DNA from: Phycisphaerales bacterium
GTDB lineage: Bacteria > Planctomycetota > Phycisphaerae > Phycisphaerales > UBA1924
NCBI GenBank assembly: GCA_019744815.1
Contig: JAIEUA010000006.1
Location: 62,001-126,000, forward strand
Direction: 5' to 3'
DNA length: 64,000 nt
Position 1 is the first letter of the stretch, and every line of letters begins with the position of its first letter. Shown piece by piece: positions 1-64,000 of this stretch. The notes below the pieces were generated by a model that did no database searches, was not told where the DNA came from, and saw nothing but the letters and a program-made list of their open reading frames with translations. The position numbers were made by a program, and so were the translations under genes.

Positions 1-190
1 CCATCGGCAGGTCTTCCGGCTTCGGGTACAGCGCTCCCCGCCTTCCCGCCGGTCCGCTCTGGAGAAGAGCGTCGGCAGTGGCCGGGCCAGCGGTCGAGTT
101 CAGGCGAACCCGCTCGCAAGCCCCTGGAGAGCGCCAAGCCCGTCACGGCGGCGCGTCCGCGGTGGAATCGGCACAGGCCTAGGGCCTTTG
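1..190 (-). promoter_or_regulatory. Cobalamin (B12) riboswitch, 3' part, pointing out of the window
   Basis: On the minus strand the segment reads GCCACTG, then GGGAAGGC, then AGCCGGAAGACCTGCC. That is the conserved order of the 3' half of the cobalamin riboswitch, ending in the B12 box (consensus AGYCMGGAGACCTGCC, from memory). The 5' half, with the usual CCCGC-ACTGT core, is less clear to me, so the left/right limits are approximate. The element is preceded by a good promoter on the same strand. The regulated gene lies to the left, outside the window; by family habit it would be a cobalamin synthesis or transport gene or a B12-independent isozyme. Confidence 0.78.
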
Positions 191-257
191 CCTCACCACA
201 CTTCCCTTTTCAGCCCGAGCCGTGCAGAACACGGTGCGGGCACCGAGGGACAACGGC

Positions 258-285
258 AGCATAGCAAGTTCGATGCGGGTGTCAA
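258..285 (-). promoter_or_regulatory. Sigma70-type promoter for the B12 leader
   Basis: Read on the minus strand, TTGACA is followed after 16 bases by TATGCT. This is a near-consensus -35/-10 pair in an otherwise GC-rich background. Transcription would start near position 250 and run left through the cobalamin riboswitch, so the arrangement makes functional sense. The call rests only on the sequence match and the position. Confidence 0.65.
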
Positions 286-291
286 ACGAGG

Positions 292-370
292 CCGCCGCGC
301 CTCCTCTCCCCGCGTGCGGGGAGAGGACGACTCGATGCGAAGCGTCGAGTCAGGTGAGGGGAATTGGGTG
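292..370. repeat. Composite hairpin element, copy 1 (partial)
   Basis: This holds the palindrome CTCTCCCCGCGTGCGGGGAGAG, then the stem GACTCGATGC-GAA-GCGTCGAGTC, then AGGTGAGGGGA. The same module recurs near 1.0, 12.9 and 15.3 kb. The second module (CCTCCCC...GGGGAGG...GGTGGTC) found in the other copies is missing here. The rest of the 190-391 stretch holds the riboswitch promoter and leader, and I see no gene in it. Confidence 0.85.
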
Positions 371-391
371 TCCAAACGAGGAAAGGTCCTC

Positions 392-997
392 TCACCCCAC
401 CGCGTGAGCCGCCAAGCACACGGCGGTGGTTCGTTTGGCGCACACAGCCCACGGTGCCCCCAGAGTTTCGCTCAATCGCGCGGCGTACGCACGAGCCCTT
501 GATTCCGTACGGAAAACGCCGACCGCTGTTCGAACGCTGCCTCCCTCGCCGCGGAGCCAAACGATGAAGCGATCACGCCGCCACTGGAGACGCCTCGGCT
601 GCGGCCTGAACACGACAACGCCGCAGACGCCGACCTCGATCCGCAGTCGATCGCGTGCGATCCTGTGGAACCGCGGCCGTCGCGACGGCAAGCGGTGCTC
701 CACCACAATCTCGTCGCGCTCGATTCGGTACCTCATCGACGTAAGGAATCCGCCAGCAATCGCGCGGACCAAGCGCGGACACATCCACAGGACGAAAAGC
801 CAGCAGAGAGCCGCCCAGACGATCCAGCCGATGCCCCACCCACTCCACGGGAGCCAGACGAGCCCCACGGCGGTCGCGACGAGCCAAGAAGTCACAAGCG
901 TTGCGCCAAGGAAGAAGCCCGCGTCGGGTCCCAGCGTCGCACGGTCGGCTCCCTTTGCAAACCGCACGTGATGTGGAGAGTCTTGCTGGATGAGCAC
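392..997 (-). CDS. Hypothetical two-helix membrane protein with a PH-like tail
   Basis: About 201 residues if the GTG at 997 is used. The longer ORF start (1057) lies inside a repeat element, and its first residues (RRVVLSPQAGRGG) are simply translated repeat, so I reject it. Two adjacent hydrophobic segments (LGATLVTSWLVATAVGLVWL and WIVWAALCWLFVLWM) suggest a helical hairpin in the membrane. The remainder (RYRIERDEIVVEHRL...) is basic and beta-rich, resembling the PH-like domains that follow paired helices in small bacterial membrane proteins. The stop codon also falls in repeat-rich sequence. I do not recognise a family with confidence, and no operon partner is visible on this strand. Confidence 0.5.
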   Translation of the reverse strand: MLIQQDSPHHVRFAKGADRATLGPDAGFFLGATLVTSWLVATAVGLVWLPWSGWGIGWIVWAALCWLFVLWMCPRLVRAIAGGFLTSMRYRIERDEIVVEHRLPSRRPRFHRIARDRLRIEVGVCGVVVFRPQPRRLQWRRDRFIVWLRGEGGSVRTAVGVFRTESRARAYAARLSETLGAPWAVCAKRTTAVCLAAHAVG

Positions 998-1010
998 ACA
1001 GAAGTTCCCT

Positions 1011-1174
1011 GCCGCGCCTCCTCTCCCCGCTTGCGGGGAGAGGACGACTCGACGCAACGCGTCGAGTCAGGTGAGGGGATTGCGGGTGCCTTGTCGCAAC
1101 GAATCTCCGAGCGCGAAGCACCCCTCCCCGGTCTCGCCAAGCCTTGACCACCCCTCCCCGCGGCGCGGGGCGAG
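1011..1174. repeat. Composite hairpin element, copy 2 (complete, inverted)
   Basis: This is the full two-module element, reversed relative to copies 3 and 4. Its palindrome CTCTCCCCGCTTGCGGGGAGAG is followed by the perfect stem GACTCGACGC-AAC-GCGTCGAGTC and GGTGAGGGGATTGCGGGTGCC. The second module with CACCCCTCCCCGGTCTCGCC and GACCACCCCTCCCCG follows. It fills the gap between the start of the membrane-protein gene and the end of the AsmA-like gene. Confidence 0.9.
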
Positions 1175-1192
1175 CTGGCGCGGCGCTCGTCG

Positions 1193-2116
1193 TTACTTCT
1201 TCTCCGGCTTCTTCATGCCGGGGATCAGGTCGGTGACTTTCTTGGTCGCGTCTTCGACCACCTTGCCCGCCTCGCCGCCGAGCTTCTCGGTGACCTTCTT
1301 CACGGCGTCGCCGCCGATCTTCTCGATGGTGCCTTGAGCCTTCGCCGCGACCGACATCTGCAGGTTGTCGAGATTGCCCAATCCAGCGAGGCCGCCCTGG
1401 AGGTCGCCGAGGATGTCGGCGGGGAGGATGCCGCCGCCCTTGTCGGCCGCGGCCGCGAGCACCGCTTCCACGATGATCGAGGCGAGCTGGCTCATGGTCA
1501 CGCCCGTGCCGCCGACGCCGGTGCCGGTCTTGCCGACGTTGTTGAGCTTGATCTCGTCGATCGGGATGTTCACCTTGGTGAGATCGCCGGGGCCGCCGAT
1601 CAGATCCACGCTGATCTTGATATTGGTCAGCGAGAGCTCGTTGACGACGAACTTCTTGTCGCCGCCCGACGACGACCCGCCTGAACCACCCGAGCCGCCC
1701 GCTTGCTTGGCGACCTTCTTGATGTGATCGAGGATGACGTTGAAGTTGGCCGTGCCGCCGGACTTCTCGAGCGCGACGTTCAGACCATCGAGGCTGAGCT
1801 TGGGCAGCTCGACTACGGGCTTGCTGAGCGTGTTGAACGACACCGCGACGCCGCCCGAGCCGAGCGAGAGGAACGACGCGGACTTGTACCCGGGCGGGTT
1901 GGCGACGTTCAGCCCGTTCATGGAGAACGTGCCGCTGAGGAGGCCGACGTTGGCGGACTGGAGCGTGGTGTTGGTGCCCAGGGCGTACGTGCCGCCCTTC
2001 TCGATGCCGGCCTTGGCCAGCGAGTTGATGTTCATGACGCCCAAGACGACCGCGCCGATCAAGACCAGCACGAGCACAAAGCCGAGGGCGAACAGACGTT
2101 TGACGAGCTTCTTCAT
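1193..2116 (-). CDS. AsmA/DUF748-like membrane-anchored protein
   Basis: Predicted 307 residues from the ATG at 2116, which is preceded by AAGGAA and starts MKKLVKRLFALG. The longer ORF start has no membrane-protein logic. One N-terminal transmembrane helix (LGFVLVLVLIGAVVLGVM) is followed by repeated beta-strand patterns of the AsmA/DUF748 type (LQSANVGLLSGTFSMNGLNV, LPKLSLDGLNVALE, LSLTNIKISVDL). These proteins lie in the periplasm anchored to the inner membrane and are linked to envelope lipid or outer-membrane homeostasis. A Gly/Ser-rich linker (GGSGGSGGSSSGGDKK) splits the domain, and the tail is charged and helical with lysine-rich ends. It is shorter than full AsmA, so a single-module version is likely. 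The gene stands alone. Confidence 0.7.
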   Translation of the reverse strand: MKKLVKRLFALGFVLVLVLIGAVVLGVMNINSLAKAGIEKGGTYALGTNTTLQSANVGLLSGTFSMNGLNVANPPGYKSASFLSLGSGGVAVSFNTLSKPVVELPKLSLDGLNVALEKSGGTANFNVILDHIKKVAKQAGGSGGSGGSSSGGDKKFVVNELSLTNIKISVDLIGGPGDLTKVNIPIDEIKLNNVGKTGTGVGGTGVTMSQLASIIVEAVLAAAADKGGGILPADILGDLQGGLAGLGNLDNLQMSVAAKAQGTIEKIGGDAVKKVTEKLGGEAGKVVEDATKKVTDLIPGMKKPEKK

Positions 2117-2331
2117 GAGGGTTCCTTCGTGAGCGGGCATTGTACAGAGCGAAAGCGTTCGGCCCCGGGTTGGCGTGCTCGAGCCCAGGATCGAGCCCAG
2201 GAGCATGGGAAACGTCTGCCGCGTCGGGCCAGAGCAGCGAACCCGGAGCGGAGTGGATTCGTACCCCGAACCGTCGCGACAGAATGTTGCACGCTCACCA
2301 CGCGGGATCACCGTTCTTGCCCGGAGAATCC

Positions 2332-2538
2332 ATGCCCTACGTCAACGTCAAAATCACCAAAGACGGCGTCACCCGCGATCAGAAGCTCCGCCTCGTGCAG
2401 GAGATCACCGACACGCTGGTGCGGGTGCTGAACAAAAAGCCCGAGCAGACCCACATCGTCATCGACGAGGTCGAGACCGACAACTGGGGCTTCGCCGGCA
2501 TGCTCACCACCGACTACCGCAAGCAGCACAAGCAGTAA
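2332..2538 (+). CDS. 4-oxalocrotonate tautomerase family enzyme
   Basis: 68 residues starting MPYVNVKITKDGVTRDQK. After removal of Met, Pro-1 would be the catalytic base typical of the 4-OT superfamily. The length matches the 60-70 residue family size, and the motif IDEVETDNWGFAG is the usual C-terminal signature. Such enzymes form hexamers or trimers of dimers and move a proton between enol and keto forms of 2-oxo acids; the physiological substrate cannot be told from sequence. A Shine-Dalgarno (GGAGA) precedes the ATG. No catechol meta-cleavage genes are nearby, so this is probably a stand-alone tautomerase. Confidence 0.9.
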   Translation: MPYVNVKITKDGVTRDQKLRLVQEITDTLVRVLNKKPEQTHIVIDEVETDNWGFAGMLTTDYRKQHKQ

Positions 2539-2712
2539 AAACCCCAGGCGCCAGCAGGGAACCGTGGCAGCGAGCGCTGCACCTTTCTCGCATTGGCCGC
2601 TCCGCAGAGCACAGGCCGATCCCACCATGCCCATACAGTCGTCTCGCGTGCGATGACTCGCGGCGGCGCGTTGCGTCGGCACGTCTCACCCGCGTTCACT
2701 CAGGAGACCGCC

Positions 2713-3135
2713 ATGAAAGTTCTCTTCACCGCAGAAGCCAAAGCCGTCGGCGGCCGCAACGGCCACTCCGAGGCCAGCGACAAGAGCGTCTCGGTCGACC
2801 TCTCCATCCCCAAGGCGATGGGCGGCCCCGGCAAGCCCAACACTACGACGCCCGAGCACCTCTTCGCGGTGGGTTACGCCGCGTGCTTCGGCAGCGCGCT
2901 CGACTACGTCGCCAGCCAGAAGAAGATCGCCATCCCCGGCGCCAGCGTGACGTCGCGGGTCAGCATCGGCACCCGCGCCGATGGCGGCTTCCAGCTCGCC
3001 GTGGTTCTCGAGGTCGGACTGCCCGGCCATGAGAAGGCCGCCGCCGACGCCCTGGTCGCCGCGGCCCACCAGGTCTGCCCCTACTCGCACGCGACCCGCA
3101 ACAACATCGAGGTCACGCTGACCACCGTCGTCTGA
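2713..3135 (+). CDS. ohr: Organic hydroperoxide resistance protein (Ohr, OsmC family)
   Basis: 140 residues, the normal Ohr length. The two redox cysteines are at about positions 58 (GYAACFGSAL) and 122 (HQVCPYSHATR), and both surrounding motifs are typical of Ohr rather than OsmC. Ohr reduces organic hydroperoxides using a Cys-Cys pair recharged by lipoylated proteins; location is cytoplasmic. The start ATG follows CAGGAG. The gene follows the tautomerase at about 170 bases and may share its promoter. No OhrR-type regulator is encoded next to it. Confidence 0.93.
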   Translation: MKVLFTAEAKAVGGRNGHSEASDKSVSVDLSIPKAMGGPGKPNTTTPEHLFAVGYAACFGSALDYVASQKKIAIPGASVTSRVSIGTRADGGFQLAVVLEVGLPGHEKAAADALVAAAHQVCPYSHATRNNIEVTLTTVV

Positions 3136-3139
3136 GACA

Positions 3140-3277
3140 GACGCCGAGGCTGAGGAGGCTTGGCGACGAAGCCTCGGACGGTCTGGAACGTTGGCGCACG
3201 GGCCCGCTCTTGCGGTTGGGCGCGGAGGTTGCAGTCGATCCGAGGCTTCCTCGCGGACTCGTCAGCCTCGGCGTCCA
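3140..3277. repeat. Long inverted repeat element LIR-1
   Basis: Arms GACGCCGAGGCTGAGGAGGC... and ...CTCGTCAGCCTCGGCGTCC form an inverted repeat of about 38 bases per side around a roughly 60-base centre. The element lies between convergent genes (ohr and the ABC permease). The same arms, in opposite orientation and around an unrelated centre, recur at 52694-52840. No coding potential is seen. Confidence 0.85.
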
Positions 3278-3296
3278 TTGACGCGTGCCGGCGCTC

Positions 3297-4865
3297 TCAC
3301 GCGCGCCGCCTGAGCAAGGTGCTCGCGATCGCGCCGCTCGCGACGCCGACGCTGAGCAGGATCACGCCCGCCGCGGAGAACTCCTGCGTCCGCATGAAGT
3401 GCAGCTGATTGAGCACCGCCCGCGCCAGCGTGTCCACGCCCGGCGGCTGCAGGATCACCGTGGCTTCGAGCTCGTGCAGCGAGAGCACGCCGCCGATGAT
3501 CGCGGCACCGATGAGCGCTCGGGCGTTGCCGGTGATCGCCGCCGCCCACAGCGCACCAAACGAACGCACGCCGTCGAGCGTGCGCTGATCGCGGGCGTCG
3601 CGTGATTCGATCCCGGCGAGCAAACACCCGAGCGCGACGGGCACAACGCCGAAGCGTGCGAGATGCGCCAGCACCAGCACGAACGTCGAGTCTTCCAGCG
3701 CCGGTGCCAGCGTGCGCACGGCGTGGGCGATCCACAGGCCGAGCATCACGCCCGGCATGATCGCGCCCGCGGCGAGCAAGCCGAGCGCGAGTTGAACAAG
3801 CCGCTTGGACACGCCGCCGGCGAGCGTTCCCACCCAGGCCAGCAGCATCAGCGCGGCGCTGGCGGCACCGACGACGAGCGCGATGCCGCCGGAGGTGAGC
3901 AGTGGTTGCTGGTAGTTTCGGATGAACTCGAGCAAGCCGCCGTCGCGGGCGAGGTGCAGCGCGAGCAGCGCGCCGGGGACCAACGCGCCCAGTGCGGCGA
4001 CCGCGAGCGCGCCGAGCCACACGCCGCGGCTGGCCACCCGCGGCGACAGTCGCGTCTGTGACTCGGGCGCATCGAGACGGATGCCGCGGACGCCGAGGAA
4101 CGCGGCGACGAGTGCGATGGCGATCAAGGGCAGCGTGATGATCCAGGCTCGCCACTGCTGGTCCTGCGGCAGGAGGTCCATGGCCAACCAGACGCGGATG
4201 GTGAGTGTGTGGACACGAGCGACGTGGAGGGGGATGACGGAGCCGAGGGTGAGGGCGAGGACGAGGAGGAACGAGCCGCGGAGGCCGTCGCGCGCCAGCG
4301 AGAGTTCCCCAAGGAACAGATCCCACTTTGTGCGCACAACGCCGTCGGTGTGCGCGCCGGCGTCGAGGGCGAGCTGTTCGAGCGTGGCGTCGTCGATACG
4401 ACGCAGGTGCAGCGCGAGGATGAGCATCGCGACGGGGGCGCTCCAGATCATGATCGAGCCGACGGCGATGGCCTTGCCGAGGGCGACGGGGATCCACGGC
4501 GATTCGCGTCCGAGTTGTTCGGCGAGGTCGCCGAGCGCGGTGCCGGGGGCGCGGAGGAGGTTGAACGCGCCGAAGGCGAGGTAGTTGGGGAGGAGCAACG
4601 GAGCGAAGAGCAATGGCGCAAGTGCCGTGCCGCGGGTGCGGAGGAGCCAGGCGCCGGGCCAGGCAAGGAGCACGGCACCGGCGCTGATGAGGGCGGCCCA
4701 GAGCAGGGATGTCAGGAGCGCGGAGAGTGAGGAGAACGTTGGCAGATCGGCGGCGATGGGGCCGGCGGGTGCGGCGAGGAGGCGGTAGAACGCGACAACA
4801 GCGGGAGCGCCGACGAGGGTGCAGGCGATGAGCAGGAGGAAGATAGAGGCGGCGCGGGTGGACAT
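3297..4865 (-). CDS. ABC transporter permease, two fused membrane domains (iron/thiamine type)
   Basis: About 522 residues starting MSTRAASIFLLLIACTLVG. The protein is almost entirely hydrophobic, with two similar halves of about six helices, each with a permease EAA-like loop (LEQLALDAGAHTDGVVRTKW in the first half, DQRTLDGVRSFGALWAA in the second). This matches the double-domain permeases of ferric-iron and thiamine uptake systems (FbpB/ThiP class). It would sit in the inner membrane and need a periplasmic binding protein and an ATPase. Neither is adjacent, so either the partner genes are elsewhere or this is a remnant. It is transcribed divergently from the M24 peptidase gene. Substrate is not determinable. 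Confidence 0.8.
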   Translation of the reverse strand: MSTRAASIFLLLIACTLVGAPAVVAFYRLLAAPAGPIAADLPTFSSLSALLTSLLWAALISAGAVLLAWPGAWLLRTRGTALAPLLFAPLLLPNYLAFGAFNLLRAPGTALGDLAEQLGRESPWIPVALGKAIAVGSIMIWSAPVAMLILALHLRRIDDATLEQLALDAGAHTDGVVRTKWDLFLGELSLARDGLRGSFLLVLALTLGSVIPLHVARVHTLTIRVWLAMDLLPQDQQWRAWIITLPLIAIALVAAFLGVRGIRLDAPESQTRLSPRVASRGVWLGALAVAALGALVPGALLALHLARDGGLLEFIRNYQQPLLTSGGIALVVGAASAALMLLAWVGTLAGGVSKRLVQLALGLLAAGAIMPGVMLGLWIAHAVRTLAPALEDSTFVLVLAHLARFGVVPVALGCLLAGIESRDARDQRTLDGVRSFGALWAAAITGNARALIGAAIIGGVLSLHELEATVILQPPGVDTLARAVLNQLHFMRTQEFSAAGVILLSVGVASGAIASTLLRRRA

Positions 4866-4897
4866 GGAGTTGCGGCGGAGCGGGGTTGGGCGCGCTC

Positions 4898-4928
4898 GCA
4901 CTGCCGACGCAAAGCCGTCGGCAGTGGC
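4898..4928. repeat. Hairpin between divergent genes
   Basis: CACTGCCGACG and CGTCGGCAGTG form a perfect 11-base stem with a short loop. It lies in the 92-base space between the divergent permease and M24 peptidase genes, so it could be an operator or simply one of the many repeat palindromes in this genome. Confidence 0.6.
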
Positions 4929-4957
4929 ACCCGGAGACGCGGGCGGCGCAGCGTATC

Positions 4958-6133
4958 ATGGCGAACATGGCAACTTCAGCGACGAAAAGCGGCAAGGGTG
5001 GTGGTGGCAAGTCGGCGGGCGCGGCGACGGATCCGTTTTTGCCGCGGCAGCGGAAGGTGCGGGAGGCGATGCTGGGGCATGAGCTGACGCATCTCTTGGT
5101 GAGCAGCCCGCTGGATGTGGGGTATCTGACGGGGTTCACGGGTGGTGATTCGTACTTGCTGATCGGTCCGCGGCAGCCGGGGGCGCCGGTGACGGCGGCG
5201 TTGATCAGCGACTTCCGGTATCAGGAAGAGCTGCAGCCGTTCGCGGACAAGCTGGAGATCATCATCCGCAAGCGCTCGATGGGCGAGGCGGTGGCGGATC
5301 TCTTGTCGGGCCCGGGCGTGGAGCGGGTGGGCATTCAGGCCGACATCATGACGGTGGCGGAGCGGGATGCGCTCGCGAAGAAGATCGGCACCAAGAAGGT
5401 GGTGTCGACGGTGGGGCTGATCAACAAGCTGCGCTCGGTGAAGGATGCGCACGAGATCGATCTGATCCGGCGGGCGGTGAAGATTCAGGAAGCGGCGTTG
5501 CTCGAGGTGCTGCCGACGATTGAGGCGGGGCAGACCGAGCAGCAGATCGCGGCGCGGCTGGAGAGCGAGATGAAGGCGCGGGGCTCGGCGGTGCCGAGCT
5601 TCGACACGATCGTGGGTGCGAAGGGGAACAGCGCGCTGCCGCACTATCGCGCGGGGGAGATGAAGGTCGCGAACAACAACGTGCTGTTGATCGACTGGGG
5701 CGCGACGTACAAGGGCTATCACTCGGATATGACGCGGACGTTTGCCCTGGGCAAGTGGCCGAAGAAGATGGCGGAGATTTACGAGATCGTGCTGGAGGCG
5801 CACAAGCTGGCGGCGGCGGCGTTATGCGCCGGCAAGAGCAGCGCGGAGATCGACCGGGTCGCTCGCGATCACATCGCGGCGGCGGGGTATGGTGAGAACT
5901 TCGGGCACAGTCTGGGGCACGGGATCGGGCTGCAGATCCATGAAGAGCCGCGGCTGTCGCACATGCTGGCGGGGGTGAAGCTGCAGGCGGGGCAGGTGGT
6001 GACGATCGAGCCGGGGATCTATCTGCCGGGCGTGGGCGGCGTGCGGCTGGAGAACGATTACGTGGTCACCGAGACGGGCAGCGAGTGCCTCGCGACGTTG
6101 CCGATGACGCTGGAGTGGGCGACGTTGGGGTAG
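4958..6133 (+). CDS. M24-family Xaa-Pro aminopeptidase/dipeptidase
   Basis: About 391 residues. The C-terminal half is a pita-bread metallopeptidase: the two Asp ligands occur in LLIDWGATYKGYHSDMTR, the His in GHSLGHGIGLQIHE, and the Glu ligands in VTIEPG and VRLENDYVV. The N-terminal creatinase-like domain (DVGYLTGFTGGDSYLLI) is present. These enzymes are cytoplasmic, bind two divalent metals and release the N-terminal residue in front of proline. ATG codons at 4958 and 4967 are both possible. A low-complexity Lys/Gly stretch (SGKGGGGKSAG) precedes the folded part. The gene appears to be monocistronic. Confidence 0.9.
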   Translation: MANMATSATKSGKGGGGKSAGAATDPFLPRQRKVREAMLGHELTHLLVSSPLDVGYLTGFTGGDSYLLIGPRQPGAPVTAALISDFRYQEELQPFADKLEIIIRKRSMGEAVADLLSGPGVERVGIQADIMTVAERDALAKKIGTKKVVSTVGLINKLRSVKDAHEIDLIRRAVKIQEAALLEVLPTIEAGQTEQQIAARLESEMKARGSAVPSFDTIVGAKGNSALPHYRAGEMKVANNNVLLIDWGATYKGYHSDMTRTFALGKWPKKMAEIYEIVLEAHKLAAAALCAGKSSAEIDRVARDHIAAAGYGENFGHSLGHGIGLQIHEEPRLSHMLAGVKLQAGQVVTIEPGIYLPGVGGVRLENDYVVTETGSECLATLPMTLEWATLG

Positions 6134-6187
6134 GAGGGGAGGAGGGGAGGAGGGGAGGAGGGGGGCAGGGGAGCAGGGGAGCAGGGT
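6134..6187. repeat. G-rich purine tract (GGGGAGGA/GGGGAGCA repeats)
   Basis: Tandem units GAGGGGAGGA and GGGGAGCA lie between convergent genes. Related tracts lie at 10933-10973, 11354-11397 (inverted) and 53779-53819 (inverted). Runs of four G at short spacing make quadruplex formation possible. Confidence 0.8.
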
Positions 6188-6211
6188 GAAGAGGCGATTC
6201 GCTCGTTCGGG

Positions 6212-7156
6212 TCAGAATGAGAAGTTCGCGTTGGCGTCGGTGGAGCCGAGGGTGCTGGCGGCGGCGTTGCCGCTGACGGCGGTGGTGCCTGGCGCGGTGC
6301 GGTCGATGATGGGTCCGAAGATGTTGTTGGCGACGATGGACCAGTTGAGGGTGTTGCCGCTGCAGGTGTTCTTGATGATGATGTTGCCGGCCGCGGCGAT
6401 GTCGATTCCGCGGTCGGCCCTGATGCAGTTGTTGGATTCAACGCGGCTGTCGGTGCCGAGGATGATGATGCCGGCGCCGTCGCCGATTTTGCCGTTCAGA
6501 TTGCAGTTGTTGTTGGAGATGATGCAGGCGTTGGTGGCCTCGATGCCGTTGACGGCGTTCTCGGAGGAGACGCAGCGGTCGACGGTGCTGCCCTGTTCGA
6601 CACGGATGCCGGAGGAGTTGTTGATGGTCACGCAATCGCGGATGACGGTGTTGGTGCCGCCGCGGATGCCGTAGCCGGTGTTGTCGGTGGATCGGACGTC
6701 GGAGATGACGGAGCCGCGGGTGACGCCGACATCGATGCCGCTGCCGCTCCAGCCTCGTATGGAGCCGTTGTGGATGCGGACGAAGGCGCTGGCGAGGACG
6801 AAGATGCCGTTGGACCCGGCGGAGTCGGGGTTGCCGACGAGGTCGAAGCCGTTGAGGTCGACGGTCACGCCGCCGCTGACAACGAGGATGCCGTGCTTTC
6901 CGGGGGCGGCGACGATGTTGGTGGCGAGGTAGTACGAGCCGGGACGGTTGATGACGAAGGTGGCGGTGTCGCCGGGCGGCGTGTTGATCTCGTTGATGGC
7001 GATGCGGGGCTCGACCTCGGCGAGGGGCTTGGCGGTGGGCGCGACGGGGCCGGCGGGCGGGTTGAGGGGGCCGGCGAGGGCGTGCGTTACGACGATGGCG
7101 CCGGTTGCGACGAGGGATGCGAGCGCGAGGATGCGGAGTGATGATGAACGCGGCAT
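6212..7156 (-). CDS. Secreted right-handed beta-helix protein (paralog 1)
   Basis: 314 residues with a signal peptide (LALASLVATGAIVVTHALAG). After cleavage come a proline-rich segment (PLNPPAGPVAPTAKPL) and the motif EPRIAINEINTPPGD, then beta-helix turns rich in Asn and Gly (VTVDLNGFDLVG, SNGIFVLASAFVRIHNG, GIRVEQGSTVDRCVSSENAVNGI). This is the parallel beta-helix/NosD-like fold, used extracellularly for binding or cleaving polysaccharides. No catalytic residues can be assigned. The C-terminus LGSTDANANFSF is shared with the two neighbours at 7330 and 8674, which have the same orientation. Its function is unknown. Confidence 0.85.
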   Translation of the reverse strand: MPRSSSLRILALASLVATGAIVVTHALAGPLNPPAGPVAPTAKPLAEVEPRIAINEINTPPGDTATFVINRPGSYYLATNIVAAPGKHGILVVSGGVTVDLNGFDLVGNPDSAGSNGIFVLASAFVRIHNGSIRGWSGSGIDVGVTRGSVISDVRSTDNTGYGIRGGTNTVIRDCVTINNSSGIRVEQGSTVDRCVSSENAVNGIEATNACIISNNNCNLNGKIGDGAGIIILGTDSRVESNNCIRADRGIDIAAAGNIIIKNTCSGNTLNWSIVANNIFGPIIDRTAPGTTAVSGNAAASTLGSTDANANFSF

Positions 7157-7329
7157 GGTGGCGGCTCCGATCGGGGCGACACCATCAGCCTACCGAGACG
7201 GGCGGTATGTTCAACAAAAAATGGCTTGGAATCAGGGACTCAAGCACGGACTCCGCGAGGGTCGCGCGTGGCGGGGTGGGGGTGTGGGGCGGGGTGGGCG
7301 GACGCGTTGCAGGAGCTGCACTGGGGGAA

Positions 7330-8508
7330 TCAATGGGTGTAGTTCGCGTTGGCGTCGGTGGAGCCGAGGGAGCTTGGGGCGGAGTCGCCGTTGATGGCGG
7401 CGGAGGCTGGAGCGGTGCGGTTGAGGATTGGGCCGACGACGTTGTTGGCGGCGATGAGCCAGTTGACGGAGGTGTTGCCGCTGGCGGAGTTTCGGACGAT
7501 GACGCTGCCGGAACCGATGACGTGGAGGCCGCGGCCGTTCTTGTGCATGATGTTGCCTTCGATGCGGCAGTTGTTGGTGGAGGAGACGAAGATGCCGTCG
7601 CTGGTGTTGCTGTGGCAGGTGTTGCCGCGGACGAGGGAGTCGTTGAGGACGACGATGCCGTCGGCGCCGTTGTCGCTGGCGATGCAGTCGATGATGGTGG
7701 TGCCCTGCTGGCCGTTGATGCCGTCGGCGCCGTTGTTGGAGGCGGAGCAGTTTTTGATGAGGCCGTCGCCGAAGAGAATGATGCCGGTGCCGAGGTTGTT
7801 GTACGCGGAGGAGTCGGTGATGTTGACGCCGTTGCTGCCGTAGAGGCCGTAGGTGCCGTTCTCGAAGGCGGTGCATTGGGAGATGGTGCCGCCGGCGTTG
7901 ACCTGGATGCCCTGTTGGCCGTTGTCGCGTGCGACGCAGCCGATGGCGGAGGCGACGCCGGTGATGCCGTCGAGGGTGTTGAGGGTGACGTGGCAGTTGC
8001 GGACGATGGCGCCGTTGGCGCGGATGCCGTTGCCGGCGTTGTTGGTGGCGGAGAGATCTTCGAGGATGCAGCTTCCGGTGGTGCTGTTGAAAAGATTGAT
8101 GCCGTCTTGGCCCCAGGCGGCGACGGTGCCGTTGCGGATGATGATGCTGTTGCGTGAGGAGATGTCGTTGACGATGCCGTCGAGCGAGCCGGGGACACCG
8201 ATGACGGCAAAGCCGTTGAGATCGATGGTGACGCGGCTGGCGGCGATCTCGATGCCGCTCTTAGCGGCGACGCCGTTGATGTTGCCGGTGAGGTAGTAGG
8301 AGCCGGACTGGGTGATGCGGTAGAGGCTGTTGTTGTCGCCGAGGGTGTTGGCGTCGTTGATGGCGATGCGGGGCTCGGGTCCGGGCGTGGGGGCGACGGG
8401 TCCGGCGGGGGGGTTGAGCGGGCCGGCGAGCGCGGTGGTGATGAACGGTGCGATGCACGCGCCGAGCGCGACGCGAGCGATGAAACGGTGTGAGAACGAA
8501 CGCGGCAT
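7330..8508 (-). CDS. Secreted right-handed beta-helix protein (paralog 2)
   Basis: 392 residues, starting MPRSFSHRF and preceded by GAGGAG. Signal peptide, then GPLNPPAGPVAPTPG and EPRIAINDANTLGD as in the neighbours. The body is a series of roughly 22-residue turns (GNGIRANGAIVRNCHVTLNT, DGINGQQGTTIIDCIASDNG), one helix longer than paralog 1 by about three to four turns. Cysteines recur at the same place in several turns (RNCHV, IGCVA, SQCTA, KNCSA, IDCIA), which suggests an inner Cys ladder. It ends LGSTDANANYTH. It probably belongs to one tandem-duplicated family with genes at 6212 and 8674. Confidence 0.85.
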   Translation of the reverse strand: MPRSFSHRFIARVALGACIAPFITTALAGPLNPPAGPVAPTPGPEPRIAINDANTLGDNNSLYRITQSGSYYLTGNINGVAAKSGIEIAASRVTIDLNGFAVIGVPGSLDGIVNDISSRNSIIIRNGTVAAWGQDGINLFNSTTGSCILEDLSATNNAGNGIRANGAIVRNCHVTLNTLDGITGVASAIGCVARDNGQQGIQVNAGGTISQCTAFENGTYGLYGSNGVNITDSSAYNNLGTGIILFGDGLIKNCSASNNGADGINGQQGTTIIDCIASDNGADGIVVLNDSLVRGNTCHSNTSDGIFVSSTNNCRIEGNIMHKNGRGLHVIGSGSVIVRNSASGNTSVNWLIAANNVVGPILNRTAPASAAINGDSAPSSLGSTDANANYTH

Positions 8509-8673
8509 GGGAGCGACTCCTCTTGGGGCGACGCTCCCAGCCTACCGCCAATGGGCGAATCTTCAATGGAGATAAGCGCCAGAATCATGGAGTTCTGGGG
8601 GCTGCGTGCGGTTGGCGGGCGCGGCATTGCCTTTTTGGTGGCAAGGCGCCTCGGAGGCAGACTCGGCTGTGGG

Positions 8674-10122
8674 TCAGTTGGTGAAGTTGGCGTTGGGGTC
8701 GGTCGAACCAAGTGCCGCGGCGGCGGCGTTGCCATTGACGGCGGGAGCCGCCGCGGCGGAGCGGTCGATGATCGGGCCGTAGGAGTTGTTGGCGGCGATG
8801 GACCAGTTGGTGGTGGTGTTTCCAAAGCAGCTGTTTCGGACGATGGTGGTGCGGCTGCCGAGGACGCGGATGCCGTAGTCGTTGTCCTTGCAGATGTTGT
8901 CTTCGATACGGTTGGCGAGGTCTTCGGTGCATATGCCGGCGCCGGGGTCGGTGCCCTGGCCGTTGCCGCTGCAGCTGTTGCCTCGGATCGTATTTCCCTG
9001 GAAGGTGACATAGATGCCGTGCTTGAAGTTGAAGCTGGAGACGCAATCCACGATGAGCGTGCCGCCGGTGCTCACAATTCCATTGCCTCTGTTGGAGGTT
9101 GCGGTGCACTTGGAAATGCTGTTCGAAAGGCCGGAGAGAACGAAGCCTTCGAGGCTGTTCCCGTTCGCAACGCATTCGCTCATTTGGGAAGCTGACGCGA
9201 TGAAACCGGTGAAGCCGTTGTTGCTGGCGGTGCAATTCTGGTACACACTGAAGCTGGCGCCGCTGAAGCCCCATTTGGTGTTGTTGGCGGCGGTGCAGCC
9301 GATCAGCGTTGAACCGGCGTTGGTGCCGATCCCGGCCGCGGCGTTGCTCGTCGCGGTGCAGTCGGTGAGCGAGGCGGAGCTGCCCGCCGAGATGCCGTAG
9401 CCGCCGCAGCTTTCCGCGGTGCAGCGATTGAGCACGCAGAAAGACCCGCATTCAATGCCGGTGTCGGTGGTGCCCTTGGCTGTGCAATCAACGAGGATTG
9501 AGTGATTGCCGGTCTTGATGCCGACGGGGCCGGTCGTGAGGGCGAGGCAGTTGCTGATCTGCGAGTTCACCCCGGTCTGGAATCCGCCACCGGAGTTGAA
9601 CTGGGCCTTGCAGTCGGCGATCGAGCCGGTGTCGATGACGAAGCCCTTGCCGCTGTTGCGGGCGGTCTCGACTTTCTCGATGGTGACGCTTTCGGCACCG
9701 ACGAGGTCGACGCCGTTGCCGCCGAACGACATGACGAAGCCGTTGCGGAGGACGACGCGGGGCTTGAAGGGGCCGTCGACGTCGATGCCGTTGAGGGTGC
9801 CTTCGGCGCCGGTGACAGAGAAGCCGTTGAGGTCGATGGTGACGAGGCCGTCGGTGTTGAGGTCGATCTGGATGCCGTGCTCGATGGTGCCGACGCTGAC
9901 GTTGGCGGCGAGGTAGTACGAGCCTGGCTGAGTGATGCGGTAGAAGCTGTTGGCGTCGCCGGGGGTGTTGATAGCGTTGATGGCGATGCGGGGCTCGATC
10001 TCGGCAAGCGGCTTGGCGGTGGGGGCGACGGGCCCGGCGGGCGGGTTGAGCGGACCGGCGAACGCGATGGTTGCGAGCATCGCCGCGAGCGCGGCGATGG
10101 CAAGGCGGAACGGATGTGGCAC
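8674..10122 (-). CDS. Secreted right-handed beta-helix protein (paralog 3)
   Basis: 482 residues from the GTG at 10122, chosen because AAAAGGAGAG lies just upstream and the product then starts MPHPFRLAIAALAAMLATIAFAG, matching the neighbours' signal peptides. The longer ORF would put about 26 extra residues before the signal. The layout is the same: PLNPPAGPVAPTAKPL, EPRIAINAINTPGD, then many beta-helix turns (TDCTATSNAAAGIGTNAGST, IGCTAANNTKWGF) with a periodic CTA motif, and the end LGSTDPNANFTN. It is the longest and likely first gene of the tandem set, and the AAGGAGAG makes it the best-translated candidate. Confidence 0.86.
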   Translation of the reverse strand: MPHPFRLAIAALAAMLATIAFAGPLNPPAGPVAPTAKPLAEIEPRIAINAINTPGDANSFYRITQPGSYYLAANVSVGTIEHGIQIDLNTDGLVTIDLNGFSVTGAEGTLNGIDVDGPFKPRVVLRNGFVMSFGGNGVDLVGAESVTIEKVETARNSGKGFVIDTGSIADCKAQFNSGGGFQTGVNSQISNCLALTTGPVGIKTGNHSILVDCTAKGTTDTGIECGSFCVLNRCTAESCGGYGISAGSSASLTDCTATSNAAAGIGTNAGSTLIGCTAANNTKWGFSGASFSVYQNCTASNNGFTGFIASASQMSECVANGNSLEGFVLSGLSNSISKCTATSNRGNGIVSTGGTLIVDCVSSFNFKHGIYVTFQGNTIRGNSCSGNGQGTDPGAGICTEDLANRIEDNICKDNDYGIRVLGSRTTIVRNSCFGNTTTNWSIAANNSYGPIIDRSAAAAPAVNGNAAAAALGSTDPNANFTN

Positions 10123-10424
10123 GGCGACTTCTCTCCTTTTCAACGAGGAGTGCAACGTACCGCGCGGGGTGATTCGGGCAAAGCAGAAAATCGGGCTCAC
10201 CTGCGGGCTCGTGCGCGCAGAACGTCCTTATCGGGCAGGCCGCAGCGAAAGGCGGAGGGGCGCAGTGTCGGCGACCGAGTCGCGGTGAGTGGAACATCGT
10301 GTTCATGATCTGGTCGGGCGTGCCTTCGGGGTGTTTTGTTCATAGGATGAGGGGCCACGGAGGCGGGACGGGAAGAGGCGTTCGCAACGATCCCTGACTG
10401 AGAGCGACGACTGAGAGCTACACC

Positions 10425-10931
10425 ATGATCGATCCGAGCAAGCTGAAGGACCTTGTCAAGCTGATGGTCGAGAACGACCTGACGGAGTTGGACCTGCAGG
10501 ACGAAAAGGAAACCGTGACGATCCGCCGCGGGCCGCAGGGCGGCGTGGTGAATCACTCGCCGGTGTATTACGGCGGCGGTGGCGGTGGTGGTGCTCCGGC
10601 GGCGTTTGCGCCGGCCCCAATGGCGGCGCCTGCTGCGGCTCCTGCCGCGGGCGGCGCGGCTCCTGCTCCCAAGGCCGCCGACTCCGACGCGGGCCTGATC
10701 GCGATCGAATCGCCCATGGTGGGCACGTTCTACTCCGCGGCGAACCCCGACAGCCCGCCGTTCGCGGCGGCCGGCGCGAAGATCACGCCCAGCACGGTCG
10801 TCTGCCTGATCGAGGCCATGAAGGTCTTCAACGAGATCAAGGCCGAGAAGACGGGGACGATCGAGAAGGTGCTGGTGAAGAACGGGGATGCCGTGGAATT
10901 TGGGCAGAAGCTGTTCTTGGTGAGGCCCTGA
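10425..10931 (+). CDS. accB: Biotin carboxyl carrier protein of acetyl-CoA carboxylase
   Basis: 168 residues. The N-terminal helix region ([24 protein letters not shown]) and the Ala/Pro-rich flexible linker ([16 protein letters not shown]) lead to the biotinyl domain with ESPMVGTFY and the biotinylation site EAMKV (Lys about 133). It carries carboxybiotin between biotin carboxylase and carboxyltransferase in malonyl-CoA formation, the first step of fatty-acid synthesis. accC follows at 11398, but a four-helix-bundle gene and two G-rich tracts are inserted between them, an unusual break in a normally tight gene pair. Confidence 0.96.
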
Positions 10932-10932
10932 G

Positions 10933-10973
10933 AAGGGGAGCAGGGGAGGAGGGGAGCAGCGGAGCAGGGAAGG
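10933..10973 (+). repeat. G-rich tract, left arm of inverted pair around the four-helix-bundle gene
   Basis: GAAGGGGAGCAGGGGAGGAGGGGAGCAG... on the plus strand. Its reverse complement occurs at 11354-11397, so the four-helix-bundle gene lies between inverted copies. The tract also supplies the only ribosome-binding-like purines for that gene. Confidence 0.85.
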
Positions 10974-10974
10974 A

Positions 10975-11352
10975 ATGGCCGTGGGCGTTCCGATTCGCAA
11001 TCACCGCGACCTCATCGCCTGGCAGCGTGCCATGGAGCTTGCGGAGCGGGTGTATGCGGTGGCCACGGAACTTCCGGAATCGGAACGATTCTCCCTCTCG
11101 CAGCAGCTTCGTCGTGCGGCGGTGTCGGTCCCGAGCAACATCGCGGAAGGACACGGACGGCACTCGCGGAAGGACTACGTGAAGTTCCTGCGGATCGCCC
11201 GCGGCTCCTTGGCTGAACTCTCGACGCAGCTCGAACTGGCGACGCGACTCAAGCTTGTTCGCAACGACCCTCAAACCGCTCAACTCATCGAAGAGACCGA
11301 TCGCATTCTAAACGCCCTCATCCGGAGCCTTGTTGTTCGCAGCAACGACTAG
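10975..11352 (+). CDS. Four-helix bundle protein (23S rRNA intervening-sequence protein family)
   Basis: 125 residues with the family signature: RNHRDLIAWQRAMELAERVY, then QLRRAAVSVPSNIAEGHGR, KDYVKFLRIARGSLAELSTQLELA and a final helix TDRILNALIRSL. The family (TIGR02436-like, from memory) was first found in 23S rRNA intervening sequences and forms homopentamers of four-helix bundles. Its role is unproven, although relatives act as accessory proteins in some retroelements. Here it interrupts accB-accC and is flanked by inverted G-rich tracts, so it looks like an inserted cassette. No reverse transcriptase or template repeat is seen near it. Confidence 0.9.
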   Translation: MAVGVPIRNHRDLIAWQRAMELAERVYAVATELPESERFSLSQQLRRAAVSVPSNIAEGHGRHSRKDYVKFLRIARGSLAELSTQLELATRLKLVRNDPQTAQLIEETDRILNALIRSLVVRSND

Positions 11353-11353
11353 T

Positions 11354-11397
11354 GTCTTTCCCCTGCTTTCCTGCTCCCCTCCTCCCCTGCCCCCCTC
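11354..11397 (-). repeat. C-rich tract, right arm of the inverted pair
   Basis: CTTTCCCCTGCTTTCCTGCTCCCCTCCTCCCCTGCCCCCCTC directly abuts the accC ATG. It is the inverted counterpart of 10933-10973. Because it is all pyrimidine on the plus strand, accC has no recognisable Shine-Dalgarno. Confidence 0.85.
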
Positions 11398-12738
11398 ATG
11401 TTTAAACGCATCCTCATCGCCAACCGTGGAGAAATCGCTCTCCGCATCCTGCGTGCCTGTCGCGAGCTCGGTGTCGAGGCGGTCTGTGTCTACTCGACCG
11501 CTGACAAGGACGCGCCGTATCTGAAGCTTGCCGATCGGGCGATCTGCATCGGGCCCGGGCCGGCCAAGGAGTCCTACCTCAACATCGCGCGGCTGCTCTC
11601 GGCGGCCGAGATCGCGGATGCGGATGCGATCCATCCGGGGTACGGGTTCCTGTCCGAGCGTCCCGACTTCTCGCAGGCGTGCCGCGATTGCAAGATCGAG
11701 TTCATTGGCCCATCGCCCGAGTCGATGCAGGCCCTGGGCGACAAGGTCGAGTGCAAGCGCACGGCCAAGGCCAACGGTGTGCCTGTGTTCCCGGGCTCCG
11801 ACGGCGCGCTCGAGGATGAGAACGAGGCGGTGAAGGTCGCCAACGAGATCGGGTATCCGGTCATCATCAAGGCGTCTGCCGGCGGCGGCGGGCGCGGGAT
11901 GAAGATCTGCCGCGACGAGGCGACGCTGCGCCAGCAGCTCCGCACCGCGAGCCAGGAGGCCCAGGCGGCGTTCGGCAACGGCGCGGTCTTCATTGAGAAG
12001 TTCCTCGAGAAGGCCCGGCACGTCGAATTGCAGATGCTGGGCGACAAGCACGGCAACGCGATCTACCTGTGGGAGCGCGACTGCTCGATGCAGCGGCGGC
12101 ACCAGAAGGTGATCGAGGAGGCGCCGGCGCCGAACATCGATCGCGAGAAGCTGAAGAAGGTCGCGGAGTCGTGCCGCAAGCTGTTGCAGAGCGTGAAGTA
12201 CGCGGGTGCGGCGACGTGCGAGTTCCTGCTCGACGCCAAGGGCGACTTCTACATGCTCGAGGTGAACACCCGCGTGCAGGTGGAGCACCCGGTGACGGAG
12301 CTGATCACCGGCGTCGACGTCGTGAAGATGTCGATCAAGATCGCGTCGGGCGAGAAGATCCCGTACAAGCAGGAAGAGATCAAGATCAACGGGCACGCGG
12401 TGGAGTGCCGCATCTGTGCCGAGGACCCGGCGATGGGCTTCCGCCCGAGCGCGGGCAAGATCACGACGTGGGAGCCGCCGGGTGGACCGGGCGTGCGGAT
12501 GGACACGCACGTGGTGGCGGGGTACGTGGTGCCGCCGAACTACGACAGCATGATCGGGAAGCTGATCGTGCACGCGGAGACGCGGGATCTGGCGCTCGAC
12601 CGCGCCGTGCGGGCGTTGAAGGAGTTCACCGTCGGCCCGATCAAGACGACGATCCCGCTGCATATTCAGCTGTGCAACAACGCGGACTTCCGCAAGGGCG
12701 GTGTGGATATCCACTACCTGGAGCGGCTGCTGAAGTAG
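11398..12738 (+). CDS. accC: Biotin carboxylase subunit of acetyl-CoA carboxylase
   Basis: 446 residues, the usual AccC length. The start MFKRILIANRGEIALRILRACRELG is the family hallmark. The ATP-grasp loop is KASAGGGGRGMKI, the metal/ATP site MLEVNTRVQVEHPVTE contains the catalytic ENxRxQVEH pattern (here VNTRVQVEH), and the C-terminal domain begins GHAVECRICAED. It carboxylates the biotin on AccB using bicarbonate and ATP in the cytoplasm. The upstream gene accB belongs to the same complex; the carboxyltransferase genes accA/accD are not in the window. Translation may depend on coupling or on an unstructured leader, because no Shine-Dalgarno is present. Confidence 0.96.
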   Translation: MFKRILIANRGEIALRILRACRELGVEAVCVYSTADKDAPYLKLADRAICIGPGPAKESYLNIARLLSAAEIADADAIHPGYGFLSERPDFSQACRDCKIEFIGPSPESMQALGDKVECKRTAKANGVPVFPGSDGALEDENEAVKVANEIGYPVIIKASAGGGGRGMKICRDEATLRQQLRTASQEAQAAFGNGAVFIEKFLEKARHVELQMLGDKHGNAIYLWERDCSMQRRHQKVIEEAPAPNIDREKLKKVAESCRKLLQSVKYAGAATCEFLLDAKGDFYMLEVNTRVQVEHPVTELITGVDVVKMSIKIASGEKIPYKQEEIKINGHAVECRICAEDPAMGFRPSAGKITTWEPPGGPGVRMDTHVVAGYVVPPNYDSMIGKLIVHAETRDLALDRAVRALKEFTVGPIKTTIPLHIQLCNNADFRKGGVDIHYLERLLK

Positions 12739-12764
12739 ATCGATGACGCCTGTGCGGATCGCAA

Positions 12765-12934
12765 CTCACCGCCCTGCGGAGCGGGGAGGGGTGGTCGAGG
12801 CCCCTGCAGGGCCGAGACCGGAGACGGGCCTTGGCCGGTTCGAAGTCACAGCGTGTAGGTACCCGCAATCCCCTCACCTGACTTGAGGCTTTGCCTCAAG
12901 CCGTCCTCTCCCCGCACGCGGGGAGAGGAGGCGC
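12765..12934. repeat. Composite hairpin element, copy 3 (complete)
   Basis: Module A (CTGCGGAGCGGGGAGGGGTGGTCGAGG...CCGAGACCGGAGACGGG) is followed by GTAGGTACCCGCAATCCCCTCACCT, the stem GACTTGAGGC-TTT-GCCTCAAGCC and the palindrome CTCTCCCCGCACGCGGGGAGAG. It fills the whole gap between the convergent accC and mutase genes and may serve as a two-way terminator. Confidence 0.9.
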
Positions 12935-12935
12935 A

Positions 12936-14411
12936 TCAGCCGTTGATGACCCGCGCCGCCTCGTCGAGCAACTCATTGGCCACCTGCGTCGTCGGCGCCT
13001 CGGCGATCAGGCGCATGATCGGCTCGGTGTTGCTGCCGCGAACGTGCAGCCAGGCCCGCTTGCTCTCGAGATCGACACGCACGCCGTCCTGGCGGTCGAG
13101 GCGCTCGCTCGCGAAGTGCTTGGCGATCTTCTCCGCGGCGATCTTGGCCTGTGACGTATCCGAGAGATCGACCTTGCGCTTCACGATCGCGTACGCGGGC
13201 ATGTCCTGCACGATCGCCGAGAGCGGCTTCTTGAACATCTTGAGCAGGCCCAGCGTGAGGGCGATCGCGGTGATCGAGTCGCGGACGTAGGTGACGCGGG
13301 GCCAGATCACCCCGCCGTTGCCCTCGCCGCCGACCACGGACTGATGCGACTTCATCGCGTTGACGACGTTGGCTTCGCCGACGGCGGTGCGCAGCACCGT
13401 GCAGCCGTAGCGAGCGGCGAGGTCGTCGAGCATGCGGCTGGTGGAGAGATTGGCCGCGAGCGTGAGGCCCTTGGTCGATTCGCCGCGGCGCTTCATCGCT
13501 TCGAGGATCGCCAGCGTCGAGAGCACCAGCGTGTACTCCTCGCCGATGTACGCGCCGGTCTCATCGATGAGCGCAAGGCGGTCGGCGTCGGGGTCCTGCG
13601 CAAAGCCGGCGACGCAGTTGTTGCGGCGGACGCTGTCGCAGAGCCCGCCGGGTGCGGAGAGGTTGTCGAGCGTGGGCTCGGGCGGGTGCGGGAACAGGCC
13701 GCTGGTGTTGTTGCCGAGATGGAAGAACTCGTCCACGCCCAGCGATTCCGCGGCATTGATGCAGCCGGCGACGCCGCTAGCGTTGACCGAATCAGCCGCA
13801 ATCTTGAAGCCCTCGCCCAGGACCGACGCGTCCTCGCAGATGCCGGCGTCCTCGACGGCTCCGAGCACGCGGGCGACATGGGTCGGCGTCGCCGCGTCGT
13901 CGTGACAGACGGTGCCGATCTCGTTCCAGGTGACGCCGGTGTGGACGTTGGTCTTGAATCGCTCGACGATCGAGGTCGCCAGCGAGGCCTCCGGCGCGCA
14001 CGCCGCGGACGCGAAGCGATCCCGTCCCTCGGCGAGCAGGCACTTCAGCCCGTTCCATTCCTGCGGGTTGTGGCTCGCGGTGAGCACCATGCCCGCGACC
14101 ATCTGCTTGCTGCGCACACCCAACGCGTCGGTGGCGGTCGCGACCGTCGGCGTCATCGCCACGCCGACATCGACCACATCGACGCCCGAGCCCACCAGCC
14201 CCGCGATCGCGGCGTGGTGGAGCATCTGGTTGCCGGCCCGCCCGTCGCGTCCGAGCACCACGATCGGCTTGCCCGCGTCGCGCCCCGCACGCTCCCGGAG
14301 GAAATGGGCGTAGCACCCGGCGAAGCGGGCGGCGACATCGGGCGTGAGAGAGCGGCCGACGATGCCGCGGCAGCCGCTGACCGACAACATGAGAGGAGCG
14401 TTGGAACTCAT
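12936..14411 (-). CDS. Phosphoglucosamine mutase / phosphomannomutase family enzyme
   Basis: 491 residues of the alpha-D-phosphohexomutase family. Phosphoserine loop TASHNPQEWNG, metal loop DPDADRLAL, sugar loop GGEGNGGV and phosphate-binding loop RGSNTEPIMR are all in order. The opening LMLSVSGCRGIVGRSLTPD replaces the more common FGTDGIRG. Members interconvert the 1- and 6-phosphates of glucosamine, mannose or glucose for cell-wall and polysaccharide precursors. GGEGNGG differs from the GlmM consensus GGEQSGH, so a phosphomannomutase or phosphoglucomutase role is equally possible and I give no symbol. A GGAG lies before the ATG. The gene is convergent with accC. Confidence 0.9.
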   Translation of the reverse strand: MSSNAPLMLSVSGCRGIVGRSLTPDVAARFAGCYAHFLRERAGRDAGKPIVVLGRDGRAGNQMLHHAAIAGLVGSGVDVVDVGVAMTPTVATATDALGVRSKQMVAGMVLTASHNPQEWNGLKCLLAEGRDRFASAACAPEASLATSIVERFKTNVHTGVTWNEIGTVCHDDAATPTHVARVLGAVEDAGICEDASVLGEGFKIAADSVNASGVAGCINAAESLGVDEFFHLGNNTSGLFPHPPEPTLDNLSAPGGLCDSVRRNNCVAGFAQDPDADRLALIDETGAYIGEEYTLVLSTLAILEAMKRRGESTKGLTLAANLSTSRMLDDLAARYGCTVLRTAVGEANVVNAMKSHQSVVGGEGNGGVIWPRVTYVRDSITAIALTLGLLKMFKKPLSAIVQDMPAYAIVKRKVDLSDTSQAKIAAEKIAKHFASERLDRQDGVRVDLESKRAWLHVRGSNTEPIMRLIAEAPTTQVANELLDEAARVING

Positions 14412-14472
14412 CGCGTCTCCAAAGAGAAGGATGATTGTCGCAGGCGAAACCCACGGCGTCGAACCCGGGTGA

Positions 14473-14559
14473 CCTTGACGAGCCCCGAGCGTGAGCGAGG
14501 GGTTCCTTCGGTTCTTGATCGCAAAGGACCCACTCGCTCACGCTCGGGGCTCGTCAAGG
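14473..14559. repeat. Hairpin with GAGCCCCGAGCGTGAGCGAG arms
   Basis: CCTTGACGAGCCCCGAGCGTGAGCGAG and its exact reverse complement (14533-14559) enclose 33 bases. One arm recurs at 21675-21693. The element lies in the 347-base gap between the divergent mutase and PTPS genes; the remainder of that gap holds a second hairpin (14663-14691) and no gene. Confidence 0.85.
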
Positions 14560-14662
14560 CACGTGAGGGCTTCTCCGGGCATCGCGCAAGAATCAAACCA
14601 AACGCCACGCGAACAGATCTTCAAGTTCCGAAAACCTTGGCCCGCTCCCGCGGCTTCGCTGA

Positions 14663-14691
14663 GCCGGGATCGATCTCTGGTCGATCCCGGC
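14663..14691. repeat. Hairpin upstream of the PTPS-family gene
   Basis: GCCGGGATCGA and TCGATCCCGGC form an 11-base perfect stem with a 7-base loop, about 70 bases upstream of the PTPS-family start. It could be part of the leader or another dispersed palindrome. Confidence 0.55.
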
Positions 14692-14758
14692 GATGCGGAG
14701 CGGAGTACCCACGTCGGAATCCCAAGGTGTGCTCAGGAGCCTGATCTAGGATCGCCGG

Positions 14759-15154
14759 ATGTTCGAGATCGCCGTCCATACCGAGTTCTGCGCGGCCCAC
14801 GCCCTGATGATCTCGGGCCAGCGTGAGCCCGTGCACGGGCACAACTGGAAGGTGACCGCCGTCCTCGCTGGCACCACCCTCGACGCCGACGGCCTGCTCT
14901 GCGACTTCCACACCGCCGAGGACGTGCTTAAGGAAATCGTCTCCCCCTTCGACAACAACAACCTCAACGCCTGCGAGCCGTTCAGCAAAGGAACCAACCC
15001 CAGCGCGGAGCTGGTTGCCAAGTACATCGCCGACGAACTCGCCGACCGGCTCGACGAGGCCCTGCGCCCCCACGCCCGGGTCGCCAGCGTGAGCGTGACC
15101 GAAGCCCCCGGATGTGTGGCGAAGTACGTGCGAGCGGGAAGGGGTGAGGGATGA
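14759..15154 (+). CDS. 6-pyruvoyl-tetrahydropterin synthase / QueD family enzyme, PTPS-III-like
   Basis: 131 residues, typical T-fold size. Zinc ligands are His14 (EFCAAHAL) and His26/His28 (EPVHGHNW). The Cys that QueD and classic PTPS carry a few residues before HGH is absent; Glu23 sits in an E-x-x-H-G-H pattern, which in the COG0720 literature (recalled) marks PTPS-III, the form that makes the folate precursor and can replace FolB. The likely substrate is 7,8-dihydroneopterin triphosphate, product 6-hydroxymethyl-dihydropterin. A queuosine role cannot be excluded. The C-terminal part (SVSVTEAPGCVAKYV) carries the usual Glu. No other queuosine or folate gene is adjacent. Confidence 0.88.
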   Translation: MFEIAVHTEFCAAHALMISGQREPVHGHNWKVTAVLAGTTLDADGLLCDFHTAEDVLKEIVSPFDNNNLNACEPFSKGTNPSAELVAKYIADELADRLDEALRPHARVASVSVTEAPGCVAKYVRAGRGEG

Positions 15155-15179
15155 GGGGTGAGATCAAGCAACGCGGAGG

Positions 15180-15352
15180 CGTGCGCCTCCCCGCCCCGCG
15201 CAGCGGGAAGGGGTGGTCGAGCGAAGCGAGACCGGGGAGGGGTGCGTTGGACGTCCGGATGTGCGATCGTGTAGGTACCCGCCATCCCCTCACCTGACTT
15301 GATGCGTTGCATCAAGTCTTCCTCTCCCCGCAAGCGGGGAGAGGAGGCGCGG
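15180..15352. repeat. Composite hairpin element, copy 4 (complete)
   Basis: Module A (CCCCGCGCAGCGGGAAGGGGTGGTCGAGCGAAGCGAGACCGGGGAGGGGTG), then GTAGGTACCCGCCATCCCCTCACCT, then the perfect stem GACTTGATGC-GTT-GCATCAAGTC and the palindrome CTCTCCCCGCAAGCGGGGAGAG. It separates the PTPS-family gene from ppk, on the 3' side of one and 5' side of the other. Confidence 0.9.
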
Positions 15353-15390
15353 AAGGGTTCGCGACAGAGGCAGATAGAAGAACAGTTCGG

Positions 15391-17742
15391 ATGGAAGAAC
15401 AGTCAGGAACGGAGTCTGTTGTGAGTTCGCCCGAGCAGGAAAGTCGTTCGCGTAGCACGCCCCGCCCGAGCGGCGAGGTGAACGGAGAAGCCGCGCCCGG
15501 TCGGCACGCCGAGGGGGCGGAGCCGGTGCATCCCGCGCCGTCGGCCGAGACCGCGCTCCCCGCGCCGGGCGAGCACGACGACGGCCCGCGGTTCTTCAAC
15601 CGCGATCTCTCCTGGCTCGAGTTCAACCGCCGCGTGCTGTGGCAGGCCGCCGACACCCGCGTGCCGCTGCTCGACCGCGTGAAGTTCCTGGCCATCTTCA
15701 CCAGCAACCTCGACGAGTTCTTCATGAAGCGGGTCGGGCTGCTGCGTCGCCTGATCCACACCGACCCGAATTCCCTGAGCCACGACGGCATGACGCCGCG
15801 GCAGCAGCTCGTCGCTATCCGCGCCGCGGTCAACGAGTTGGTCGCCGAACAGGCCCGCATCTACACCAAGGAGATCCAGCCCGCGCTGGTGGCGGCCGAC
15901 ATCCACATCGTCAGCTATTCCGAGCTCTCGCAGCGCGACCGGCGCTACGTCGACGAGTGGTACCGGGCCCACATCTTCGCCTCGCTCACGCCGCTGGCCG
16001 TCGATCAGGGGCACAAGTTCCCGTTCATCTCCAACCTGTCGGACAACATCGCGGTGCTGGCCATGCCGCCGCGCTCGCTCAGCCCGCGGCTCAAGTCCGC
16101 TCAGGGCGATCTCGACGAGCCGCGCTTCGCCCGCGTCAAGATCCCCGTCGGCGTCGGCGTCCGCCGCTTCATCCCGCTTCCCACCCGCCCCGGCCAGCGC
16201 CAGGGCAAGCGCGTCGATCGCTTCGTCCCGCTGCTCGAGGTCATCCGCCACAACCTGCCCGATCTCTTCCCCGGCGTCAAGATCAGCGAGCAGGCGGCGT
16301 TCCGCGTCACCCGCTCCGCCGGCGTGCAGCGCGACGACATCATCGAAGCCGGCACCGGCTCGCTGATGCGCACCGTCGAGGAAGACCTCAAGCAGCGCCG
16401 CTTCGCCAAGGCCGTGCGCCTTGAGCTCGAAGAGAACGCCAGCCAGGACATGCGTCAGTGGCTGCTCGACAAGCTCAACCTCGTGCCGCAGGACGTCTAC
16501 GACCATCCGCCCATCGACTACGCCGCGCTCTTCGAGGTCGCCGACATCGATCGCCCTGATCTGAAGGAACGCCCGTACCGGGCCGTCGTGCCGCAGCGTT
16601 TCGCGCACGTCGGCGCCCCGGGTGTCGACCCCGCCAAGGGCGCGAACTTCTTCGCGACCATCCGCAAGCAGGACGTGCTGGTCCATCACCCCTACGAGAG
16701 CTTCAAGCACTCGGTCGAGCGCTTCATCGCCGCCGCCGCGGTCGACCCCGACGTGATGGCGATCAAGCAGACGCTCTATCGCACCACCCCCGACTCGCCA
16801 TTCGTCGAGAACCTCATCCGCGCCGCCGAGAGCGGCAAGCAGGTCGCCTGTCTCGTCGAGCTCCGCGCCCGCTTCGACGAAGGCCGCAACGTGCGGTTCG
16901 CGCGCCAGCTCGAAAAAGCCGGCGTCCACGTCGCCTACGGCGTCGCCGGCCTCAAGACCCACTGCAAGACCTCGCTCGTCGTCCGACGCGAACGCACCGG
17001 CCTGCGCTGCTACGCCCACCTGGGCACCGGCAACTACCACCCCAAGACCGCGCAGCTCTACACCGACGTGGGGCTGTTCACCAGCGACCCGGGCATCACC
17101 GCCGATCTCGTCACGCTCTTCAATTTCCTCACCGGCCTCTCGGCTCCCCCCAGCTACCAGCACCTGCTCGTCGCGCCGTTCACAATGCGCCACCGCTTCG
17201 GGCAGCTCATCGACCGCGAGATCGAGAACGCCAAGCGCGGTCTGCCCAGCGGCATCACCGCCAAGATGAACGCCGTCGAGGACCGCGAGGTCGCCGAGAA
17301 GCTCTACCAGGCCTCGCAGGCGGGCGTGCCCGTCACCCTCATCGTCCGCGGGTTCTGCTGCGTCCGCCCCGGCGTGCCGGGCTTGTCGGAGAACATCCGC
17401 GTCGTCAGCGTCATCGGGCGCTTCCTCGAACACTCCCGCATCTTCCACTTCCGGAGCGGCTTCGAGGACGCGATCGACGGCGAATGGATCATCAGCAGCG
17501 CCGACTGGATGTACCGCAACCTCTCCAACCGCGTCGAGGTCGCGGTGCCCATCCGCGACACCGAGGCGCGGCGGAAGCTCCACCGAATCATCGAGGTCGC
17601 GCTCCACGATCACCGCAACGCCTGGGACCTCCGCCCCGACGGCACCTACGACCTGCGCAAGCCCCGTGAGGACGCCGAGCCCGATTCGCCCCAGAGCGCC
17701 GGCACCTTCAACACGCTCATGTTCGAGGCCCTGGAGGGCTAG
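15391..17742 (+). CDS. ppk1: Polyphosphate kinase (PPK1)
   Basis: 783 residues from the ATG at 15391. The longer ORF starts inside the repeat element and is rejected. The conserved core begins RFFNRDLSWLEFNRRVLWQA and continues with LTSNLDEFFMKRVG-like and the kinase core VACLVELRARFDEGRNVRFA. The catalytic region LKTHCKTSLVVRRE plus CYAHLGTGNYHPKTAQLYTD holds the phosphorylated His and its partner His. PPK1 polymerises the gamma-phosphate of ATP into inorganic polyphosphate at the inner membrane. An N-terminal extension of about 70 residues, acidic and rich in Pro/Ser/Glu, is absent from typical PPK1 (about 690 residues). No ppx gene is adjacent. Confidence 0.95.
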   Translation: MEEQSGTESVVSSPEQESRSRSTPRPSGEVNGEAAPGRHAEGAEPVHPAPSAETALPAPGEHDDGPRFFNRDLSWLEFNRRVLWQAADTRVPLLDRVKFLAIFTSNLDEFFMKRVGLLRRLIHTDPNSLSHDGMTPRQQLVAIRAAVNELVAEQARIYTKEIQPALVAADIHIVSYSELSQRDRRYVDEWYRAHIFASLTPLAVDQGHKFPFISNLSDNIAVLAMPPRSLSPRLKSAQGDLDEPRFARVKIPVGVGVRRFIPLPTRPGQRQGKRVDRFVPLLEVIRHNLPDLFPGVKISEQAAFRVTRSAGVQRDDIIEAGTGSLMRTVEEDLKQRRFAKAVRLELEENASQDMRQWLLDKLNLVPQDVYDHPPIDYAALFEVADIDRPDLKERPYRAVVPQRFAHVGAPGVDPAKGANFFATIRKQDVLVHHPYESFKHSVERFIAAAAVDPDVMAIKQTLYRTTPDSPFVENLIRAAESGKQVACLVELRARFDEGRNVRFARQLEKAGVHVAYGVAGLKTHCKTSLVVRRERTGLRCYAHLGTGNYHPKTAQLYTDVGLFTSDPGITADLVTLFNFLTGLSAPPSYQHLLVAPFTMRHRFGQLIDREIENAKRGLPSGITAKMNAVEDREVAEKLYQASQAGVPVTLIVRGFCCVRPGVPGLSENIRVVSVIGRFLEHSRIFHFRSGFEDAIDGEWIISSADWMYRNLSNRVEVAVPIRDTEARRKLHRIIEVALHDHRNAWDLRPDGTYDLRKPREDAEPDSPQSAGTFNTLMFEALEG

Positions 17743-17810
17743 ACGCCGGTCGCGGACCCGACGCGCCACGCCGCGCCGAACTTGCCGACACCCTTCAGGA
17801 AAGGGGTGCG

Positions 17811-20579
17811 GTGGTCCATCCCATGAAGGCGGCGGCGGATCCTCGCCGGGGGTCTCGACAGGACGCCCGCGGATGGTGTATTGTCTCCGCTTCGCCCGCC
17901 TCGGGGACCTGTGTGCTCAGAACTCGACTCGACCAAACCTCGCTCGCCGCACTCGCGCTCGTTGCCGGCCTGGCGGCTCCGCTCTCGCTGGCTCCCGTCG
18001 CATCGGCCCAGGACGCGCCGCGCCCCGAGACCCGCCCCGTCCCCGCCGAGGCCAAGCCCGAGCGTCCCGTCGGCGCCCCGCCCACCGACGGCCCCATGCC
18101 CCGCGAGGAGCCCAAGCCCCAGCCCGGTGATCAGGTCGCGATCTTCGAGGGCCGCCCCATCCGCGAGGTGCGGCTGGTGAAGCCCATCAAGCCCGCCGCC
18201 GACGCCCCCGAGGGCACGCCCACCACTTACGAGCCCATCGATCCCGACACCGACAAGCTGGTGCGCAACCAGCTCCGTCTTCGCGAGGGTGCGGCGTACG
18301 AGCAGGACGTGGTGAGCGCCGACATCACCCGCCTCAACCGCATCGGCCGCTTCAAGCAGGTCGAGAGCCGCGTCCAGTCCTTCGACGACGGGACGATCGC
18401 GCTCGTGTACGTGCTGCAGCTCCAGCCCATCGTGCAGGACGTGCAGTCGGTCGGCAACCGGCGCTTCAGCGACCAGCAGATCAACAAGGAAGTCGACATC
18501 CTGCGGGGCACGCCGGTGGACCCGCTCCAGCTCGAGCGTGCCGCCCGGCGCATCGAGGCGATGTACCGCAAGAAGGGCTATTACCTCTGCCGCGTCACCA
18601 CCGATCTCGAGGAGATCGAGAAGACCGGCATCGTGCTCTTCAAGATCCGCGAGGGCGAGCGGATGAAGGTCATGGACATCCGCTTCGAGGGCAACCGCTC
18701 CTTCGCCCCCGACGAGATCCGCACCGTCGTCAAGACCAAGACCGCCTGGCTCTTCGAGCGCGGCCCGCTCGACGACGATGTCCTCGACGACGACGTCGCC
18801 AACGTCATCAAGTTCTACAAGGACCGCGGGCACCTCGACGTGCGGGTCGACCGCATCGTCCGCCCCGCCCCCAACGGCAAGGAGGCCATCGTCTCCTTCG
18901 TCATCGACGAGGGCCCGGTCTACACCCTCCGCGAGGTCGAGACCGTTTACCTCGAGTTCTCCCGCAGCTTCCCGACCATCGAGAAGGCCAAGGCCGCGAT
19001 GGTGGCCGGCGAGAAGATGATCATCCTGGGCCCCGAGTCGCCCACCGGCAAGGACGCCAACATCCTCGTCTACCGCGAGGGCCAGATCAACAACGAGCAG
19101 GCCAAGGGCCTGATGCTCATCAAGCCCGGCGATGTCTACAGCATCGACAAGCTGGAGAAGTCGAGCAAGATCCTGACCAACGCCCTGGGCATGATGGGCT
19201 TCGTGGACGCCAAGGTCGAACGCCGCGAGCGGCGTGACACCGAGAAGCCGGTGGTCGACATCGTGCTCTTTGTCTTCCAGGGCAAGGACTTCAAGACCGG
19301 CGAGGTCATCATCCAGGGCAACGACATCACCCAGCACAAGGTGGCCCGGCGCCAGATCGAGGTCAAGCCCGACCGTCCGCTCGACACCGTCGCGATCGAG
19401 AACAGCAAGAACCGGCTGAAGAACCTCAACGTCTTCGACAACCAGCGGCTGCGCATCACCAACCAGAAGCCCACCGACGACGACCCCGAACACCGCGACG
19501 TGCTGGTCGAGGTCGCCGAGACCAACACCGGCGAGTTCAACGTCGGTGCCGCGGTCAGCAGCGACGGCGGCGTGGTCGGGCGCATCTCGGTGACGCAGCG
19601 CAACTTCGACGTTTCCGACACGCCCGACACCTTCGGCGAGCTCTTCGCCGGACGCGCCTTCCGCGGCGCGGGCCAGACGTTCACCCTCCAAGCCCTGCCC
19701 GGCGACCGCGTCCAGAGCTACTCGATCCGTCTCTCCGAGCCCTATCTCTTCGAGACCAACTACAGCGGCGCCGCCGCCTTCGCGTACAACAAGCGGGTTT
19801 ACGACGAGTACGACGAGCAGCGCCTCGGCCCGCGCTTCTCGCTGGCCCGCCGCTTCGGCACCCGCTGGACCGCCAGCGTGCCCGTCCGCTTCGAGCGCAT
19901 CACCGTCTTCAACGTCCCGCCCGACTCGGCGGTGGACATCGTCAACAGCGCCGGCACCAACAACGCCGTCGGCGTCGGCCTCGAGCTCACCCGCAACACC
20001 TTCGACAACCCCGTCTCGCCCACCACCGGCACCAAGCTCAGCCTCGGCGGCGAGCAGGTCATGGGCAGCAAGTCCTACAACATCTTCAAGCTCGAGCACC
20101 AGATCTACATCCCCATCCGCGAGGACTACCTCGGCCGCAAGACCACCCTCAGCTTCCGCACCCGCGCGTACTACATCCCCCAGAACAAAGACGAGGTCCC
20201 CGTCTACGACCGCTTCTACCTCGGCGGCGGCGACCTCCGCGGCTTCGGCTACCGCACCGTCTCCCCACGCTCCGTCCGCGCCGACAACGGCCAGCCCTCC
20301 AACCAGCCCGTCGGCGGCACCTGGCTCTTCGCCTTCACCCCCGAGGTCAAGGTCCCCATCTTCGACGAGCTGCTCTCGATCGTCTTCTTCCTCGACACCG
20401 GCACCGTTCTCAACAAGCCCGGCCTCCAGGACTACCGCGTCGCCGTCGGCACCGGTCTTCGCGTCAACATCCCCGCCCTCTCCGGCGCCCCCCTCGCGTT
20501 CGACTTCGGCATCCCGCTCAAGAAAGAGCCCGACGACCGCAAGCGCATCTTCACCTTCAGCATCGACGTGCCGTTCTGA
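17811..20579 (+). CDS. BamA/Omp85-family outer-membrane protein
   Basis: 888-922 residues, depending on the start. GTG 17811 has AGGAAAGG in front of it; GTG 17913 would give a cleaner signal peptide (LAALALVAGLAAPLSLAPVASAQ). After the signal come a Pro-rich stretch and several POTRA repeats (VQDVQSVGNRRFSDQQI, VMDIRFEGNRSFAPDEI, TGEVIIQGNDITQHKV), then the beta-barrel with the surface-antigen signature FYLGGGDLRGFGYR and a terminal Phe (TFSIDVPF). The protein inserts beta-barrel proteins into the outer membrane, direct evidence for a diderm envelope. Only one Omp85 gene is seen here; other Bam lipoproteins are not nearby. Confidence 0.92.
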   Translation: MVHPMKAAADPRRGSRQDARGWCIVSASPASGTCVLRTRLDQTSLAALALVAGLAAPLSLAPVASAQDAPRPETRPVPAEAKPERPVGAPPTDGPMPREEPKPQPGDQVAIFEGRPIREVRLVKPIKPAADAPEGTPTTYEPIDPDTDKLVRNQLRLREGAAYEQDVVSADITRLNRIGRFKQVESRVQSFDDGTIALVYVLQLQPIVQDVQSVGNRRFSDQQINKEVDILRGTPVDPLQLERAARRIEAMYRKKGYYLCRVTTDLEEIEKTGIVLFKIREGERMKVMDIRFEGNRSFAPDEIRTVVKTKTAWLFERGPLDDDVLDDDVANVIKFYKDRGHLDVRVDRIVRPAPNGKEAIVSFVIDEGPVYTLREVETVYLEFSRSFPTIEKAKAAMVAGEKMIILGPESPTGKDANILVYREGQINNEQAKGLMLIKPGDVYSIDKLEKSSKILTNALGMMGFVDAKVERRERRDTEKPVVDIVLFVFQGKDFKTGEVIIQGNDITQHKVARRQIEVKPDRPLDTVAIENSKNRLKNLNVFDNQRLRITNQKPTDDDPEHRDVLVEVAETNTGEFNVGAAVSSDGGVVGRISVTQRNFDVSDTPDTFGELFAGRAFRGAGQTFTLQALPGDRVQSYSIRLSEPYLFETNYSGAAAFAYNKRVYDEYDEQRLGPRFSLARRFGTRWTASVPVRFERITVFNVPPDSAVDIVNSAGTNNAVGVGLELTRNTFDNPVSPTTGTKLSLGGEQVMGSKSYNIFKLEHQIYIPIREDYLGRKTTLSFRTRAYYIPQNKDEVPVYDRFYLGGGDLRGFGYRTVSPRSVRADNGQPSNQPVGGTWLFAFTPEVKVPIFDELLSIVFFLDTGTVLNKPGLQDYRVAVGTGLRVNIPALSGAPLAFDFGIPLKKEPDDRKRIFTFSIDVPF

Positions 20580-20655
20580 TCGTCGGGACCGAGCGTCCCC
20601 AGCCTCCTTCGCCTTGCGCCGCGGGGCTTGACAAGCGTGCGATGATCGCCTCGTG

Positions 20656-21618
20656 ATGCAGACAAGCCGGAACCGATTCCGGGCGGGGCGAGCCTTCACG
20701 CTGATCGAGCTGCTGGTGGCGATCGCCGTCATCGCGATCCTGATCTCGCTGCTGGTGCCCGGCCTCAAGATGGCGAGGAAGCGGGCCTGGGAACTCAAGT
20801 GCCAGGCCAACCTCAAGCAGCAGATCACCGCCTGGCACGCGTACATCAACGACTTCAAGGTCTTCCCCGTCCCGCGGTCGGAGGAGATCGCGAAGTGGCT
20901 GCGTCCAGGCCAGGCTCGCCCGCCGGGAGCGCCTCAGGCGCTCGACTCCAGCGTGCTCTGGTCGCACGGCGGCGTCCACTGGTACGGGAGAAACGCCACG
21001 GGCGGATACAACGTCCCGCTCGTGCTGGCCGACGCGGAGCGACCGGTGAATGTCTACATCGCCGGCACCCGCGCGATCGAGGCACCGTCGCCCACCTTTG
21101 AGTGCCCGTTCGACAACGGGTCCAAAGACACCGTGACCAACTCGCCCAACGTGTGGGTCAACGTCGGACCGTCCAAGGACCGCAAGCCCGGCGGCGCCCG
21201 CGGCACACGCATGTACGACCAGCTCGGCACCAGCTACGAGGCCAACGACTGGATGTACTGCAAGCCCGGATCGTTCTATGGCACGGGCGATCCGCTGGAC
21301 GAGAAGAAGAGCAACTTCGCCTGGTGGCTCGGCCCCCAGCACATGGTCACGACGCCCTCGCGTTTCGTCACCCTGGGCGACTCCGGCCCCTTCGCCGCGG
21401 GTCGGTACTCGACCGACTACATCAACCAGAATCCCACCCGCCACGGCTGGTGGCACGGCATCCAGATCGGCACGCTGGCCTTCTTCGACGGCTCGGTCCG
21501 CCGCACCCCGATGGGGGACGTCACCACCAAGGACTACTCGTTCTATATGGATGAGACCAAGCACGTCGGGACCGACGCCCGCGGGTACGGGCCCTACCGC
21601 ATGATCCGGCGGCAATAA
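20656..21618 (+). CDS. Type II/IV secretion pseudopilin (prepilin-type N-terminal methylation domain)
   Basis: About 321 residues starting at ATG 20656 (or the overlapping GTG 20653). The type III signal peptide RAFTLIELLVAIAVIAILISLLVP has the cleavage/methylation site G-R-A-F-TLIELL with Glu at +5, the hallmark of pseudopilins. After cleavage by a prepilin peptidase the helix anchors it in the inner membrane. The globular part contains a segment often seen in planctomycete DUF1559-like proteins (FVTLGDSGPFAAG, HGWWHGIQIGTLAFFDGSV), where the latter resembles the H-x-G-x-N/L-FxDGSV motif. These are very numerous in this phylum, with unknown individual roles. No secretion ATPase is nearby. 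Confidence 0.9.
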   Translation: MQTSRNRFRAGRAFTLIELLVAIAVIAILISLLVPGLKMARKRAWELKCQANLKQQITAWHAYINDFKVFPVPRSEEIAKWLRPGQARPPGAPQALDSSVLWSHGGVHWYGRNATGGYNVPLVLADAERPVNVYIAGTRAIEAPSPTFECPFDNGSKDTVTNSPNVWVNVGPSKDRKPGGARGTRMYDQLGTSYEANDWMYCKPGSFYGTGDPLDEKKSNFAWWLGPQHMVTTPSRFVTLGDSGPFAAGRYSTDYINQNPTRHGWWHGIQIGTLAFFDGSVRRTPMGDVTTKDYSFYMDETKHVGTDARGYGPYRMIRRQ

Positions 21619-21637
21619 CCGTCCAGGCCCCTGCACC

Positions 21638-21693
21638 GAGCCCCGCCAAGAGCCCCGCCAAGAGTCCCGCGAAGAGCCCCGAGCGTGAGCGAG
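21638..21693. repeat. Direct repeats of AAGAGCCCCGCC next to a shared 19-mer
   Basis: Units GAGCCCCGCCAA, GAGCCCCGCCAA, GAGTCCCGCGAA and GAGCCCCGAGCG run in tandem and end in AGCCCCGAGCGTGAGCGAG, identical to one arm of the 14473-14559 hairpin. The rest of the 21619-22170 gap (552 bases) holds a promoter and a leader stem-loop described separately. Confidence 0.75.
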
Positions 21694-21946
21694 CGGGTCG
21701 TGCGGTGCCACGAAGCCCGTGCGTTTCTCTCCAACACCGATTCCGAAACCGGATAAACCGCGCGGGTTGGTCAGGTTCGCTGGACCGGGGTTCGAGATCG
21801 TCCGATCCCCGATCCGTCGCCGTGGATTCGGCGGCGATGTTTGTTCTCGGACGTGAAAGGGAGACAGCGGCGTCGGAAGCGGGTCGTCCACGGGTGTGGG
21901 CGCTCGGTGGATTATCTGGGTTTTTCGGCCTGTGCAAGAAAAGGCA

Positions 21947-21975
21947 TTGACAGGGGTTATGCGGGGATGTATCTT
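21947..21975 (+). promoter_or_regulatory. Sigma70-type promoter for the first dockerin protein
   Basis: TTGACA, a 17-base spacer and TATCTT. Start of transcription would be near 21982, giving a leader of about 190 bases ahead of the ATG at 22171. Local AT content is higher than the surroundings. Confidence 0.65.
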
Positions 21976-22039
21976 GAACACGGACGCAATCTCGTGAGGG
22001 GATTCACAGGGAGATCTTTTGGAGATTCCGAGTCGTTGA

Positions 22040-22091
22040 TGTGAAAGCCGTTGGGTGACACGAGGCGGTCGTGTCGCTGTCGGCCTTCACA
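22040..22091 (+). promoter_or_regulatory. Structured 5' leader stem-loop
   Basis: Outer stem TGTGAAAGCCG...CGGCCTTCACA encloses an inner stem GTGACACGA...TCGTGTCGC around GGCGG-like loop bases. It lies inside the predicted leader of the 22171 gene, between the promoter and the Shine-Dalgarno. It could stabilise the mRNA or regulate it; no known riboswitch consensus is recognised. Confidence 0.55.
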
Positions 22092-22170
22092 TCCGCGCGA
22101 ATCAACCGGCGAGGTTGTGTCAGTGAAAATGGTCCAGTCTGTTTGCGCAAACTTTATTGGAGGTGTCTCA

Positions 22171-24408
22171 ATGGATCGGAAGAAGCTTGCTCTCGTTCTC
22201 ATGGGTGCTGCCGGTGCGACGTTCTCCGTCGCTCAGGCCAGCGATGTCGACACGACGGTCAGCATGGGCGCCCGCAAGGTGCTCATCGACCGCAAGGATG
22301 AGGCTCATCGTCTGAACAGCCAGCAGGGCACGTTCGGCGATCGCGCGACGATCAACGTCGTCGTCTACAACAACTCGTCCAACTCGTTCCTGTACTTCGG
22401 TGCGACGCTCGGCGTCTGCTCGCACATCCTCGATGACATCAGCTTTGCCGGCGGCCCCTACGGCCCGTCCTTCGCCGGCCCCCGCACCCTCACCGGTATG
22501 GAGTACAGCTATGGCCTCACCGGCGGCACCGCCAGCTGGGACCAGCGGTTCTCCTTCTACCGCCCCAGCGACGTGAACTTCGCCGGCTTCAGCGGCGACG
22601 GCTCGGGCATGATCAACCCCAGCGCGACCCCCTACTACACCCTCACCATCACGGGCTTTGACACCAACATCTGCCCCGGCTTCGTGACCCGCTCGGGCTT
22701 CTTCCTCCTGCCCAGCGCCGTCAACGTCCCCACGGGCGACAGCGCCCTCGTGCTGCAGACCGCGTTCGTGGAGCCCGGCACCCCCGGCACCGCGCCGCTG
22801 ACCAGCACCAACCTCTTCCAGACCAACCTCACCACCAGCCGCGTGGTGTTCTTCTTCGGCACCAACAGCAACGCTGCGTTCTCCGCCGCTCCGTCTGGTC
22901 CGCAGACCGAGGCGTTCTTGACCACGGCTCAGGCTGGCGGCAACCCCGCTTCGCCCGGCTACACCCACCCGCAGTACGGCCGCGACCGTAACTTCAGCGC
23001 GACCTTCACCGGTCAGTCGCTCGTGAACAGCGCCGCCGGCGCCCCGTTCCCGAACCAGAACGAGCGCATGTACATCTCCAACCTCCGGCAGACGAGCTAC
23101 GTCTTCGGTCTCATCGGCGAGGTCGAGGCTCCGGCCCCGATCCCGGCCCAGAGCCTGAACGTCGCCGGCTCGCTGCCCGACGGCATCAACCAGATCGCCG
23201 GCACCCTGACCCCGGCCAACCCCTTCAAGTGGTACAAGTTCAATATCCCCACGGATATCAACTACGCCAACACGAAGTTCCTGGACATCGACACCGAGGG
23301 TTCCGCTTCGCCGGTCGCCTTCGCGATCTACACCCCCGACTCGGCCGTGTTTGACTTCGGCGAGAGCCGCGGCTCGGGCCCCGACGCTCCTCCGAGCACC
23401 AACGACGCCAACGCCTTCCAGATCTCCTACGGCGTCGCCCGTCGCCCCGGCTTCGGCAACGGCGAGCAGTACAGCGGCCAGGAGGGCACCCTCCCCGCCG
23501 GCGAGTACTACCTGATCGTCGCTCCGGCTGGCTCGGGCTTCGGTGACGGCTGGGCGACCAACGCCTCCACCGCCGCCAACATCGCCTACAGCCTCAACTT
23601 CAACGGCAACCCCGGCTCTCTCGCCGCTGGTCCGGCCGTCTCCCCGGCGCTTCCCGCCGGCGGCGACCTGGGCATCCTGCTCGGCGGCCCGCAGGTCGCC
23701 ACGGGTCTGGCTGTCCGCGCTCGCGGCGTGGGCTGGGTCCGCTTCGGTCTCACCAACCCGATCCCCACGATCGGCGCGGTCGACCAGCGTGACGGTTCCA
23801 CCCCGCTGAGCGATGTCGAATACCTCGACATCACCCAGCCCGGCTCGTCGATCGTCGGCGAGTGGAACTTCGCCCTCTATAACTTCAACGGCCTCGCCGC
23901 CAACGGCACCAGCGTGTCGCTCGCGGGCGCCGGCTTCAACAACAACAACGGCGGCGGCGACGGTCCCTTCGGCTGCGGCGGTTCGTTCGCTCAGCTCTCC
24001 TACGGCGTGCAGGCTTCGCGCGGCTTCGCTCCGCTCGACGCCGGCCACACCACCCTGGGCCGCCCGCTCAACAACCAGAACGGCTCCTCGCTCGCCAGCG
24101 ACGAGTACTACCTGGCCATCACGATGGGCACCGCCCTCTTCGCCGGTGACCGCTGGGGCGCTCGCAGCACCCGCGGCTCGTCGCTGACCGCCTCCATCAC
24201 CATCGACAGCGACAACCGCGGCCCGTCCGTGAATTGCCCCGCTGACTTCAACGGTGACTTCGGCGTCGACGACACCGACTTCGTGATCTTCGCCAAGGCC
24301 TACAACAACCTCACCGACCTGGTGGGCGACCTGAACGCCGACACCCTCACCGAGGACGGCGACTTCTCGATCTTCGCCACCGCCTACGACACCCTCGTCT
24401 GCCCGTAA
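22171..24408 (+). CDS. Large secreted GC-type dockerin protein (paralog A)
   Basis: 745 residues, ATG 22171 preceded by TTGGAGG. Signal peptide KLALVLMGAAGATFSVAQA. The region after it (FGDRATINVVVYNN, TLTITGFDTNICPG) is a beta-rich domain of unknown function. It is followed by two similar beta-sandwich modules, each with a 'LDIxxxGSxxxxxxAxY' core (KFLDIDTEGSASPVAFAIY and EYLDITQPGSSIVGEWNFALY) and ending in EYYLIVAPAG / EYYLAITMG. The C-terminus CPADFNGDFGVDDTDFVIFA plus DLNADTLTEDGDFSIF is the dockerin-like calcium-loop pair. Probably secreted and anchored. Paralogs lie at 27045 and 29537. Confidence 0.85.
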   Translation: MDRKKLALVLMGAAGATFSVAQASDVDTTVSMGARKVLIDRKDEAHRLNSQQGTFGDRATINVVVYNNSSNSFLYFGATLGVCSHILDDISFAGGPYGPSFAGPRTLTGMEYSYGLTGGTASWDQRFSFYRPSDVNFAGFSGDGSGMINPSATPYYTLTITGFDTNICPGFVTRSGFFLLPSAVNVPTGDSALVLQTAFVEPGTPGTAPLTSTNLFQTNLTTSRVVFFFGTNSNAAFSAAPSGPQTEAFLTTAQAGGNPASPGYTHPQYGRDRNFSATFTGQSLVNSAAGAPFPNQNERMYISNLRQTSYVFGLIGEVEAPAPIPAQSLNVAGSLPDGINQIAGTLTPANPFKWYKFNIPTDINYANTKFLDIDTEGSASPVAFAIYTPDSAVFDFGESRGSGPDAPPSTNDANAFQISYGVARRPGFGNGEQYSGQEGTLPAGEYYLIVAPAGSGFGDGWATNASTAANIAYSLNFNGNPGSLAAGPAVSPALPAGGDLGILLGGPQVATGLAVRARGVGWVRFGLTNPIPTIGAVDQRDGSTPLSDVEYLDITQPGSSIVGEWNFALYNFNGLAANGTSVSLAGAGFNNNNGGGDGPFGCGGSFAQLSYGVQASRGFAPLDAGHTTLGRPLNNQNGSSLASDEYYLAITMGTALFAGDRWGARSTRGSSLTASITIDSDNRGPSVNCPADFNGDFGVDDTDFVIFAKAYNNLTDLVGDLNADTLTEDGDFSIFATAYDTLVCP

Positions 24409-24469
24409 GGTTCTCTCACGGTCAGCGACGGATCGGGGCGACCTGATCCGTGTCTGAAGCAAGCTTCCG

Positions 24470-24503
24470 AAGGGGCCCCTGAAAGGGGGCCCCTTTTCTT
24501 TTC
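24470..24503 (+). terminator. Rho-independent terminator
   Basis: AAGGGGCCCCTGAAAGGGGGCCCCTTTTCTTTT is a GC-rich stem closed by a short GAAA-like loop and followed by a T-run, 60 bases after the paralog A stop codon. Confidence 0.85.
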
Positions 24504-24671
24504 AGGACTCCTCGCGTCCCCCGGCCGCCCGCTTTCTTCTCGGCCCTCAGGCCGCTCGGTTCGCCGACAAGTTTGTGCGAATACGCGGCATCACTCTTGT
24601 CTTTTGCCTCCCTTCATGAAAGAATGCCCATCAAGAGTTTCCGCCCCGCCGGGCGAGAGAGAGGTACCGTG

Positions 24672-26426
24672 ATGATGTCACGTCGATGTGTCGTTGCCGC
24701 CCCCGCCGCTCTGGTGCTCTGCCTCGTGGCCGGCACCGCGTTCGCCGATCCGTACGACCCGCCCGCGAACTACTACAACGCCGCCACCGGCACCGGCACC
24801 ACGCTCAAGGCCAATCTGCGCACGCTGCTGGGCGTCGGCTTCCTGAGCCGCTCGTACGGCGACTCCCGCTTCGCGCTGCCGGTCATCGACCGCGATCCCA
24901 ACAACGCGAACAACGTCATCCTCGTGTACAACGCTCAGTCGGTGCCCGGCACTTGGGACGCGGGCATCACCTGGAACCGTGAGCACACCTGGCCCCAGTC
25001 CTACGGCAACACCGCGACCTCGGCGCCGCAGTACTCCGACCTCCACATGCTCCGGCCCTGCAACCCGAGCATCAACAGCAGCCGCGGCAACGATCCGTAC
25101 GGCGAGGGATCGCCCAGCACGTTCTGGGATCCCACCATGGCGGGTTCGACGATCCAGTACCGCGGCGAGATGGCCCGCGCGATGTTCTACGCAGCCACCC
25201 GCTACGGCGACGCCAGCGGCTCGATCACCACCGGGAACTTCCTGCTCACCGATTCGGGCTGGGGCACGGGCATCAGCAAGATGGGCAAGTTGAGCGACCT
25301 GCTCAAGTGGCACTTCGAAAACCCGGTCGATGACCGCGAGCGGCTCCGCAACCAGCGCGTCTACTCGCAGGCCTTGAACCCCACGTACTACCAGAACAAC
25401 CGCAACGCCTACGTCGATCGCCCCGAGTTCGTCTGGGCGATCTGGGGCACGCAGCCCAACAACTCGACGCTCTACGTCGGCGGCTCGGCGGCGAGCGACG
25501 GCTCGAGCTCGCAGAACGTGGTCTTTGGCCCGGTGATCACCGGCGCTCCGGCCTTCGGCACGCAGAACGTCACCCTCAACAAGAGCGGCTTCACGCCGAC
25601 CACCTACGACGTGACCGTGACCGGCGCGGCGACCTCGAGCTTCAGCGGGCCCCGCAAGGCCTTCGCCTACAACCCGCAGTTCCGCACGCTCGCGGTCGGT
25701 GTGACCACGAGCGGCGTCGGCTCGTACAGCGGCACGATCACGGTCGACAACACCGATCTGACCACGCAGGGCCCGGGCTTCGGCGCCGCGGATGCGAACG
25801 ACACGATCAATGTGACCGGGACGATCCTGGATCACGCCTCGCCGTCGCTGGCGGCGGGCTCGGCGGTGCTGAATCAGACGATCGACTTTGGAACCGTGAG
25901 CCGCAACACCGGCACGTACACGCTGTCGGCGAACGTCTACAACCGAGCCGTGACCTTCCCGCCGTCGCTGACGTGCGGGCTGGACGCGGACTCGATCGGC
26001 GTGGCGGCGACGCCCTTGAGCTCGACGTCGGTGATCTCGACGACGCTGGCGCCGACGCTGAACATCGCGGCGGGCTCGTCGCTGTCCGGCCAGGTGGCGT
26101 TCGACAGCACGCAGGCGGCGGGCACGTACCAGGTGGTTTACACCATCGCGACCAGCGATCAGGATCTGCCCGGCGCGATCGCGCGGCCGTCGCTGACGCT
26201 CACGGTGCTGGGGACGATCCAGGCTTCCTGCCCCGGCGACCTGAACGGCGACACGCTGGTGGATGACTCGGACTTTGTGATCTTCGCCGAGGCGTACCAG
26301 ATCCTGGACTGCGCCGATCCGGCGATGCCCGCGGGCTGCCCGTCGGATCTGAACGCCGACCTGATCGTGGACGACAGCGACTTTGTGCTGTTCGCGGCGG
26401 CGTACGAGGCCTTGCTGTGCCCGTGA
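24672..26426 (+). CDS. Secreted endonuclease I family protein with GC-type dockerin
   Basis: About 584 residues from ATG 24672 (GAGAGAGG upstream; an in-frame ATG at 24624 is possible). Signal peptide APAALVLCLVAGTAFA. The nuclease domain carries the endonuclease I active-site motif NREHTWPQS and then DLHMLRPCNPSINSSRGNDPYGE, with the catalytic His and metal ligands in their usual order. A bacterial secreted DNase/RNase of this family degrades nucleic acid outside the cytoplasm. A beta-sandwich segment (LNQTIDFGTVSRNTGTYTLSANVY) follows, then two dockerin-like units beginning CPGDLNGDTLVDDSDFVIFA and CPSDLNADLIVDDSDFVLFA. It would be tethered or sorted together with the flanking paralogs. Confidence 0.88.
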   Translation: MMSRRCVVAAPAALVLCLVAGTAFADPYDPPANYYNAATGTGTTLKANLRTLLGVGFLSRSYGDSRFALPVIDRDPNNANNVILVYNAQSVPGTWDAGITWNREHTWPQSYGNTATSAPQYSDLHMLRPCNPSINSSRGNDPYGEGSPSTFWDPTMAGSTIQYRGEMARAMFYAATRYGDASGSITTGNFLLTDSGWGTGISKMGKLSDLLKWHFENPVDDRERLRNQRVYSQALNPTYYQNNRNAYVDRPEFVWAIWGTQPNNSTLYVGGSAASDGSSSQNVVFGPVITGAPAFGTQNVTLNKSGFTPTTYDVTVTGAATSSFSGPRKAFAYNPQFRTLAVGVTTSGVGSYSGTITVDNTDLTTQGPGFGAADANDTINVTGTILDHASPSLAAGSAVLNQTIDFGTVSRNTGTYTLSANVYNRAVTFPPSLTCGLDADSIGVAATPLSSTSVISTTLAPTLNIAAGSSLSGQVAFDSTQAAGTYQVVYTIATSDQDLPGAIARPSLTLTVLGTIQASCPGDLNGDTLVDDSDFVIFAEAYQILDCADPAMPAGCPSDLNADLIVDDSDFVLFAAAYEALLCP

Positions 26427-26495
26427 GCCGACGCGGTTCTTGAGCCCATCAGGTTCCTGAGCCGACCCGAACCTTGATCAGATCCGGTTCTTGAG

Positions 26496-26521
26496 CAAGC
26501 CCCCTTCACGGGGGCTTTTTC
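26496..26521 (+). terminator. Rho-independent terminator
   Basis: AGCCCCCTTCACGGGGGCTTTTT is a hairpin followed by a T-run, about 70 bases after the nuclease stop. Three direct copies of GGTTCTTGAGC or GGTTCCTGAGC lie between the stop and the hairpin. Confidence 0.85.
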
Positions 26522-26659
26522 ATTCCATTCGCTGAGCGGCGGGAGTGAGCCAAACGCGGGCGGGAGATCGTTCCTCATCCGGCTTGCGTGCGTCCGCTTC
26601 GCTCGGCGCCGGCCGCAAGCTGTGGCGAGGCCCGGCGTGACGAGACCCCACGGATCGTG

Positions 26660-26870
26660 GGGAAGGCCGCGTGTTTGCAGAAACGACTCGGCAAACACTG
26701 CCCAAGAAGTTCACGCTGTTGTTTGACATACATTTTCTAATGTTGTTCAACAATTCGTTTGTGATAGTGCAGTGGTTTTTCTCATTGCTCTTTGGAATGA
26801 CGCAACACATTTGTGCCGAATCAGATATGCTGACATGTATCACGCGACGCATGTTGTGTTTCTTTGGGCC
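26660..26870. other. AT-rich intergenic island
   Basis: About 210 bases with many A/T runs (TTTGACATACATTTTCTAATGTTGTTCAACAATTCG, TTTTTCTCATTGCTCTTTGG) inside a GC-rich genome. One TTGACA hexamer is present at 26723, but no convincing -10 follows it at the right spacing. It lies ahead of the paralog B gene, so it may carry its promoter or be an AT-rich protein-binding region. The remaining 26522-26659 and 26871-27044 show no gene. Confidence 0.5.
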
Positions 26871-27044
26871 GGGTCCGGCCCCGTCGCGGCGACATCGGCG
26901 AAGTGAAGCGACCCGAGACTCAGGCGGTCGGCGGGTCGCAGATTGTGCGCGAAGGGTGGAAGGGGCTGTGTGGCCCCGACTTTCGCACGATCGGTGCCGA
27001 GCCGTCCGGGCCTGAACCCGGCAGAGGCAGAAGGAGTGTTCGTA

Positions 27045-29309
27045 ATGAAGACCAGGACTCTCGGTTTGATGCTCGTGGGGGCGTGCGGAGCGGTCGCCTC
27101 GGTGGCGATGGCGGATGAGATCGACCGGCGTTGGGATCGCTCGGCCCTGAAGGACATGAGCCGTGAATCGTTGAAGGAAATCCGCCAGAACGCGGCTCCT
27201 TCCGGCGCCTTCGGCGATCGCGCGACGATTCTGGCCATCGTGTACGACATGATGACCAACACGTTCGCCAACCAAGGCTTCTTCCTTGGAAACTGCTCGC
27301 ACCTGATGGAGGACATCAGCTTCGGGAACGGGCTCTACGGCCCTTCGTACACCGGAACGCGCGTGCTGCGCGGCGTGCAGTATTCCTATGACCTCCGCGG
27401 CGGCACGGCGTCGTGGGATCACCGGCTTGCGTTCTACCTGCCCGCCGACGTGAACTTCGCGGGGTTCTCCGGGGACAACTCCGGCATGATCAACCCGAAC
27501 GCCACGCCCTACTACACCCTCACCATCACGGGCTTCGACACCAACATCTGCCCGGGATTCTCCACGACTTCGGCCCTCGTCACGCTGCCCTCTGAGGTCA
27601 CGCTCCCGGCGAACACACTCGGCCTCGTCCTGGACCAGGCCTTCGTCGAGCCCGGCACGCCCGGGACTGCTCCGCTGACGAGCACCAACTTGTTCCAGAC
27701 GAACCTCACCACCAGCCGCGTGAACTTCATCATCGGAACCAGCTCCAACGCGAACTTCCTGGATGCGAACCCTGGCGCTCCGGGCATTCAGCCCGTGACC
27801 GGGCCGCAGACCGAGGCTTTTCTGTCGGCTCCGGAGATCAATCCGGCCAGCGTCGGCTACACCCATCCGCAGTACGCCCGCGATCGGAACTTCAGCGCCA
27901 CGTACACCGGCCAGTCGCTGGTGAACAGCGGTGCCGGCGCCCCGTTCCCGAACCAGAACGAGCGTCAGTACATCGCGAATGCCAAGTCCCAGGCCTTGGT
28001 CTTCCGGCTCTGGGGCGGCGTCGAGTCTCCCGCGGCGCCGGCGGCTCAGAGCCTCAACGGCGGCGGCGGGGTCCTCCCCGACGGCATCAGTCAGATCGCC
28101 GGCACGCTCACGCCTTCGAGCCCGTTCAAGTGGTACAAGTTTAATGTCGCCACCGATATCAACTACGCGAACGTGAAGTTCCTGGACATCGACACCGAAG
28201 GCTCGTCTGCCCCGGTCTCGTTCGCCATCTTTGCGAGCGATTCTTCTGTCTACGACGAAGCCGAGAGCCGCGGCTCGGGCCCCGACACCCCGCCCAGCCA
28301 GGACGGCAACAACGCCTTCCAGATCTCCTACGGCGTCGCTCGTCGCCCCGGCTTCGGCAACGGCGAGCAGTACAGCGGCCAGGAGGGCGTCCTCGCGGCC
28401 GGTGAGTATTACCTCCTCGTGGCACCCGCGGGCGCCGGTTTCGGCGACGGCTTCGCGACCAATGCTTCCACCGCTTCGGACATCGCCTACAGCCTCAACT
28501 TCAACGGCAACCCCGGCGCCCTCGCGGCCGGTCCGGCCGTCTCCCCCGCGCTCCCCTCGGGCGGCGACCTCGGCATCCTGCTCGGCGGCCCGCAGGTCGC
28601 CACGAATCTGGCGGTCCGGGCTCGCGGCGTCGGCTGGGTCCGCTTCGGCCTCACCAACCCGATCCCCACGATCGGCGCGGTCGATCAGCGTGACGGTTCC
28701 ACCCCGCTGAGCGATGTCGAATACCTCGACATCACCCAGCCCGGCTCGTCGATCGTCGGCGAGTGGAACTTCGCCCTCTATAACTTCAACGGCCTCCTGG
28801 CCAACGGGACCTCGATCTCCAAGGCCGGCGGCGGATTCAACGGCAACAACGGCGGCGGCGACGGCCCCTTCGGCTGCGGCGGCTCGTTCGCTCAGCTCTC
28901 CTACGGCGTGCAGGGTTCGCGCGGCTTCGCTCCGCTCGACGCCGGCCACACCACTCTGGGCCGCCCGCTCAACAACCAGAACGGCTCTTCGCTCGCCAGC
29001 GACGAGTACTACCTGGCCATCACGATGGGCACCACCCTCTTCGCCAGCGACCGCTGGGGCGCCCGCAGCACCCGCGGCTCGTCGCTTGCAGCGTCGATCA
29101 CCATTGACAGCGACAACCGCGGCCCGTCCGTGAATTGCCCCGCTGACTTCAACGGCGACTTCGGCGTCGACGACGTCGACTTCGTGATCTTCGCCAAGGC
29201 CTACAACAACCTCACCGACCTGGTGGGCGACCTCAACGCCGACACCCTCACCGAGGACGGCGACTTCTCGATCTTCGCCACCGCCTACGACACCCTCGTC
29301 TGCCCGTAA
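27045..29309 (+). CDS. Large secreted GC-type dockerin protein (paralog B)
   Basis: 754 residues, ATG 27045 with AAGGAG upstream. Signal peptide MLVGACGAVASVAMA. The domain order is the same as in paralog A: beta-rich N-region, two LDIxxxGS modules (KFLDIDTEGSSAPVSFAIF and EYLDITQPGSSIVGEWNFALY) and the dockerin CPADFNGDFGVDDVDFVIFA. Long stretches are nearly identical to paralog A at DNA level, strongest in the C-terminal half, whereas the N-terminal 60 residues differ. That pattern suggests gene conversion between the two copies 4.9 kb apart. The ligand and partner are unknown. Confidence 0.85.
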   Translation: MKTRTLGLMLVGACGAVASVAMADEIDRRWDRSALKDMSRESLKEIRQNAAPSGAFGDRATILAIVYDMMTNTFANQGFFLGNCSHLMEDISFGNGLYGPSYTGTRVLRGVQYSYDLRGGTASWDHRLAFYLPADVNFAGFSGDNSGMINPNATPYYTLTITGFDTNICPGFSTTSALVTLPSEVTLPANTLGLVLDQAFVEPGTPGTAPLTSTNLFQTNLTTSRVNFIIGTSSNANFLDANPGAPGIQPVTGPQTEAFLSAPEINPASVGYTHPQYARDRNFSATYTGQSLVNSGAGAPFPNQNERQYIANAKSQALVFRLWGGVESPAAPAAQSLNGGGGVLPDGISQIAGTLTPSSPFKWYKFNVATDINYANVKFLDIDTEGSSAPVSFAIFASDSSVYDEAESRGSGPDTPPSQDGNNAFQISYGVARRPGFGNGEQYSGQEGVLAAGEYYLLVAPAGAGFGDGFATNASTASDIAYSLNFNGNPGALAAGPAVSPALPSGGDLGILLGGPQVATNLAVRARGVGWVRFGLTNPIPTIGAVDQRDGSTPLSDVEYLDITQPGSSIVGEWNFALYNFNGLLANGTSISKAGGGFNGNNGGGDGPFGCGGSFAQLSYGVQGSRGFAPLDAGHTTLGRPLNNQNGSSLASDEYYLAITMGTTLFASDRWGARSTRGSSLAASITIDSDNRGPSVNCPADFNGDFGVDDVDFVIFAKAYNNLTDLVGDLNADTLTEDGDFSIFATAYDTLVCP

Positions 29310-29384
29310 GGCGGACGGTCGGGGCGGCCCGGGCTTGGCCGTAAGCCCTGCCGCGACAATATCTTGACTGCCACGCTATGCTGA

Positions 29385-29423
29385 GCGGCGGCGGATCCGA
29401 CAGACACCCGGATCCGCCGCCGC
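29385..29423. terminator. Long GC hairpin between paralogs B and C
   Basis: GCGGCGGCGGATCCG and CGGATCCGCCGCCGC form a perfect 15-base stem around a 9-base loop, followed by TTTCGCTT. It may terminate paralog B or belong to the leader of paralog C; the T-run is weak. Confidence 0.55.
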
Positions 29424-29536
29424 TTTCGCTTGCGTATAGAAGATGGCCACCGGCGGGGAGCGTGGCACGAAGTGAATTGAACCTTGCCGGCCTGCATCGT
29501 GCGGGAGGCAGAGAGGATGGGCGTTTGGGATTCCGA

Positions 29537-31759
29537 ATGACCGGAATTGTGTTGCTCTGCGCCATTGGCCAAGCGGTTTCTGCCCAACAGATCGATCAAG
29601 TTCTCGGACCATCTCCGCTGGGTCCATCGGGTCCTTGGCTGGGCACGCGTACGGAGCTGGACCCTGAGCGGTCGCAGCTGGCATCCCGCTATGCGCCCGG
29701 CGTTTTCGAAGACCGTGACACGCTCACGGTGGTGGTGTACGACTGCATCACCAACGCGTTCAACTATCCGGGCGCGACGCTCGCGCGGTGCTCGCACATC
29801 GCCGAGGACATCGCGTTCACCAACGGGCCGTTCGGTCCGGAGTTCACGGGCGCGCGCGTTATCACCGGCCTCAACTACGCCTGGGGCTTGCAGGGCGGCC
29901 CGGCCAAGTGGGACGTGCGCTTCTCGTTCTATCGCGCCGCGGACTTCAACTTCGCGGGTTTCTCGGGGCTGGGCACGGGCATGCTGAACACGGCGGCGCT
30001 GCCCCTGTACACGCTCACGATCACGGGCTTTGACACCAACATCTTCCCGGGCTTCGTGACCCGCAGCGGGTTCTTCGCGTTGCCCACGTCCTTCACGCTG
30101 CCGTTCGGCGACACGGGCGTGATCGTCGATGCCGCGTTTCTGGAGCCCGGCACGTCTCCCACCGCGCCGGTGACCGGCAGCAACCTGCTCCAGATCAACA
30201 AGACCGACACCCGGGTGGTCTGGTTCTTTGGCACCAACACGGGGCTGCAGCTGGGCGCGCTGACCGGGCCCAAGACCTTTGCGGAGCTGGCCCCCATCGG
30301 CAACGCCGCGTCACCGGGAAGCACCCACCCGCAGTACGCCCGCGACGTCGATTTCAGCGGCACCTTCGGCGGGCAATCGCTGGTCTATCCGATCAACTCC
30401 CCCGAAGAGCGCCGCTATCAGAACTCGACCAACCTCACGCTCGGGTTCGCGTTCGGGCTCACCGGCGAGACCGACGCTCCGGCGGTGGTGCCCGCGGTGG
30501 ACTTGGACTCTCAGAACGGCTTCCTCGCCGATTCGATCACCCAGGTGAACAACTCGCTGACCTCTCTCCAGCCGTACCGGGTGTACAAGTTTGTCACCCG
30601 GTTCCCGGCGGATTATGCCAACATCACCTACCTCGACATCGACACCGAGGGGTCCAGCCGGCCCATCACCTTTGCGCTCTACAAGCCCAACTCGTCGGTC
30701 TATCAGGTCGCCGAGAGCCGAGGAAGCGGGCCCGACCTGCCTCCCAGCAGCGGGAATCTCAACGCGTTCCAGATGAGCTTTGGCGTGGGACGCCGCACCG
30801 GTCCGGGCAACGCGGCCCAGTACGGTGGTCAGGAGGGCGACCTGCCCCCGGGCGAGTACTACCTCGTCGTGGCTCCCGCCGGTTCAACCTTCGGTGACGC
30901 GTGGACGTTCAACACCGCCGCGGTCAACGGCACCACGCCCTTCTCGCTCAACATCTACAGCAACACGCAGAAGACAACCCCCGCGCCCGCCGCCGCGCCC
31001 CCGGACCTCAACCCGGGCGCCGACCTGGGCGTGCTCCGAGGCGTGTCGATCGCGTCGACGACCTTCAACGTGCGCCCGCGGACGGTGGGATGGGTGCGAT
31101 TCACGCTGGCCAACGCGATCCCCACGACCAACCAGATCAGCCTGAAGACCGGGGCCACCCTGCCGGCGGTGAACTTCCTGGACATCACCCAGCCGGGCTC
31201 CTCGCTGATGGGCGAATGGAACTTCGCGCTGTACAACAGCACCGGGGTTCTCGCCAACGCCTCGAGCATCAGCCTTGCAGGAGCGAGCTTCAACGGGAAC
31301 AACGGCTGCGCCGACGGGCCGTGCGGGGCGCAGACCACGTTCGCCCAGCTCTCCTACGGCACCGCCGCGTCGCGCGGCACCCCGACGCCCGACGTGGGCC
31401 TCGTGGCGGGCAAGCCTCTCAGCAACCAGAACGGCCCGAGCCTGGCGGCCGATCAGTACTACCTCGCGGTCTCGCTGGGGCAGGCGAGCTTCGCCCCCAC
31501 GCGGTGGGGGGCTCGCAGCACCCGCCTCAGCAGCCTCAACGCCCGAGTCACGATCAACTCCAACACCCGCGGGCCGGCGGCGAACTGCCCCGCCGACATC
31601 AACGGCGATCAGGGCGTGGACGACCTGGATTTCGCGCTCTTCGCCAAGTTCTACAACAACCTGATTGACCTCAGCGGCGATCTCAACGGCGACGAGTTGA
31701 CCGACGACTCGGATTTCATCGTCTTCGCGCAGGCGTACGACGCGCTCGTCTGCCCGTGA
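29537..31759 (+). CDS. Large secreted GC-type dockerin protein (paralog C, diverged)
   Basis: 740 residues from ATG 29537; an in-frame TTG at 29525 is also possible. The signal peptide TGIVLLCAIGQAVSAQ is short. The domain plan is that of paralogs A and B, with TLTITGFDTNIFPGF, two LDIxxxGS modules (TYLDIDTEGSSRPITFALY and NFLDITQPGSSLMGEWNFALY) and the dockerin CPADINGDQGVDDLDFALFA. Sequence identity to A and B is clearly lower throughout, so it escaped the homogenisation that affected them. It likely shares the export and anchoring route. It is convergent with the glycosyltransferase at 31769. Confidence 0.85.
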   Translation: MTGIVLLCAIGQAVSAQQIDQVLGPSPLGPSGPWLGTRTELDPERSQLASRYAPGVFEDRDTLTVVVYDCITNAFNYPGATLARCSHIAEDIAFTNGPFGPEFTGARVITGLNYAWGLQGGPAKWDVRFSFYRAADFNFAGFSGLGTGMLNTAALPLYTLTITGFDTNIFPGFVTRSGFFALPTSFTLPFGDTGVIVDAAFLEPGTSPTAPVTGSNLLQINKTDTRVVWFFGTNTGLQLGALTGPKTFAELAPIGNAASPGSTHPQYARDVDFSGTFGGQSLVYPINSPEERRYQNSTNLTLGFAFGLTGETDAPAVVPAVDLDSQNGFLADSITQVNNSLTSLQPYRVYKFVTRFPADYANITYLDIDTEGSSRPITFALYKPNSSVYQVAESRGSGPDLPPSSGNLNAFQMSFGVGRRTGPGNAAQYGGQEGDLPPGEYYLVVAPAGSTFGDAWTFNTAAVNGTTPFSLNIYSNTQKTTPAPAAAPPDLNPGADLGVLRGVSIASTTFNVRPRTVGWVRFTLANAIPTTNQISLKTGATLPAVNFLDITQPGSSLMGEWNFALYNSTGVLANASSISLAGASFNGNNGCADGPCGAQTTFAQLSYGTAASRGTPTPDVGLVAGKPLSNQNGPSLAADQYYLAVSLGQASFAPTRWGARSTRLSSLNARVTINSNTRGPAANCPADINGDQGVDDLDFALFAKFYNNLIDLSGDLNGDELTDDSDFIVFAQAYDALVCP

Positions 31760-31768
31760 GGCGGGTCC

Positions 31769-33139
31769 TCACGTCGCGACGTAGCCCGATGGCTTCGGCA
31801 CCGGCGAGCCGGGCGGGAACGCCGCCTGCAGCACCTTGGCGTACTTCTCGCCCGCGGCTTCCAGGGTGAATTCACGCTCGAAGAGCGCGCGGGCGTTGCG
31901 ACCTTGCTGCTCGGTTTTGGCGCGGTCCGCCATCATCTGCCGCAGGCCTTCCGCCAGACCCTTCGAGTCGCCCACCTTGAACCAGCGGCCGACGTCGTGC
32001 GTGTCCACCATGTCCTTGAGCTCGCTCCGCTCCTCGCTGATCGCGATGATCGGGCGGCCGACGGCCAGCGACGAGTAGAGCTTGCTGGGGAAGCTGATGC
32101 CCTCGATCCCCTTCGCGATCGTCACAAACGACGCGTCGCTCGCGGTCAGCGAATCCGGCAGCTTCTCGAACGGCTGATAGGGCAGCAGCAGCGTGTTCTT
32201 CAGCCCACGCTTCTTGATCTGCTCCTCGATCCACGACTTCCGCCCGCCGGCGCCGATGAGCACCAGACGGAAGTTCTCGTTCTGGAGAAGCTCCGCCGCG
32301 CCCAGCAGCGTCTCGAAGTCGTAGTACAGACCCAGATTGCCCGAGTACAGCACCGTGAACGGATCGATCAGGCCGTGCTCTTTGGCGAACGTGCTCTCGC
32401 TCTTGGGCTTGGGGCGGAGTTCGTTGGCGTCGGCCCAGTTGTAGATCACGTGCACGCGATTGGGGTCGAGGCCGTAGTTCTCGCAGACGAGCTTCTTCGC
32501 GCTCTCGCACAGCACGATCGTGTGCTCGGCGCGGCGGTAGATCAGCTTGTTGCCGGCATGCCAGATCCGCTCGATCAGGCCACCCTTCTGAATCGTGCCG
32601 ACCCACACCGCCATCTCGGGGTAGGCGTCGTGCAGCAGCTTCACATAGCGGTGGCGCCGGAAGAAGCTGACGAACGCACCGATGATCCCAAGGAACGGCG
32701 GATTGGTCGTGTACAGGTGCACCGTGTCGCTGCGCGAAAGCAGCATCATCCGGATCGTCGCCGGCACCATAAACGTCAGAAAGTTGAGCAAGCGCCCCGG
32801 CAGGATGTCCTTGCTGAAGCGGGTGGTGATGAGGCGACGCACGTACACGCCGTCGCGCCACTCGCGCAGCTCGACCGGTTGCCAGGTCTCACGCGGCCCG
32901 TAACACGGGCGGCACGTATCCACCTGCACAAAGAACCCGCGGCGGACGAGGTCGGTCGCCAGCTCGTGCAGCAAGTGACCCGTCGACGCCACGTCCGGAA
33001 CGTAGAACTGGTTCAGGATCGCGATGCGGGGCTTGTCGGAGTGGCGTGAGGGCATGAGGGCAGGGAACCAGTGGCGGATCCAACGCGAGAGCGGCACGGC
33101 CGGTTCTCGGACCCCGCCAGAGGACGGCGGGGCGGGCAT
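31769..33139 (-). CDS. Glycosyltransferase family 4
   Basis: 456 residues from ATG 33139, or 428 from ATG 33055. The folded part begins KPRIAILNQFYVPDVASTG, a typical GT-B N-terminal domain opening, and the C-terminal Rossmann domain contains TVLYSGNLGLYYDFETLL and LIGAGGRKSWIEEQ, then the nucleotide-sugar-binding SFPSKLYSSLAVGRPIIAI with the family's P-x-K-x(2-5)-A-x-G-x-P pattern. It transfers a sugar from an activated donor, probably for surface polysaccharide. N-terminal residues before KPR are low-complexity and the start is uncertain. The neighbour at 33577 is a second glycosyltransferase on the opposite strand. Confidence 0.88.
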   Translation of the reverse strand: MPAPPSSGGVREPAVPLSRWIRHWFPALMPSRHSDKPRIAILNQFYVPDVASTGHLLHELATDLVRRGFFVQVDTCRPCYGPRETWQPVELREWRDGVYVRRLITTRFSKDILPGRLLNFLTFMVPATIRMMLLSRSDTVHLYTTNPPFLGIIGAFVSFFRRHRYVKLLHDAYPEMAVWVGTIQKGGLIERIWHAGNKLIYRRAEHTIVLCESAKKLVCENYGLDPNRVHVIYNWADANELRPKPKSESTFAKEHGLIDPFTVLYSGNLGLYYDFETLLGAAELLQNENFRLVLIGAGGRKSWIEEQIKKRGLKNTLLLPYQPFEKLPDSLTASDASFVTIAKGIEGISFPSKLYSSLAVGRPIIAISEERSELKDMVDTHDVGRWFKVGDSKGLAEGLRQMMADRAKTEQQGRNARALFEREFTLEAAGEKYAKVLQAAFPPGSPVPKPSGYVAT

Positions 33140-33401
33140 TGTTGCCCCCAGAGCGTCTCCCAGCGCGGTGCCGAGAGAGGATCCGGACGCGGGCGCGGCG
33201 AAACCGTCAGCCGAGAGAACGCCGCCCTGTTCTTGTATCGTAAGGATGTCGCCCTGCCTTGATCGGATATCGCGCTCCCGACGGGTGTTTGGGTTCGCCC
33301 CGGAGTCGTCCGACGGACCCGTTCGAACCGATGTCTGTTTGCCGTGCATTTCTTGCCGGGAAGGCGGCGAGGGACGGTTCTCAGACGCCGGAAGGAGAAG
33401 G

Positions 33402-33562
33402 CATTTCACCGCGGAGGACGCAGAGAGCGCGGAGAAGAGCGGTGGGGCTCGAGATCGTCCGTCCAACGCGAGCGACTTGGGTGAACCACTCGGACGAGCT
33501 TCTGCCTCTGTTCTGAACCAACCGGCTCTCTCTGCGTCCTCGGCGTCCTCCGCGGTGAAACT
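33402..33562. repeat. Long inverted repeat with CACCGCGGAGGACGCAGAG arms (LIR-3)
   Basis: TTTCACCGCGGAGGACGCAGAGAGCGCGGAGA near 33404 is matched by CTCTCTGCGTCCTCGGCGTCCTCCGCGGTGAAA near 33527. It lies between divergent glycosyltransferase genes. The same consensus, in other versions, makes up the arms at 34550-34871. Within 33140-33401 I see no gene. Confidence 0.85.
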
Positions 33563-33576
33563 CGTTGCCTCAAGCC

Positions 33577-34449
33577 ATGCCCAAGCCCCTCGCCGAGATC
33601 TCCCGCAGCTACCAAGGACCCAGGCCGCAGGTCTCGGTGGTGATCCTCACGCTGGATGAAGAGATCAACATCGAGGCCGCGATCGCGAGCTGCTCGTGGT
33701 GCGACGACATCCACGTGCTCGACTCCGCCTCCACCGACCGCACCGCCGAGCTCGCGAAAGCCGCCGGCGCGTCCGTGCACGTCAACCGCTTTGAGTCCTT
33801 CGGCAAGCAACGCAACTGGGCCATCGACCACATCCCGCTCAAGCACGACTGGGTCTTCCACCTCGACGCCGACGAACGATTCACGCCCGAACTGGTGCGC
33901 GAAATCGACGATGTGCTGCGGACCGACCCGCCGCATGCGGGGTACTACGTCGCAAACCAGATGATCCTGGACGGCACGTGGATCAAGCGTTCCAGCGGCT
34001 ACCCGGCGTACCAGATGCGTCTGTTCCACAAGGGCCGCATGCGCTTCAGCGACCACGGCCACGGCCAGCGCGAAGCCACCGCGGGAACGCTCGGCACACT
34101 CCGCTCGCCCTACGTGCACCACAACTTCTCCAAAGGCCTCGACGACTGGAAGCGTCGGCATGAGAAGTACAGCGAACAGGAAGCACGACAGATCGTCGAT
34201 GCCGAGAAACGGGGCGAGAAACCGTCGCTCGCCGCGGTGCTCTCCTCGGACGCGATCGCGCGGCGTCGGGCCCTCAAGGCGATCGCCGCCCGCCTGCCCC
34301 TGCGAGCCCCGCTCCGCTGGCTGCACACCGTGCTCCTCAAGGGCGCGATCCTCGACGGCGCGGCTGGGATCCGCTACGCGAACCTCCTGTACTGGTACGA
34401 AAAGCGCATCGCGGAAAAGGCCCGGGTGATACGGGCGAACGGGCGGTAA
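33577..34449 (+). CDS. Glycosyltransferase family 2 (lipopolysaccharide-core type)
   Basis: 290 residues from ATG 33577. The GT-A fold is shown by SVVILTLDEEINIEAAIASC, DSASTDRTAELAKAAGA, the metal-binding HLDADERF (DxD) and, later, YVHHNFSKGLDDWKRRHEKY. This matches the WaaE/KdtX-like group that adds a glucose to lipopolysaccharide inner core. Membrane topology: a C-terminal hydrophobic patch (LRWLHTVLLKGAILDG) suggests peripheral attachment. Together with the neighbouring family 4 enzyme it supports a surface-glycan locus. The donor sugar is unknown. Confidence 0.88.
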   Translation: MPKPLAEISRSYQGPRPQVSVVILTLDEEINIEAAIASCSWCDDIHVLDSASTDRTAELAKAAGASVHVNRFESFGKQRNWAIDHIPLKHDWVFHLDADERFTPELVREIDDVLRTDPPHAGYYVANQMILDGTWIKRSSGYPAYQMRLFHKGRMRFSDHGHGQREATAGTLGTLRSPYVHHNFSKGLDDWKRRHEKYSEQEARQIVDAEKRGEKPSLAAVLSSDAIARRRALKAIAARLPLRAPLRWLHTVLLKGAILDGAAGIRYANLLYWYEKRIAEKARVIRANGR

Positions 34450-34549
34450 CCAGCCTCACCCATGCTCGGTCGAGCTTCCCTAGAGCGAGCCGGGGCGTCC
34501 CCGCCCCGGCACGGTTGCGCTGATTCGCGAGACGCGTTGCCAAAGCCGG

Positions 34550-34871
<322 letters not shown>

Positions 34872-34958
34872 AAAAGATCGGAACCGGGTCGAGTAACTGG
34901 GAGCAGCAGAGCACGGGGCGAGGACGCCCCGGCTCGCTGACGTGAACGGACTCGCGCG

Positions 34959-35801
<843 letters not shown>

Positions 35802-35921
35802 GCACACAACGTAGCACGAACGATCCGTGAGAGTGGAGGGCGTGTTGCGTGTCCAGCCAGCCAAATGTGCACAAACGCGTCCGCGGCCCCACGCTGGCGC
35901 GTGGGGTTCGTCAAGCGACGC

Positions 35922-36569
35922 TCACTTCAGCGTCTTGCTCAAAATCGCGCTGCGGTAGTTCGTGTACGGCCACTTCCAGTGCTCGACGAACCGGTACCCG
36001 CGCCGGATGTAGAAGTCGTACAGCTCGCGATCCGGCTCCGCCATCGACAGGCCGAGCTCCTTCGCGCCCTCTTCCACCGCGCGTCGTTCCACGATCTCCA
36101 GCAGCATCCGACCGATGCCGCAGCCCTGATAGTCGGGATCGACCGCCAGCTGCGAGAAGCTCGCGACCTCTTTCTTCTCGAACCACGGCGGGCCCTTGCT
36201 CTCCTCGCTCTCGTGGAAGAGGATCGTCCCGACCAGCTTCTGCTTGGTGCGCCCGTCGTCGAGCGGGAGGTGATCGACCGCGACGTAGCACTCGCCGCTG
36301 AAGACCCGCTTCTCGGTGATGTCGGCCGACTGACGACCCGCCAAAGGCTGCAGCCCCATGGCGACCTGCTTGGCGTACGCGCGGTGCAGGAGCGTGGTCA
36401 GCTCCTGCAGCGAATCGCTCGGCGACAGACGGCGGGTCGTGATGTTGGCGGCGTGCTGGCGTTCGAGCAACGGTGACACCGAGGGTTCGCCGCGGCGGGC
36501 GTCGCGGCCGTTGGTGCGAGAAGGAACTTCGATCGAGATCGCGCGGGCGCCGCCGCGGATGACGTTCAT
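35922..36569 (-). CDS. GNAT-family N-acetyltransferase
   Basis: 215 residues from ATG 36569 (MNVIRGGARAISIEVPSR). The acetyl-CoA-binding motif A is VDPDYQGCGIGRMLLEIVE, preceded by the strand FSQLAVDP and followed by ELYDFYIRRGYRFVEHW, which is the usual C-terminal motif B. The N-terminal part (TRRLSPSDSLQELTTLLHRAYAKQ) fits the start of the fold. It transfers acetyl from acetyl-CoA to an unknown amine. The gene is 350 bases downstream of the asparagine synthetase pair on the same strand and has hairpins in its upstream gap. Confidence 0.85.
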   Translation of the reverse strand: MNVIRGGARAISIEVPSRTNGRDARRGEPSVSPLLERQHAANITTRRLSPSDSLQELTTLLHRAYAKQVAMGLQPLAGRQSADITEKRVFSGECYVAVDHLPLDDGRTKQKLVGTILFHESEESKGPPWFEKKEVASFSQLAVDPDYQGCGIGRMLLEIVERRAVEEGAKELGLSMAEPDRELYDFYIRRGYRFVEHWKWPYTNYRSAILSKTLK

Positions 36570-36650
36570 GGGAAGAGGAGTGTACACAACAACTTCTGTC
36601 GGTAAACCGCCGCCCGGGTTTCGATCGCGTGAAATCCAACGAGTTGGGGT

Positions 36651-36739
36651 GCCACTGCTGGACCGGCTCGGCGGTCCGCCAGTGCGGCCGCGGGAACGAC
36701 GCCCTCGCACGGCTTGGCTCCAAAGCCGCCAAGCCGTGG
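36651..36739. repeat. Pair of palindromes in the gap before the acetyltransferase
   Basis: CCACTGCTGGACC...GGTCCGCCAGTG (36651-36683) and CACGGCTTGG-CTCCAAAGCCG-CCAAGCCGTG (36708-36738) lie side by side between the small helical protein and the acetyltransferase genes. The second resembles a terminator stem without a clear T-run. Confidence 0.65.
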
Positions 36740-36759
36740 CACCCGCCTCCGCGCCGCCG

Positions 36760-37056
36760 CTACCGCTTCGCGCTGATCTCCGCGATCAATGCCGCCAGTT
36801 TCTCGACGCTCTTGCTTTCGACGACCGCCAGCGCCTTCTTGGAATCGACCAGCACCTCGCCCGGCTTCCCCTGGCTCAGGTGGCCCAGCGCCAGATCGAC
36901 CTTGGCCCACAGCTTGTCCTTGGCCTTCTGGCTCTCGGCCAGGTAGAGCTCGCTGGCGGCTTCCTGCAGGGTGGTCAGGTGCCGCGTGTCCGCGTGCTCA
37001 TAAAAGCGGTTGATCGCGCCCTTCGCCTTCTTGCCGTAGTGCCCGCCGTAGGTCAT
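36760..37056 (-). CDS. Hypothetical small protein following asparagine synthetase
   Basis: 98 residues starting MTYGGHYGKKAKGAINRFYEHADTRHL, charged and largely helical, with no membrane segment or metal motif that I can recognise. The ATG (37056) is 26 bases after the asparagine synthetase stop on the same strand, so co-transcription is likely. The upstream part of the longer ORF that includes it is an out-of-frame shadow of asparagine synthetase. I do not recognise the family. Confidence 0.6.
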   Translation of the reverse strand: MTYGGHYGKKAKGAINRFYEHADTRHLTTLQEAASELYLAESQKAKDKLWAKVDLALGHLSQGKPGEVLVDSKKALAVVESKSVEKLAALIAEISAKR

Positions 37057-37082
37057 GGCCGATGGTACCCGTCCGAACCTGC

Positions 37083-38972
37083 TCAGGGCTCCGCGGTGCG
37101 GGTCGTCGCCGAGCTCGAGCGGCGTGCCCGCGTGTGCGCCTCCAGCGCCTCGAACCACAGCGCCAGGTTCAGCATCGGCCAGGCCAGGTGCCACAGCCGC
37201 GACGGGCCGGCGCACACGGCTTCGATGATCTCGGGGTTGTAGATCGTCCGCAGCCGCTCGCTCTCCAGGGCCGAACGCCGCGCCGTGCCGATCCAGTTCT
37301 GGAACGGCAGCGGGAAGCTCGCCTTCTCGCGCTCCAGCACGTTGGTGCTGAGCTTGGACGCGAACGCCTCGCGGAGCACGACCTTGGTGTCCTGCACCCG
37401 GCGCTGTCCGTCGCTGCGGGCGACGAACTTGCGGTGCATCGGCAAGCGCTCGGCCAGGCCCGCGACCACGACGTCGGCGAAGGGCGTGCGGCCCTCGACG
37501 CCCTCGAGCATCGCCGCGGAATCCAGCCGCAGGAGCAACGACGCGAGGTTGTTGCGACGCTGGAAGATCAGATGTGGCTGCAGCGGGTCGTGATGCCCGA
37601 GCATGGACGCCGCCTCTTCGCACTTCGCAAACTCGCGGGCGAAGTCGGCCCGCAGCGTCTCGGCGTGGCCGACGCCCTCGAGGAACGCGGGCGTGAACGC
37701 TTCGCCGTAGGACTCGGGCGTGAGCCAGGCGTTGGCGAGCATCTCGAACTCGCCGGGGGTGAGGCTTTGGTGGCGAGCCTGGAGCGGGTGCGAGCCGTCG
37801 TGGAACTGGACCGCGCCGAGGAGCGCGAGGTCGTAGCCGCCGAAGAGCTCGTCGGCGCCCTCGCCGCTGAGGGTGACGATGCAGCCGCGGGCCCGCAGGG
37901 TGCGGGCGACCTCGTTGATCGCGACCTCGTTGGGCGTGCTGAGCGGGAGCAGGGTCTTGGAGATGATCTCCTGCCAGCGGGATTCGAACAGCTCTTGGGT
38001 CACCACCGCTTCGGTGTGGACGGTGCCAATCTTCTCGGCGACGTGGCGGGCGAAGGCGAAATCGTCTTGCCCCGGGGCCGAGGCGCCCTTGGCGCCGGCG
38101 GCGAAGGAGAGCAGCTCCTTGCCGGCGAGGGTCTCTTTCGCGATGGTGGCGATGATGGAGCTGTCGAGCCCGCCCGAGAGCAGCGTGCACAGGGGCACAT
38201 CGCTGCGGAGGTGCCGACGCACGCTTTCCTCGATGGCCGCTCCGACATCGGCGCTGACGCGGGCGGTGAAGGCGTCCCACAGCGATCGCCGCGTGATGCG
38301 CAGTTCGCCGGGCGCGAAGCGCACCCGCAGCACGGCGCCGGGCTCAAGCAGCTTCACGCCCTCGATCAGCGTCCGCTCGGCGAACGAGGTCCGCGAAGTG
38401 GTGAGGTAGGACACCACGCCGAGGGGATCGGGCGTCGGCTCGATCAACGGGTGCTGCAAGATGGCCGCCATCTCGCTGGCGAAGACCAGTTCGGGCGCTC
38501 CGTCGCGGGTGACCTCGGCCAGGTAGAGCGGCTTGATGCCCAACGGGTCCCGTGCCAGCCAAGCGACCCGTCGCTCCAGGTCCACGGCACACAGCGCAAA
38601 CATGCCCCGCAGCTTGTCGAACGCGTGCTCGCCGAAGACCCCGAACGCCGCGAGCACCGTCTCGGTGTCGCTCTGGGTGCGGAACTGGACGCCCATGCGG
38701 GTCAGCTCGGCCCGCAGCTCGGCGTCGTTGTACAGCTCGCCGTTGTAGACGATCGCGAAGCGGCCGTCGGACGAGACCATGGGTTGGCTCGCCTCGGCGG
38801 AGAGGTCCACGACCGCGAGGCGTCGGTGCCCGAGGACGCAGCCGGGGCGTTCCAGCAGCCCCTCGCCGTCGGGCCCGCGGTGGGCCATGCGGTCGCGCAT
38901 GGCGACCACGGCGTCCCGCCGCGACGGATCAGGTTGACGAGAGGACGACAGAATGCCCGCGATGCCGCACAT
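37083..38972 (-). CDS. asnB: Asparagine synthetase, glutamine-hydrolysing
   Basis: 629 residues from ATG 38972. The glutaminase N-terminus is MCGIAGILSS with Cys2 as nucleophile after Met removal, followed by HRGPDGEG and VYNGELYND. The synthetase domain has the PP-loop SGGLDSSIIATIAKE and the nucleotide motif SGEGADELFGGYD. It makes asparagine from aspartate, ATP and glutamine in the cytoplasm. Length is normal for AsnB. A short helical gene follows at 26 bases. In some surface-polysaccharide loci, AsnB homologs amidate sugars, but nothing here shows that. Confidence 0.95.
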   Translation of the reverse strand: MCGIAGILSSSRQPDPSRRDAVVAMRDRMAHRGPDGEGLLERPGCVLGHRRLAVVDLSAEASQPMVSSDGRFAIVYNGELYNDAELRAELTRMGVQFRTQSDTETVLAAFGVFGEHAFDKLRGMFALCAVDLERRVAWLARDPLGIKPLYLAEVTRDGAPELVFASEMAAILQHPLIEPTPDPLGVVSYLTTSRTSFAERTLIEGVKLLEPGAVLRVRFAPGELRITRRSLWDAFTARVSADVGAAIEESVRRHLRSDVPLCTLLSGGLDSSIIATIAKETLAGKELLSFAAGAKGASAPGQDDFAFARHVAEKIGTVHTEAVVTQELFESRWQEIISKTLLPLSTPNEVAINEVARTLRARGCIVTLSGEGADELFGGYDLALLGAVQFHDGSHPLQARHQSLTPGEFEMLANAWLTPESYGEAFTPAFLEGVGHAETLRADFAREFAKCEEAASMLGHHDPLQPHLIFQRRNNLASLLLRLDSAAMLEGVEGRTPFADVVVAGLAERLPMHRKFVARSDGQRRVQDTKVVLREAFASKLSTNVLEREKASFPLPFQNWIGTARRSALESERLRTIYNPEIIEAVCAGPSRLWHLAWPMLNLALWFEALEAHTRARRSSSATTRTAEP

Positions 38973-39083
38973 CGGAGCGAATATCGGCGGAATCGGGGGT
39001 GGGTCATCGAAGTCCGCGGGCCGTCTCTTCACACTCTGCGTCGAATGAGCCTGTGCACAGCGGGCGTAGGGACTCGGATGTCT

Positions 39084-39308
39084 TTCGCCCGGCAGGGCGC
39101 ACGACCGTTGCCGGCGGCTTCAGCCGCCGGTCAAGTCCTCCTGTTCTGTGTTCGCCCCGGAGGGGCGGACGAGTGCCGGGTTCCATCATCACCCGCGTCT
39201 ATCTCGCCTCGTCCGCCCTTTGCCGGGGCGGAAAGACACAGAAAAGCACCAAAGCACGCACCGGCAGATGAATCTGCCGGCAACAGTCGTGCGCCCTGCC
39301 GGGCGGAA
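39084..39308. repeat. Long inverted repeat element LIR-5 (39084-39308)
   Basis: TTCGCCCGGCAGGGCGCACGACCGTTGCCGGC at the left is mirrored by GCCGGCAACAGTCGTGCGCCCTGCCGGGCGGAA at the right; inside, GTTCGCCCCGGAGGGGCGGACGAG is mirrored by CTCGTCCGCCCTTTGCCGGGGCGG. It fills most of the gap between asnB and the CusF-like gene. The remaining 38973-39083 and 39309-39460 show no gene; a short ORF at 39189-39446 is part of the repeat. Confidence 0.85.
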
Positions 39309-39460
39309 GGCAGGGCCGGAACTCGGTCGTTCGGCAACCATGGCGCCGCGTCCAGCATGGTGGCGCCCGAACCTCACCCCCGAACTTCGTTCCAGCCGAT
39401 TCGTACTGGCAACGCCCCGCTCGCGTATCCCAATGATCTGCCGCACCTTGGAGTCTCCCC

Positions 39461-40075
39461 ATGCACGCCGCTCTCCGCCTCGTCGCGCTGATGACCATCC
39501 TGCCCCTCGTGGCCTCCTGCGGCGAGCAGCCCCAGGCCAAGAAGCAAACCCAGGCTCCGATCTCGCCCATCGAAGCCAAGCCCGAAGCGAATCCCAGCAC
39601 CACGACCGAGACCATGACGCCGCCGAGCGCTGAGGTCAAGCCGGAAGCCAAGCCGGAGACCAAGCCGGAACCGAAGCCCGAAGCCCCCGCCGTGCCGGCC
39701 AATCCGACCTACTCCACCCGCGGCGAGATCGTCTCGCTGCCCGGCATCGAGGGCGACGCGCTCAAGCTCCATCACGAGCGCATCCCGACGTTCGCCAACA
39801 AAGACGGCAAGGTCGGCAAGGACTCGCAGGGCAAGCCGGGCATGAAGCCCATGACGATGCCCTTCGGCAAGTCGCCGGGCGTGTCGTACGAGGGACTCAA
39901 GATCGGCGACAAGATCGCGGTGGTCTTCGAAGTGAACTGGGCCGCGGAACGCCCCGACCAGCGCATCGTGATCACCAAGGTCGAGAAGCTCGCGGCCGAC
40001 ACCAAGCTCGACTTCGAGGGACAGCCTTCGATCAACGACCCCAAGCCGACGACGCCGCCGAAGGAACCGAAGTAA
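39461..40075 (+). CDS. Lipoprotein with CusF-like copper-binding domain
   Basis: 204 residues. Lipobox LPLVASC (Cys20) marks a lipoprotein, followed by a Lys/Pro/Glu-rich linker (KPEAKPETKPEPKPEA). The C-terminal domain has TYSTRGEIVSLPG, LKLHHERIP, GMKPMTMPF and GLKIGDKIAVVFEV, the CusF order His...Met-x-Met. The Trp that normally stacks on copper is missing and a 15-residue insertion (NKDGKVGKDSQGKPG) sits there. A role in periplasmic copper binding or efflux is likely, but no efflux genes are adjacent. GGAG is upstream of the ATG. Confidence 0.8.
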   Translation: MHAALRLVALMTILPLVASCGEQPQAKKQTQAPISPIEAKPEANPSTTTETMTPPSAEVKPEAKPETKPEPKPEAPAVPANPTYSTRGEIVSLPGIEGDALKLHHERIPTFANKDGKVGKDSQGKPGMKPMTMPFGKSPGVSYEGLKIGDKIAVVFEVNWAAERPDQRIVITKVEKLAADTKLDFEGQPSINDPKPTTPPKEPK

Positions 40076-40248
40076 GAGCCGCGGCTCGCGTCCGAGAACG
40101 GCGTGCGTTGCGTTCCGTGCGGATCACGCCGCGCCTCTTTCGGATCGATCGGCAAGTCGCACCCAAGACACGGCCCACGCCCACCGATGCGCGATCCCGA
40201 TGCGCCGCCTGCGCCCTCGCGGCGGCCGTGCCCGCGATCGGAGGCGTC

Positions 40249-40674
40249 ATGGCCATCGAGCACATCATGTCGCGGCACGTCGTCACGGTGCAGCTCGACG
40301 ACACGCTCAAGCAGGTCCGCGATCTCTTCGCCGCGTTCCGCTTCCATCACCTGCTCGTGCTCGAACACGGCAAGCTGGTCGGCATCGTGTCGGACCGCGA
40401 TCTGCTCGCGAACATCAGTCCATTCATCGGCAAGATGCAGGAAAAGCCGATCGACGTCGCGAGCCTGCAGAAGCACGTGCACCAGATCATGTCGCGCCAC
40501 GTCATCACCGTCACGCCTTCGACCGCGCTGCAGGACGCCGCCAAGCTCATGCTCGACCGCAGCATTTCGTGCCTGCCGGTCGTCGATGCCGAGCAGCGCG
40601 TGGTCGGAATCGTGACCTGGCGCGATCTGCTCCGCGGCGCGTACGGCATCGAGCCCGCGAAGAGTGCGGCGTAG
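40249..40674 (+). CDS. Two-CBS-domain protein
   Basis: 141 residues from ATG 40249 (GGAGG upstream), two CBS modules each about 60 residues: IMSRHVVTVQLDDTLKQV with LVGIVSDRDLL, and IMSRHVITVTPSTALQDA with VVGIVTWRDLLRGAYG. CBS pairs bind adenine nucleotides and regulate a partner. Nothing else is fused to it, so it may act in trans. The longer ORF start would add an unlikely basic tail and is rejected. Confidence 0.9.
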   Translation: MAIEHIMSRHVVTVQLDDTLKQVRDLFAAFRFHHLLVLEHGKLVGIVSDRDLLANISPFIGKMQEKPIDVASLQKHVHQIMSRHVITVTPSTALQDAAKLMLDRSISCLPVVDAEQRVVGIVTWRDLLRGAYGIEPAKSAA

Positions 40675-40860
40675 CGTCGCGAACAGGCGGCTGGGCGACG
40701 ATCGCCACGCGTGATTGCCCAGCTTGCCACGCTCGAAACTTGGGCAAGGGGTAACCCCTGATCCGGCGTCTTGTTCGCCATTGAGCGCTCGGTCCCGCGT
40801 CCCGTCGCAGTCGTTCGGGGCTTCCGCCGATGCTGCGCCGACGCGCCGCCGCGTCGACTG

Positions 40861-42285
40861 ATGGAACGCCCCGCGTCCATCTCGATTCAGATCAGCCCCG
40901 ACTCTGCCGAGGCCGTGGCGACGTTTCCGATCGGGCCGGTCGACGCCGAGGCGGTCCGAGCCGCCGCCGCGAAGGCCGGCGTCGATCTCAACCCTGAAGT
41001 TCGCGCGACGATCGAGTCGCTTGCCGCCGCACACGCCACGGATGCACCGGCGTCGGCCGTGATCGCCCGGGCCACCCCGCCCCGCCACGGCGAGGACGGA
41101 CGCATCGAGTGGGCGGAGAACATGAATCCCCGTGCCGCTCGCGATGAAGGCGCCAAAACCGATCACTACACCGGCGCGCGCTACGTGCGAGTCGCTCTGG
41201 GCGCCACGATTGCCACGCTTGTTCCGCCCACCGAGGGCACGCCGGGCCGCGATGTGCGTGGCCAGACCATCTCGCCGACCCGCGGCAAGCCCGCGGTGCT
41301 GCGCGCCGGCGACGGCGTGATGCTCGGCACCGAATCGCGCCTGGTCGCCAAGCGCGCCGGGATTGTGATCCTGCAGGACGACGAGATCCGCGTCTCCGAC
41401 ACGCTCGAGATCAACGGCGGCGTGGACTTCGCCGTCGGACACATCGACTTCGAAGGACACGTCCACATCGCCAAGGGCATCGGGCCGGGGTTCCGCGTCC
41501 GCGCCCGCGGCGACATCCGCGTCGGCGATCTGGTCGAGCCCTGCGACATTCTCTGCGGCGGATCGCTGGATTGCCGAAGCGGTATCGCCGGCCACGGCCG
41601 CGGCACGATCTCGGTCGCGCGGTCGGCACGGGTCGGACACATGGAACAGGTCAAGGGTGTCGTCCGCGAAGACCTGATCGTCGATCGCGAGATCATCGAC
41701 TGCAATCTCATCGTCGGACGCGATCTGAACAGCCCCAGCGCCACCGTGCTCGGCGGCTCGATCGAGGTCACCGGCTCGGTGCGCATCGCCACACTCGGAT
41801 CGGAACGCTCACCGGTGACCGTCCTGTGCGTCGGCGACGCGCCGCTGCTCCGCGGGGCGCGGCTCGAAGCCAAGAACGCGGTCGTGAAGTTCCAGACCCA
41901 GCTCGACACGCTGACCGAGCAGCGACGCATGATCCAGCTCAACCCCAAGCCCTCCGCGGCCGATCGCGAGCGGATGTGCGAACTCGAGTACGAACTCAAC
42001 GCGGCGGAAAAGGGACACGCCGAGGCATCGGCGCGTCTCGCCGACCTCGACGCCCGCTTCAACGCTCAAGCGAAGGTCGACATCCACATCGGCAAGATGA
42101 TCCATCCCGGCGTTCGCATCAAGATCGGCGACCGCACGGCGAGCTTCACCAAGCCCGTCCGCGGGCCGCTCGCGATCTGTTGGAACGAGCAGCACCAGCT
42201 GGTGATTGTGCCCTCGGGCGGCACGCCGCAGGAGCTGTCGCGGGTCGCGCGGGTCGAGCGCTTCGCGCCCGCCGCGGCGGCGTGA
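40861..42285 (+). CDS. FapA/DUF342-family protein
   Basis: 474 residues from ATG 40861. It carries the FapA-type beta-helix core seen as VRVALGATIATLVPPTEGTPGRDVRG and repeated GDIRVGD/GSIEVTG blocks, then an alpha-helical coiled-coil (FQTQLDTLTEQRRMIQL...ELEYELNAAEKGHAE) and a final beta part ending KIGDRTASFTKP. DUF342 proteins are cytoplasmic, often linked to flagellar, polar or kinase regulation; the exact role is not known. The gene follows the CBS gene at about 190 bases and is convergent with the next. Confidence 0.85.
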   Translation: MERPASISIQISPDSAEAVATFPIGPVDAEAVRAAAAKAGVDLNPEVRATIESLAAAHATDAPASAVIARATPPRHGEDGRIEWAENMNPRAARDEGAKTDHYTGARYVRVALGATIATLVPPTEGTPGRDVRGQTISPTRGKPAVLRAGDGVMLGTESRLVAKRAGIVILQDDEIRVSDTLEINGGVDFAVGHIDFEGHVHIAKGIGPGFRVRARGDIRVGDLVEPCDILCGGSLDCRSGIAGHGRGTISVARSARVGHMEQVKGVVREDLIVDREIIDCNLIVGRDLNSPSATVLGGSIEVTGSVRIATLGSERSPVTVLCVGDAPLLRGARLEAKNAVVKFQTQLDTLTEQRRMIQLNPKPSAADRERMCELEYELNAAEKGHAEASARLADLDARFNAQAKVDIHIGKMIHPGVRIKIGDRTASFTKPVRGPLAICWNEQHQLVIVPSGGTPQELSRVARVERFAPAAAA

Positions 42286-42329
42286 ACGCTACCGGTTCAA
42301 CACCCTTTCGGGCCAAAAGTCACCTCGGA

Positions 42330-43331
42330 CTACTTGCGCTCTCCTTCAGCGTTCTTCTCGTCGGCACCTTCGTTCGGTCTGGCGTTCGCCTTGTCATCCT
42401 CCATTGGCCGCAGACGCATCGAGATGTCGTAGGTCGCGGTCATCGGCATTTTCTGACCGGCGGTCGTCATCTCCATCTCGGCCTTCGAAGTTCCGGTCAT
42501 GGACGAGGTCCACGGCATCATCTCACGGAACCGGATCGAGCAGCGTCCGCTCATCTCGCTCGCGAGCGATCTGGCCACGCCCTCCACGCCCGCGGGCAGG
42601 TTCTCCATCTTGGCGTCCGGCGTTGCCAGCGACTGCTCGACGGTGACTGTGAGGATGGCACCCCGCTCGCCCAAGCTCGCGACCCGGTACACGTAGCGTT
42701 GCCGCAGCGGGAGCCCGTTCATCTTGAGCTCGCTGCTCACCGCCCAACGCGCGTCCACGCCCACGGCCTCTTCCGGGAACGGCACGGACATCTGCGAGAA
42801 TGACTGCTTCATCGAATCGAGCATCGCCAGCATCTGCGGATTGGTCGACTTCGTCTGCACCTTCCCTTCGGTCTGAAAGCCGCGGGGCGAGACGCGTGCC
42901 GAGACTCGAGTGCCGGCCATGTCGGCGAGTTGGGCTTTGAGCATCGCCTGCATCGCCGGAGTCATGTCCGCGGTGTCGAATGTGGCCTCGCCCATCTCGG
43001 CGGAGTATCGCGCGTGGAACTCGGCGTCGACCGACTCGATCTCGCCGCGCATCGCCACCGAGATCGTCGGCGTCGGCACCTCGGGCATCGGTTCCCCGTT
43101 GATGCTCATCCGCACGCCCATGCGCATCGACATCACGCGCTCGAACGTGTCGCCCTTCTGAAAGGTGAGCCGCAGCGGCGTCCGGGGTTCCTTGCCCGCG
43201 TCCAGAAGCTCGACCTTTGGCGGCGTGTCCGCCGCGGTCGGAAGACGTGCCGGATTCTCCGGGGCCGCCCACGCCTGAAATGATGCACCAATGAGCACAA
43301 CCGCCGCCACCAGCCAATGAGAGTGCTTCAT
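42330..43331 (-). CDS. Secreted protein, possibly DUF6263 family
   Basis: 333 residues with a clear signal peptide (SHWLVAAVVLIGASFQAWA). The domain opens RTPLRLTFQKGDTFERVMSMRMGVRMSINGEP and contains RYVYRVASLGERGAILTVTVEQ, an arrangement I connect tentatively with DUF6263, a periplasmic family of unknown function. The tail is charged and rich in Asn/Lys. Many Met residues occur in pairs (MSMRMGVRM, EMEMTT), which could be incidental. It is convergent with the FapA-like gene. Confidence 0.7.
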   Translation of the reverse strand: MKHSHWLVAAVVLIGASFQAWAAPENPARLPTAADTPPKVELLDAGKEPRTPLRLTFQKGDTFERVMSMRMGVRMSINGEPMPEVPTPTISVAMRGEIESVDAEFHARYSAEMGEATFDTADMTPAMQAMLKAQLADMAGTRVSARVSPRGFQTEGKVQTKSTNPQMLAMLDSMKQSFSQMSVPFPEEAVGVDARWAVSSELKMNGLPLRQRYVYRVASLGERGAILTVTVEQSLATPDAKMENLPAGVEGVARSLASEMSGRCSIRFREMMPWTSSMTGTSKAEMEMTTAGQKMPMTATYDISMRLRPMEDDKANARPNEGADEKNAEGERK

Positions 43332-43445
43332 GGCCGGAGAGTATCAGAGGTGATCCCCGAGATGCAGGCCCGCGCTGGTTGCAGCGTCCGCCTCGGAAGA
43401 AACCGGAGCCTGGAAGGCCCCGCCCCGGGAACGCATGCTCACAAC

Positions 43446-43492
43446 GAAAAAAAGCCCCGGCGCCGCGAGCATTCACTCGTGTGCGCCGGGTC
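43446..43492 (-). terminator. Strong intrinsic terminator, far downstream of the glycosylase
   Basis: On the minus strand, ACCCGGCGCACACGAGTGAATGCTCGCGGCGCCGGGGC is a long stem followed by TTTTTTT. It ends a minus-strand transcript 255 bases after the uracil-DNA glycosylase stop. The space between (43493-43746) has no ORF I trust and could be a 3' UTR or a small RNA. A short palindrome (43404-43425) lies just beyond the hairpin. Confidence 0.8.
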
Positions 43493-43746
43493 TCGTGGGG
43501 GTCGTTTCGATCTCGAGCATCGCGGCGAACACGCGCGAGCGACAGAATGCCGCCCGCCCCGGATCCCCGCGCCGATCCGTGAGCAGTGACCGATACGGGC
43601 ATCGCAACCCTCGGTTCCGGCGTGGTTCCGCGAATCTGCACAAATCTGAACACGCCCGTCCGGAACCCGCCCGGCCGCATTATGGCTCGACTGGGGGGCC
43701 CCGGTGCCCGTGTCGACCCACCACGCCCGCACCACCCCCGCTCCAC

Positions 43747-44637
43747 TCACGCCGGCTTGGAGCCCGACGCAAGTCCAAGTCTCACCATGACTTGCTGCAG
43801 GTCCGACCACACCTTCGCCCGGTTCTCGGGCGTGTAGTCCCGCAGCAGATACGCCGGGTGATACGTCGGCATCACCGCCACCTCGACACTTGCATGATCT
43901 TGCCCGAGTGCGTCTTCGACGGAACCGTGCAGCACGCCCTCGGCCCCGTCGAACCGTGCGGGGGTGAACTTCCCCCGCAGCCGCCCCATCGACTCCTCGC
44001 TCCGCAGGATCGTCCGCGACGCGGGCAGACCCAGGGTCACGATCACCTCGGGTTTGATGATCCGCACTTGATCGATCAAGTACGGCCTGCACAGCTCCGC
44101 CTCGCGGCTGGTCGGCGTCGCGTTGCCGGGCGGGCGGGTCTTGAGCACGTTGCAGATGTACACCTGCTCGCGCGACAGGCCCATCGCCACGATCATCTTC
44201 TCGAGCAGTTGTCCGGCCTTGCCCACGAACGGTCGACCGGTGCGGTCCTCGTCGGCGCCCGGCGCTTCGCCGATGAAGACCAGCCGCGCGCACGGATCAC
44301 CCTCGCCAAAGACGATCGAGTGATGATCGGTGACAAAGTGCTGGTGCGGCGCATCCGCCTCGTAGCGTTCACGCAGGGCGTCGAGCATGCGCTGCGACGC
44401 TTCGCGGTCGCGGCCGCCGGTCGCGGGTGTCAGAGCCGCGGCTTCACGGGGCACCGCGGCCTGCTTGCTCGCGGGCACTACCGTGGTCACGATCGGCGGC
44501 TCACGGTCGAGCGTCGAGGGCGAGCTCCCGCCCGCGGGGCCGCCTGTTCCGCGCTTGCGGATCGGCACAACATCCACGCCGAACATCGAAGCAGTTCGAG
44601 CGCTCACCGCGGCGTAGCGACGGGTCAGTTCGTCCAT
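43747..44637 (-). CDS. Family 4-like uracil-DNA glycosylase lacking three cluster cysteines
   Basis: 296 residues from ATG 44637. Motif A is IGEAPGADEDRTGRPFVG and the terminal motif is PTYHPAYLLRD; these are the uracil-binding and catalytic loops of families 4/5. Family 4 enzymes hold an iron-sulphur cluster with C-x2-C near the N-terminus and K-C-RPP plus C-P later. Here the C-x2-C is replaced by TDHHSIVFGEG and KCRPP by KTRPP; only ELCRPY survives, so the cluster is probably lost. It removes uracil from DNA in base-excision repair. The upstream gene is 54 bases away on the same strand, so it may be the second gene of an operon. Confidence 0.87.
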   Translation of the reverse strand: MDELTRRYAAVSARTASMFGVDVVPIRKRGTGGPAGGSSPSTLDREPPIVTTVVPASKQAAVPREAAALTPATGGRDREASQRMLDALRERYEADAPHQHFVTDHHSIVFGEGDPCARLVFIGEAPGADEDRTGRPFVGKAGQLLEKMIVAMGLSREQVYICNVLKTRPPGNATPTSREAELCRPYLIDQVRIIKPEVIVTLGLPASRTILRSEESMGRLRGKFTPARFDGAEGVLHGSVEDALGQDHASVEVAVMPTYHPAYLLRDYTPENRAKVWSDLQQVMVRLGLASGSKPA

Positions 44638-44691
44638 TCCAAACGGTACGCCCGGGCTCCGTCCTGGCGGACGCATCGACGCCCCGGCCGG

Positions 44692-45831
44692 CTACGGCTG
44701 CGGCGATTTCTTCACAACCCGTCCATCCGGGCTGACCGCTTGGTCGGCCTCGGGATCGACAGGGATCGGCTCGCCCGGGGCGGCGGCGGGGGCGCTGGGG
44801 GCCGAGCCGCTGCCGGGGTAGATCACGCCGTAGATCACATCGCGGGCCGTGGTGTCGTAGAAGTTCTGCCACGCCGCCAGCTCGGTGTCGTCGTAGAAGA
44901 AGTCCCAGATCACCAATCCCGCGGCACCGACCTGGCGCGGGATCTCCAGACCCTGGCGCAGGTTGATCGAGTTGATGAACTGGTTCGCGAAGCGGCCCGC
45001 CGAGGGGTGGTACTTGAGCAGGAAGAAGGGGTACACAGGCTTGCCGCGGCTGAAGCGGACGGATTCGCCGACCATCCCGAGGATGTACGCCTCGTTGCCC
45101 GAGGGCTCGACCTGATTCTGCCCGGCGGGCACCGCGACCGAGTAGACCGGGTAGATCGACGGGCAGAGCACGTCGACCAGGTCGAAGTACCACTTCATCT
45201 CGACCTCGTGGATCTCGCGGTAGCGGGCGAGGTCGACACCATACTGCGGCACGCCGTTGAAGATCCAGTACGACCGCAGCGGGATGCCGTACCAGCTCAG
45301 CTTGGCCTTGGGGCGCTGCTGGCGGACGATGTTGGCGGTGAACTCGTAGTACTGGCGGACGGTCTTCTTGTACTCGGCCTGGATGATCGAGTCCCACTCG
45401 GTGTCGGGCTTGCCGGCGAGCAGGTCGGGCCTCTGGGTCTTGATGTACGTCGTCCACGCAGGCTGGACGCTGTCGCTCCACTCCCACGAAGGCCACCACG
45501 ACTCGTGATCGATGCAGATGATGCCGCTGAAGTTGACGTCGGGGATGGTCTCGTTGAGGTCCTTGATCAGCTCGGCCTGATGGCGTGGGTAGAAGGACGG
45601 ATCCCCCGCGATCATGTGAGGGCCCTCGTGCGGATGCAGGCCGATCGTCCCGCCGGAGACGTCGTTGACCAGCGGCACGCCCCGGTACTGAATGAGGTTG
45701 GCGTTGCGGCTCTGGATGGCGAGACGCACGTCATACGACGCGCCAGGTCCGGCGAGCGCAACCGAGGCCAGCGTGCCGGCAAAAAGCCCGGCGAGCGCGA
45801 CAAAGCGATGCGAACTGCGTGAGATCGACAT
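44692..45831 (-). CDS. Secreted GH56-like (hyaluronidase-type) protein
   Basis: 379 residues from ATG 45831, signal peptide FVALAGLFAGTLASVALAG. The sequence FSGIICIDHESWWPSWEW matches the hyaluronidase catalytic strand FSGLAVIDWEAWRPRW (the Asp and Glu dyad, here Asp108 and Glu110). Later segments RPKAKLSWYGIP, LCPSIYP and GAAGLVIWDFF match RPRGLWGFYGFP, LYPSIY and GAAGVVLWVSW. All occur in order with similar spacing. Family GH56 cleaves hyaluronan or chondroitin and is mostly eukaryotic. The EGF tail is missing; the C-terminus is Ala/Pro-rich. A glycan-degrading extracellular enzyme is likely; the substrate is inference. Confidence 0.82.
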   Translation of the reverse strand: MSISRSSHRFVALAGLFAGTLASVALAGPGASYDVRLAIQSRNANLIQYRGVPLVNDVSGGTIGLHPHEGPHMIAGDPSFYPRHQAELIKDLNETIPDVNFSGIICIDHESWWPSWEWSDSVQPAWTTYIKTQRPDLLAGKPDTEWDSIIQAEYKKTVRQYYEFTANIVRQQRPKAKLSWYGIPLRSYWIFNGVPQYGVDLARYREIHEVEMKWYFDLVDVLCPSIYPVYSVAVPAGQNQVEPSGNEAYILGMVGESVRFSRGKPVYPFFLLKYHPSAGRFANQFINSINLRQGLEIPRQVGAAGLVIWDFFYDDTELAAWQNFYDTTARDVIYGVIYPGSGSAPSAPAAAPGEPIPVDPEADQAVSPDGRVVKKSPQP

Positions 45832-46138
45832 GCCCACGATCCTCTCTTTGCTCCCGACGGGAGGGTACACGACAAGGCCCGGAAACAGAAGCGTGAACGG
45901 CCGCTGGGACCGAGCGAATTTTGAGGAACAGTCGCAAGATTCTCCGCGTGAAAACACGCGATTTGTGTCCGCTGAACGCACCCGACGAGGGACCAGACGT
46001 ACCCAGAGCCGCGGGCTTCAGCCCCGGCGGGGTCTTGCCGGGGCGCGATGGGAGCCCGACTCGACGTTCTCCCCGCCCTTTCTTCGGCCCCTTCCCTCCG
46101 GGAACGGGGGTGGGTCTGGCCGATCAAGTGTCGAACGC
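45832..46138. other. Intergenic region with hairpin
   Basis: Between divergent genes. The stem CCCCGGC...GCCGGGG with loop GGGGTCTT (46022-46043) is the only clear structure. No ORF is credible here and no strong -10/-35 pair is seen. Confidence 0.5.
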
Positions 46139-47329
46139 ATGACCATGGAACCCGATCATCCGCCGCACATCCTGATCAACGCGCTGTCGGTGAGCAGCGG
46201 CGGGGGGTTCACGGTCGCGCGGGAGGTGCTTCACGGCCTCGCGACGCGGCGGCCGGCGTGGACCTTCACGCTGGCGATGACCGGAGGCAGCGCGTTCCAC
46301 GAGCCGATGCGGCGCGAATCGTTCCCTGCCAACGTGCGGTTCCTCTGGGCACCGGAAGGTACCGGTCGCTTGCGCTCGCGGCTCGTGTTTGAGAACTTCA
46401 CGCTGGTGGATTGGTGCCGCGAGCAAAAGGTGAGCGCGGTGGTGCAGCTCAACGGCCAGAAGCCCCCGCGGCTGAACCTGCCGATGATCGCGCACTGCCA
46501 GGACCCGGTGCCGTACTTGCCCCATGTGTGGGGGCGGGGCCTTCCAGGCCCCGCGCCCCTGCGCGCACGCCTCGGTGCCGCCATGAGACGCCGCGCCATC
46601 AGGCACTCTCTCAAGCACGCCGCGTGCGTCGGCTTCACCAGCGGCTACTTGCGTGATCTCATTCTGGGTTGGGAAAAGGTCAAACCCGCGCGGGCCGAGG
46701 TCTTCTACAACGCCGTGCCCGATGCGTGGGCGTCGCGCGATGCGGCGGCGATGACGTCGCTGGCGTCGCGGCCGATGGAAGTGCTGACAGTGAGCGACGT
46801 CACGCCCCACAAGCGGCAGCATCTGGTCGCGCGGGCGGTGTGCGCCCTGCGCCAGGAGCGCGGGCTGGAGTCGCTGACGTATCGCGCTGTCGGCCGGGTG
46901 TTTGACGAGCGCTACGCGGAGTCGCTGAGGCAGATCGCCCGCGATGCGGGCACTCCCGATGCGGTGAGGATCGAGGGGCGACTCGCCGGCGACGCGGTCG
47001 AAGCGGCGTTCCAGCGGGCGCGGTGCTTCGCGTTCATGAGCGTGTGCGAGAGCTTCGGGATTCCGCCCTTGGAGGCGCTGAGCTTTGGCGCACCCGTCGT
47101 CTCGAGCCGCTGCTGCGCGATGCCGGAGGTGCTGGGCGACGCCGCGGCGTTCGTGGAGCCCGACGATGAGGCGGGCCTGATCGCGACACTGCGGCGGGTG
47201 TTGACGGACGCGCCGCACTCGGAGGAGCTGCGCCGCCGCGGGTTTGAGCGGTGTCTGCGGTTCCGCTGGGGCGAGACGTGCGCGAAGATGGTGACGAGTC
47301 TGGAAGAGATGGTTTCGCGTGGTCGATAA
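46139..47329 (+). CDS. Glycosyltransferase family 4 with internal repeat-derived segment
   Basis: 396 residues. The GT-B start HILINALSVSSGGGFTVAREV and the C-terminal motif FMSVCESFGIPPLEALSFGAPVVSS, whose E-x7-E pair binds the nucleotide sugar, define the family. It transfers a sugar to an acceptor in surface-glycan assembly. Residues about 131-142 (WGRGLPGPAPLR) are encoded by the palindrome GCGGGGCCTTCCAGGCCCCGC that also occurs between genes elsewhere in this window. An epimerase/dehydratase gene follows at 47364, so the two form an operon. No clear Shine-Dalgarno precedes ATG 46139. Confidence 0.88.
   Translation: MTMEPDHPPHILINALSVSSGGGFTVAREVLHGLATRRPAWTFTLAMTGGSAFHEPMRRESFPANVRFLWAPEGTGRLRSRLVFENFTLVDWCREQKVSAVVQLNGQKPPRLNLPMIAHCQDPVPYLPHVWGRGLPGPAPLRARLGAAMRRRAIRHSLKHAACVGFTSGYLRDLILGWEKVKPARAEVFYNAVPDAWASRDAAAMTSLASRPMEVLTVSDVTPHKRQHLVARAVCALRQERGLESLTYRAVGRVFDERYAESLRQIARDAGTPDAVRIEGRLAGDAVEAAFQRARCFAFMSVCESFGIPPLEALSFGAPVVSSRCCAMPEVLGDAAAFVEPDDEAGLIATLRRVLTDAPHSEELRRRGFERCLRFRWGETCAKMVTSLEEMVSRGR
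46534..46554. repeat. Short palindrome inside the glycosyltransferase gene
   Basis: GCGGGGCCTTCCAGGCCCCGC, an 8-base stem with a 5-base loop. Close relatives lie between genes at 43404-43425 (imperfect) and 50741-50757. Its position in a coding frame is unusual. Confidence 0.8.
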
Positions 47330-47363
47330 CTCTGTTCCCTCCCGCATCACACCCACAACACCT

Positions 47364-48389
47364 ATGCCCCACTTCATCCCCACACAGTTCCCGCAGGTTG
47401 CCTCGAAGCTGAAGGGCCGCGTCGCGGTCATCACCGGCGGCTGCGGCTTCATCGGCTCGCACTTGGCCCACGCCCTCGCCGCCAGCGGCGCGACGGTGCG
47501 GGTGCTCGACGACCTCTCCGGCGGATTTGAGTCAAACCTCGCGCCCGCGCGGGACGCCGCCAAAGCCAGCGGCGGAAGCGTGGAGTTCATCAAGGCTTCG
47601 ATTCTCGACGACGCCGCGCTGCGAAAGGCGATCTCGGGGAGCGACTTCATCTTCCATCAAGCCGCGCTCGTGAGCGTGCCGGAATCCGTCGAGAAGCCGG
47701 AGAAGTGCCTCAGCGTGAACGTCGAAGGCACACAGCGCGTGCTGCTCGCGGCCAAGGACCTGAAAGCCCAAGAGAAGAAGGAAAAGCGGGTGATGTTCGC
47801 CGCCAGTGCCGCGGCATACGGCAACACGCCCAGCCTGCCCAGCAAGGAGACCGACAACCCGGATGTCTGGTCGCCCTACGCGATGAGCAAAGTCAGCGGC
47901 GAGCTCCTGCTCCGCACCTTCGCCCGCTGCTTCGGCCTCTCGTGCATCAGCCTGCGCTACTTCAACATCTTCGGCCCGCGCCAAGACCCCAAGAGCCCGT
48001 ACGCCGCGGTGATCAGCGCGTTCGCGGACACCCTGAGCGCCGGCAAACAGCCCCGCGTCCTGGGCGACGGCGAACAGACCCGCGACTTCACCTACATCGA
48101 TAACGTGGTGCTGGCCAACATGCTGGCGGCGACGAGCGAGAAGCCCCTCTCGGGCGAGGTCGTCAACATCGGCACCGGTGCTCGCATCCGGCTGCTGGAC
48201 GTCCTGAAGCACATGGGCGAGTCGCTGAAAGTGGACTCGACGCCGACGTTCGGCCCGCCCCGGGCGGGCGATGTGCGGCACTCCTCGGCGGACATCTCCG
48301 CGGCCCGTTCGCTCCTCGGCTATGAGCCGGTGGTGGACTTCGGCGAGGGGATTCGGCGAACGCTGGAGTGGGCGCGGGTAAACAAGTAG
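47364..48389 (+). CDS. NAD-dependent epimerase/dehydratase (UDP-sugar type)
   Basis: 341 residues of the extended short-chain dehydrogenase family. Nucleotide-binding ITGGCGFIGSHLAHALAASGA, catalytic SAAAYGN and YAMSKVSGE (Tyr-x3-Lys) and C-terminal GEVVNIGTGARIRLLDVL are typical of UDP-glucose 4-epimerase and related enzymes. It would convert a nucleotide sugar for polysaccharide synthesis, consistent with the glycosyltransferase just upstream. A GTG at 47319 would overlap the upstream stop codon; the ATG at 47364 is preferred because the overlapping part (VDNSVPSRITPTTP) is not conserved-looking. Confidence 0.9.
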   Translation: MPHFIPTQFPQVASKLKGRVAVITGGCGFIGSHLAHALAASGATVRVLDDLSGGFESNLAPARDAAKASGGSVEFIKASILDDAALRKAISGSDFIFHQAALVSVPESVEKPEKCLSVNVEGTQRVLLAAKDLKAQEKKEKRVMFAASAAAYGNTPSLPSKETDNPDVWSPYAMSKVSGELLLRTFARCFGLSCISLRYFNIFGPRQDPKSPYAAVISAFADTLSAGKQPRVLGDGEQTRDFTYIDNVVLANMLAATSEKPLSGEVVNIGTGARIRLLDVLKHMGESLKVDSTPTFGPPRAGDVRHSSADISAARSLLGYEPVVDFGEGIRRTLEWARVNK

Positions 48390-48453
48390 TTCGTGAATCA
48401 AAGTTGGTAGACTTCGTTCTCGCTCTTGCACGGGCGGGAAAGGAGTGGTGATC

Positions 48454-48912
48454 ATGAAACTCGCCGAAGCGTTGCTGTTGCGCGCGGACATGCAGACCAA
48501 GCTGGCGCGTCTGCGGGAGCGGACGGTGGCGAACGTGCTCACGCAGCAGGGCGACAAGCCGCACGAGGCGCCGGACAAACTGATGCGAGAGGCGATGGGC
48601 CTGATCTCGGATCTGGAGACGCTCATCGCCCAGATCAATCGCACCAACGCCAAGTCCAAGAGCAAGGACGGTCGGACGCTCATGGAGCAGATCGCGGCAC
48701 GCGACGCGCTCAAGATGCGGCATGCGTTTCTCGAAGCGACGATCGCCGGGACCAAGCGTGAGCCGGATCGCTACAGCGCCCGCGAGATCAAGTGGGTCGC
48801 ACAGGTTGACGTCGCGAAGCTGCAGAAGCAAGTCGAAGACACCGCCAAGCAACTGCGTGAGCTGAACGCTCAGATTCAAGAGAGCAACTGGAAGATCGAA
48901 CTGGAGAGTTGA
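48454..48912 (+). CDS. DIP1984-family (septicolysin-like) helical protein
   Basis: 152 residues with AAAGGAG upstream. It begins MKLAEALLLRADMQTKLARLRER, the hallmark of the DIP1984 family, and continues as helical segments with LISDLETLIAQINRTNAKS and AREIKWVAQVDVAKLQKQVEDTAKQLRELNAQIQ, a long amphipathic coiled-coil. The structure of a relative is known but its function is not. Its neighbour upstream is an epimerase; spacing is 64 bases. Confidence 0.85.
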   Translation: MKLAEALLLRADMQTKLARLRERTVANVLTQQGDKPHEAPDKLMREAMGLISDLETLIAQINRTNAKSKSKDGRTLMEQIAARDALKMRHAFLEATIAGTKREPDRYSAREIKWVAQVDVAKLQKQVEDTAKQLRELNAQIQESNWKIELES

Positions 48913-49098
48913 AGGAAGGGCCTCGGGCGAGCGCACGACCCCGTTCCCGCCGCAGCGAGGGGTCTCACAAGTATCGGAGCGGCATGCTGCGCTGCGGGCG
49001 GGCGCAACAACCCGGTACCCCTATCGCCCTGTACAACGCACCCTTCACGCCGCACTTTGCACCCTGTACCACTTGTGCGTTGACGAGGCCCTTCCTTC
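48911..49098. repeat. Long inverted repeat element LIR-6
   Basis: GAAGGAAGGGCCTCG at 48911 is exactly mirrored by CGAGGCCCTTCCTTC at 49084-49098. Further inside, ACAAG near 48969 pairs with CTTGT near 49070. The element starts at the stop codon of the DIP1984 gene. The rest of 48913-49389 (including about 290 bases after it) shows no gene of its own. Confidence 0.8.
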
Positions 49099-49389
49099 AG
49101 ACCTCCCGTTCAACAGTCGGCTGTCAGTCCGAGTGAGGTTGGCGCTGCAGTCCTGTACGCGCCAACCACACCGCTGAGGATTTCAACCTGACGCGCACTA
49201 TTCGCCGATACACCTCCCGTCCGCTCTCACCCGGAGGTTGTTGTGCGCGCCGAATGTTCCTGGGATCAAGCCGCCTGGTTGGATGATCGGGTCGATGGCC
49301 TTCTCGAAGGCGTGGCCACGGGCATCACGTCCGGTCTTGCGGCGTCCGATCGCGCGGGCATGATCGTGCGAGGCGCCGTGCCGCGATCG

Positions 49390-50589
49390 ATGCACGCGTC
49401 GCGCCGGGCGGCAAGTGCTTTGAGCCACGCCGCGGGGCTCGCCCTCGCCGCGATGACGCTGGTGGGCTGCGCCGGTGGGAGTGGGGGCGGCGGCGGAACC
49501 GGCGGCGGTCTGTCCGCCAATCGTCCGCAAGATGTCAACGCCGGCCTCAACGCTCTCGCCAACGACAACCGGCCCACGCCCGACGAGCTGCACAAGTTCA
49601 TCGAGCGGGCCGCGACCGATCTCGAGGACCTGAAGGCCGCCCAAGAAGAGCGGCGGCGCCGGCTCGCGCAGGCCAACCTGACCCCGCCGCCCGAACCCAC
49701 GCCCGTCGCCACGACGCCCGCCGATCCCGCCACCGCGCCCGACTCCTCGCTCGCCGGTCTGGCCGGCGCGACGCCGAGTGACACGAAGCCCGAACCCGCA
49801 CCCGCCGCCACGGCTCCCGCCGCTCAGCCCTCGGCACAGGAGCGTGTCCGGGCCCTGGCCGCGGAGCTACGCAACGCGATCAACCAGCAGGTGGGCGATC
49901 CGGAGAGCTCAGTGTCGAGTTCGCTGGCTCTGGCGATGCTCGAGATGCTGAGTGCGCAGGAGACCGGCGCCGGTGCGCCGTCGCTGGCGAACCTCAGCGA
50001 GCGCGAGCGCCAGGCGGTGCAGTCGGTGCGAGAGCTGATCGATGCACTCGCCAAGGACCCCGCCGCGGCATCAGACCCGAGCCGCGTCGCCCAGATGCTT
50101 GCCCGCAGCATGGACGCGCTCGCCAGCGCCCAGAGCGTGCGCGTCGCCAGAGCGGAACTGTGCCGCAAGGTCGAGGCGTTCGGCCGGTTCACGCCCTTTG
50201 AGTTCAACACCTTCCTGGCCGGCCAGGCCCACCGCGTGATCATCTACACCGAAGCCGCGAACTTCGCCTACCGCGATCTCGGCGCCGAAGGGAACATGAA
50301 GAACGGCGACCGCTGGTCGGTCGAGCTTGGGCAGGAGCTGCAGCTCTACACCGGCGACGGCAGCATGCTCGCCTGGCGCAAGCCCGAGCAGAGCGTGGTC
50401 GAGACCTCCCGCAACAAGCGGCGTGACTTCTTCATCACCCAGATGGTGGAGCTGCCGCGAACCTTGACGGTCGGGCAGTACTCGCTGAAGGTGGTGCTGC
50501 GCGACCGCGTGAGCGGGGCCCGGGCCGAGGCGATCATCCCGATCCAGATCGTCGCGGATCAGGCGCTGGTGCGGGGCGAAGATCGGTAA
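49390..50589 (+). CDS. Lipoprotein with coiled-coil and low-complexity linker
   Basis: About 399 residues from ATG 49390 (longer ORF rejected because it precedes the signal). The lipobox MTLVGC gives Cys27, followed by GGSGGGGGTGGGL. Residues 70-110 form a helical segment (HKFIERAATDLEDLKAAQEERRRRL). An Ala/Pro-rich linker leads to a second helical part and a beta-rich C-terminal domain (RSVELGQELQLYTGDGS-like, VGQYSLKVVLRDRVSG). I do not recognise a family. Probably envelope-anchored. Confidence 0.75.
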   Translation: MHASRRAASALSHAAGLALAAMTLVGCAGGSGGGGGTGGGLSANRPQDVNAGLNALANDNRPTPDELHKFIERAATDLEDLKAAQEERRRRLAQANLTPPPEPTPVATTPADPATAPDSSLAGLAGATPSDTKPEPAPAATAPAAQPSAQERVRALAAELRNAINQQVGDPESSVSSSLALAMLEMLSAQETGAGAPSLANLSERERQAVQSVRELIDALAKDPAAASDPSRVAQMLARSMDALASAQSVRVARAELCRKVEAFGRFTPFEFNTFLAGQAHRVIIYTEAANFAYRDLGAEGNMKNGDRWSVELGQELQLYTGDGSMLAWRKPEQSVVETSRNKRRDFFITQMVELPRTLTVGQYSLKVVLRDRVSGARAEAIIPIQIVADQALVRGEDR

Positions 50590-50592
50590 CGC

Positions 50593-50757
50593 CAGTGGGA
50601 CCCCAGTGGAAACCCAGTGGGACCGGCCTCCGGCCGGTCTGCCTTGTTCAGAGTGCTGCGTGTTGCAAGCTGTTCCAGTCCATCCGCCTGTCGACCGGCC
50701 GGGAGGCCGGTCCCACTGGCGCGAGGTCGGTCTTGGCGTCGGGGCCTGGAAGGCCCC
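50593..50757. repeat. Palindrome cluster (CAGTGGGACCGGCC arms)
   Basis: Three direct copies of CCCAGTGGGA-like sequence run into GACCGGCCTCCGGCCGGTC, which is mirrored about 55 bases later by GACCGGCCGGGAGGCCGGTCCCACTGG (50693-50719). The short palindrome GGGGCCTGGAAGGCCCC follows at 50741. It lies between convergent genes. Confidence 0.8.
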
Positions 50758-50774
50758 GCTCCCGACTCATTGCC

Positions 50775-51221
50775 TCACGAATACCCGAGCTGATCGAGGT
50801 CGTCTTCCGACAACCCGAACTCGTGGCCGATCTCGTGCAGCAGCGTGACCATGATCTCTTCGTACACGACATCGTCCGCCTCGGGCTGATCGAAGCCGCC
50901 CGCCAGATCGAGAATGCCCTCGCGGAAGAGGTGGATCTCCGACGGCAGCTCACCCGAGCGATCCACGGCACGCTCGGTGGCGGCGACGCCGGTGTGCAGG
51001 CCACACAACTCCAGCGCCGCTTCCTCGTCCTTCGGATCAATGCCCAGATCGCGCAGCATCTCCGGCGTCGGTCGATCAAGGGCGACGACGGGGACCTCGT
51101 CCAGCAACGCCCGCACCGCCGGCGGCAGCTGCTCGATCGCTTCCTCGAGCAACGCATCGAACCGATCTCGGATCGCCTGTGACAGCACCGCGCGGGTCCT
51201 TTTCTCTGGCGTGTCCGCCAT
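50775..51221 (-). CDS. Minimal zincin metallopeptidase (PF06262-like)
   Basis: 148 residues. The C-terminal zinc site LLHEIGHEFGLSEDDLDQLG (HExxH at 129-133) is the single feature conserved in the short 'metallopeptidase family protein' group. The N-terminal half is helical with no signal peptide. Family members are about 120-150 residues, so this is complete. It lies 8 bases downstream of the zinc-ribbon membrane-protein gene and is likely co-transcribed. The substrate is unknown. Confidence 0.88.
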   Translation of the reverse strand: MADTPEKRTRAVLSQAIRDRFDALLEEAIEQLPPAVRALLDEVPVVALDRPTPEMLRDLGIDPKDEEAALELCGLHTGVAATERAVDRSGELPSEIHLFREGILDLAGGFDQPEADDVVYEEIMVTLLHEIGHEFGLSEDDLDQLGYS

Positions 51222-51229
51222 CCACGTCG

Positions 51230-52270
51230 TTATTGCGGCCGCGAGCCCGCGGCATCGAAGATCGCGGTCGCTTCATCGTTGCTCGCGCCGGTGATCGACT
51301 CCAGCGAGATCGGGCGGCTCAGCACCGCGGGCACGATCCGCACGCAATCGACGAGCACGCCCAAAATGCCCACGGTGAAGAACATCGAGCCCACCGCGAT
51401 CAGGATGGTCCCCACCAAGAGAGCCGATTGGGACGCGCCGGTGCTCAAGAACGATGCGAGCACCTGGGCCAGGTCACCCAAGGTGACAACCCCCAGCGCC
51501 CCGACCATCGCCAGCATCGTCTGTCGATCGACTCTTCCAGAGCGCAGCAGCATCGAGCGCTGCACGAACAGCCGCGCGTTGGGACGCAGGCACGCCAGGA
51601 TGACCGCGAGGATCAGGCTCAGCGCGATCCGCAGCCCGCTGCGCTCGAGATTCGCCTGCCCGCTGGGAAGAAACGGCGTCGGGCCCAGCGGGTCCAGCCG
51701 CGTGTAGAGCACGTGCAGCCCCAGGGCCAGGGGCAGATACAAGAACACGCCCACCGCGGCCCGCGCGATCCCGTCGGCGGGAATGTGCGCGTGCGGTCGG
51801 ATGATGACCAAAGCGCCCGCGCCCGACGCGAGCACGCCCCCGATCACCGCGAGCCCGAGCCACTCGTGCACCGCGTGGCCGAACATCTCCGCCCAGCGGA
51901 TGTACCAGATGGCGACCACCGCGACCAACGCGCCCAGCGGCCAGACCAACAGCCCGACGCCGACCAGGCTCGCGAACGGGATGGGCTGCAGCTCCGACGC
52001 CGCGGGATCGACCTTGATCAGGATCGTGCCCCGCACCGACATCCCGCACTCCGGGCAGCGCCCCCGGACCGACAACCCGCGGAGGTTGTAGCGGCAGCGG
52101 GCGCAGAGCAGGTCGCCGGTCAGCTCGCGCGCGAGCATCGGCGTCTCTTCGCCTTCGTCGTGGGTGTAGGCGCTCTGGGTTGGTTCGAACGTGTCCGACA
52201 AAGCGGGCGAAGCCTCCTCTGGTCTCCGATCCCGCGGCCTCATCGCGCGATCGAACCCCCACGACCCCAT
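51230..52270 (-). CDS. Zinc-ribbon polytopic membrane protein
   Basis: 346 residues from ATG 52270 (GGGAGG upstream). The first recognisable part is a zinc ribbon LLCARCRYNLRGLSVRGRCPECG (two CxxC pairs), a version common in planctomycete membrane proteins. About seven hydrophobic helices follow (LVGVGLLVWPLGALVAVVAIWYI, LGLAVIGGVLASGAGALVII, AAVGVFLYLPLALGLHVLY and others). Topology suggests an inner-membrane protein with an N-terminal cytoplasmic ribbon. No enzymatic motif is seen. The metallopeptidase gene follows at 8 bases. Confidence 0.8.
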   Translation of the reverse strand: MGSWGFDRAMRPRDRRPEEASPALSDTFEPTQSAYTHDEGEETPMLARELTGDLLCARCRYNLRGLSVRGRCPECGMSVRGTILIKVDPAASELQPIPFASLVGVGLLVWPLGALVAVVAIWYIRWAEMFGHAVHEWLGLAVIGGVLASGAGALVIIRPHAHIPADGIARAAVGVFLYLPLALGLHVLYTRLDPLGPTPFLPSGQANLERSGLRIALSLILAVILACLRPNARLFVQRSMLLRSGRVDRQTMLAMVGALGVVTLGDLAQVLASFLSTGASQSALLVGTILIAVGSMFFTVGILGVLVDCVRIVPAVLSRPISLESITGASNDEATAIFDAAGSRPQ

Positions 52271-52355
52271 CCCTCACGCCCTCCCCAAACTCGCAACGAG
52301 TGTACCAGAGACGCCCGCCGCCGCGTGTAGACTTCCCACCTTCCCCGGAGCTCCC

Positions 52356-52589
52356 ATGGCACGCCTCGTCCGCCACGAACAAACCGCACCCATCAAGATC
52401 GACCCCGCCACCTGGCCCCGCGACGAGCAGGGGAACCTCAAGGTCCTCTCGATCTGCGCCTGCGGCATCTCCTCGAAGTTCCCGTTCTGCGACGGCGCCC
52501 ACAAGGGCTGCAAAGCCGAAGAGCCCGGGAAGGTCTATCGCTACGACCCGGTGACCAAGGCGATCCTCGACGCGTCTCAGGAAGGGTGA
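52356..52589 (+). CDS. CDGSH iron-sulphur domain protein
   Basis: 77 residues with GGAG before the ATG. The cluster signature C-x-C-x2-S-x3-P-x-C-D-G-A-H occurs as CACGISSKFPFCDGAH, with the three Cys and the His (34, 36, 45, 49) that hold a labile 2Fe-2S cluster. Length equals a single-domain CDGSH protein. The rest is short and soluble. Such proteins are thought to carry clusters or electrons in the cytoplasm. A tandem repeat follows directly after its stop codon. Confidence 0.92.
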   Translation: MARLVRHEQTAPIKIDPATWPRDEQGNLKVLSICACGISSKFPFCDGAHKGCKAEEPGKVYRYDPVTKAILDASQEG

Positions 52590-52674
52590 GAGACGAAGAG
52601 ACGAAGAGACGGAGAGACGGAGAGACGGAGAGACGGAGAGACGGAGAGACGAAGAGACGAAGAGAAGGAGAGCG
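52588..52674. repeat. Tandem octamer repeat (AGACGGAG/AGACGAAG)
   Basis: About ten consecutive copies of GAGACGAA or GAGACGGA starting at the CDGSH stop codon. No ORF runs through it in a consistent frame. The rest of the 52590-53102 gap holds LIR-2 and a stretch with no gene that I can support. Confidence 0.85.
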
Positions 52675-52693
52675 GAGAGGCCAAGGCGACTGG

Positions 52694-52840
52694 GACGCCG
52701 AGGCTGACGAGTCCGCGAGGAAGCCTCGGATCGCTCGCGTGGCCCGAGTGCGAATCTCGCGAGCGTGTCAATCGAGCAAGGTCCGCGCGCGCCCGTTCCC
52801 GGTCATCCGAAGCCTCGTCGCAACGCCTCCTCAGCCTCGG
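52694..52840. repeat. Long inverted repeat element LIR-2 (same arms as LIR-1)
   Basis: GACGCCGAGGCTGACGAGTCCGCGAGGAAGCCTCGGA is the exact reverse complement of LIR-1's right arm; TCCGAAGCCTCGTCGCAACGCCTCCTCAGCCTCGG matches the other arm with a few changes. The central part is not similar. It is about 49 kb from LIR-1, opposite in orientation. Confidence 0.88.
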
Positions 52841-53102
52841 TGCCCGAGGCGGGCTGGAATCGCTCGCCCATCGCGTCGCCTCAGAAATCTGAACCAGCAC
52901 TGCAAGGTATCCCCGGCCGCGGGCAAGTCCTTGTGTCCGAGGCGGTTTTCCGCCCGCCTCGGGCCGGTCGGGAACGACCGCTGTTGATGAGAGCCGATCC
53001 GGCTCGCCGCGTCACTCGAAAGAGAGCGGCGGGGGATCGAGGGACAAGACACACCAACCGCACCCCAACTGCACACCGGGTGCACTTCGAAGGAGCCGCA
53101 TC

Positions 53103-53723
53103 ATGCGCCGCATCACCGCTATCGCTCTGTCCACGCTTGCCGTTTCGCAACTGGTCTCGACCGCCGGTGCCGCCATCATCAGCGTCAGCGGCCAGACCAC
53201 ATTGCTGGGTGTCAATCCGCCCTCCGCCACTTTCGGCACGCTCACGGGCCCGAACCTCTACTGCTGGAACGAGAAGACCAACATCACCACCACCGGCGTG
53301 TGGGCCGACATGACCAACAACCCCGCCAACGAGTCGAGCGCGATCCCCGGCGTCGTCGCCGGCACCTACGACAGCCACTTCCTCCACCTCGACAACCCCA
53401 ACGGCTTCTTCGGCACCAGCGGCAGCGTCACATTCAGCTCGCAGATCGTCGCCGTCTTCTTCCGGGCCGTGAACCTCGACAACACCGACGCCCTCTTCGG
53501 CAACAACACCACGACCTACGACACCTTTTACCCGCTCCGCGGGCTGAACGCGGCGTCCTTGTTTGGCATCTCCGGCAACACCCTGAAGTTCAACCTCACC
53601 GCCCTCGCGCCCACCGCCGAGATGATCGAGCTCCGCGTGCTGACCCACAGCGTGCCCGCCCCCGGCTCCGCGGCGACGCTCGGCCTCGCCGGCCTCTTCG
53701 CCGCACGCCGCAAGCGGCGCTGA
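53103..53723 (+). CDS. Secreted protein with PEP-CTERM-like anchor (paralog 1)
   Basis: 206 residues with AAGGAG before the ATG. Signal peptide ITAIALSTLAVSQLVSTAGAA. The body shows ISVSGQTTLLGVNPPSAT, VWADMTNNPANESSAIPGVVAGTYDSHFLHLDNPNG and repeated SGSVTFSSQIV. The C-terminus SVPAPGSAATLGLAGLFAARRKRR is a PEP-CTERM variant (PAPG, hydrophobic run, basic tail), recognised by exosortase and used in extracellular sorting. It is 30-40 percent like the next gene by eye. Unknown function. Confidence 0.85.
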   Translation: MRRITAIALSTLAVSQLVSTAGAAIISVSGQTTLLGVNPPSATFGTLTGPNLYCWNEKTNITTTGVWADMTNNPANESSAIPGVVAGTYDSHFLHLDNPNGFFGTSGSVTFSSQIVAVFFRAVNLDNTDALFGNNTTTYDTFYPLRGLNAASLFGISGNTLKFNLTALAPTAEMIELRVLTHSVPAPGSAATLGLAGLFAARRKRR

Positions 53724-53778
53724 AGCGACTCCGCACACGCATCCCGCACGGGCCGAAGCCCGCGGCCCAGAATCGCAA

Positions 53779-53819
53779 TTCCCCTGCTCCCCTGCTCCCC
53801 TGCTCCCCTCTTCCCCTCC
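53779..53819 (-). repeat. C-rich tract between the PEP-CTERM pair
   Basis: TTCCCCTGCTCCCCTGCTCCCCTGCTCCCCTCTTCCCCTCC, repeat units of CCCCTGCT. Minus-strand view equals the G-rich tracts at 6134, 10933 and (inverted) 11354. Confidence 0.8.
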
Positions 53820-53848
53820 GCAAACACCCACCAACTCAGGATTCCCCC

Positions 53849-54463
53849 ATGAACACCCGCCCCGCCGCTCTCCTCCTCACCGCCGCCTTCGTCGCCCACA
53901 CCGCCTCCGCCGCCATCACCGGCGTCAGCGGGCAGACCACCTGGCTCTTCGCGTCACCCGCGTCGTGCGCCTCCAACGCCCTCACCGGCTTCAACGCCTT
54001 CGCCTGGGACGAGCAGCAGAACGTGCCCCTCGTCAACACCTTCGTCGACATGACCAACAACCCCGGCAACAGCGGCGGCCCGATCCCCGGCCTGCTCAAC
54101 GGCAGCTTCGACAGCCACTTCATCCACTTCCAGGGCATCCCCGGCGTCATCAGCGCGCAGGGCAGCGTCACCTTCAACGGCACCATCGTCGGCGTCGCGT
54201 TCAAGAATACCACCCTCGACGTGACCGACCCGCTCGTCGGCGCCTTCGGCACCGTCTACCCCACCGGGTATCCGTTCCGCGGGATCAACACCAGCATCCC
54301 CTCGTTCTTCTCGATCAGCGGCAACACCATCAACTTCAATCTCGCCGCCCTCGCCTCGGTCGGTGAGGTCGCCCAGCTCCGTGTCTTCACCCAGGTCCCG
54401 TCGCCCGGCCCGGTCGCGCTGCTCGGCCTTGGTGGTCTGGTCGCGATCCGTCGCCGTCGCTGA
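53849..54463 (+). CDS. Secreted protein with PEP-CTERM-like anchor (paralog 2)
   Basis: 204 residues. Signal peptide ALLLTAAFVAHTASA. The same architecture follows: ITGVSGQTTWLFASP, DMTNNPGNSGGPIPGLLNGSFDSHFIHFQG, GSVTFNGTIVGVAFKNTTLDV and the anchor VPSPGPVALLGLGGLVAIRRRR. It is a clear tandem duplicate of the preceding gene, separated by a C-rich tract. Both are likely exported and sorted by the same route. Their exosortase is not in the window. Confidence 0.85.
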   Translation: MNTRPAALLLTAAFVAHTASAAITGVSGQTTWLFASPASCASNALTGFNAFAWDEQQNVPLVNTFVDMTNNPGNSGGPIPGLLNGSFDSHFIHFQGIPGVISAQGSVTFNGTIVGVAFKNTTLDVTDPLVGAFGTVYPTGYPFRGINTSIPSFFSISGNTINFNLAALASVGEVAQLRVFTQVPSPGPVALLGLGGLVAIRRRR

Positions 54464-54514
54464 TCGCCGCGAGTTCCCGAACCAAGGCGTCCAAGTGGCC
54501 CCGCACCCGCGGGG

Positions 54515-54874
54515 TCACTTCGGTGCGTCGGGCTTGGACGGCGCCGGGGCCTTGATCGCCTCCGCCGCCTTCTCGCCTTCCTTCTTTACCTCTTCGACGC
54601 CCTTCTCCACCGCCTTCTTGGTCTCTTCGACCGCCTTCTCGGCGTTCTCCTTCACCGCTTCGGTGGCTTGCTCCACCGGCGCCGGTTGGGCCGGGAACTT
54701 CGCCGCCTCGGCCTTCGAGCGCTCGATCTGGGCCGCCGGACCGCTGCTCTCGGCGATGATCGGAGCCAGGAACGCGCCGCCCACCGCGCCGACCACCAGC
54801 CCGATGATCAGACCCGGAAGAAACGCCTTGGCAAAGCCGCCGTTGGCGGCCGGTGAGTTGGTGGATTCGGACAT
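54515..54874 (-). CDS. Single-pass membrane protein with Lys/Glu/Ala helical tail
   Basis: 119 residues with GGGAGG before the ATG. One transmembrane helix FLPGLIIGLVVGAVGGAFLAPII is followed by an alternating Lys/Glu-rich helix (EKAVEETKKAVEKGVEEVKKEGEKAAEAIK) that resembles late-embryogenesis or apolipoprotein-like repeats. The end is Pro/Lys-rich. It is likely a membrane-anchored spacer or stabilising protein; I do not recognise a defined family. It is convergent with the PEP-CTERM pair. Confidence 0.72.
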   Translation of the reverse strand: MSESTNSPAANGGFAKAFLPGLIIGLVVGAVGGAFLAPIIAESSGPAAQIERSKAEAAKFPAQPAPVEQATEAVKENAEKAVEETKKAVEKGVEEVKKEGEKAAEAIKAPAPSKPDAPK

Positions 54875-54988
54875 GGCAAACCTCCCAGCAAGCCGGTGCA
54901 TCCGGCGCGACGGCGGGGGACCCCGCAGGAACCAGCATACCCGCTACCGGCCGCGGCACGAGCCCGCACACGACCGTTCGGACGAGGA

Positions 54989-55195
54989 TCATCGGAATCG
55001 CCGCATCCGATGCATCCAAATTCCGTACGAAATCACGCTTTTCACCAGCTCCCAGCGGCTGGATGGGTACCCCTTCCCGAACGCCGTGTGAAGACGCCAC
55101 TGCCAGTAGGGCCCCCGGAAGCGAAACCGCGAGATCACCCCCAGCCGCAGAAGCTGGTAGAGCCCTCCGAGGATGTCCAGTGGTGAGTGGGTCAC
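54989..55195 (-). CDS. Small conserved-looking protein, basic and aromatic
   Basis: 68 residues from GTG 55195. The run LLRLGVISRFRFRGPYWQWRLHTAFG followed by YGIWMHRMRR is strongly basic and rich in Arg, Trp and Tyr, and it resembles short proteins I associate with planctomycete genomes. It lies opposite the long leader ahead of the propeller gene. It is too short for domain assignment and no Shine-Dalgarno is clear. Confidence 0.55.
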   Translation of the reverse strand: MTHSPLDILGGLYQLLRLGVISRFRFRGPYWQWRLHTAFGKGYPSSRWELVKSVISYGIWMHRMRRFR

Positions 55196-55331
55196 GCCGC
55201 GTGAGTATTGGAGGGCATCCGGGCGTTCAGGCAGGGCGGCGTTGCCATGGGTCCGATCGTCTGGCGGTCCTCGTGGCCTTGGGCGCGACCACGCTGTCGA
55301 TCGATGAAGGGTTGATTGCGGCGAACAAGCC

Positions 55332-55360
55332 TTGTGTCATCCCGCCTTATCTGGGACAAT
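55332..55360 (+). promoter_or_regulatory. Possible promoter for the propeller protein
   Basis: TTGTGT and GACAAT are separated by 17 bases, ending 24 bases before the ATG at 55384. The -35 is weak but the spacing is ideal and the leader would contain the Shine-Dalgarno GGAGG. Confidence 0.4.
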
Positions 55361-55383
55361 GGCCCAAAGTCCCGGAGGTTGAG

Positions 55384-58300
55384 ATGCGTTGTTGGATGAG
55401 ACTGGTCACCGCGATCGTGGCGGCTATGGCTCCGTGCCTCGCGCTCGCGCAGCGTTCGACACCGCTCCGAATTCCCAACCCGGACGTTCTGGCGAGCGAT
55501 CTGTTCGGGGTCTCGGTCGCGATCGACGGCGACACCCTGGTCGTCGGTGTGCCCTTTGACAACGTCGGGTCCAATGTCGATCAGGGCTCGGCCAATGTGT
55601 ATCGCTGGACGGGAACCGACTGGACACGGGAGGCCACGCTGATTGCCCCCGACAGTGCGGCGAACGATTTCTTCGGGTTCTCCGTCGCGATCACCGGCGA
55701 CACGGTGATCATCGGTGCGTACGGCGACGACGTAGGCGTCAACGCCGACCAAGGCTCGGTGTATCTCTTTACCCGTGCTGGATCGAGCTGGACCCAACAG
55801 GCCAAGCTCATCGCCTCGGATGGGGCATCAGGTGATCGTCTCGGCTACGCCGTCGCGATCTCCGGCGACACCGTGATCATGGGTGCTTCCGGCGACGACA
55901 TCGGAGTGAAGGCCAACCAGGGCTCGGCGTACGTCTTCGCCCGCGCTGGATCGAGCTGGACCCAGCAGGCCAAGCTCACCGCTGCGGATGGCGCGGCCGA
56001 TGACAACCTCGGTCAGTCCGTCGCCATCTCTGGTGATACAGCGATTGTCGGCGCGGGCCTTGATGACGCCGGCGCGAACGTCGACCAGGGTTCGGCGTAC
56101 GTCTTTGTTCGCGTTGGCCCGACATGGACGCAACAGGCCAAGCTCGCGGCGAATGACGGCGCCGCCGGCGACGCCTTTGGCTCCGCCGTCGCGCTCACGG
56201 GTGACACGGCCGTGATAGGCGCCGCCACCGACGACGCGGGCGCCAACGTCGATCAAGGCTCGGCGTACGTGTTTGTTCGCGCGGGCTCAAGCTGGTCGCA
56301 GCAGGCCAAACTATCCGCCGCGGACGGCGCTGCCGGGGACGGCTTTGGTCTTTCGGTGGCGATCTCCGGTGACACGGCGATCGTCGGCGCGAACCTCGAT
56401 GACATCGGTATCAGCGTCGATCAGGGTTCCGCGTACGTGTTCATCCGCTCAGGCACAACCTGGGTCCAGCAGTCCAAGCTCGCCACCGCTCTCGACGGCC
56501 GCGCGGGAGACCGCTTCGGCTCGTCCGTCGCGATCTCGGGCGATACCGCGATCATCGGCGCGCCGAATCAAGATTTGGGGTTCTTGACCCCCGATCAAGG
56601 TGCGGCGTGGGTCTTCTCCCGCATCGGCTCCACGTGGATCGGCCCCGATCTGCAGCTGCTGGCATCCGGCGGCGCGGCGAGCGACAACTTCGGCTTCTCC
56701 GTTGCGCTCTCGGGCGACACGGCGCTGGTGGGGGCGTCCGGCGACGACGTCGGGGCCAACATCGACCAGGGCTCGGTGTACGTCTTCACGCGCTCGGGCA
56801 CCACGTGGACCCAGCAGGCTCAGTTGACCGCCACGGGCGGCGCGGCGGGCGACAGCTTCGGCATCTCCGTCGCGCTCTCGGGCGACACAGCGCTGGTGGG
56901 GGCGAATGCCGACGACGTCGGAGCCAACGCCAACCAAGGCTCGGCGTACATCTTCACCCGCTCGGGCAGCACGTGGACCCAGCAGGCTCAGTTGACGGCG
57001 TCCGGCGGCGCGGCCAACGACCTCTTCGGCGTTTCCGTCGCGCTTTCGGGCGACACGGCGCTGGTGGGGGCGTACGGCGACGACATCGGCGCCAACACCA
57101 ACCAAGGCTCGGCGTACATCTTCACCCGCTCGGGCAGCACGTGGATCCAGCAGGCTCAGTTGACGGCGACCGGCGGCGCGGCCAACGACCTCTTCGGCGT
57201 TTTCGTCGCGCTCTCGGGCGACACAGCGCTGGTGGGGGCGTCTGCCGACGACGTCGGTGCCAACACCGACCAGGGCTCGGCATATATCTTCACCCGCTCG
57301 GGCATCACGTGGACCCAGCAGGCTCAGTTGACCGCCACGGGCGGCTCGGCGGGCGACCAGTTCGGCTACTCCGTCGCGCTCTCGGGCGACACGGCGCTGG
57401 TGGGGGCGAACCTCGACGACGTCGGGGCCAACCTCGACCAAGGCTCGGCGTACGTGTTCACCCGCTCGGGCACAACTTGGACCCAGCAGGCCCAGTTGAC
57501 CGCCACAAGCGGCGCGGCGTTCGACTACTTCGGCATCACCGTCGCGCTCTCGGGCGACACGGCGCTGGTGGGGGCGAACCTCGACAACGTCGGGGCCAAC
57601 ACCGACCAGGGCTCGGCGTGGACCTTCGATGTGCCCGCCGATGACTTCTCGCTGGCCCACAACGATGTCACTGACGTGTCGTACCCCACACTTTCTGCGG
57701 CACTGCTTCCCGCCACCAGCGGCCAGCAGATCACCGCGACCGAGGCCGCTTGGCGTCAGACCGGAAGTCTGAACACCTTCGGGCGTTCGATCGGACTCTT
57801 CAGTTCCGCCGATCTCCGCACGCCTTCCACCGCGGTGCTCGACCTCAGCGGCTCATCCGCTCTCGCCGCCGCGACCGGCTCGTCGGTCGATGTCTTTGGA
57901 CAGTTGCGGGTTGGGGCCGGTGCCTCGGTGGACGTGACCGGTACGACCTTCCGCCTCGGCTCGCGCGGCATACTGACCGCCCGTGCCGGCTCCTCGCTGA
58001 CGATCAACGCTCTCGCTGCCGCCCTCGACGGTCAAACCCGCCTCGAGCAGAACGCGTCGATCACTTTCTCCGGTGACGTCACCGCGAACGGGCCCACCAC
58101 GGCCAATCTCAACACCTCTCTGACGATGGGTGGCAGGTTCAGCAACTTCGACATATTCACCATCAACACCGGCACGATCTCCACGCCGCTCTTCTCAAAT
58201 CGAGTCCAGACCAACATCCTCGGTGACTGCGCGTTCTTCGGCTCATACACCAACGAGTACGGTGCCACCACCTCGATCCGCTCCGGAACCCTCTTGGTCT

Positions 58301-59037
58301 TCGGGACTCTCACCAACAGCGGCACGATCGTGGGTGCGGCGTGCACCGGCTGCCTGTCTGTCCCGCCGAATCTGGATATCGGTGGCGACCTCACTCTTGG
58401 TGCCCCCGCCAACCTCAATATGCCCTTTGTCGGATCTCAAGTACACGTCGGGGGTGACTTCGACAACTCGATCAACGCCAACACCCGCTATGACCTGAGC
58501 CTGGCGACGCTGCAGTTGGAAGGCACCGGCTCGGAGCAGACGCTGGAGGTGATGTCGAGGGACATCGGTGCAAGTGCATCGGGCCTCGACCGCACCATTG
58601 CTGGTCACTACCCGATCGGCACGCTCCGCATCGGGCCGTCGCCGAGCACCGTGCGGCTGGTCGATGCGTACGACAACGACAACCTCGGCCAGGGCTCGTG
58701 CGAAGCGATCTACGTCGACACGCTGCAGATCGACGCGGGCTCGCGTCTGATCAATCCGGCGTGCCGCATCTACTACAAGACTCTCATCAGGAACGGCACC
58801 ATTGATGTGCCCGCCAACGTGATCCCGCTGACCGCACCCTGTCCTGCCGATCTGAACAACGACGGCCTCGTCGATGACGCGGACTTCTCGATCTTCGTGG
58901 TGGCCTACGACATCCTCGACTGCGCCGATCCGACAATGCCGCCATCCTGCCCGGCGGACCTGAACAGCGATGCGCTGGTGGACGACGCCGACTTCCAGAT
59001 CTTCGTGGTCGCCTACAACGCCGTGTTGTGTTCGTAA
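55384..59037 (+). CDS. Secreted 13-repeat FG-GAP/propeller protein with two dockerin units
   Basis: 1217 residues from ATG 55384 (GGAGG upstream). Signal peptide TAIVAAMAPCLALA. Thirteen tandem units of about 56 residues, each like D-x-FG-x-SVAxSGDTAxVGA-x2-DDxGxNxDQGSAYxFxRSGxTWxQQAxL, match the integrin-type FG-GAP family. Seven units form one seven-bladed propeller, so two propellers (7+6) or one super-repeat are possible. A beta-helix-like linker (LVFGTLTNSGTIVGAAC) follows and then two dockerins starting CPADLNNDGLVDDADFSIF and CPADLNSDALVDDADFQIF. Later repeats (units 8-13) are almost identical, which shows recent duplication. Extracellular binding is likely. Confidence 0.9.
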   Translation: MRCWMRLVTAIVAAMAPCLALAQRSTPLRIPNPDVLASDLFGVSVAIDGDTLVVGVPFDNVGSNVDQGSANVYRWTGTDWTREATLIAPDSAANDFFGFSVAITGDTVIIGAYGDDVGVNADQGSVYLFTRAGSSWTQQAKLIASDGASGDRLGYAVAISGDTVIMGASGDDIGVKANQGSAYVFARAGSSWTQQAKLTAADGAADDNLGQSVAISGDTAIVGAGLDDAGANVDQGSAYVFVRVGPTWTQQAKLAANDGAAGDAFGSAVALTGDTAVIGAATDDAGANVDQGSAYVFVRAGSSWSQQAKLSAADGAAGDGFGLSVAISGDTAIVGANLDDIGISVDQGSAYVFIRSGTTWVQQSKLATALDGRAGDRFGSSVAISGDTAIIGAPNQDLGFLTPDQGAAWVFSRIGSTWIGPDLQLLASGGAASDNFGFSVALSGDTALVGASGDDVGANIDQGSVYVFTRSGTTWTQQAQLTATGGAAGDSFGISVALSGDTALVGANADDVGANANQGSAYIFTRSGSTWTQQAQLTASGGAANDLFGVSVALSGDTALVGAYGDDIGANTNQGSAYIFTRSGSTWIQQAQLTATGGAANDLFGVFVALSGDTALVGASADDVGANTDQGSAYIFTRSGITWTQQAQLTATGGSAGDQFGYSVALSGDTALVGANLDDVGANLDQGSAYVFTRSGTTWTQQAQLTATSGAAFDYFGITVALSGDTALVGANLDNVGANTDQGSAWTFDVPADDFSLAHNDVTDVSYPTLSAALLPATSGQQITATEAAWRQTGSLNTFGRSIGLFSSADLRTPSTAVLDLSGSSALAAATGSSVDVFGQLRVGAGASVDVTGTTFRLGSRGILTARAGSSLTINALAAALDGQTRLEQNASITFSGDVTANGPTTANLNTSLTMGGRFSNFDIFTINTGTISTPLFSNRVQTNILGDCAFFGSYTNEYGATTSIRSGTLLVFGTLTNSGTIVGAACTGCLSVPPNLDIGGDLTLGAPANLNMPFVGSQVHVGGDFDNSINANTRYDLSLATLQLEGTGSEQTLEVMSRDIGASASGLDRTIAGHYPIGTLRIGPSPSTVRLVDAYDNDNLGQGSCEAIYVDTLQIDAGSRLINPACRIYYKTLIRNGTIDVPANVIPLTAPCPADLNNDGLVDDADFSIFVVAYDILDCADPTMPPSCPADLNSDALVDDADFQIFVVAYNAVLCS

Positions 59038-59086
59038 GGTAGCGCTCAGTGCACGCGGCGGGCGTTCTCGTCGAACGCCCACGAAA

Positions 59087-60124
59087 TCACCGGTTCGTCG
59101 ACTCGCTCGCCGCCTGTCGGTGCCACGCGATCAGATCCTGCAGCCCCGCTTCGAGCGTGTACCCGGGCTCGAAGCCCAGCAGCTCCTTGGCCTTGCTGAT
59201 GTCGGCCAGCGAGTGCTTCACGTCGGCCGGGCGACCGGGCTGCAGCTGCGGGTGGATCTGAGGCACGCCCGCGGCATTGGCCATGGCACGCGCCAGTTCC
59301 AGCATGGTCACGCTGGTACCCGTGCCGATGTTCACGACCTCGCCGCGGGGCGGAACCTTGACCGAGCCGGCGAGCAGGAACGCCATCACCGCATCGGCGA
59401 CATAGGTGAAGTCGCGGGTCTGAAGGCCGTCGCCGAAGATCACCGGGGCCTCGCCCCGCAGCAGCTTCTGGGCGAACGCGGCGATCACGCCGGAGTAGGG
59501 CGAGTTGCCGGGTTGGCGCGGGCCAAAGACGTTGAACAGCCGCAGCGCCAGCGTGCTCATGCCGTAGGTCTTGGAGTGCACGCTCAGCAGGCTCTCGGCC
59601 GAGAGCTTGCTGGCGGCGTAGGGCGAGACGGGCGCGGGCAACTGCGTCTCGACGCGGGGAAGGTGCGGGTCGTCGCCGTAGGGTGACGAGCTCGACGCCA
59701 GGATCACGCGTTCAACGCCGGCGCCGGAGAGCGACGTGGTCTTCTTCGCGGCCTGCAGCACCCGGAGCGTGCCCGTCGCGTTGACGCTGAAGGTCCGCTG
59801 CGGATCATCGACCGAGCGCTGCACGCTCCCGACGGCGGCCAGGTGGAAAACGGTCGCGGCGCCGCTAAAGGCGTCGGCGAGGGCTTCGTCATCAAGCACG
59901 CTGCCGCGCACGAAACGCACGCGATCGGGCTCGAGGTCGATCAACTCCGAGAGATGCTCCAACGTCGAGTTCGACAAGTCGTCCACGACGCGGACGGTGG
60001 AGCCGAGCGCCAGCAAGGCGTCGACCAGATGCCCGCCGATGAAGCCGGCGCCGCCGGTCACGCAAACAGTCCTTCCGTTGTAGAAGGGCCGGAGGCGATT
60101 GACCTTTTCTGCGGGAAGCTTCAT
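59087..60124 (-). CDS. NAD-dependent epimerase/dehydratase (second copy)
   Basis: 345 residues, close in form to the 47364 enzyme. VCVTGGAGFIGGHLVDALLALG binds NAD, LASSSSPYGDDPH is the Ser region, YAASKLSAESLL carries Tyr-x3-Lys, and GEVVNIGTGTSVTMLELARAM the C-terminal part. Typical UDP-glucose/dTDP-sugar epimerase or decarboxylase. The N-terminal MKLPAEKVNRLRPFYNGRT is an extension of about 16 residues. It stands alone between two dockerin proteins, so it is probably part of the same surface-glycan chemistry. Confidence 0.9.
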   Translation of the reverse strand: MKLPAEKVNRLRPFYNGRTVCVTGGAGFIGGHLVDALLALGSTVRVVDDLSNSTLEHLSELIDLEPDRVRFVRGSVLDDEALADAFSGAATVFHLAAVGSVQRSVDDPQRTFSVNATGTLRVLQAAKKTTSLSGAGVERVILASSSSPYGDDPHLPRVETQLPAPVSPYAASKLSAESLLSVHSKTYGMSTLALRLFNVFGPRQPGNSPYSGVIAAFAQKLLRGEAPVIFGDGLQTRDFTYVADAVMAFLLAGSVKVPPRGEVVNIGTGTSVTMLELARAMANAAGVPQIHPQLQPGRPADVKHSLADISKAKELLGFEPGYTLEAGLQDLIAWHRQAASESTNR

Positions 60125-60265
60125 CTCGGGAGGAAGTGTAAGGAATCACGGGATCGTTTGCAGGGACGATCCGTGAGTCTGCATTGGCATTTGGGCTTTG
60201 ATCGGAGAGCCGCAGCGGAGCGCTGGAGCGCAGAACGGGAGCGGCGCCGAGGATTCAGTGGTATC

Positions 60266-61993
60266 TCAGGGGCAAACCAACGTGGCGTAGGCCTGCGCAA
60301 AGCGGACGAAGTCCGAGTCGGAGGTGAGGCCGTCGCGATCCAGGTCGCCCGGCCCGCCGGCGAGCTCGGAGAAGTACTCCGAGAAGACGATGAAGTCGTA
60401 GTCGTCGACGATCCGGTTCCCGTCGAAATCGCCCGGGCACGCGGGGCGGAGGACGTTCCGGCACAAGGCCGAGGAAGAATCCGTGAACTCGAGTCGGAAG
60501 ACGAACGAGCCGGAGGCGTTGATGGCGCTGGGCTGCCCGTCCTGGTTGTTGCCCGCCCAGAAGTTCGGGATGCCCGAGACGGTCTTGGTGATCCCGGGCG
60601 CGACCGTGACGCGGTCGCCGCTGGCGACGACCTTGCTGATCTCGCCGCTGGGGTAGCTGGTCATGAGCACGCGCTCGAACGCGTTGTTCGGCGTCGGACC
60701 GGACATCGGGGCGACGAGGAAGAGCTCGCCGTTGGGCCCGCACGCGGCGTAGGGCGAGAGCTCGCGGAGACGGCGCTGCCCGAGCATGCCCGGAGCGCCG
60801 TCGTTGGCGCGGAGCCGCTGCACCAGCGTGCCGTTGGAGGTGGCGCTGAAGAACGCGTTGTCGTTCTGGCTGGTGACGAACTGGCCGGCCAGCGAGGCCT
60901 TGAAGTGAATGTGGTTGTTCGCGTCGATGATCAGCGACGAGTAACTCGCGAGGCTGACGGCTTCGCCCAGCGCGGTGACGGGCGTGGTTCTGGTCGCGAC
61001 GGGCTTGATGCCGGTCGGGGTCGTGGTCCAGATGCCGTGGGCGAACTTGCTGGGTGAGTTCCAGTCCTCGTGGTCGGCGAAGAACGCGATGGTCCCGGCC
61101 CCGTTCATGCGGTGCATGCCCGGGAGCACGCGGCGGATCTGCAGCGTGATCTGGTCCCCGCCCTCACCCGGAGTGCCGACGAGTGTCCCGCCAAAGGACT
61201 GGATCGTGGGGGTCCAGTTGGTCGCGATCCAGCGGGCGCTGTCGTTCCAGGGGTTGACCAGCGGGCCCTGCACCACACCGCCGAACGCGGCCTTGGAGTT
61301 GTTGTTGAGGATGGGCGAGAGCAGGTCGCGGACGGTGGTGGAGGGCTGCGAGATGATCATCATGTCGCCCCCCTTCATGACGGTGCGGAGCACCCCGCCG
61401 CTGTAGAGCCAGGCGCTGCCCTGGTTGGCGTCGGTGATGCCCGGTCCCTGCAGCGAGGCGTTGAAGGCGATCTGACCCGAAGCGTTCATCACCGGCTCAC
61501 CCAGGTCGCGGAAGGTGACGCCGTTGGCCAGCCCCGGGGCCTGCATGCCGACGCTGGCGATGACGGTGACCGTGCCGGCTCGCGTGGCGCGGAAGATCGA
61601 GAGCTTGCCCGCCCCGGTGCCCGATCGGGCCGCGAAAGCGACGGCGTCGGCGTTGTTGAGCACGATGGCGGAGCGATCCAGGCGTTGCAGCGCGCCGAGG
61701 TTCGAGGGCATCGCCTGCCCTTCGCGCACCAGCAAACGCCAGTTGCCCGGCACGCCGATCCAGATGCCGGTCTTGTTGGCGCTGGCGCTCGTGAGCGTGG
61801 CCGCGAACGCGTACGTGCCCAGATCGTTGGTCACCGGCGCGCCGAAGCTGGCGAAGACCGTGCCCGCTTCGGTGTTGGGTGCTGGCGTGCCCGAACGCAC
61901 GAGCACTTCGAGCGGCGCGGTGTCCGCGCGGGCCGACGAAAGTCCTTGCGTCGTCGCCAAAGCGACGCAGAGCGAAACAACGATTTTGTGCAT
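60266..61993 (-). CDS. Secreted GC-type dockerin protein with repeat domain
   Basis: 575 residues from ATG 61993, with GAGGG upstream. Signal peptide HKIVVSLCVALATTQGLSSARA. The body has repeated segments typical of a beta-propeller or choice-of-anchor domain (TNDLGTYAFAATLTSASANKTGIW, MNASGQIAFNASLQGPGITDANQGSAWLYSGG, NNNSKAAFGGVVQGP). The C-terminal dockerin is CPGDFDGNRIVDDYDFIVFS plus DLDRDGLTSDSDFVRFAQAYATLVCP. It is the sixth dockerin carrier in the window. The partner is unknown and no cohesin is seen. Confidence 0.85.
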   Translation of the reverse strand: MHKIVVSLCVALATTQGLSSARADTAPLEVLVRSGTPAPNTEAGTVFASFGAPVTNDLGTYAFAATLTSASANKTGIWIGVPGNWRLLVREGQAMPSNLGALQRLDRSAIVLNNADAVAFAARSGTGAGKLSIFRATRAGTVTVIASVGMQAPGLANGVTFRDLGEPVMNASGQIAFNASLQGPGITDANQGSAWLYSGGVLRTVMKGGDMMIISQPSTTVRDLLSPILNNNSKAAFGGVVQGPLVNPWNDSARWIATNWTPTIQSFGGTLVGTPGEGGDQITLQIRRVLPGMHRMNGAGTIAFFADHEDWNSPSKFAHGIWTTTPTGIKPVATRTTPVTALGEAVSLASYSSLIIDANNHIHFKASLAGQFVTSQNDNAFFSATSNGTLVQRLRANDGAPGMLGQRRLRELSPYAACGPNGELFLVAPMSGPTPNNAFERVLMTSYPSGEISKVVASGDRVTVAPGITKTVSGIPNFWAGNNQDGQPSAINASGSFVFRLEFTDSSSALCRNVLRPACPGDFDGNRIVDDYDFIVFSEYFSELAGGPGDLDRDGLTSDSDFVRFAQAYATLVCP

Positions 61994-62417
61994 GCTGCCC
62001 TCGTCTACACCGGTGCCGGAGCGCCTGGATGCCACACAACCTCATACCCGTAGCGTGAAAGAATCGGCGCGCCAACAGATTTCGAGAAGATTTCCCTAGG
62101 TTTTGATGCTGGCCGGCTCCGCCAGCAACCCCAACGCTCCGAACAAATTCCGTGAACCGTTGGCCTGTCGCGGGCGCTGGATCAGGGGAGGGGTTCCGGC
62201 CGGGACCCCGCGGCGGCCGCGCCCCTCCTTGACAACCCTTTTGCCCCTCGTTTGCTCCTCTTTTGGTCCTCTGCGGCCCCATCCCTCCAGCGGTCCCGGG
62301 CCGGCCGCGCGATCTTGCTCAGGCGACGTTTCCTGCAACCAACAATCAGCACCGCACGATGAACTCGTGCGTCCATGTGCGGCGGCCCCACCGGGCCGCC
62401 CGATCCGGAGAACTCAC
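61994..62417. other. Divergent intergenic region
   Basis: This 424-base region lies between divergent genes. TTGACA occurs at 62229 on the plus strand, with only TTGCTC at the expected -10 distance. I see no gene, terminator or recognised repeat; a short G/C hairpin around 62105-62125 is the only structure. Confidence 0.4.
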
Positions 62418-63941
62418 ATGCCCCAGCTTCCACGCACCCTCGCACTGATCGCCGTTCTGGTTTCGGGAGGGACACTCTCGCTCGACTGCCTCGCCCAGGC
62501 ACCCAACTCCAACCCCGCCCCCAACCCCGCACCCAAGCCCGGCGATTCCAAGGGCGTGGACACCATCGATCCCAAGATCCTGGAGGTCCTGCAGAGTGCC
62601 CGGGCGGTGATGAACGATGTCCAGAGCCTCAGCTACACCGCGGACGTGATCGGCGCGATGCCCGATGGCAACCGCAACTCGGTGATCAAGGCCAACGTGG
62701 TCGCGGAGCGGGGCGATCAGGGCAACTGGAAGTACGACGTCGAGGGCACGTTCGCGATCGAGGGCAAGGGCGGCGGGAAGCGCGAGAGCGAGTTCGCCAT
62801 CCGGGCCGCGTTCGACGGGACCGAGCTCCTGGTGGTCGACACGCGCCGGAAGCTGGTGCGTCAGACCGAGCCCAAGGAGATCGAGAACGTCCGCGTGCAG
62901 ATGAACCAGGGCAACGCCGCTACCTCCGTCGCCTGGGAGCTCTTCACCGACCCGGTGCTGAACGGCTGCGACATCGCGGTGAAGGCCGAGTTCGAAGCGC
63001 CGCAGACGATCGACGGGCTCGAGTGCGACGTGATCTGGTTCGTGCCGCCCAAGGCCAAGACCGCCGCCGGCACGGCGAGCGAGTCCGCGATCGTGCCCAG
63101 CAAGATCTACTTCGCCAAGCGCGACGGCCTGCCCCGGCGTTTCGAGATCTTCCGCCCCGCGACCGCAACCCTCCCCGCCGACAAACGCGGGGAGCCAAGC
63201 CGCACGCTGACCCTCAGCAAGTTCGTCGCCAAGGCCGAGCTGAGCGGCAAGTCGTTCACACTCGAAACGCCCGACGGCTACACCGTCACCGACGGCGACG
63301 GCCGACGCAAGCCCAAGACCGCCGCCCCCAAGCCCAAGCCCGAAACGACTCCGGCCAGCACGCCGGACATGAAGCCGGAAACCAAGCCAGACAACAAGCC
63401 AGACAGCAAGCCCGACACCGCCACGCCCACCACGTACAAGCACCCGCTGCTGAACTCCGACAACAACCTGATGAGCATCGGCTCGATGGCGCCCGCCTTC
63501 GACCTCAAGGACTTCGAGGGCAAGAGCGTGAAGCTGTCGGACTTCAAGGACAAGGTGCTGGTGCTCAACTTCTGGGGCACCGGCAGCGATCAGTCCAAGG
63601 ACGCCGCCCCGGCCGTGCAGAAGGTGTTCGCCAAGTACCAGAGCAAGGGCGTCGCGGTGCTGGGCCTCAACACCGAGTCCAACCCCAAGGCCGACCCGCA
63701 GAAGTTCATGAAGGACAACGGCCTCACCTTCCCCAGCGTGACCAAGGCCGAGACCATCGCGGGCCTGTACCGCCTCAAGAGCTGGCCGACCTTCTACGTC
63801 ATCGGAAAGAACGGCAAGGTCGTCTGGGCCGGGCACAAGCTCCCGTCGCCCCCCGGCGGCGGCGGCGGCACACCCGCGGCGGTCGACTACCTCGAGAGCA
63901 ATCTCAGCCAGGCGATCGACAAAGCGCTCGCGGAGAAGTAG
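62418..63941 (+). CDS. TlpA-like thioredoxin-fold protein without active-site cysteines
   Basis: 507 residues, GGAG before ATG 62418. Signal peptide ALIAVLVSGGTLSLDCLAQ, an N-terminal beta-rich domain (VMNDVQSLSYTADVIGAM, KYDVEGTFAIEGKG) that resembles outer-membrane lipoprotein carrier-like folds, a Lys/Pro linker (KPETTPASTPDMKPETKPDN), then the thioredoxin-like domain MSIGSMAPAFDLKDFEGKSV. The usual TFWATWCGPC active site is NFWGTGSDQSKDAAP: both Cys are replaced, so disulphide exchange is not possible. The cis-Pro segment LKSWPTFYVIGKNG is intact. The protein is secreted or periplasmic with unknown non-redox function. It is the last gene in the window; 63942-64000 shows nothing more. Confidence 0.85.
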   Translation: MPQLPRTLALIAVLVSGGTLSLDCLAQAPNSNPAPNPAPKPGDSKGVDTIDPKILEVLQSARAVMNDVQSLSYTADVIGAMPDGNRNSVIKANVVAERGDQGNWKYDVEGTFAIEGKGGGKRESEFAIRAAFDGTELLVVDTRRKLVRQTEPKEIENVRVQMNQGNAATSVAWELFTDPVLNGCDIAVKAEFEAPQTIDGLECDVIWFVPPKAKTAAGTASESAIVPSKIYFAKRDGLPRRFEIFRPATATLPADKRGEPSRTLTLSKFVAKAELSGKSFTLETPDGYTVTDGDGRRKPKTAAPKPKPETTPASTPDMKPETKPDNKPDSKPDTATPTTYKHPLLNSDNNLMSIGSMAPAFDLKDFEGKSVKLSDFKDKVLVLNFWGTGSDQSKDAAPAVQKVFAKYQSKGVAVLGLNTESNPKADPQKFMKDNGLTFPSVTKAETIAGLYRLKSWPTFYVIGKNGKVVWAGHKLPSPPGGGGGTPAAVDYLESNLSQAIDKALAEK

Positions 63942-64000
63942 CCCGATCCGGCCGGCTTGAGCACGCTCGACAGCAGCCAGTCTGTGCTGCCGCCTTTGCC

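Follow-up and report, generated by a model that had tools for sequence, protein, structure and literature searches.

Glycoside hydrolase family 56 (GH56) is known mainly from animals (PMC11669647, PMC12254123). A 2024 microbial review lists PL8, PL16, GH16, GH84, PL29, GH88, PL17, PL33 and PL35 as hyaluronan-degrading families, and lists no microbial GH56 (PMC11669647). Among the microbial families, PL8, PL16, PL33, GH84 and GH16 act on hyaluronan or related polymers and differ from GH56. Two surveys of planctomycete carbohydrate enzymes make no mention of GH56 in the main text (PMC11131199, PMC11266412), and GH56 was stated to be absent from the Isosphaeraceae studied in PMC5352709.

Hydrolases are common in exopolysaccharide biosynthesis systems, where their roles are system-specific (PMC5933820). 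PslG, BcsZ, PgaB, AlgL and PssZ are secreted glycan-cleaving enzymes encoded in or beside polysaccharide-synthesis clusters (PMC5933820). The protein described below resembles them in this respect, as judged from gene order only, and differs from them in enzyme family. To our knowledge, none of these enzymes is a GH56 member.

Here, we describe a GH56 protein encoded within a 64,000-nucleotide stretch of Phycisphaerales DNA (the window). Like HYAL1, PH-20 and the bee and wasp venom hyaluronidases, the protein has the GH56 profile and fold, the Asp-x-Glu dyad and a Tyr/Tyr/Trp set. Unlike those enzymes, it is bacterial, shares only 21-25% identity with them and has neither an EGF-like domain nor the conserved disulfides. 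It also lacks the substrate-cleft residues Arg134 and Arg265 (HYAL1 numbering), and its gene lies beside genes for polysaccharide synthesis. The features of the window discussed here are:

37083..39032, minus strand: asparagine synthase (glutamine-hydrolysing) family gene, of a family that also occurs close to GH56 in a few relatives
43747..44676, minus strand: gene of the uracil-DNA glycosylase superfamily, located downstream of GH56 (PF03167, 8.3e-38)
44692..45831, minus strand: GH56 glycoside hydrolase, 379 aa (ORF call, Pfam, PDB sequence search, AlphaFold2, Foldseek)
45502..45510, minus strand: catalytic D108-H109-E110, corresponding to HYAL1 Asp129/Glu131 (homologue alignment)
46139..47329, plus strand: GT4 glycosyltransferase gene, transcribed divergently from GH56
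47319..48389, plus strand: NAD-dependent sugar-nucleotide epimerase/dehydratase
59087..60124, minus strand: second NAD-dependent epimerase/dehydratase, lying between the genome's two GH56 genes

The preliminary description of this DNA had placed an open reading frame at 44692-45831. We recovered it at exactly that position on the minus strand, with an ATG at 45831 and a stop codon at 44692-44694. The frame is free of introns and its GC3 of 0.87 is host-like. A gene of the same genus, 86% identical, is present in a Phycisphaerales metagenome-assembled genome, in agreement with the planctomycete origin proposed earlier. The protein consists of a signal peptide (residues ~1-27), a catalytic (beta/alpha) barrel (residues ~30-340) and a disordered tail. 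By eye, the N-terminus is a Sec signal peptide (MSISRSSHRFVALAGLFAGTLASVALA/GP), and the protein is probably secreted. The C-terminal tail is ~40 aa long, rich in Pro and Ala, and modelled with low confidence. An EGF-like tail is missing. Both the signal peptide and this absence had been noted before.

Four segments of the protein had been said to resemble human hyaluronidase. The resemblance is real homology rather than chance, because the Pfam score lies above the cut-off and the only relatives in the PDB by sequence are GH56 enzymes. PF01630 (GH56), whose curated cut-off is 23.2 bits, matched with 53.5 bits (E 2.4e-14), and the same match was recovered by searching the genome. The PDB sequence search returned HYAL1 (9.7e-11), the bee venom enzyme (9.1e-10) and wasp Ves v 2 (3.3e-9), with no other matches. 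For AlphaFold2, the input was an alignment of 58 bacterial homologues. The resulting model had a mean pLDDT of 89.3 and a pTM of 0.83, and low confidence was limited to the first 28 residues and the ~40 at the C-terminus. When this model was compared with the PDB using Foldseek, the top six matches were all GH56 structures (2pe4 at 4.6e-16, then 1fcq, 2j88, 2atm, 1fcu, and 9jub at 2.7e-12), with a TM-score by target of up to 0.76 (2j88). The first match outside the family was Cwp19, far behind at 7.8e-6, followed by GH164. A chance motif match is ruled out by the Pfam score and the two PDB searches. Assignment to another TIM-barrel family is likewise rejected, since the GH164 and GH20 matches in Foldseek are far weaker than those to GH56. 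By profile, fold and catalytic residues, the protein is a true GH56 enzyme, as first proposed.

The Asp-x-Glu dyad lies in the motif IDHESWWPSW, which spans residues 107-116. The preliminary description had matched this dyad to the human pattern, and D108 and E110 do align with Asp129 and Glu131 of HYAL1. Each of the 75 bacterial homologues has both residues, as do the four animal enzymes in the alignment. In the model they immediately follow the strand formed by residues 104-107. Their placement in the barrel active site is deduced from the alignment and this post-strand position. The Asp/Glu dyad, Tyr202, Tyr247 and Trp321 have been named as catalytic or substrate-positioning residues (PMC13080975). 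The equivalents of the last three are Y181, Y227 and W309, respectively. Among the 75 bacterial homologues, Tyr247 is kept in 73, Trp321 in 74 and Tyr202 in 63 (Phe or Trp otherwise).

Other positions have changed. Arg134, Arg265 and Tyr75 of HYAL1 are conserved across the four animal enzymes; in the window protein they correspond to W113, M253 and a gap. These changes bear on the substrate and not on membership of the GH56 family. The disulfide-forming cysteines of the GH56 catalytic domain are not kept; the only cysteines in the window protein, C106 and C223, are placed elsewhere. As read from the aligned residues, the chemistry is probably that of the animal enzymes and the substrate contacts are probably different.

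We examined the genes around GH56 in the window and in its genus. An orthologue of the divergent GT4 gene adjoins GH56 in all six of the other GH56-bearing genomes of the genus. Relatives of the epimerase at 47319..48389, with 59-63% identity, adjoin or lie close to GH56 in another genus. The genome carries a second GH56 gene (578 aa, with a long Gly/Pro-rich tail; L039:8114-9850, G000 C7:126113-127849). This begins 113 bases beyond the end of the window (window-equivalent 64113) and is followed by its own GT4 gene. The order GT4a, GH56a, GH56b, GT4b, seen in two genomes of the genus (G445 and G446), appears to be ancestral there; the contigs of two more (G441 and G442) end inside the block. 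In the genome studied here, the block is split between two sites on one contig, ~19 kb from each other. Wzy, Wzx and sulfotransferase genes were not detected next to GH56 in the genus.

A uracil-DNA glycosylase gene had been reported within 54 bases of GH56. It does follow GH56 on that strand, and the gap after the GH56 stop codon is 15 or 54 bases, depending on whether the gene starts at 44676 or 44637. There were no uracil-DNA glycosylase matches in the loci of relatives, so we dropped the idea of an operon linking the two; this neighbour is probably unrelated to GH56. Elsewhere in the window are a cobalamin riboswitch cut by the window edge (1-262, minus strand; Rfam RF00174, 47.3 bits) and a FapA-domain protein (40771-42285, plus strand; PF03961, 1e-39) adjoining a CBS-domain protein and a CusF-like protein. 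The window also encodes a 1394-aa protein with 13 FG-GAP repeats (54853-59037, plus strand); frames of this FG-GAP kind reappear at related loci.

Across the family, clustering of the genes around 60 GH56 loci identified GT4, GT2, NAD epimerase, sulfotransferase, Wzy_C, polysaccharide deacetylase and Wzx as recurrent neighbours. We then compared 53 GH56 loci with 40 control loci from the same genomes, using HMMs built from the test loci. GT4 was present at 37 of the 53 GH56 loci versus 2 of the 40 controls (Fisher p 5e-11; per-genus mean 0.57 versus 0.03), and a Wzy-type polymerase/ligase at 30 versus none (Fisher 4e-10; per-genus mean 0.55 versus 0.00), Fisher values that overstate independence because the GH56 loci are related to each other. 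Sulfotransferases were found at 14/53 and 1/40 loci, and epimerases at 18/53 and 2/40. Because the HMMs came from the test loci, the count was repeated with Pfam, using the two nearest genes on each side and about one locus per genus. The 89 proteins from GH56 loci included 10 epimerases, 9 GT4, 6 Wzy_C, 4 EEP and 2 sulfotransferases. None of these families turned up more than once among the 80 control proteins.

In many genera the Wzy gene directly adjoins GH56, and the two are usually transcribed divergently. Several divergent GH56 clades (g330, g305, g316 and others) sit outside polysaccharide clusters. Two loci (L053 and L054, from G372 and G549) have three GH56 paralogues in tandem; a Wzy-like gene comes next, and a sulfotransferase and Wzx lie on the opposite side. 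These are compact clusters that may encode synthesis of a sulfated exopolysaccharide. In ~6 genera a protein of the endonuclease/exonuclease/phosphatase fold adjoins the GH56 and Wzy genes (L056:7557-8684, L061:6990-8078, L066:11517-12746). At another locus, which lies outside polysaccharide clusters, the GH56 domain is part of a frame of 1830 aa that also has a right-handed beta-helix region (L083:4881-10370, minus strand). G533 has a long frame related to it.

GH56 is an old and diverse resident of one Phycisphaerales family, and is nearly absent from the remaining phylum sample. In an even sample of the phylum, GH56 was detected in 6 of 392 genomes, all from this family or one neighbouring family. 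The order yielded 58 positives among 400 genomes; two genomes from another of its families have three tandem copies each. Within the family itself, 52/163 genomes and 24/74 sampled genera were positive, many of the GH56-bearing contigs spanning several hundred kb, and in the genus the figure was 7/8 genomes. Outside the phylum, none of 14 control genomes was positive. No GH56 was found in plasmids and phages (tblastn with the best-scoring homologue) or in viral contigs (scan).

Horizontal acquisition had been suggested. In a recent form this is not upheld, given the depth of the family across sampled genera and the host-like GC3. That the gene came recently from an animal, or is eukaryotic contamination of the assembly, fits the mainly animal record of GH56; we regard it as extremely improbable. 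The spread through genus and family, often on large contigs, contradicts it, as do the intron-free frame, its GC3 and the low identity to the animal enzymes. In the tree, the four animal enzymes form a single clade (100/96). This clade joins a group of eight or nine bacterial proteins, drawn from five or six genera, with strong support of 98/96 (98/90 without long branches). Identity between this group and the animal enzymes reaches 34%, the level seen between HYAL1 and the bee enzyme. The animal sequences and this group lie within a far more diverse bacterial tree; as the tree has no root and four animal sequences, any ancient transfer between bacteria and animals could have run either way. 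GH56 might be bacterial at root, serving synthesis of a sulfated glycosaminoglycan-like exopolysaccharide in Phycisphaerales, with animal hyaluronidases descended by ancient transfer; we offer this as a speculative and rather doubtful scenario.

From the family, fold, catalytic residues and genomic association documented above, we infer activity, export, substrate and role. It is reasonably likely, in our view, that GH56 acts on the cell's own exopolysaccharide, a polymer containing N-acetylhexosamine and sometimes sulfated. The bacterial enzyme would be a secreted retaining endo-beta-N-acetylhexosaminidase using substrate-assisted catalysis. D108 would position and polarise the 2-acetamido group of the substrate. 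Attack of this group on C1 would give an oxazoline, and E110 would serve as acid/base. Such substrate-assisted chemistry implies that the polymer would contain N-acetylhexosamine. It is probably also sulfated in several genera and so would be glycosaminoglycan-like. The polymer would be made by the adjacent glycosyltransferases and epimerases and, in relatives, Wzy/Wzx-type proteins. GH56 could then cut it during or after export, in the periplasm or outside. The cut may control the length of the chains, remove misdirected polymer or free the product, as for PslG, BcsZ, PgaB and AlgL.

The preliminary description had offered use of host or algal glycosaminoglycans as one inference. A secreted hyaluronidase or chondroitinase for feeding on animal glycosaminoglycans or algal polysaccharides would suit the true GH56 fold, the complete catalytic set and the signal peptide, and the genome has one weak match to a GH20-type beta-hexosaminidase. 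We nevertheless think it unlikely. The neighbours of GH56 are biosynthetic and form no catabolic cluster, and the cleft residues equivalent to Arg134, Arg265 and Tyr75 are altered. In addition, neither GH88 nor PL8 was detected in the genome, although the same PL8 search was negative in every control genome and so had no positive control. The lyase absence is provisional because the genome is a draft, 91.8% complete.

The unusual cleft also suits an active GH56 directed at some other N-acetylhexosamine polymer, such as a cell-wall or glycoprotein glycan or a neighbour's capsule, with the proximity of glycosyltransferases being incidental. The divergent clades outside polysaccharide clusters would fit such activity. 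The strong association with polysaccharide synthesis genes in multiple genera, and the conserved GT4 flank in the genus, make this quite improbable. Loss of cleft residues might even signal a catalytically dead fold acting as a polysaccharide-binding scaffold. This is very hard to reconcile with the invariant dyad and the retained Tyr and Trp residues, because selection for binding alone would not demand them. Of the roles considered, we favour trimming of the cell's own exopolysaccharide.

GH56 has been treated as the family of animal and venom hyaluronidases. The proteins described here form a deep branch of the family in bacteria, with all of its catalytic residues and ties to polysaccharide synthesis. 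This branch is a new source of GH56 enzymes, probably with different specificity, and opens the question of where animal hyaluronidases came from to testing. It also suggests that some planctomycete exopolysaccharides may be similar to glycosaminoglycans.
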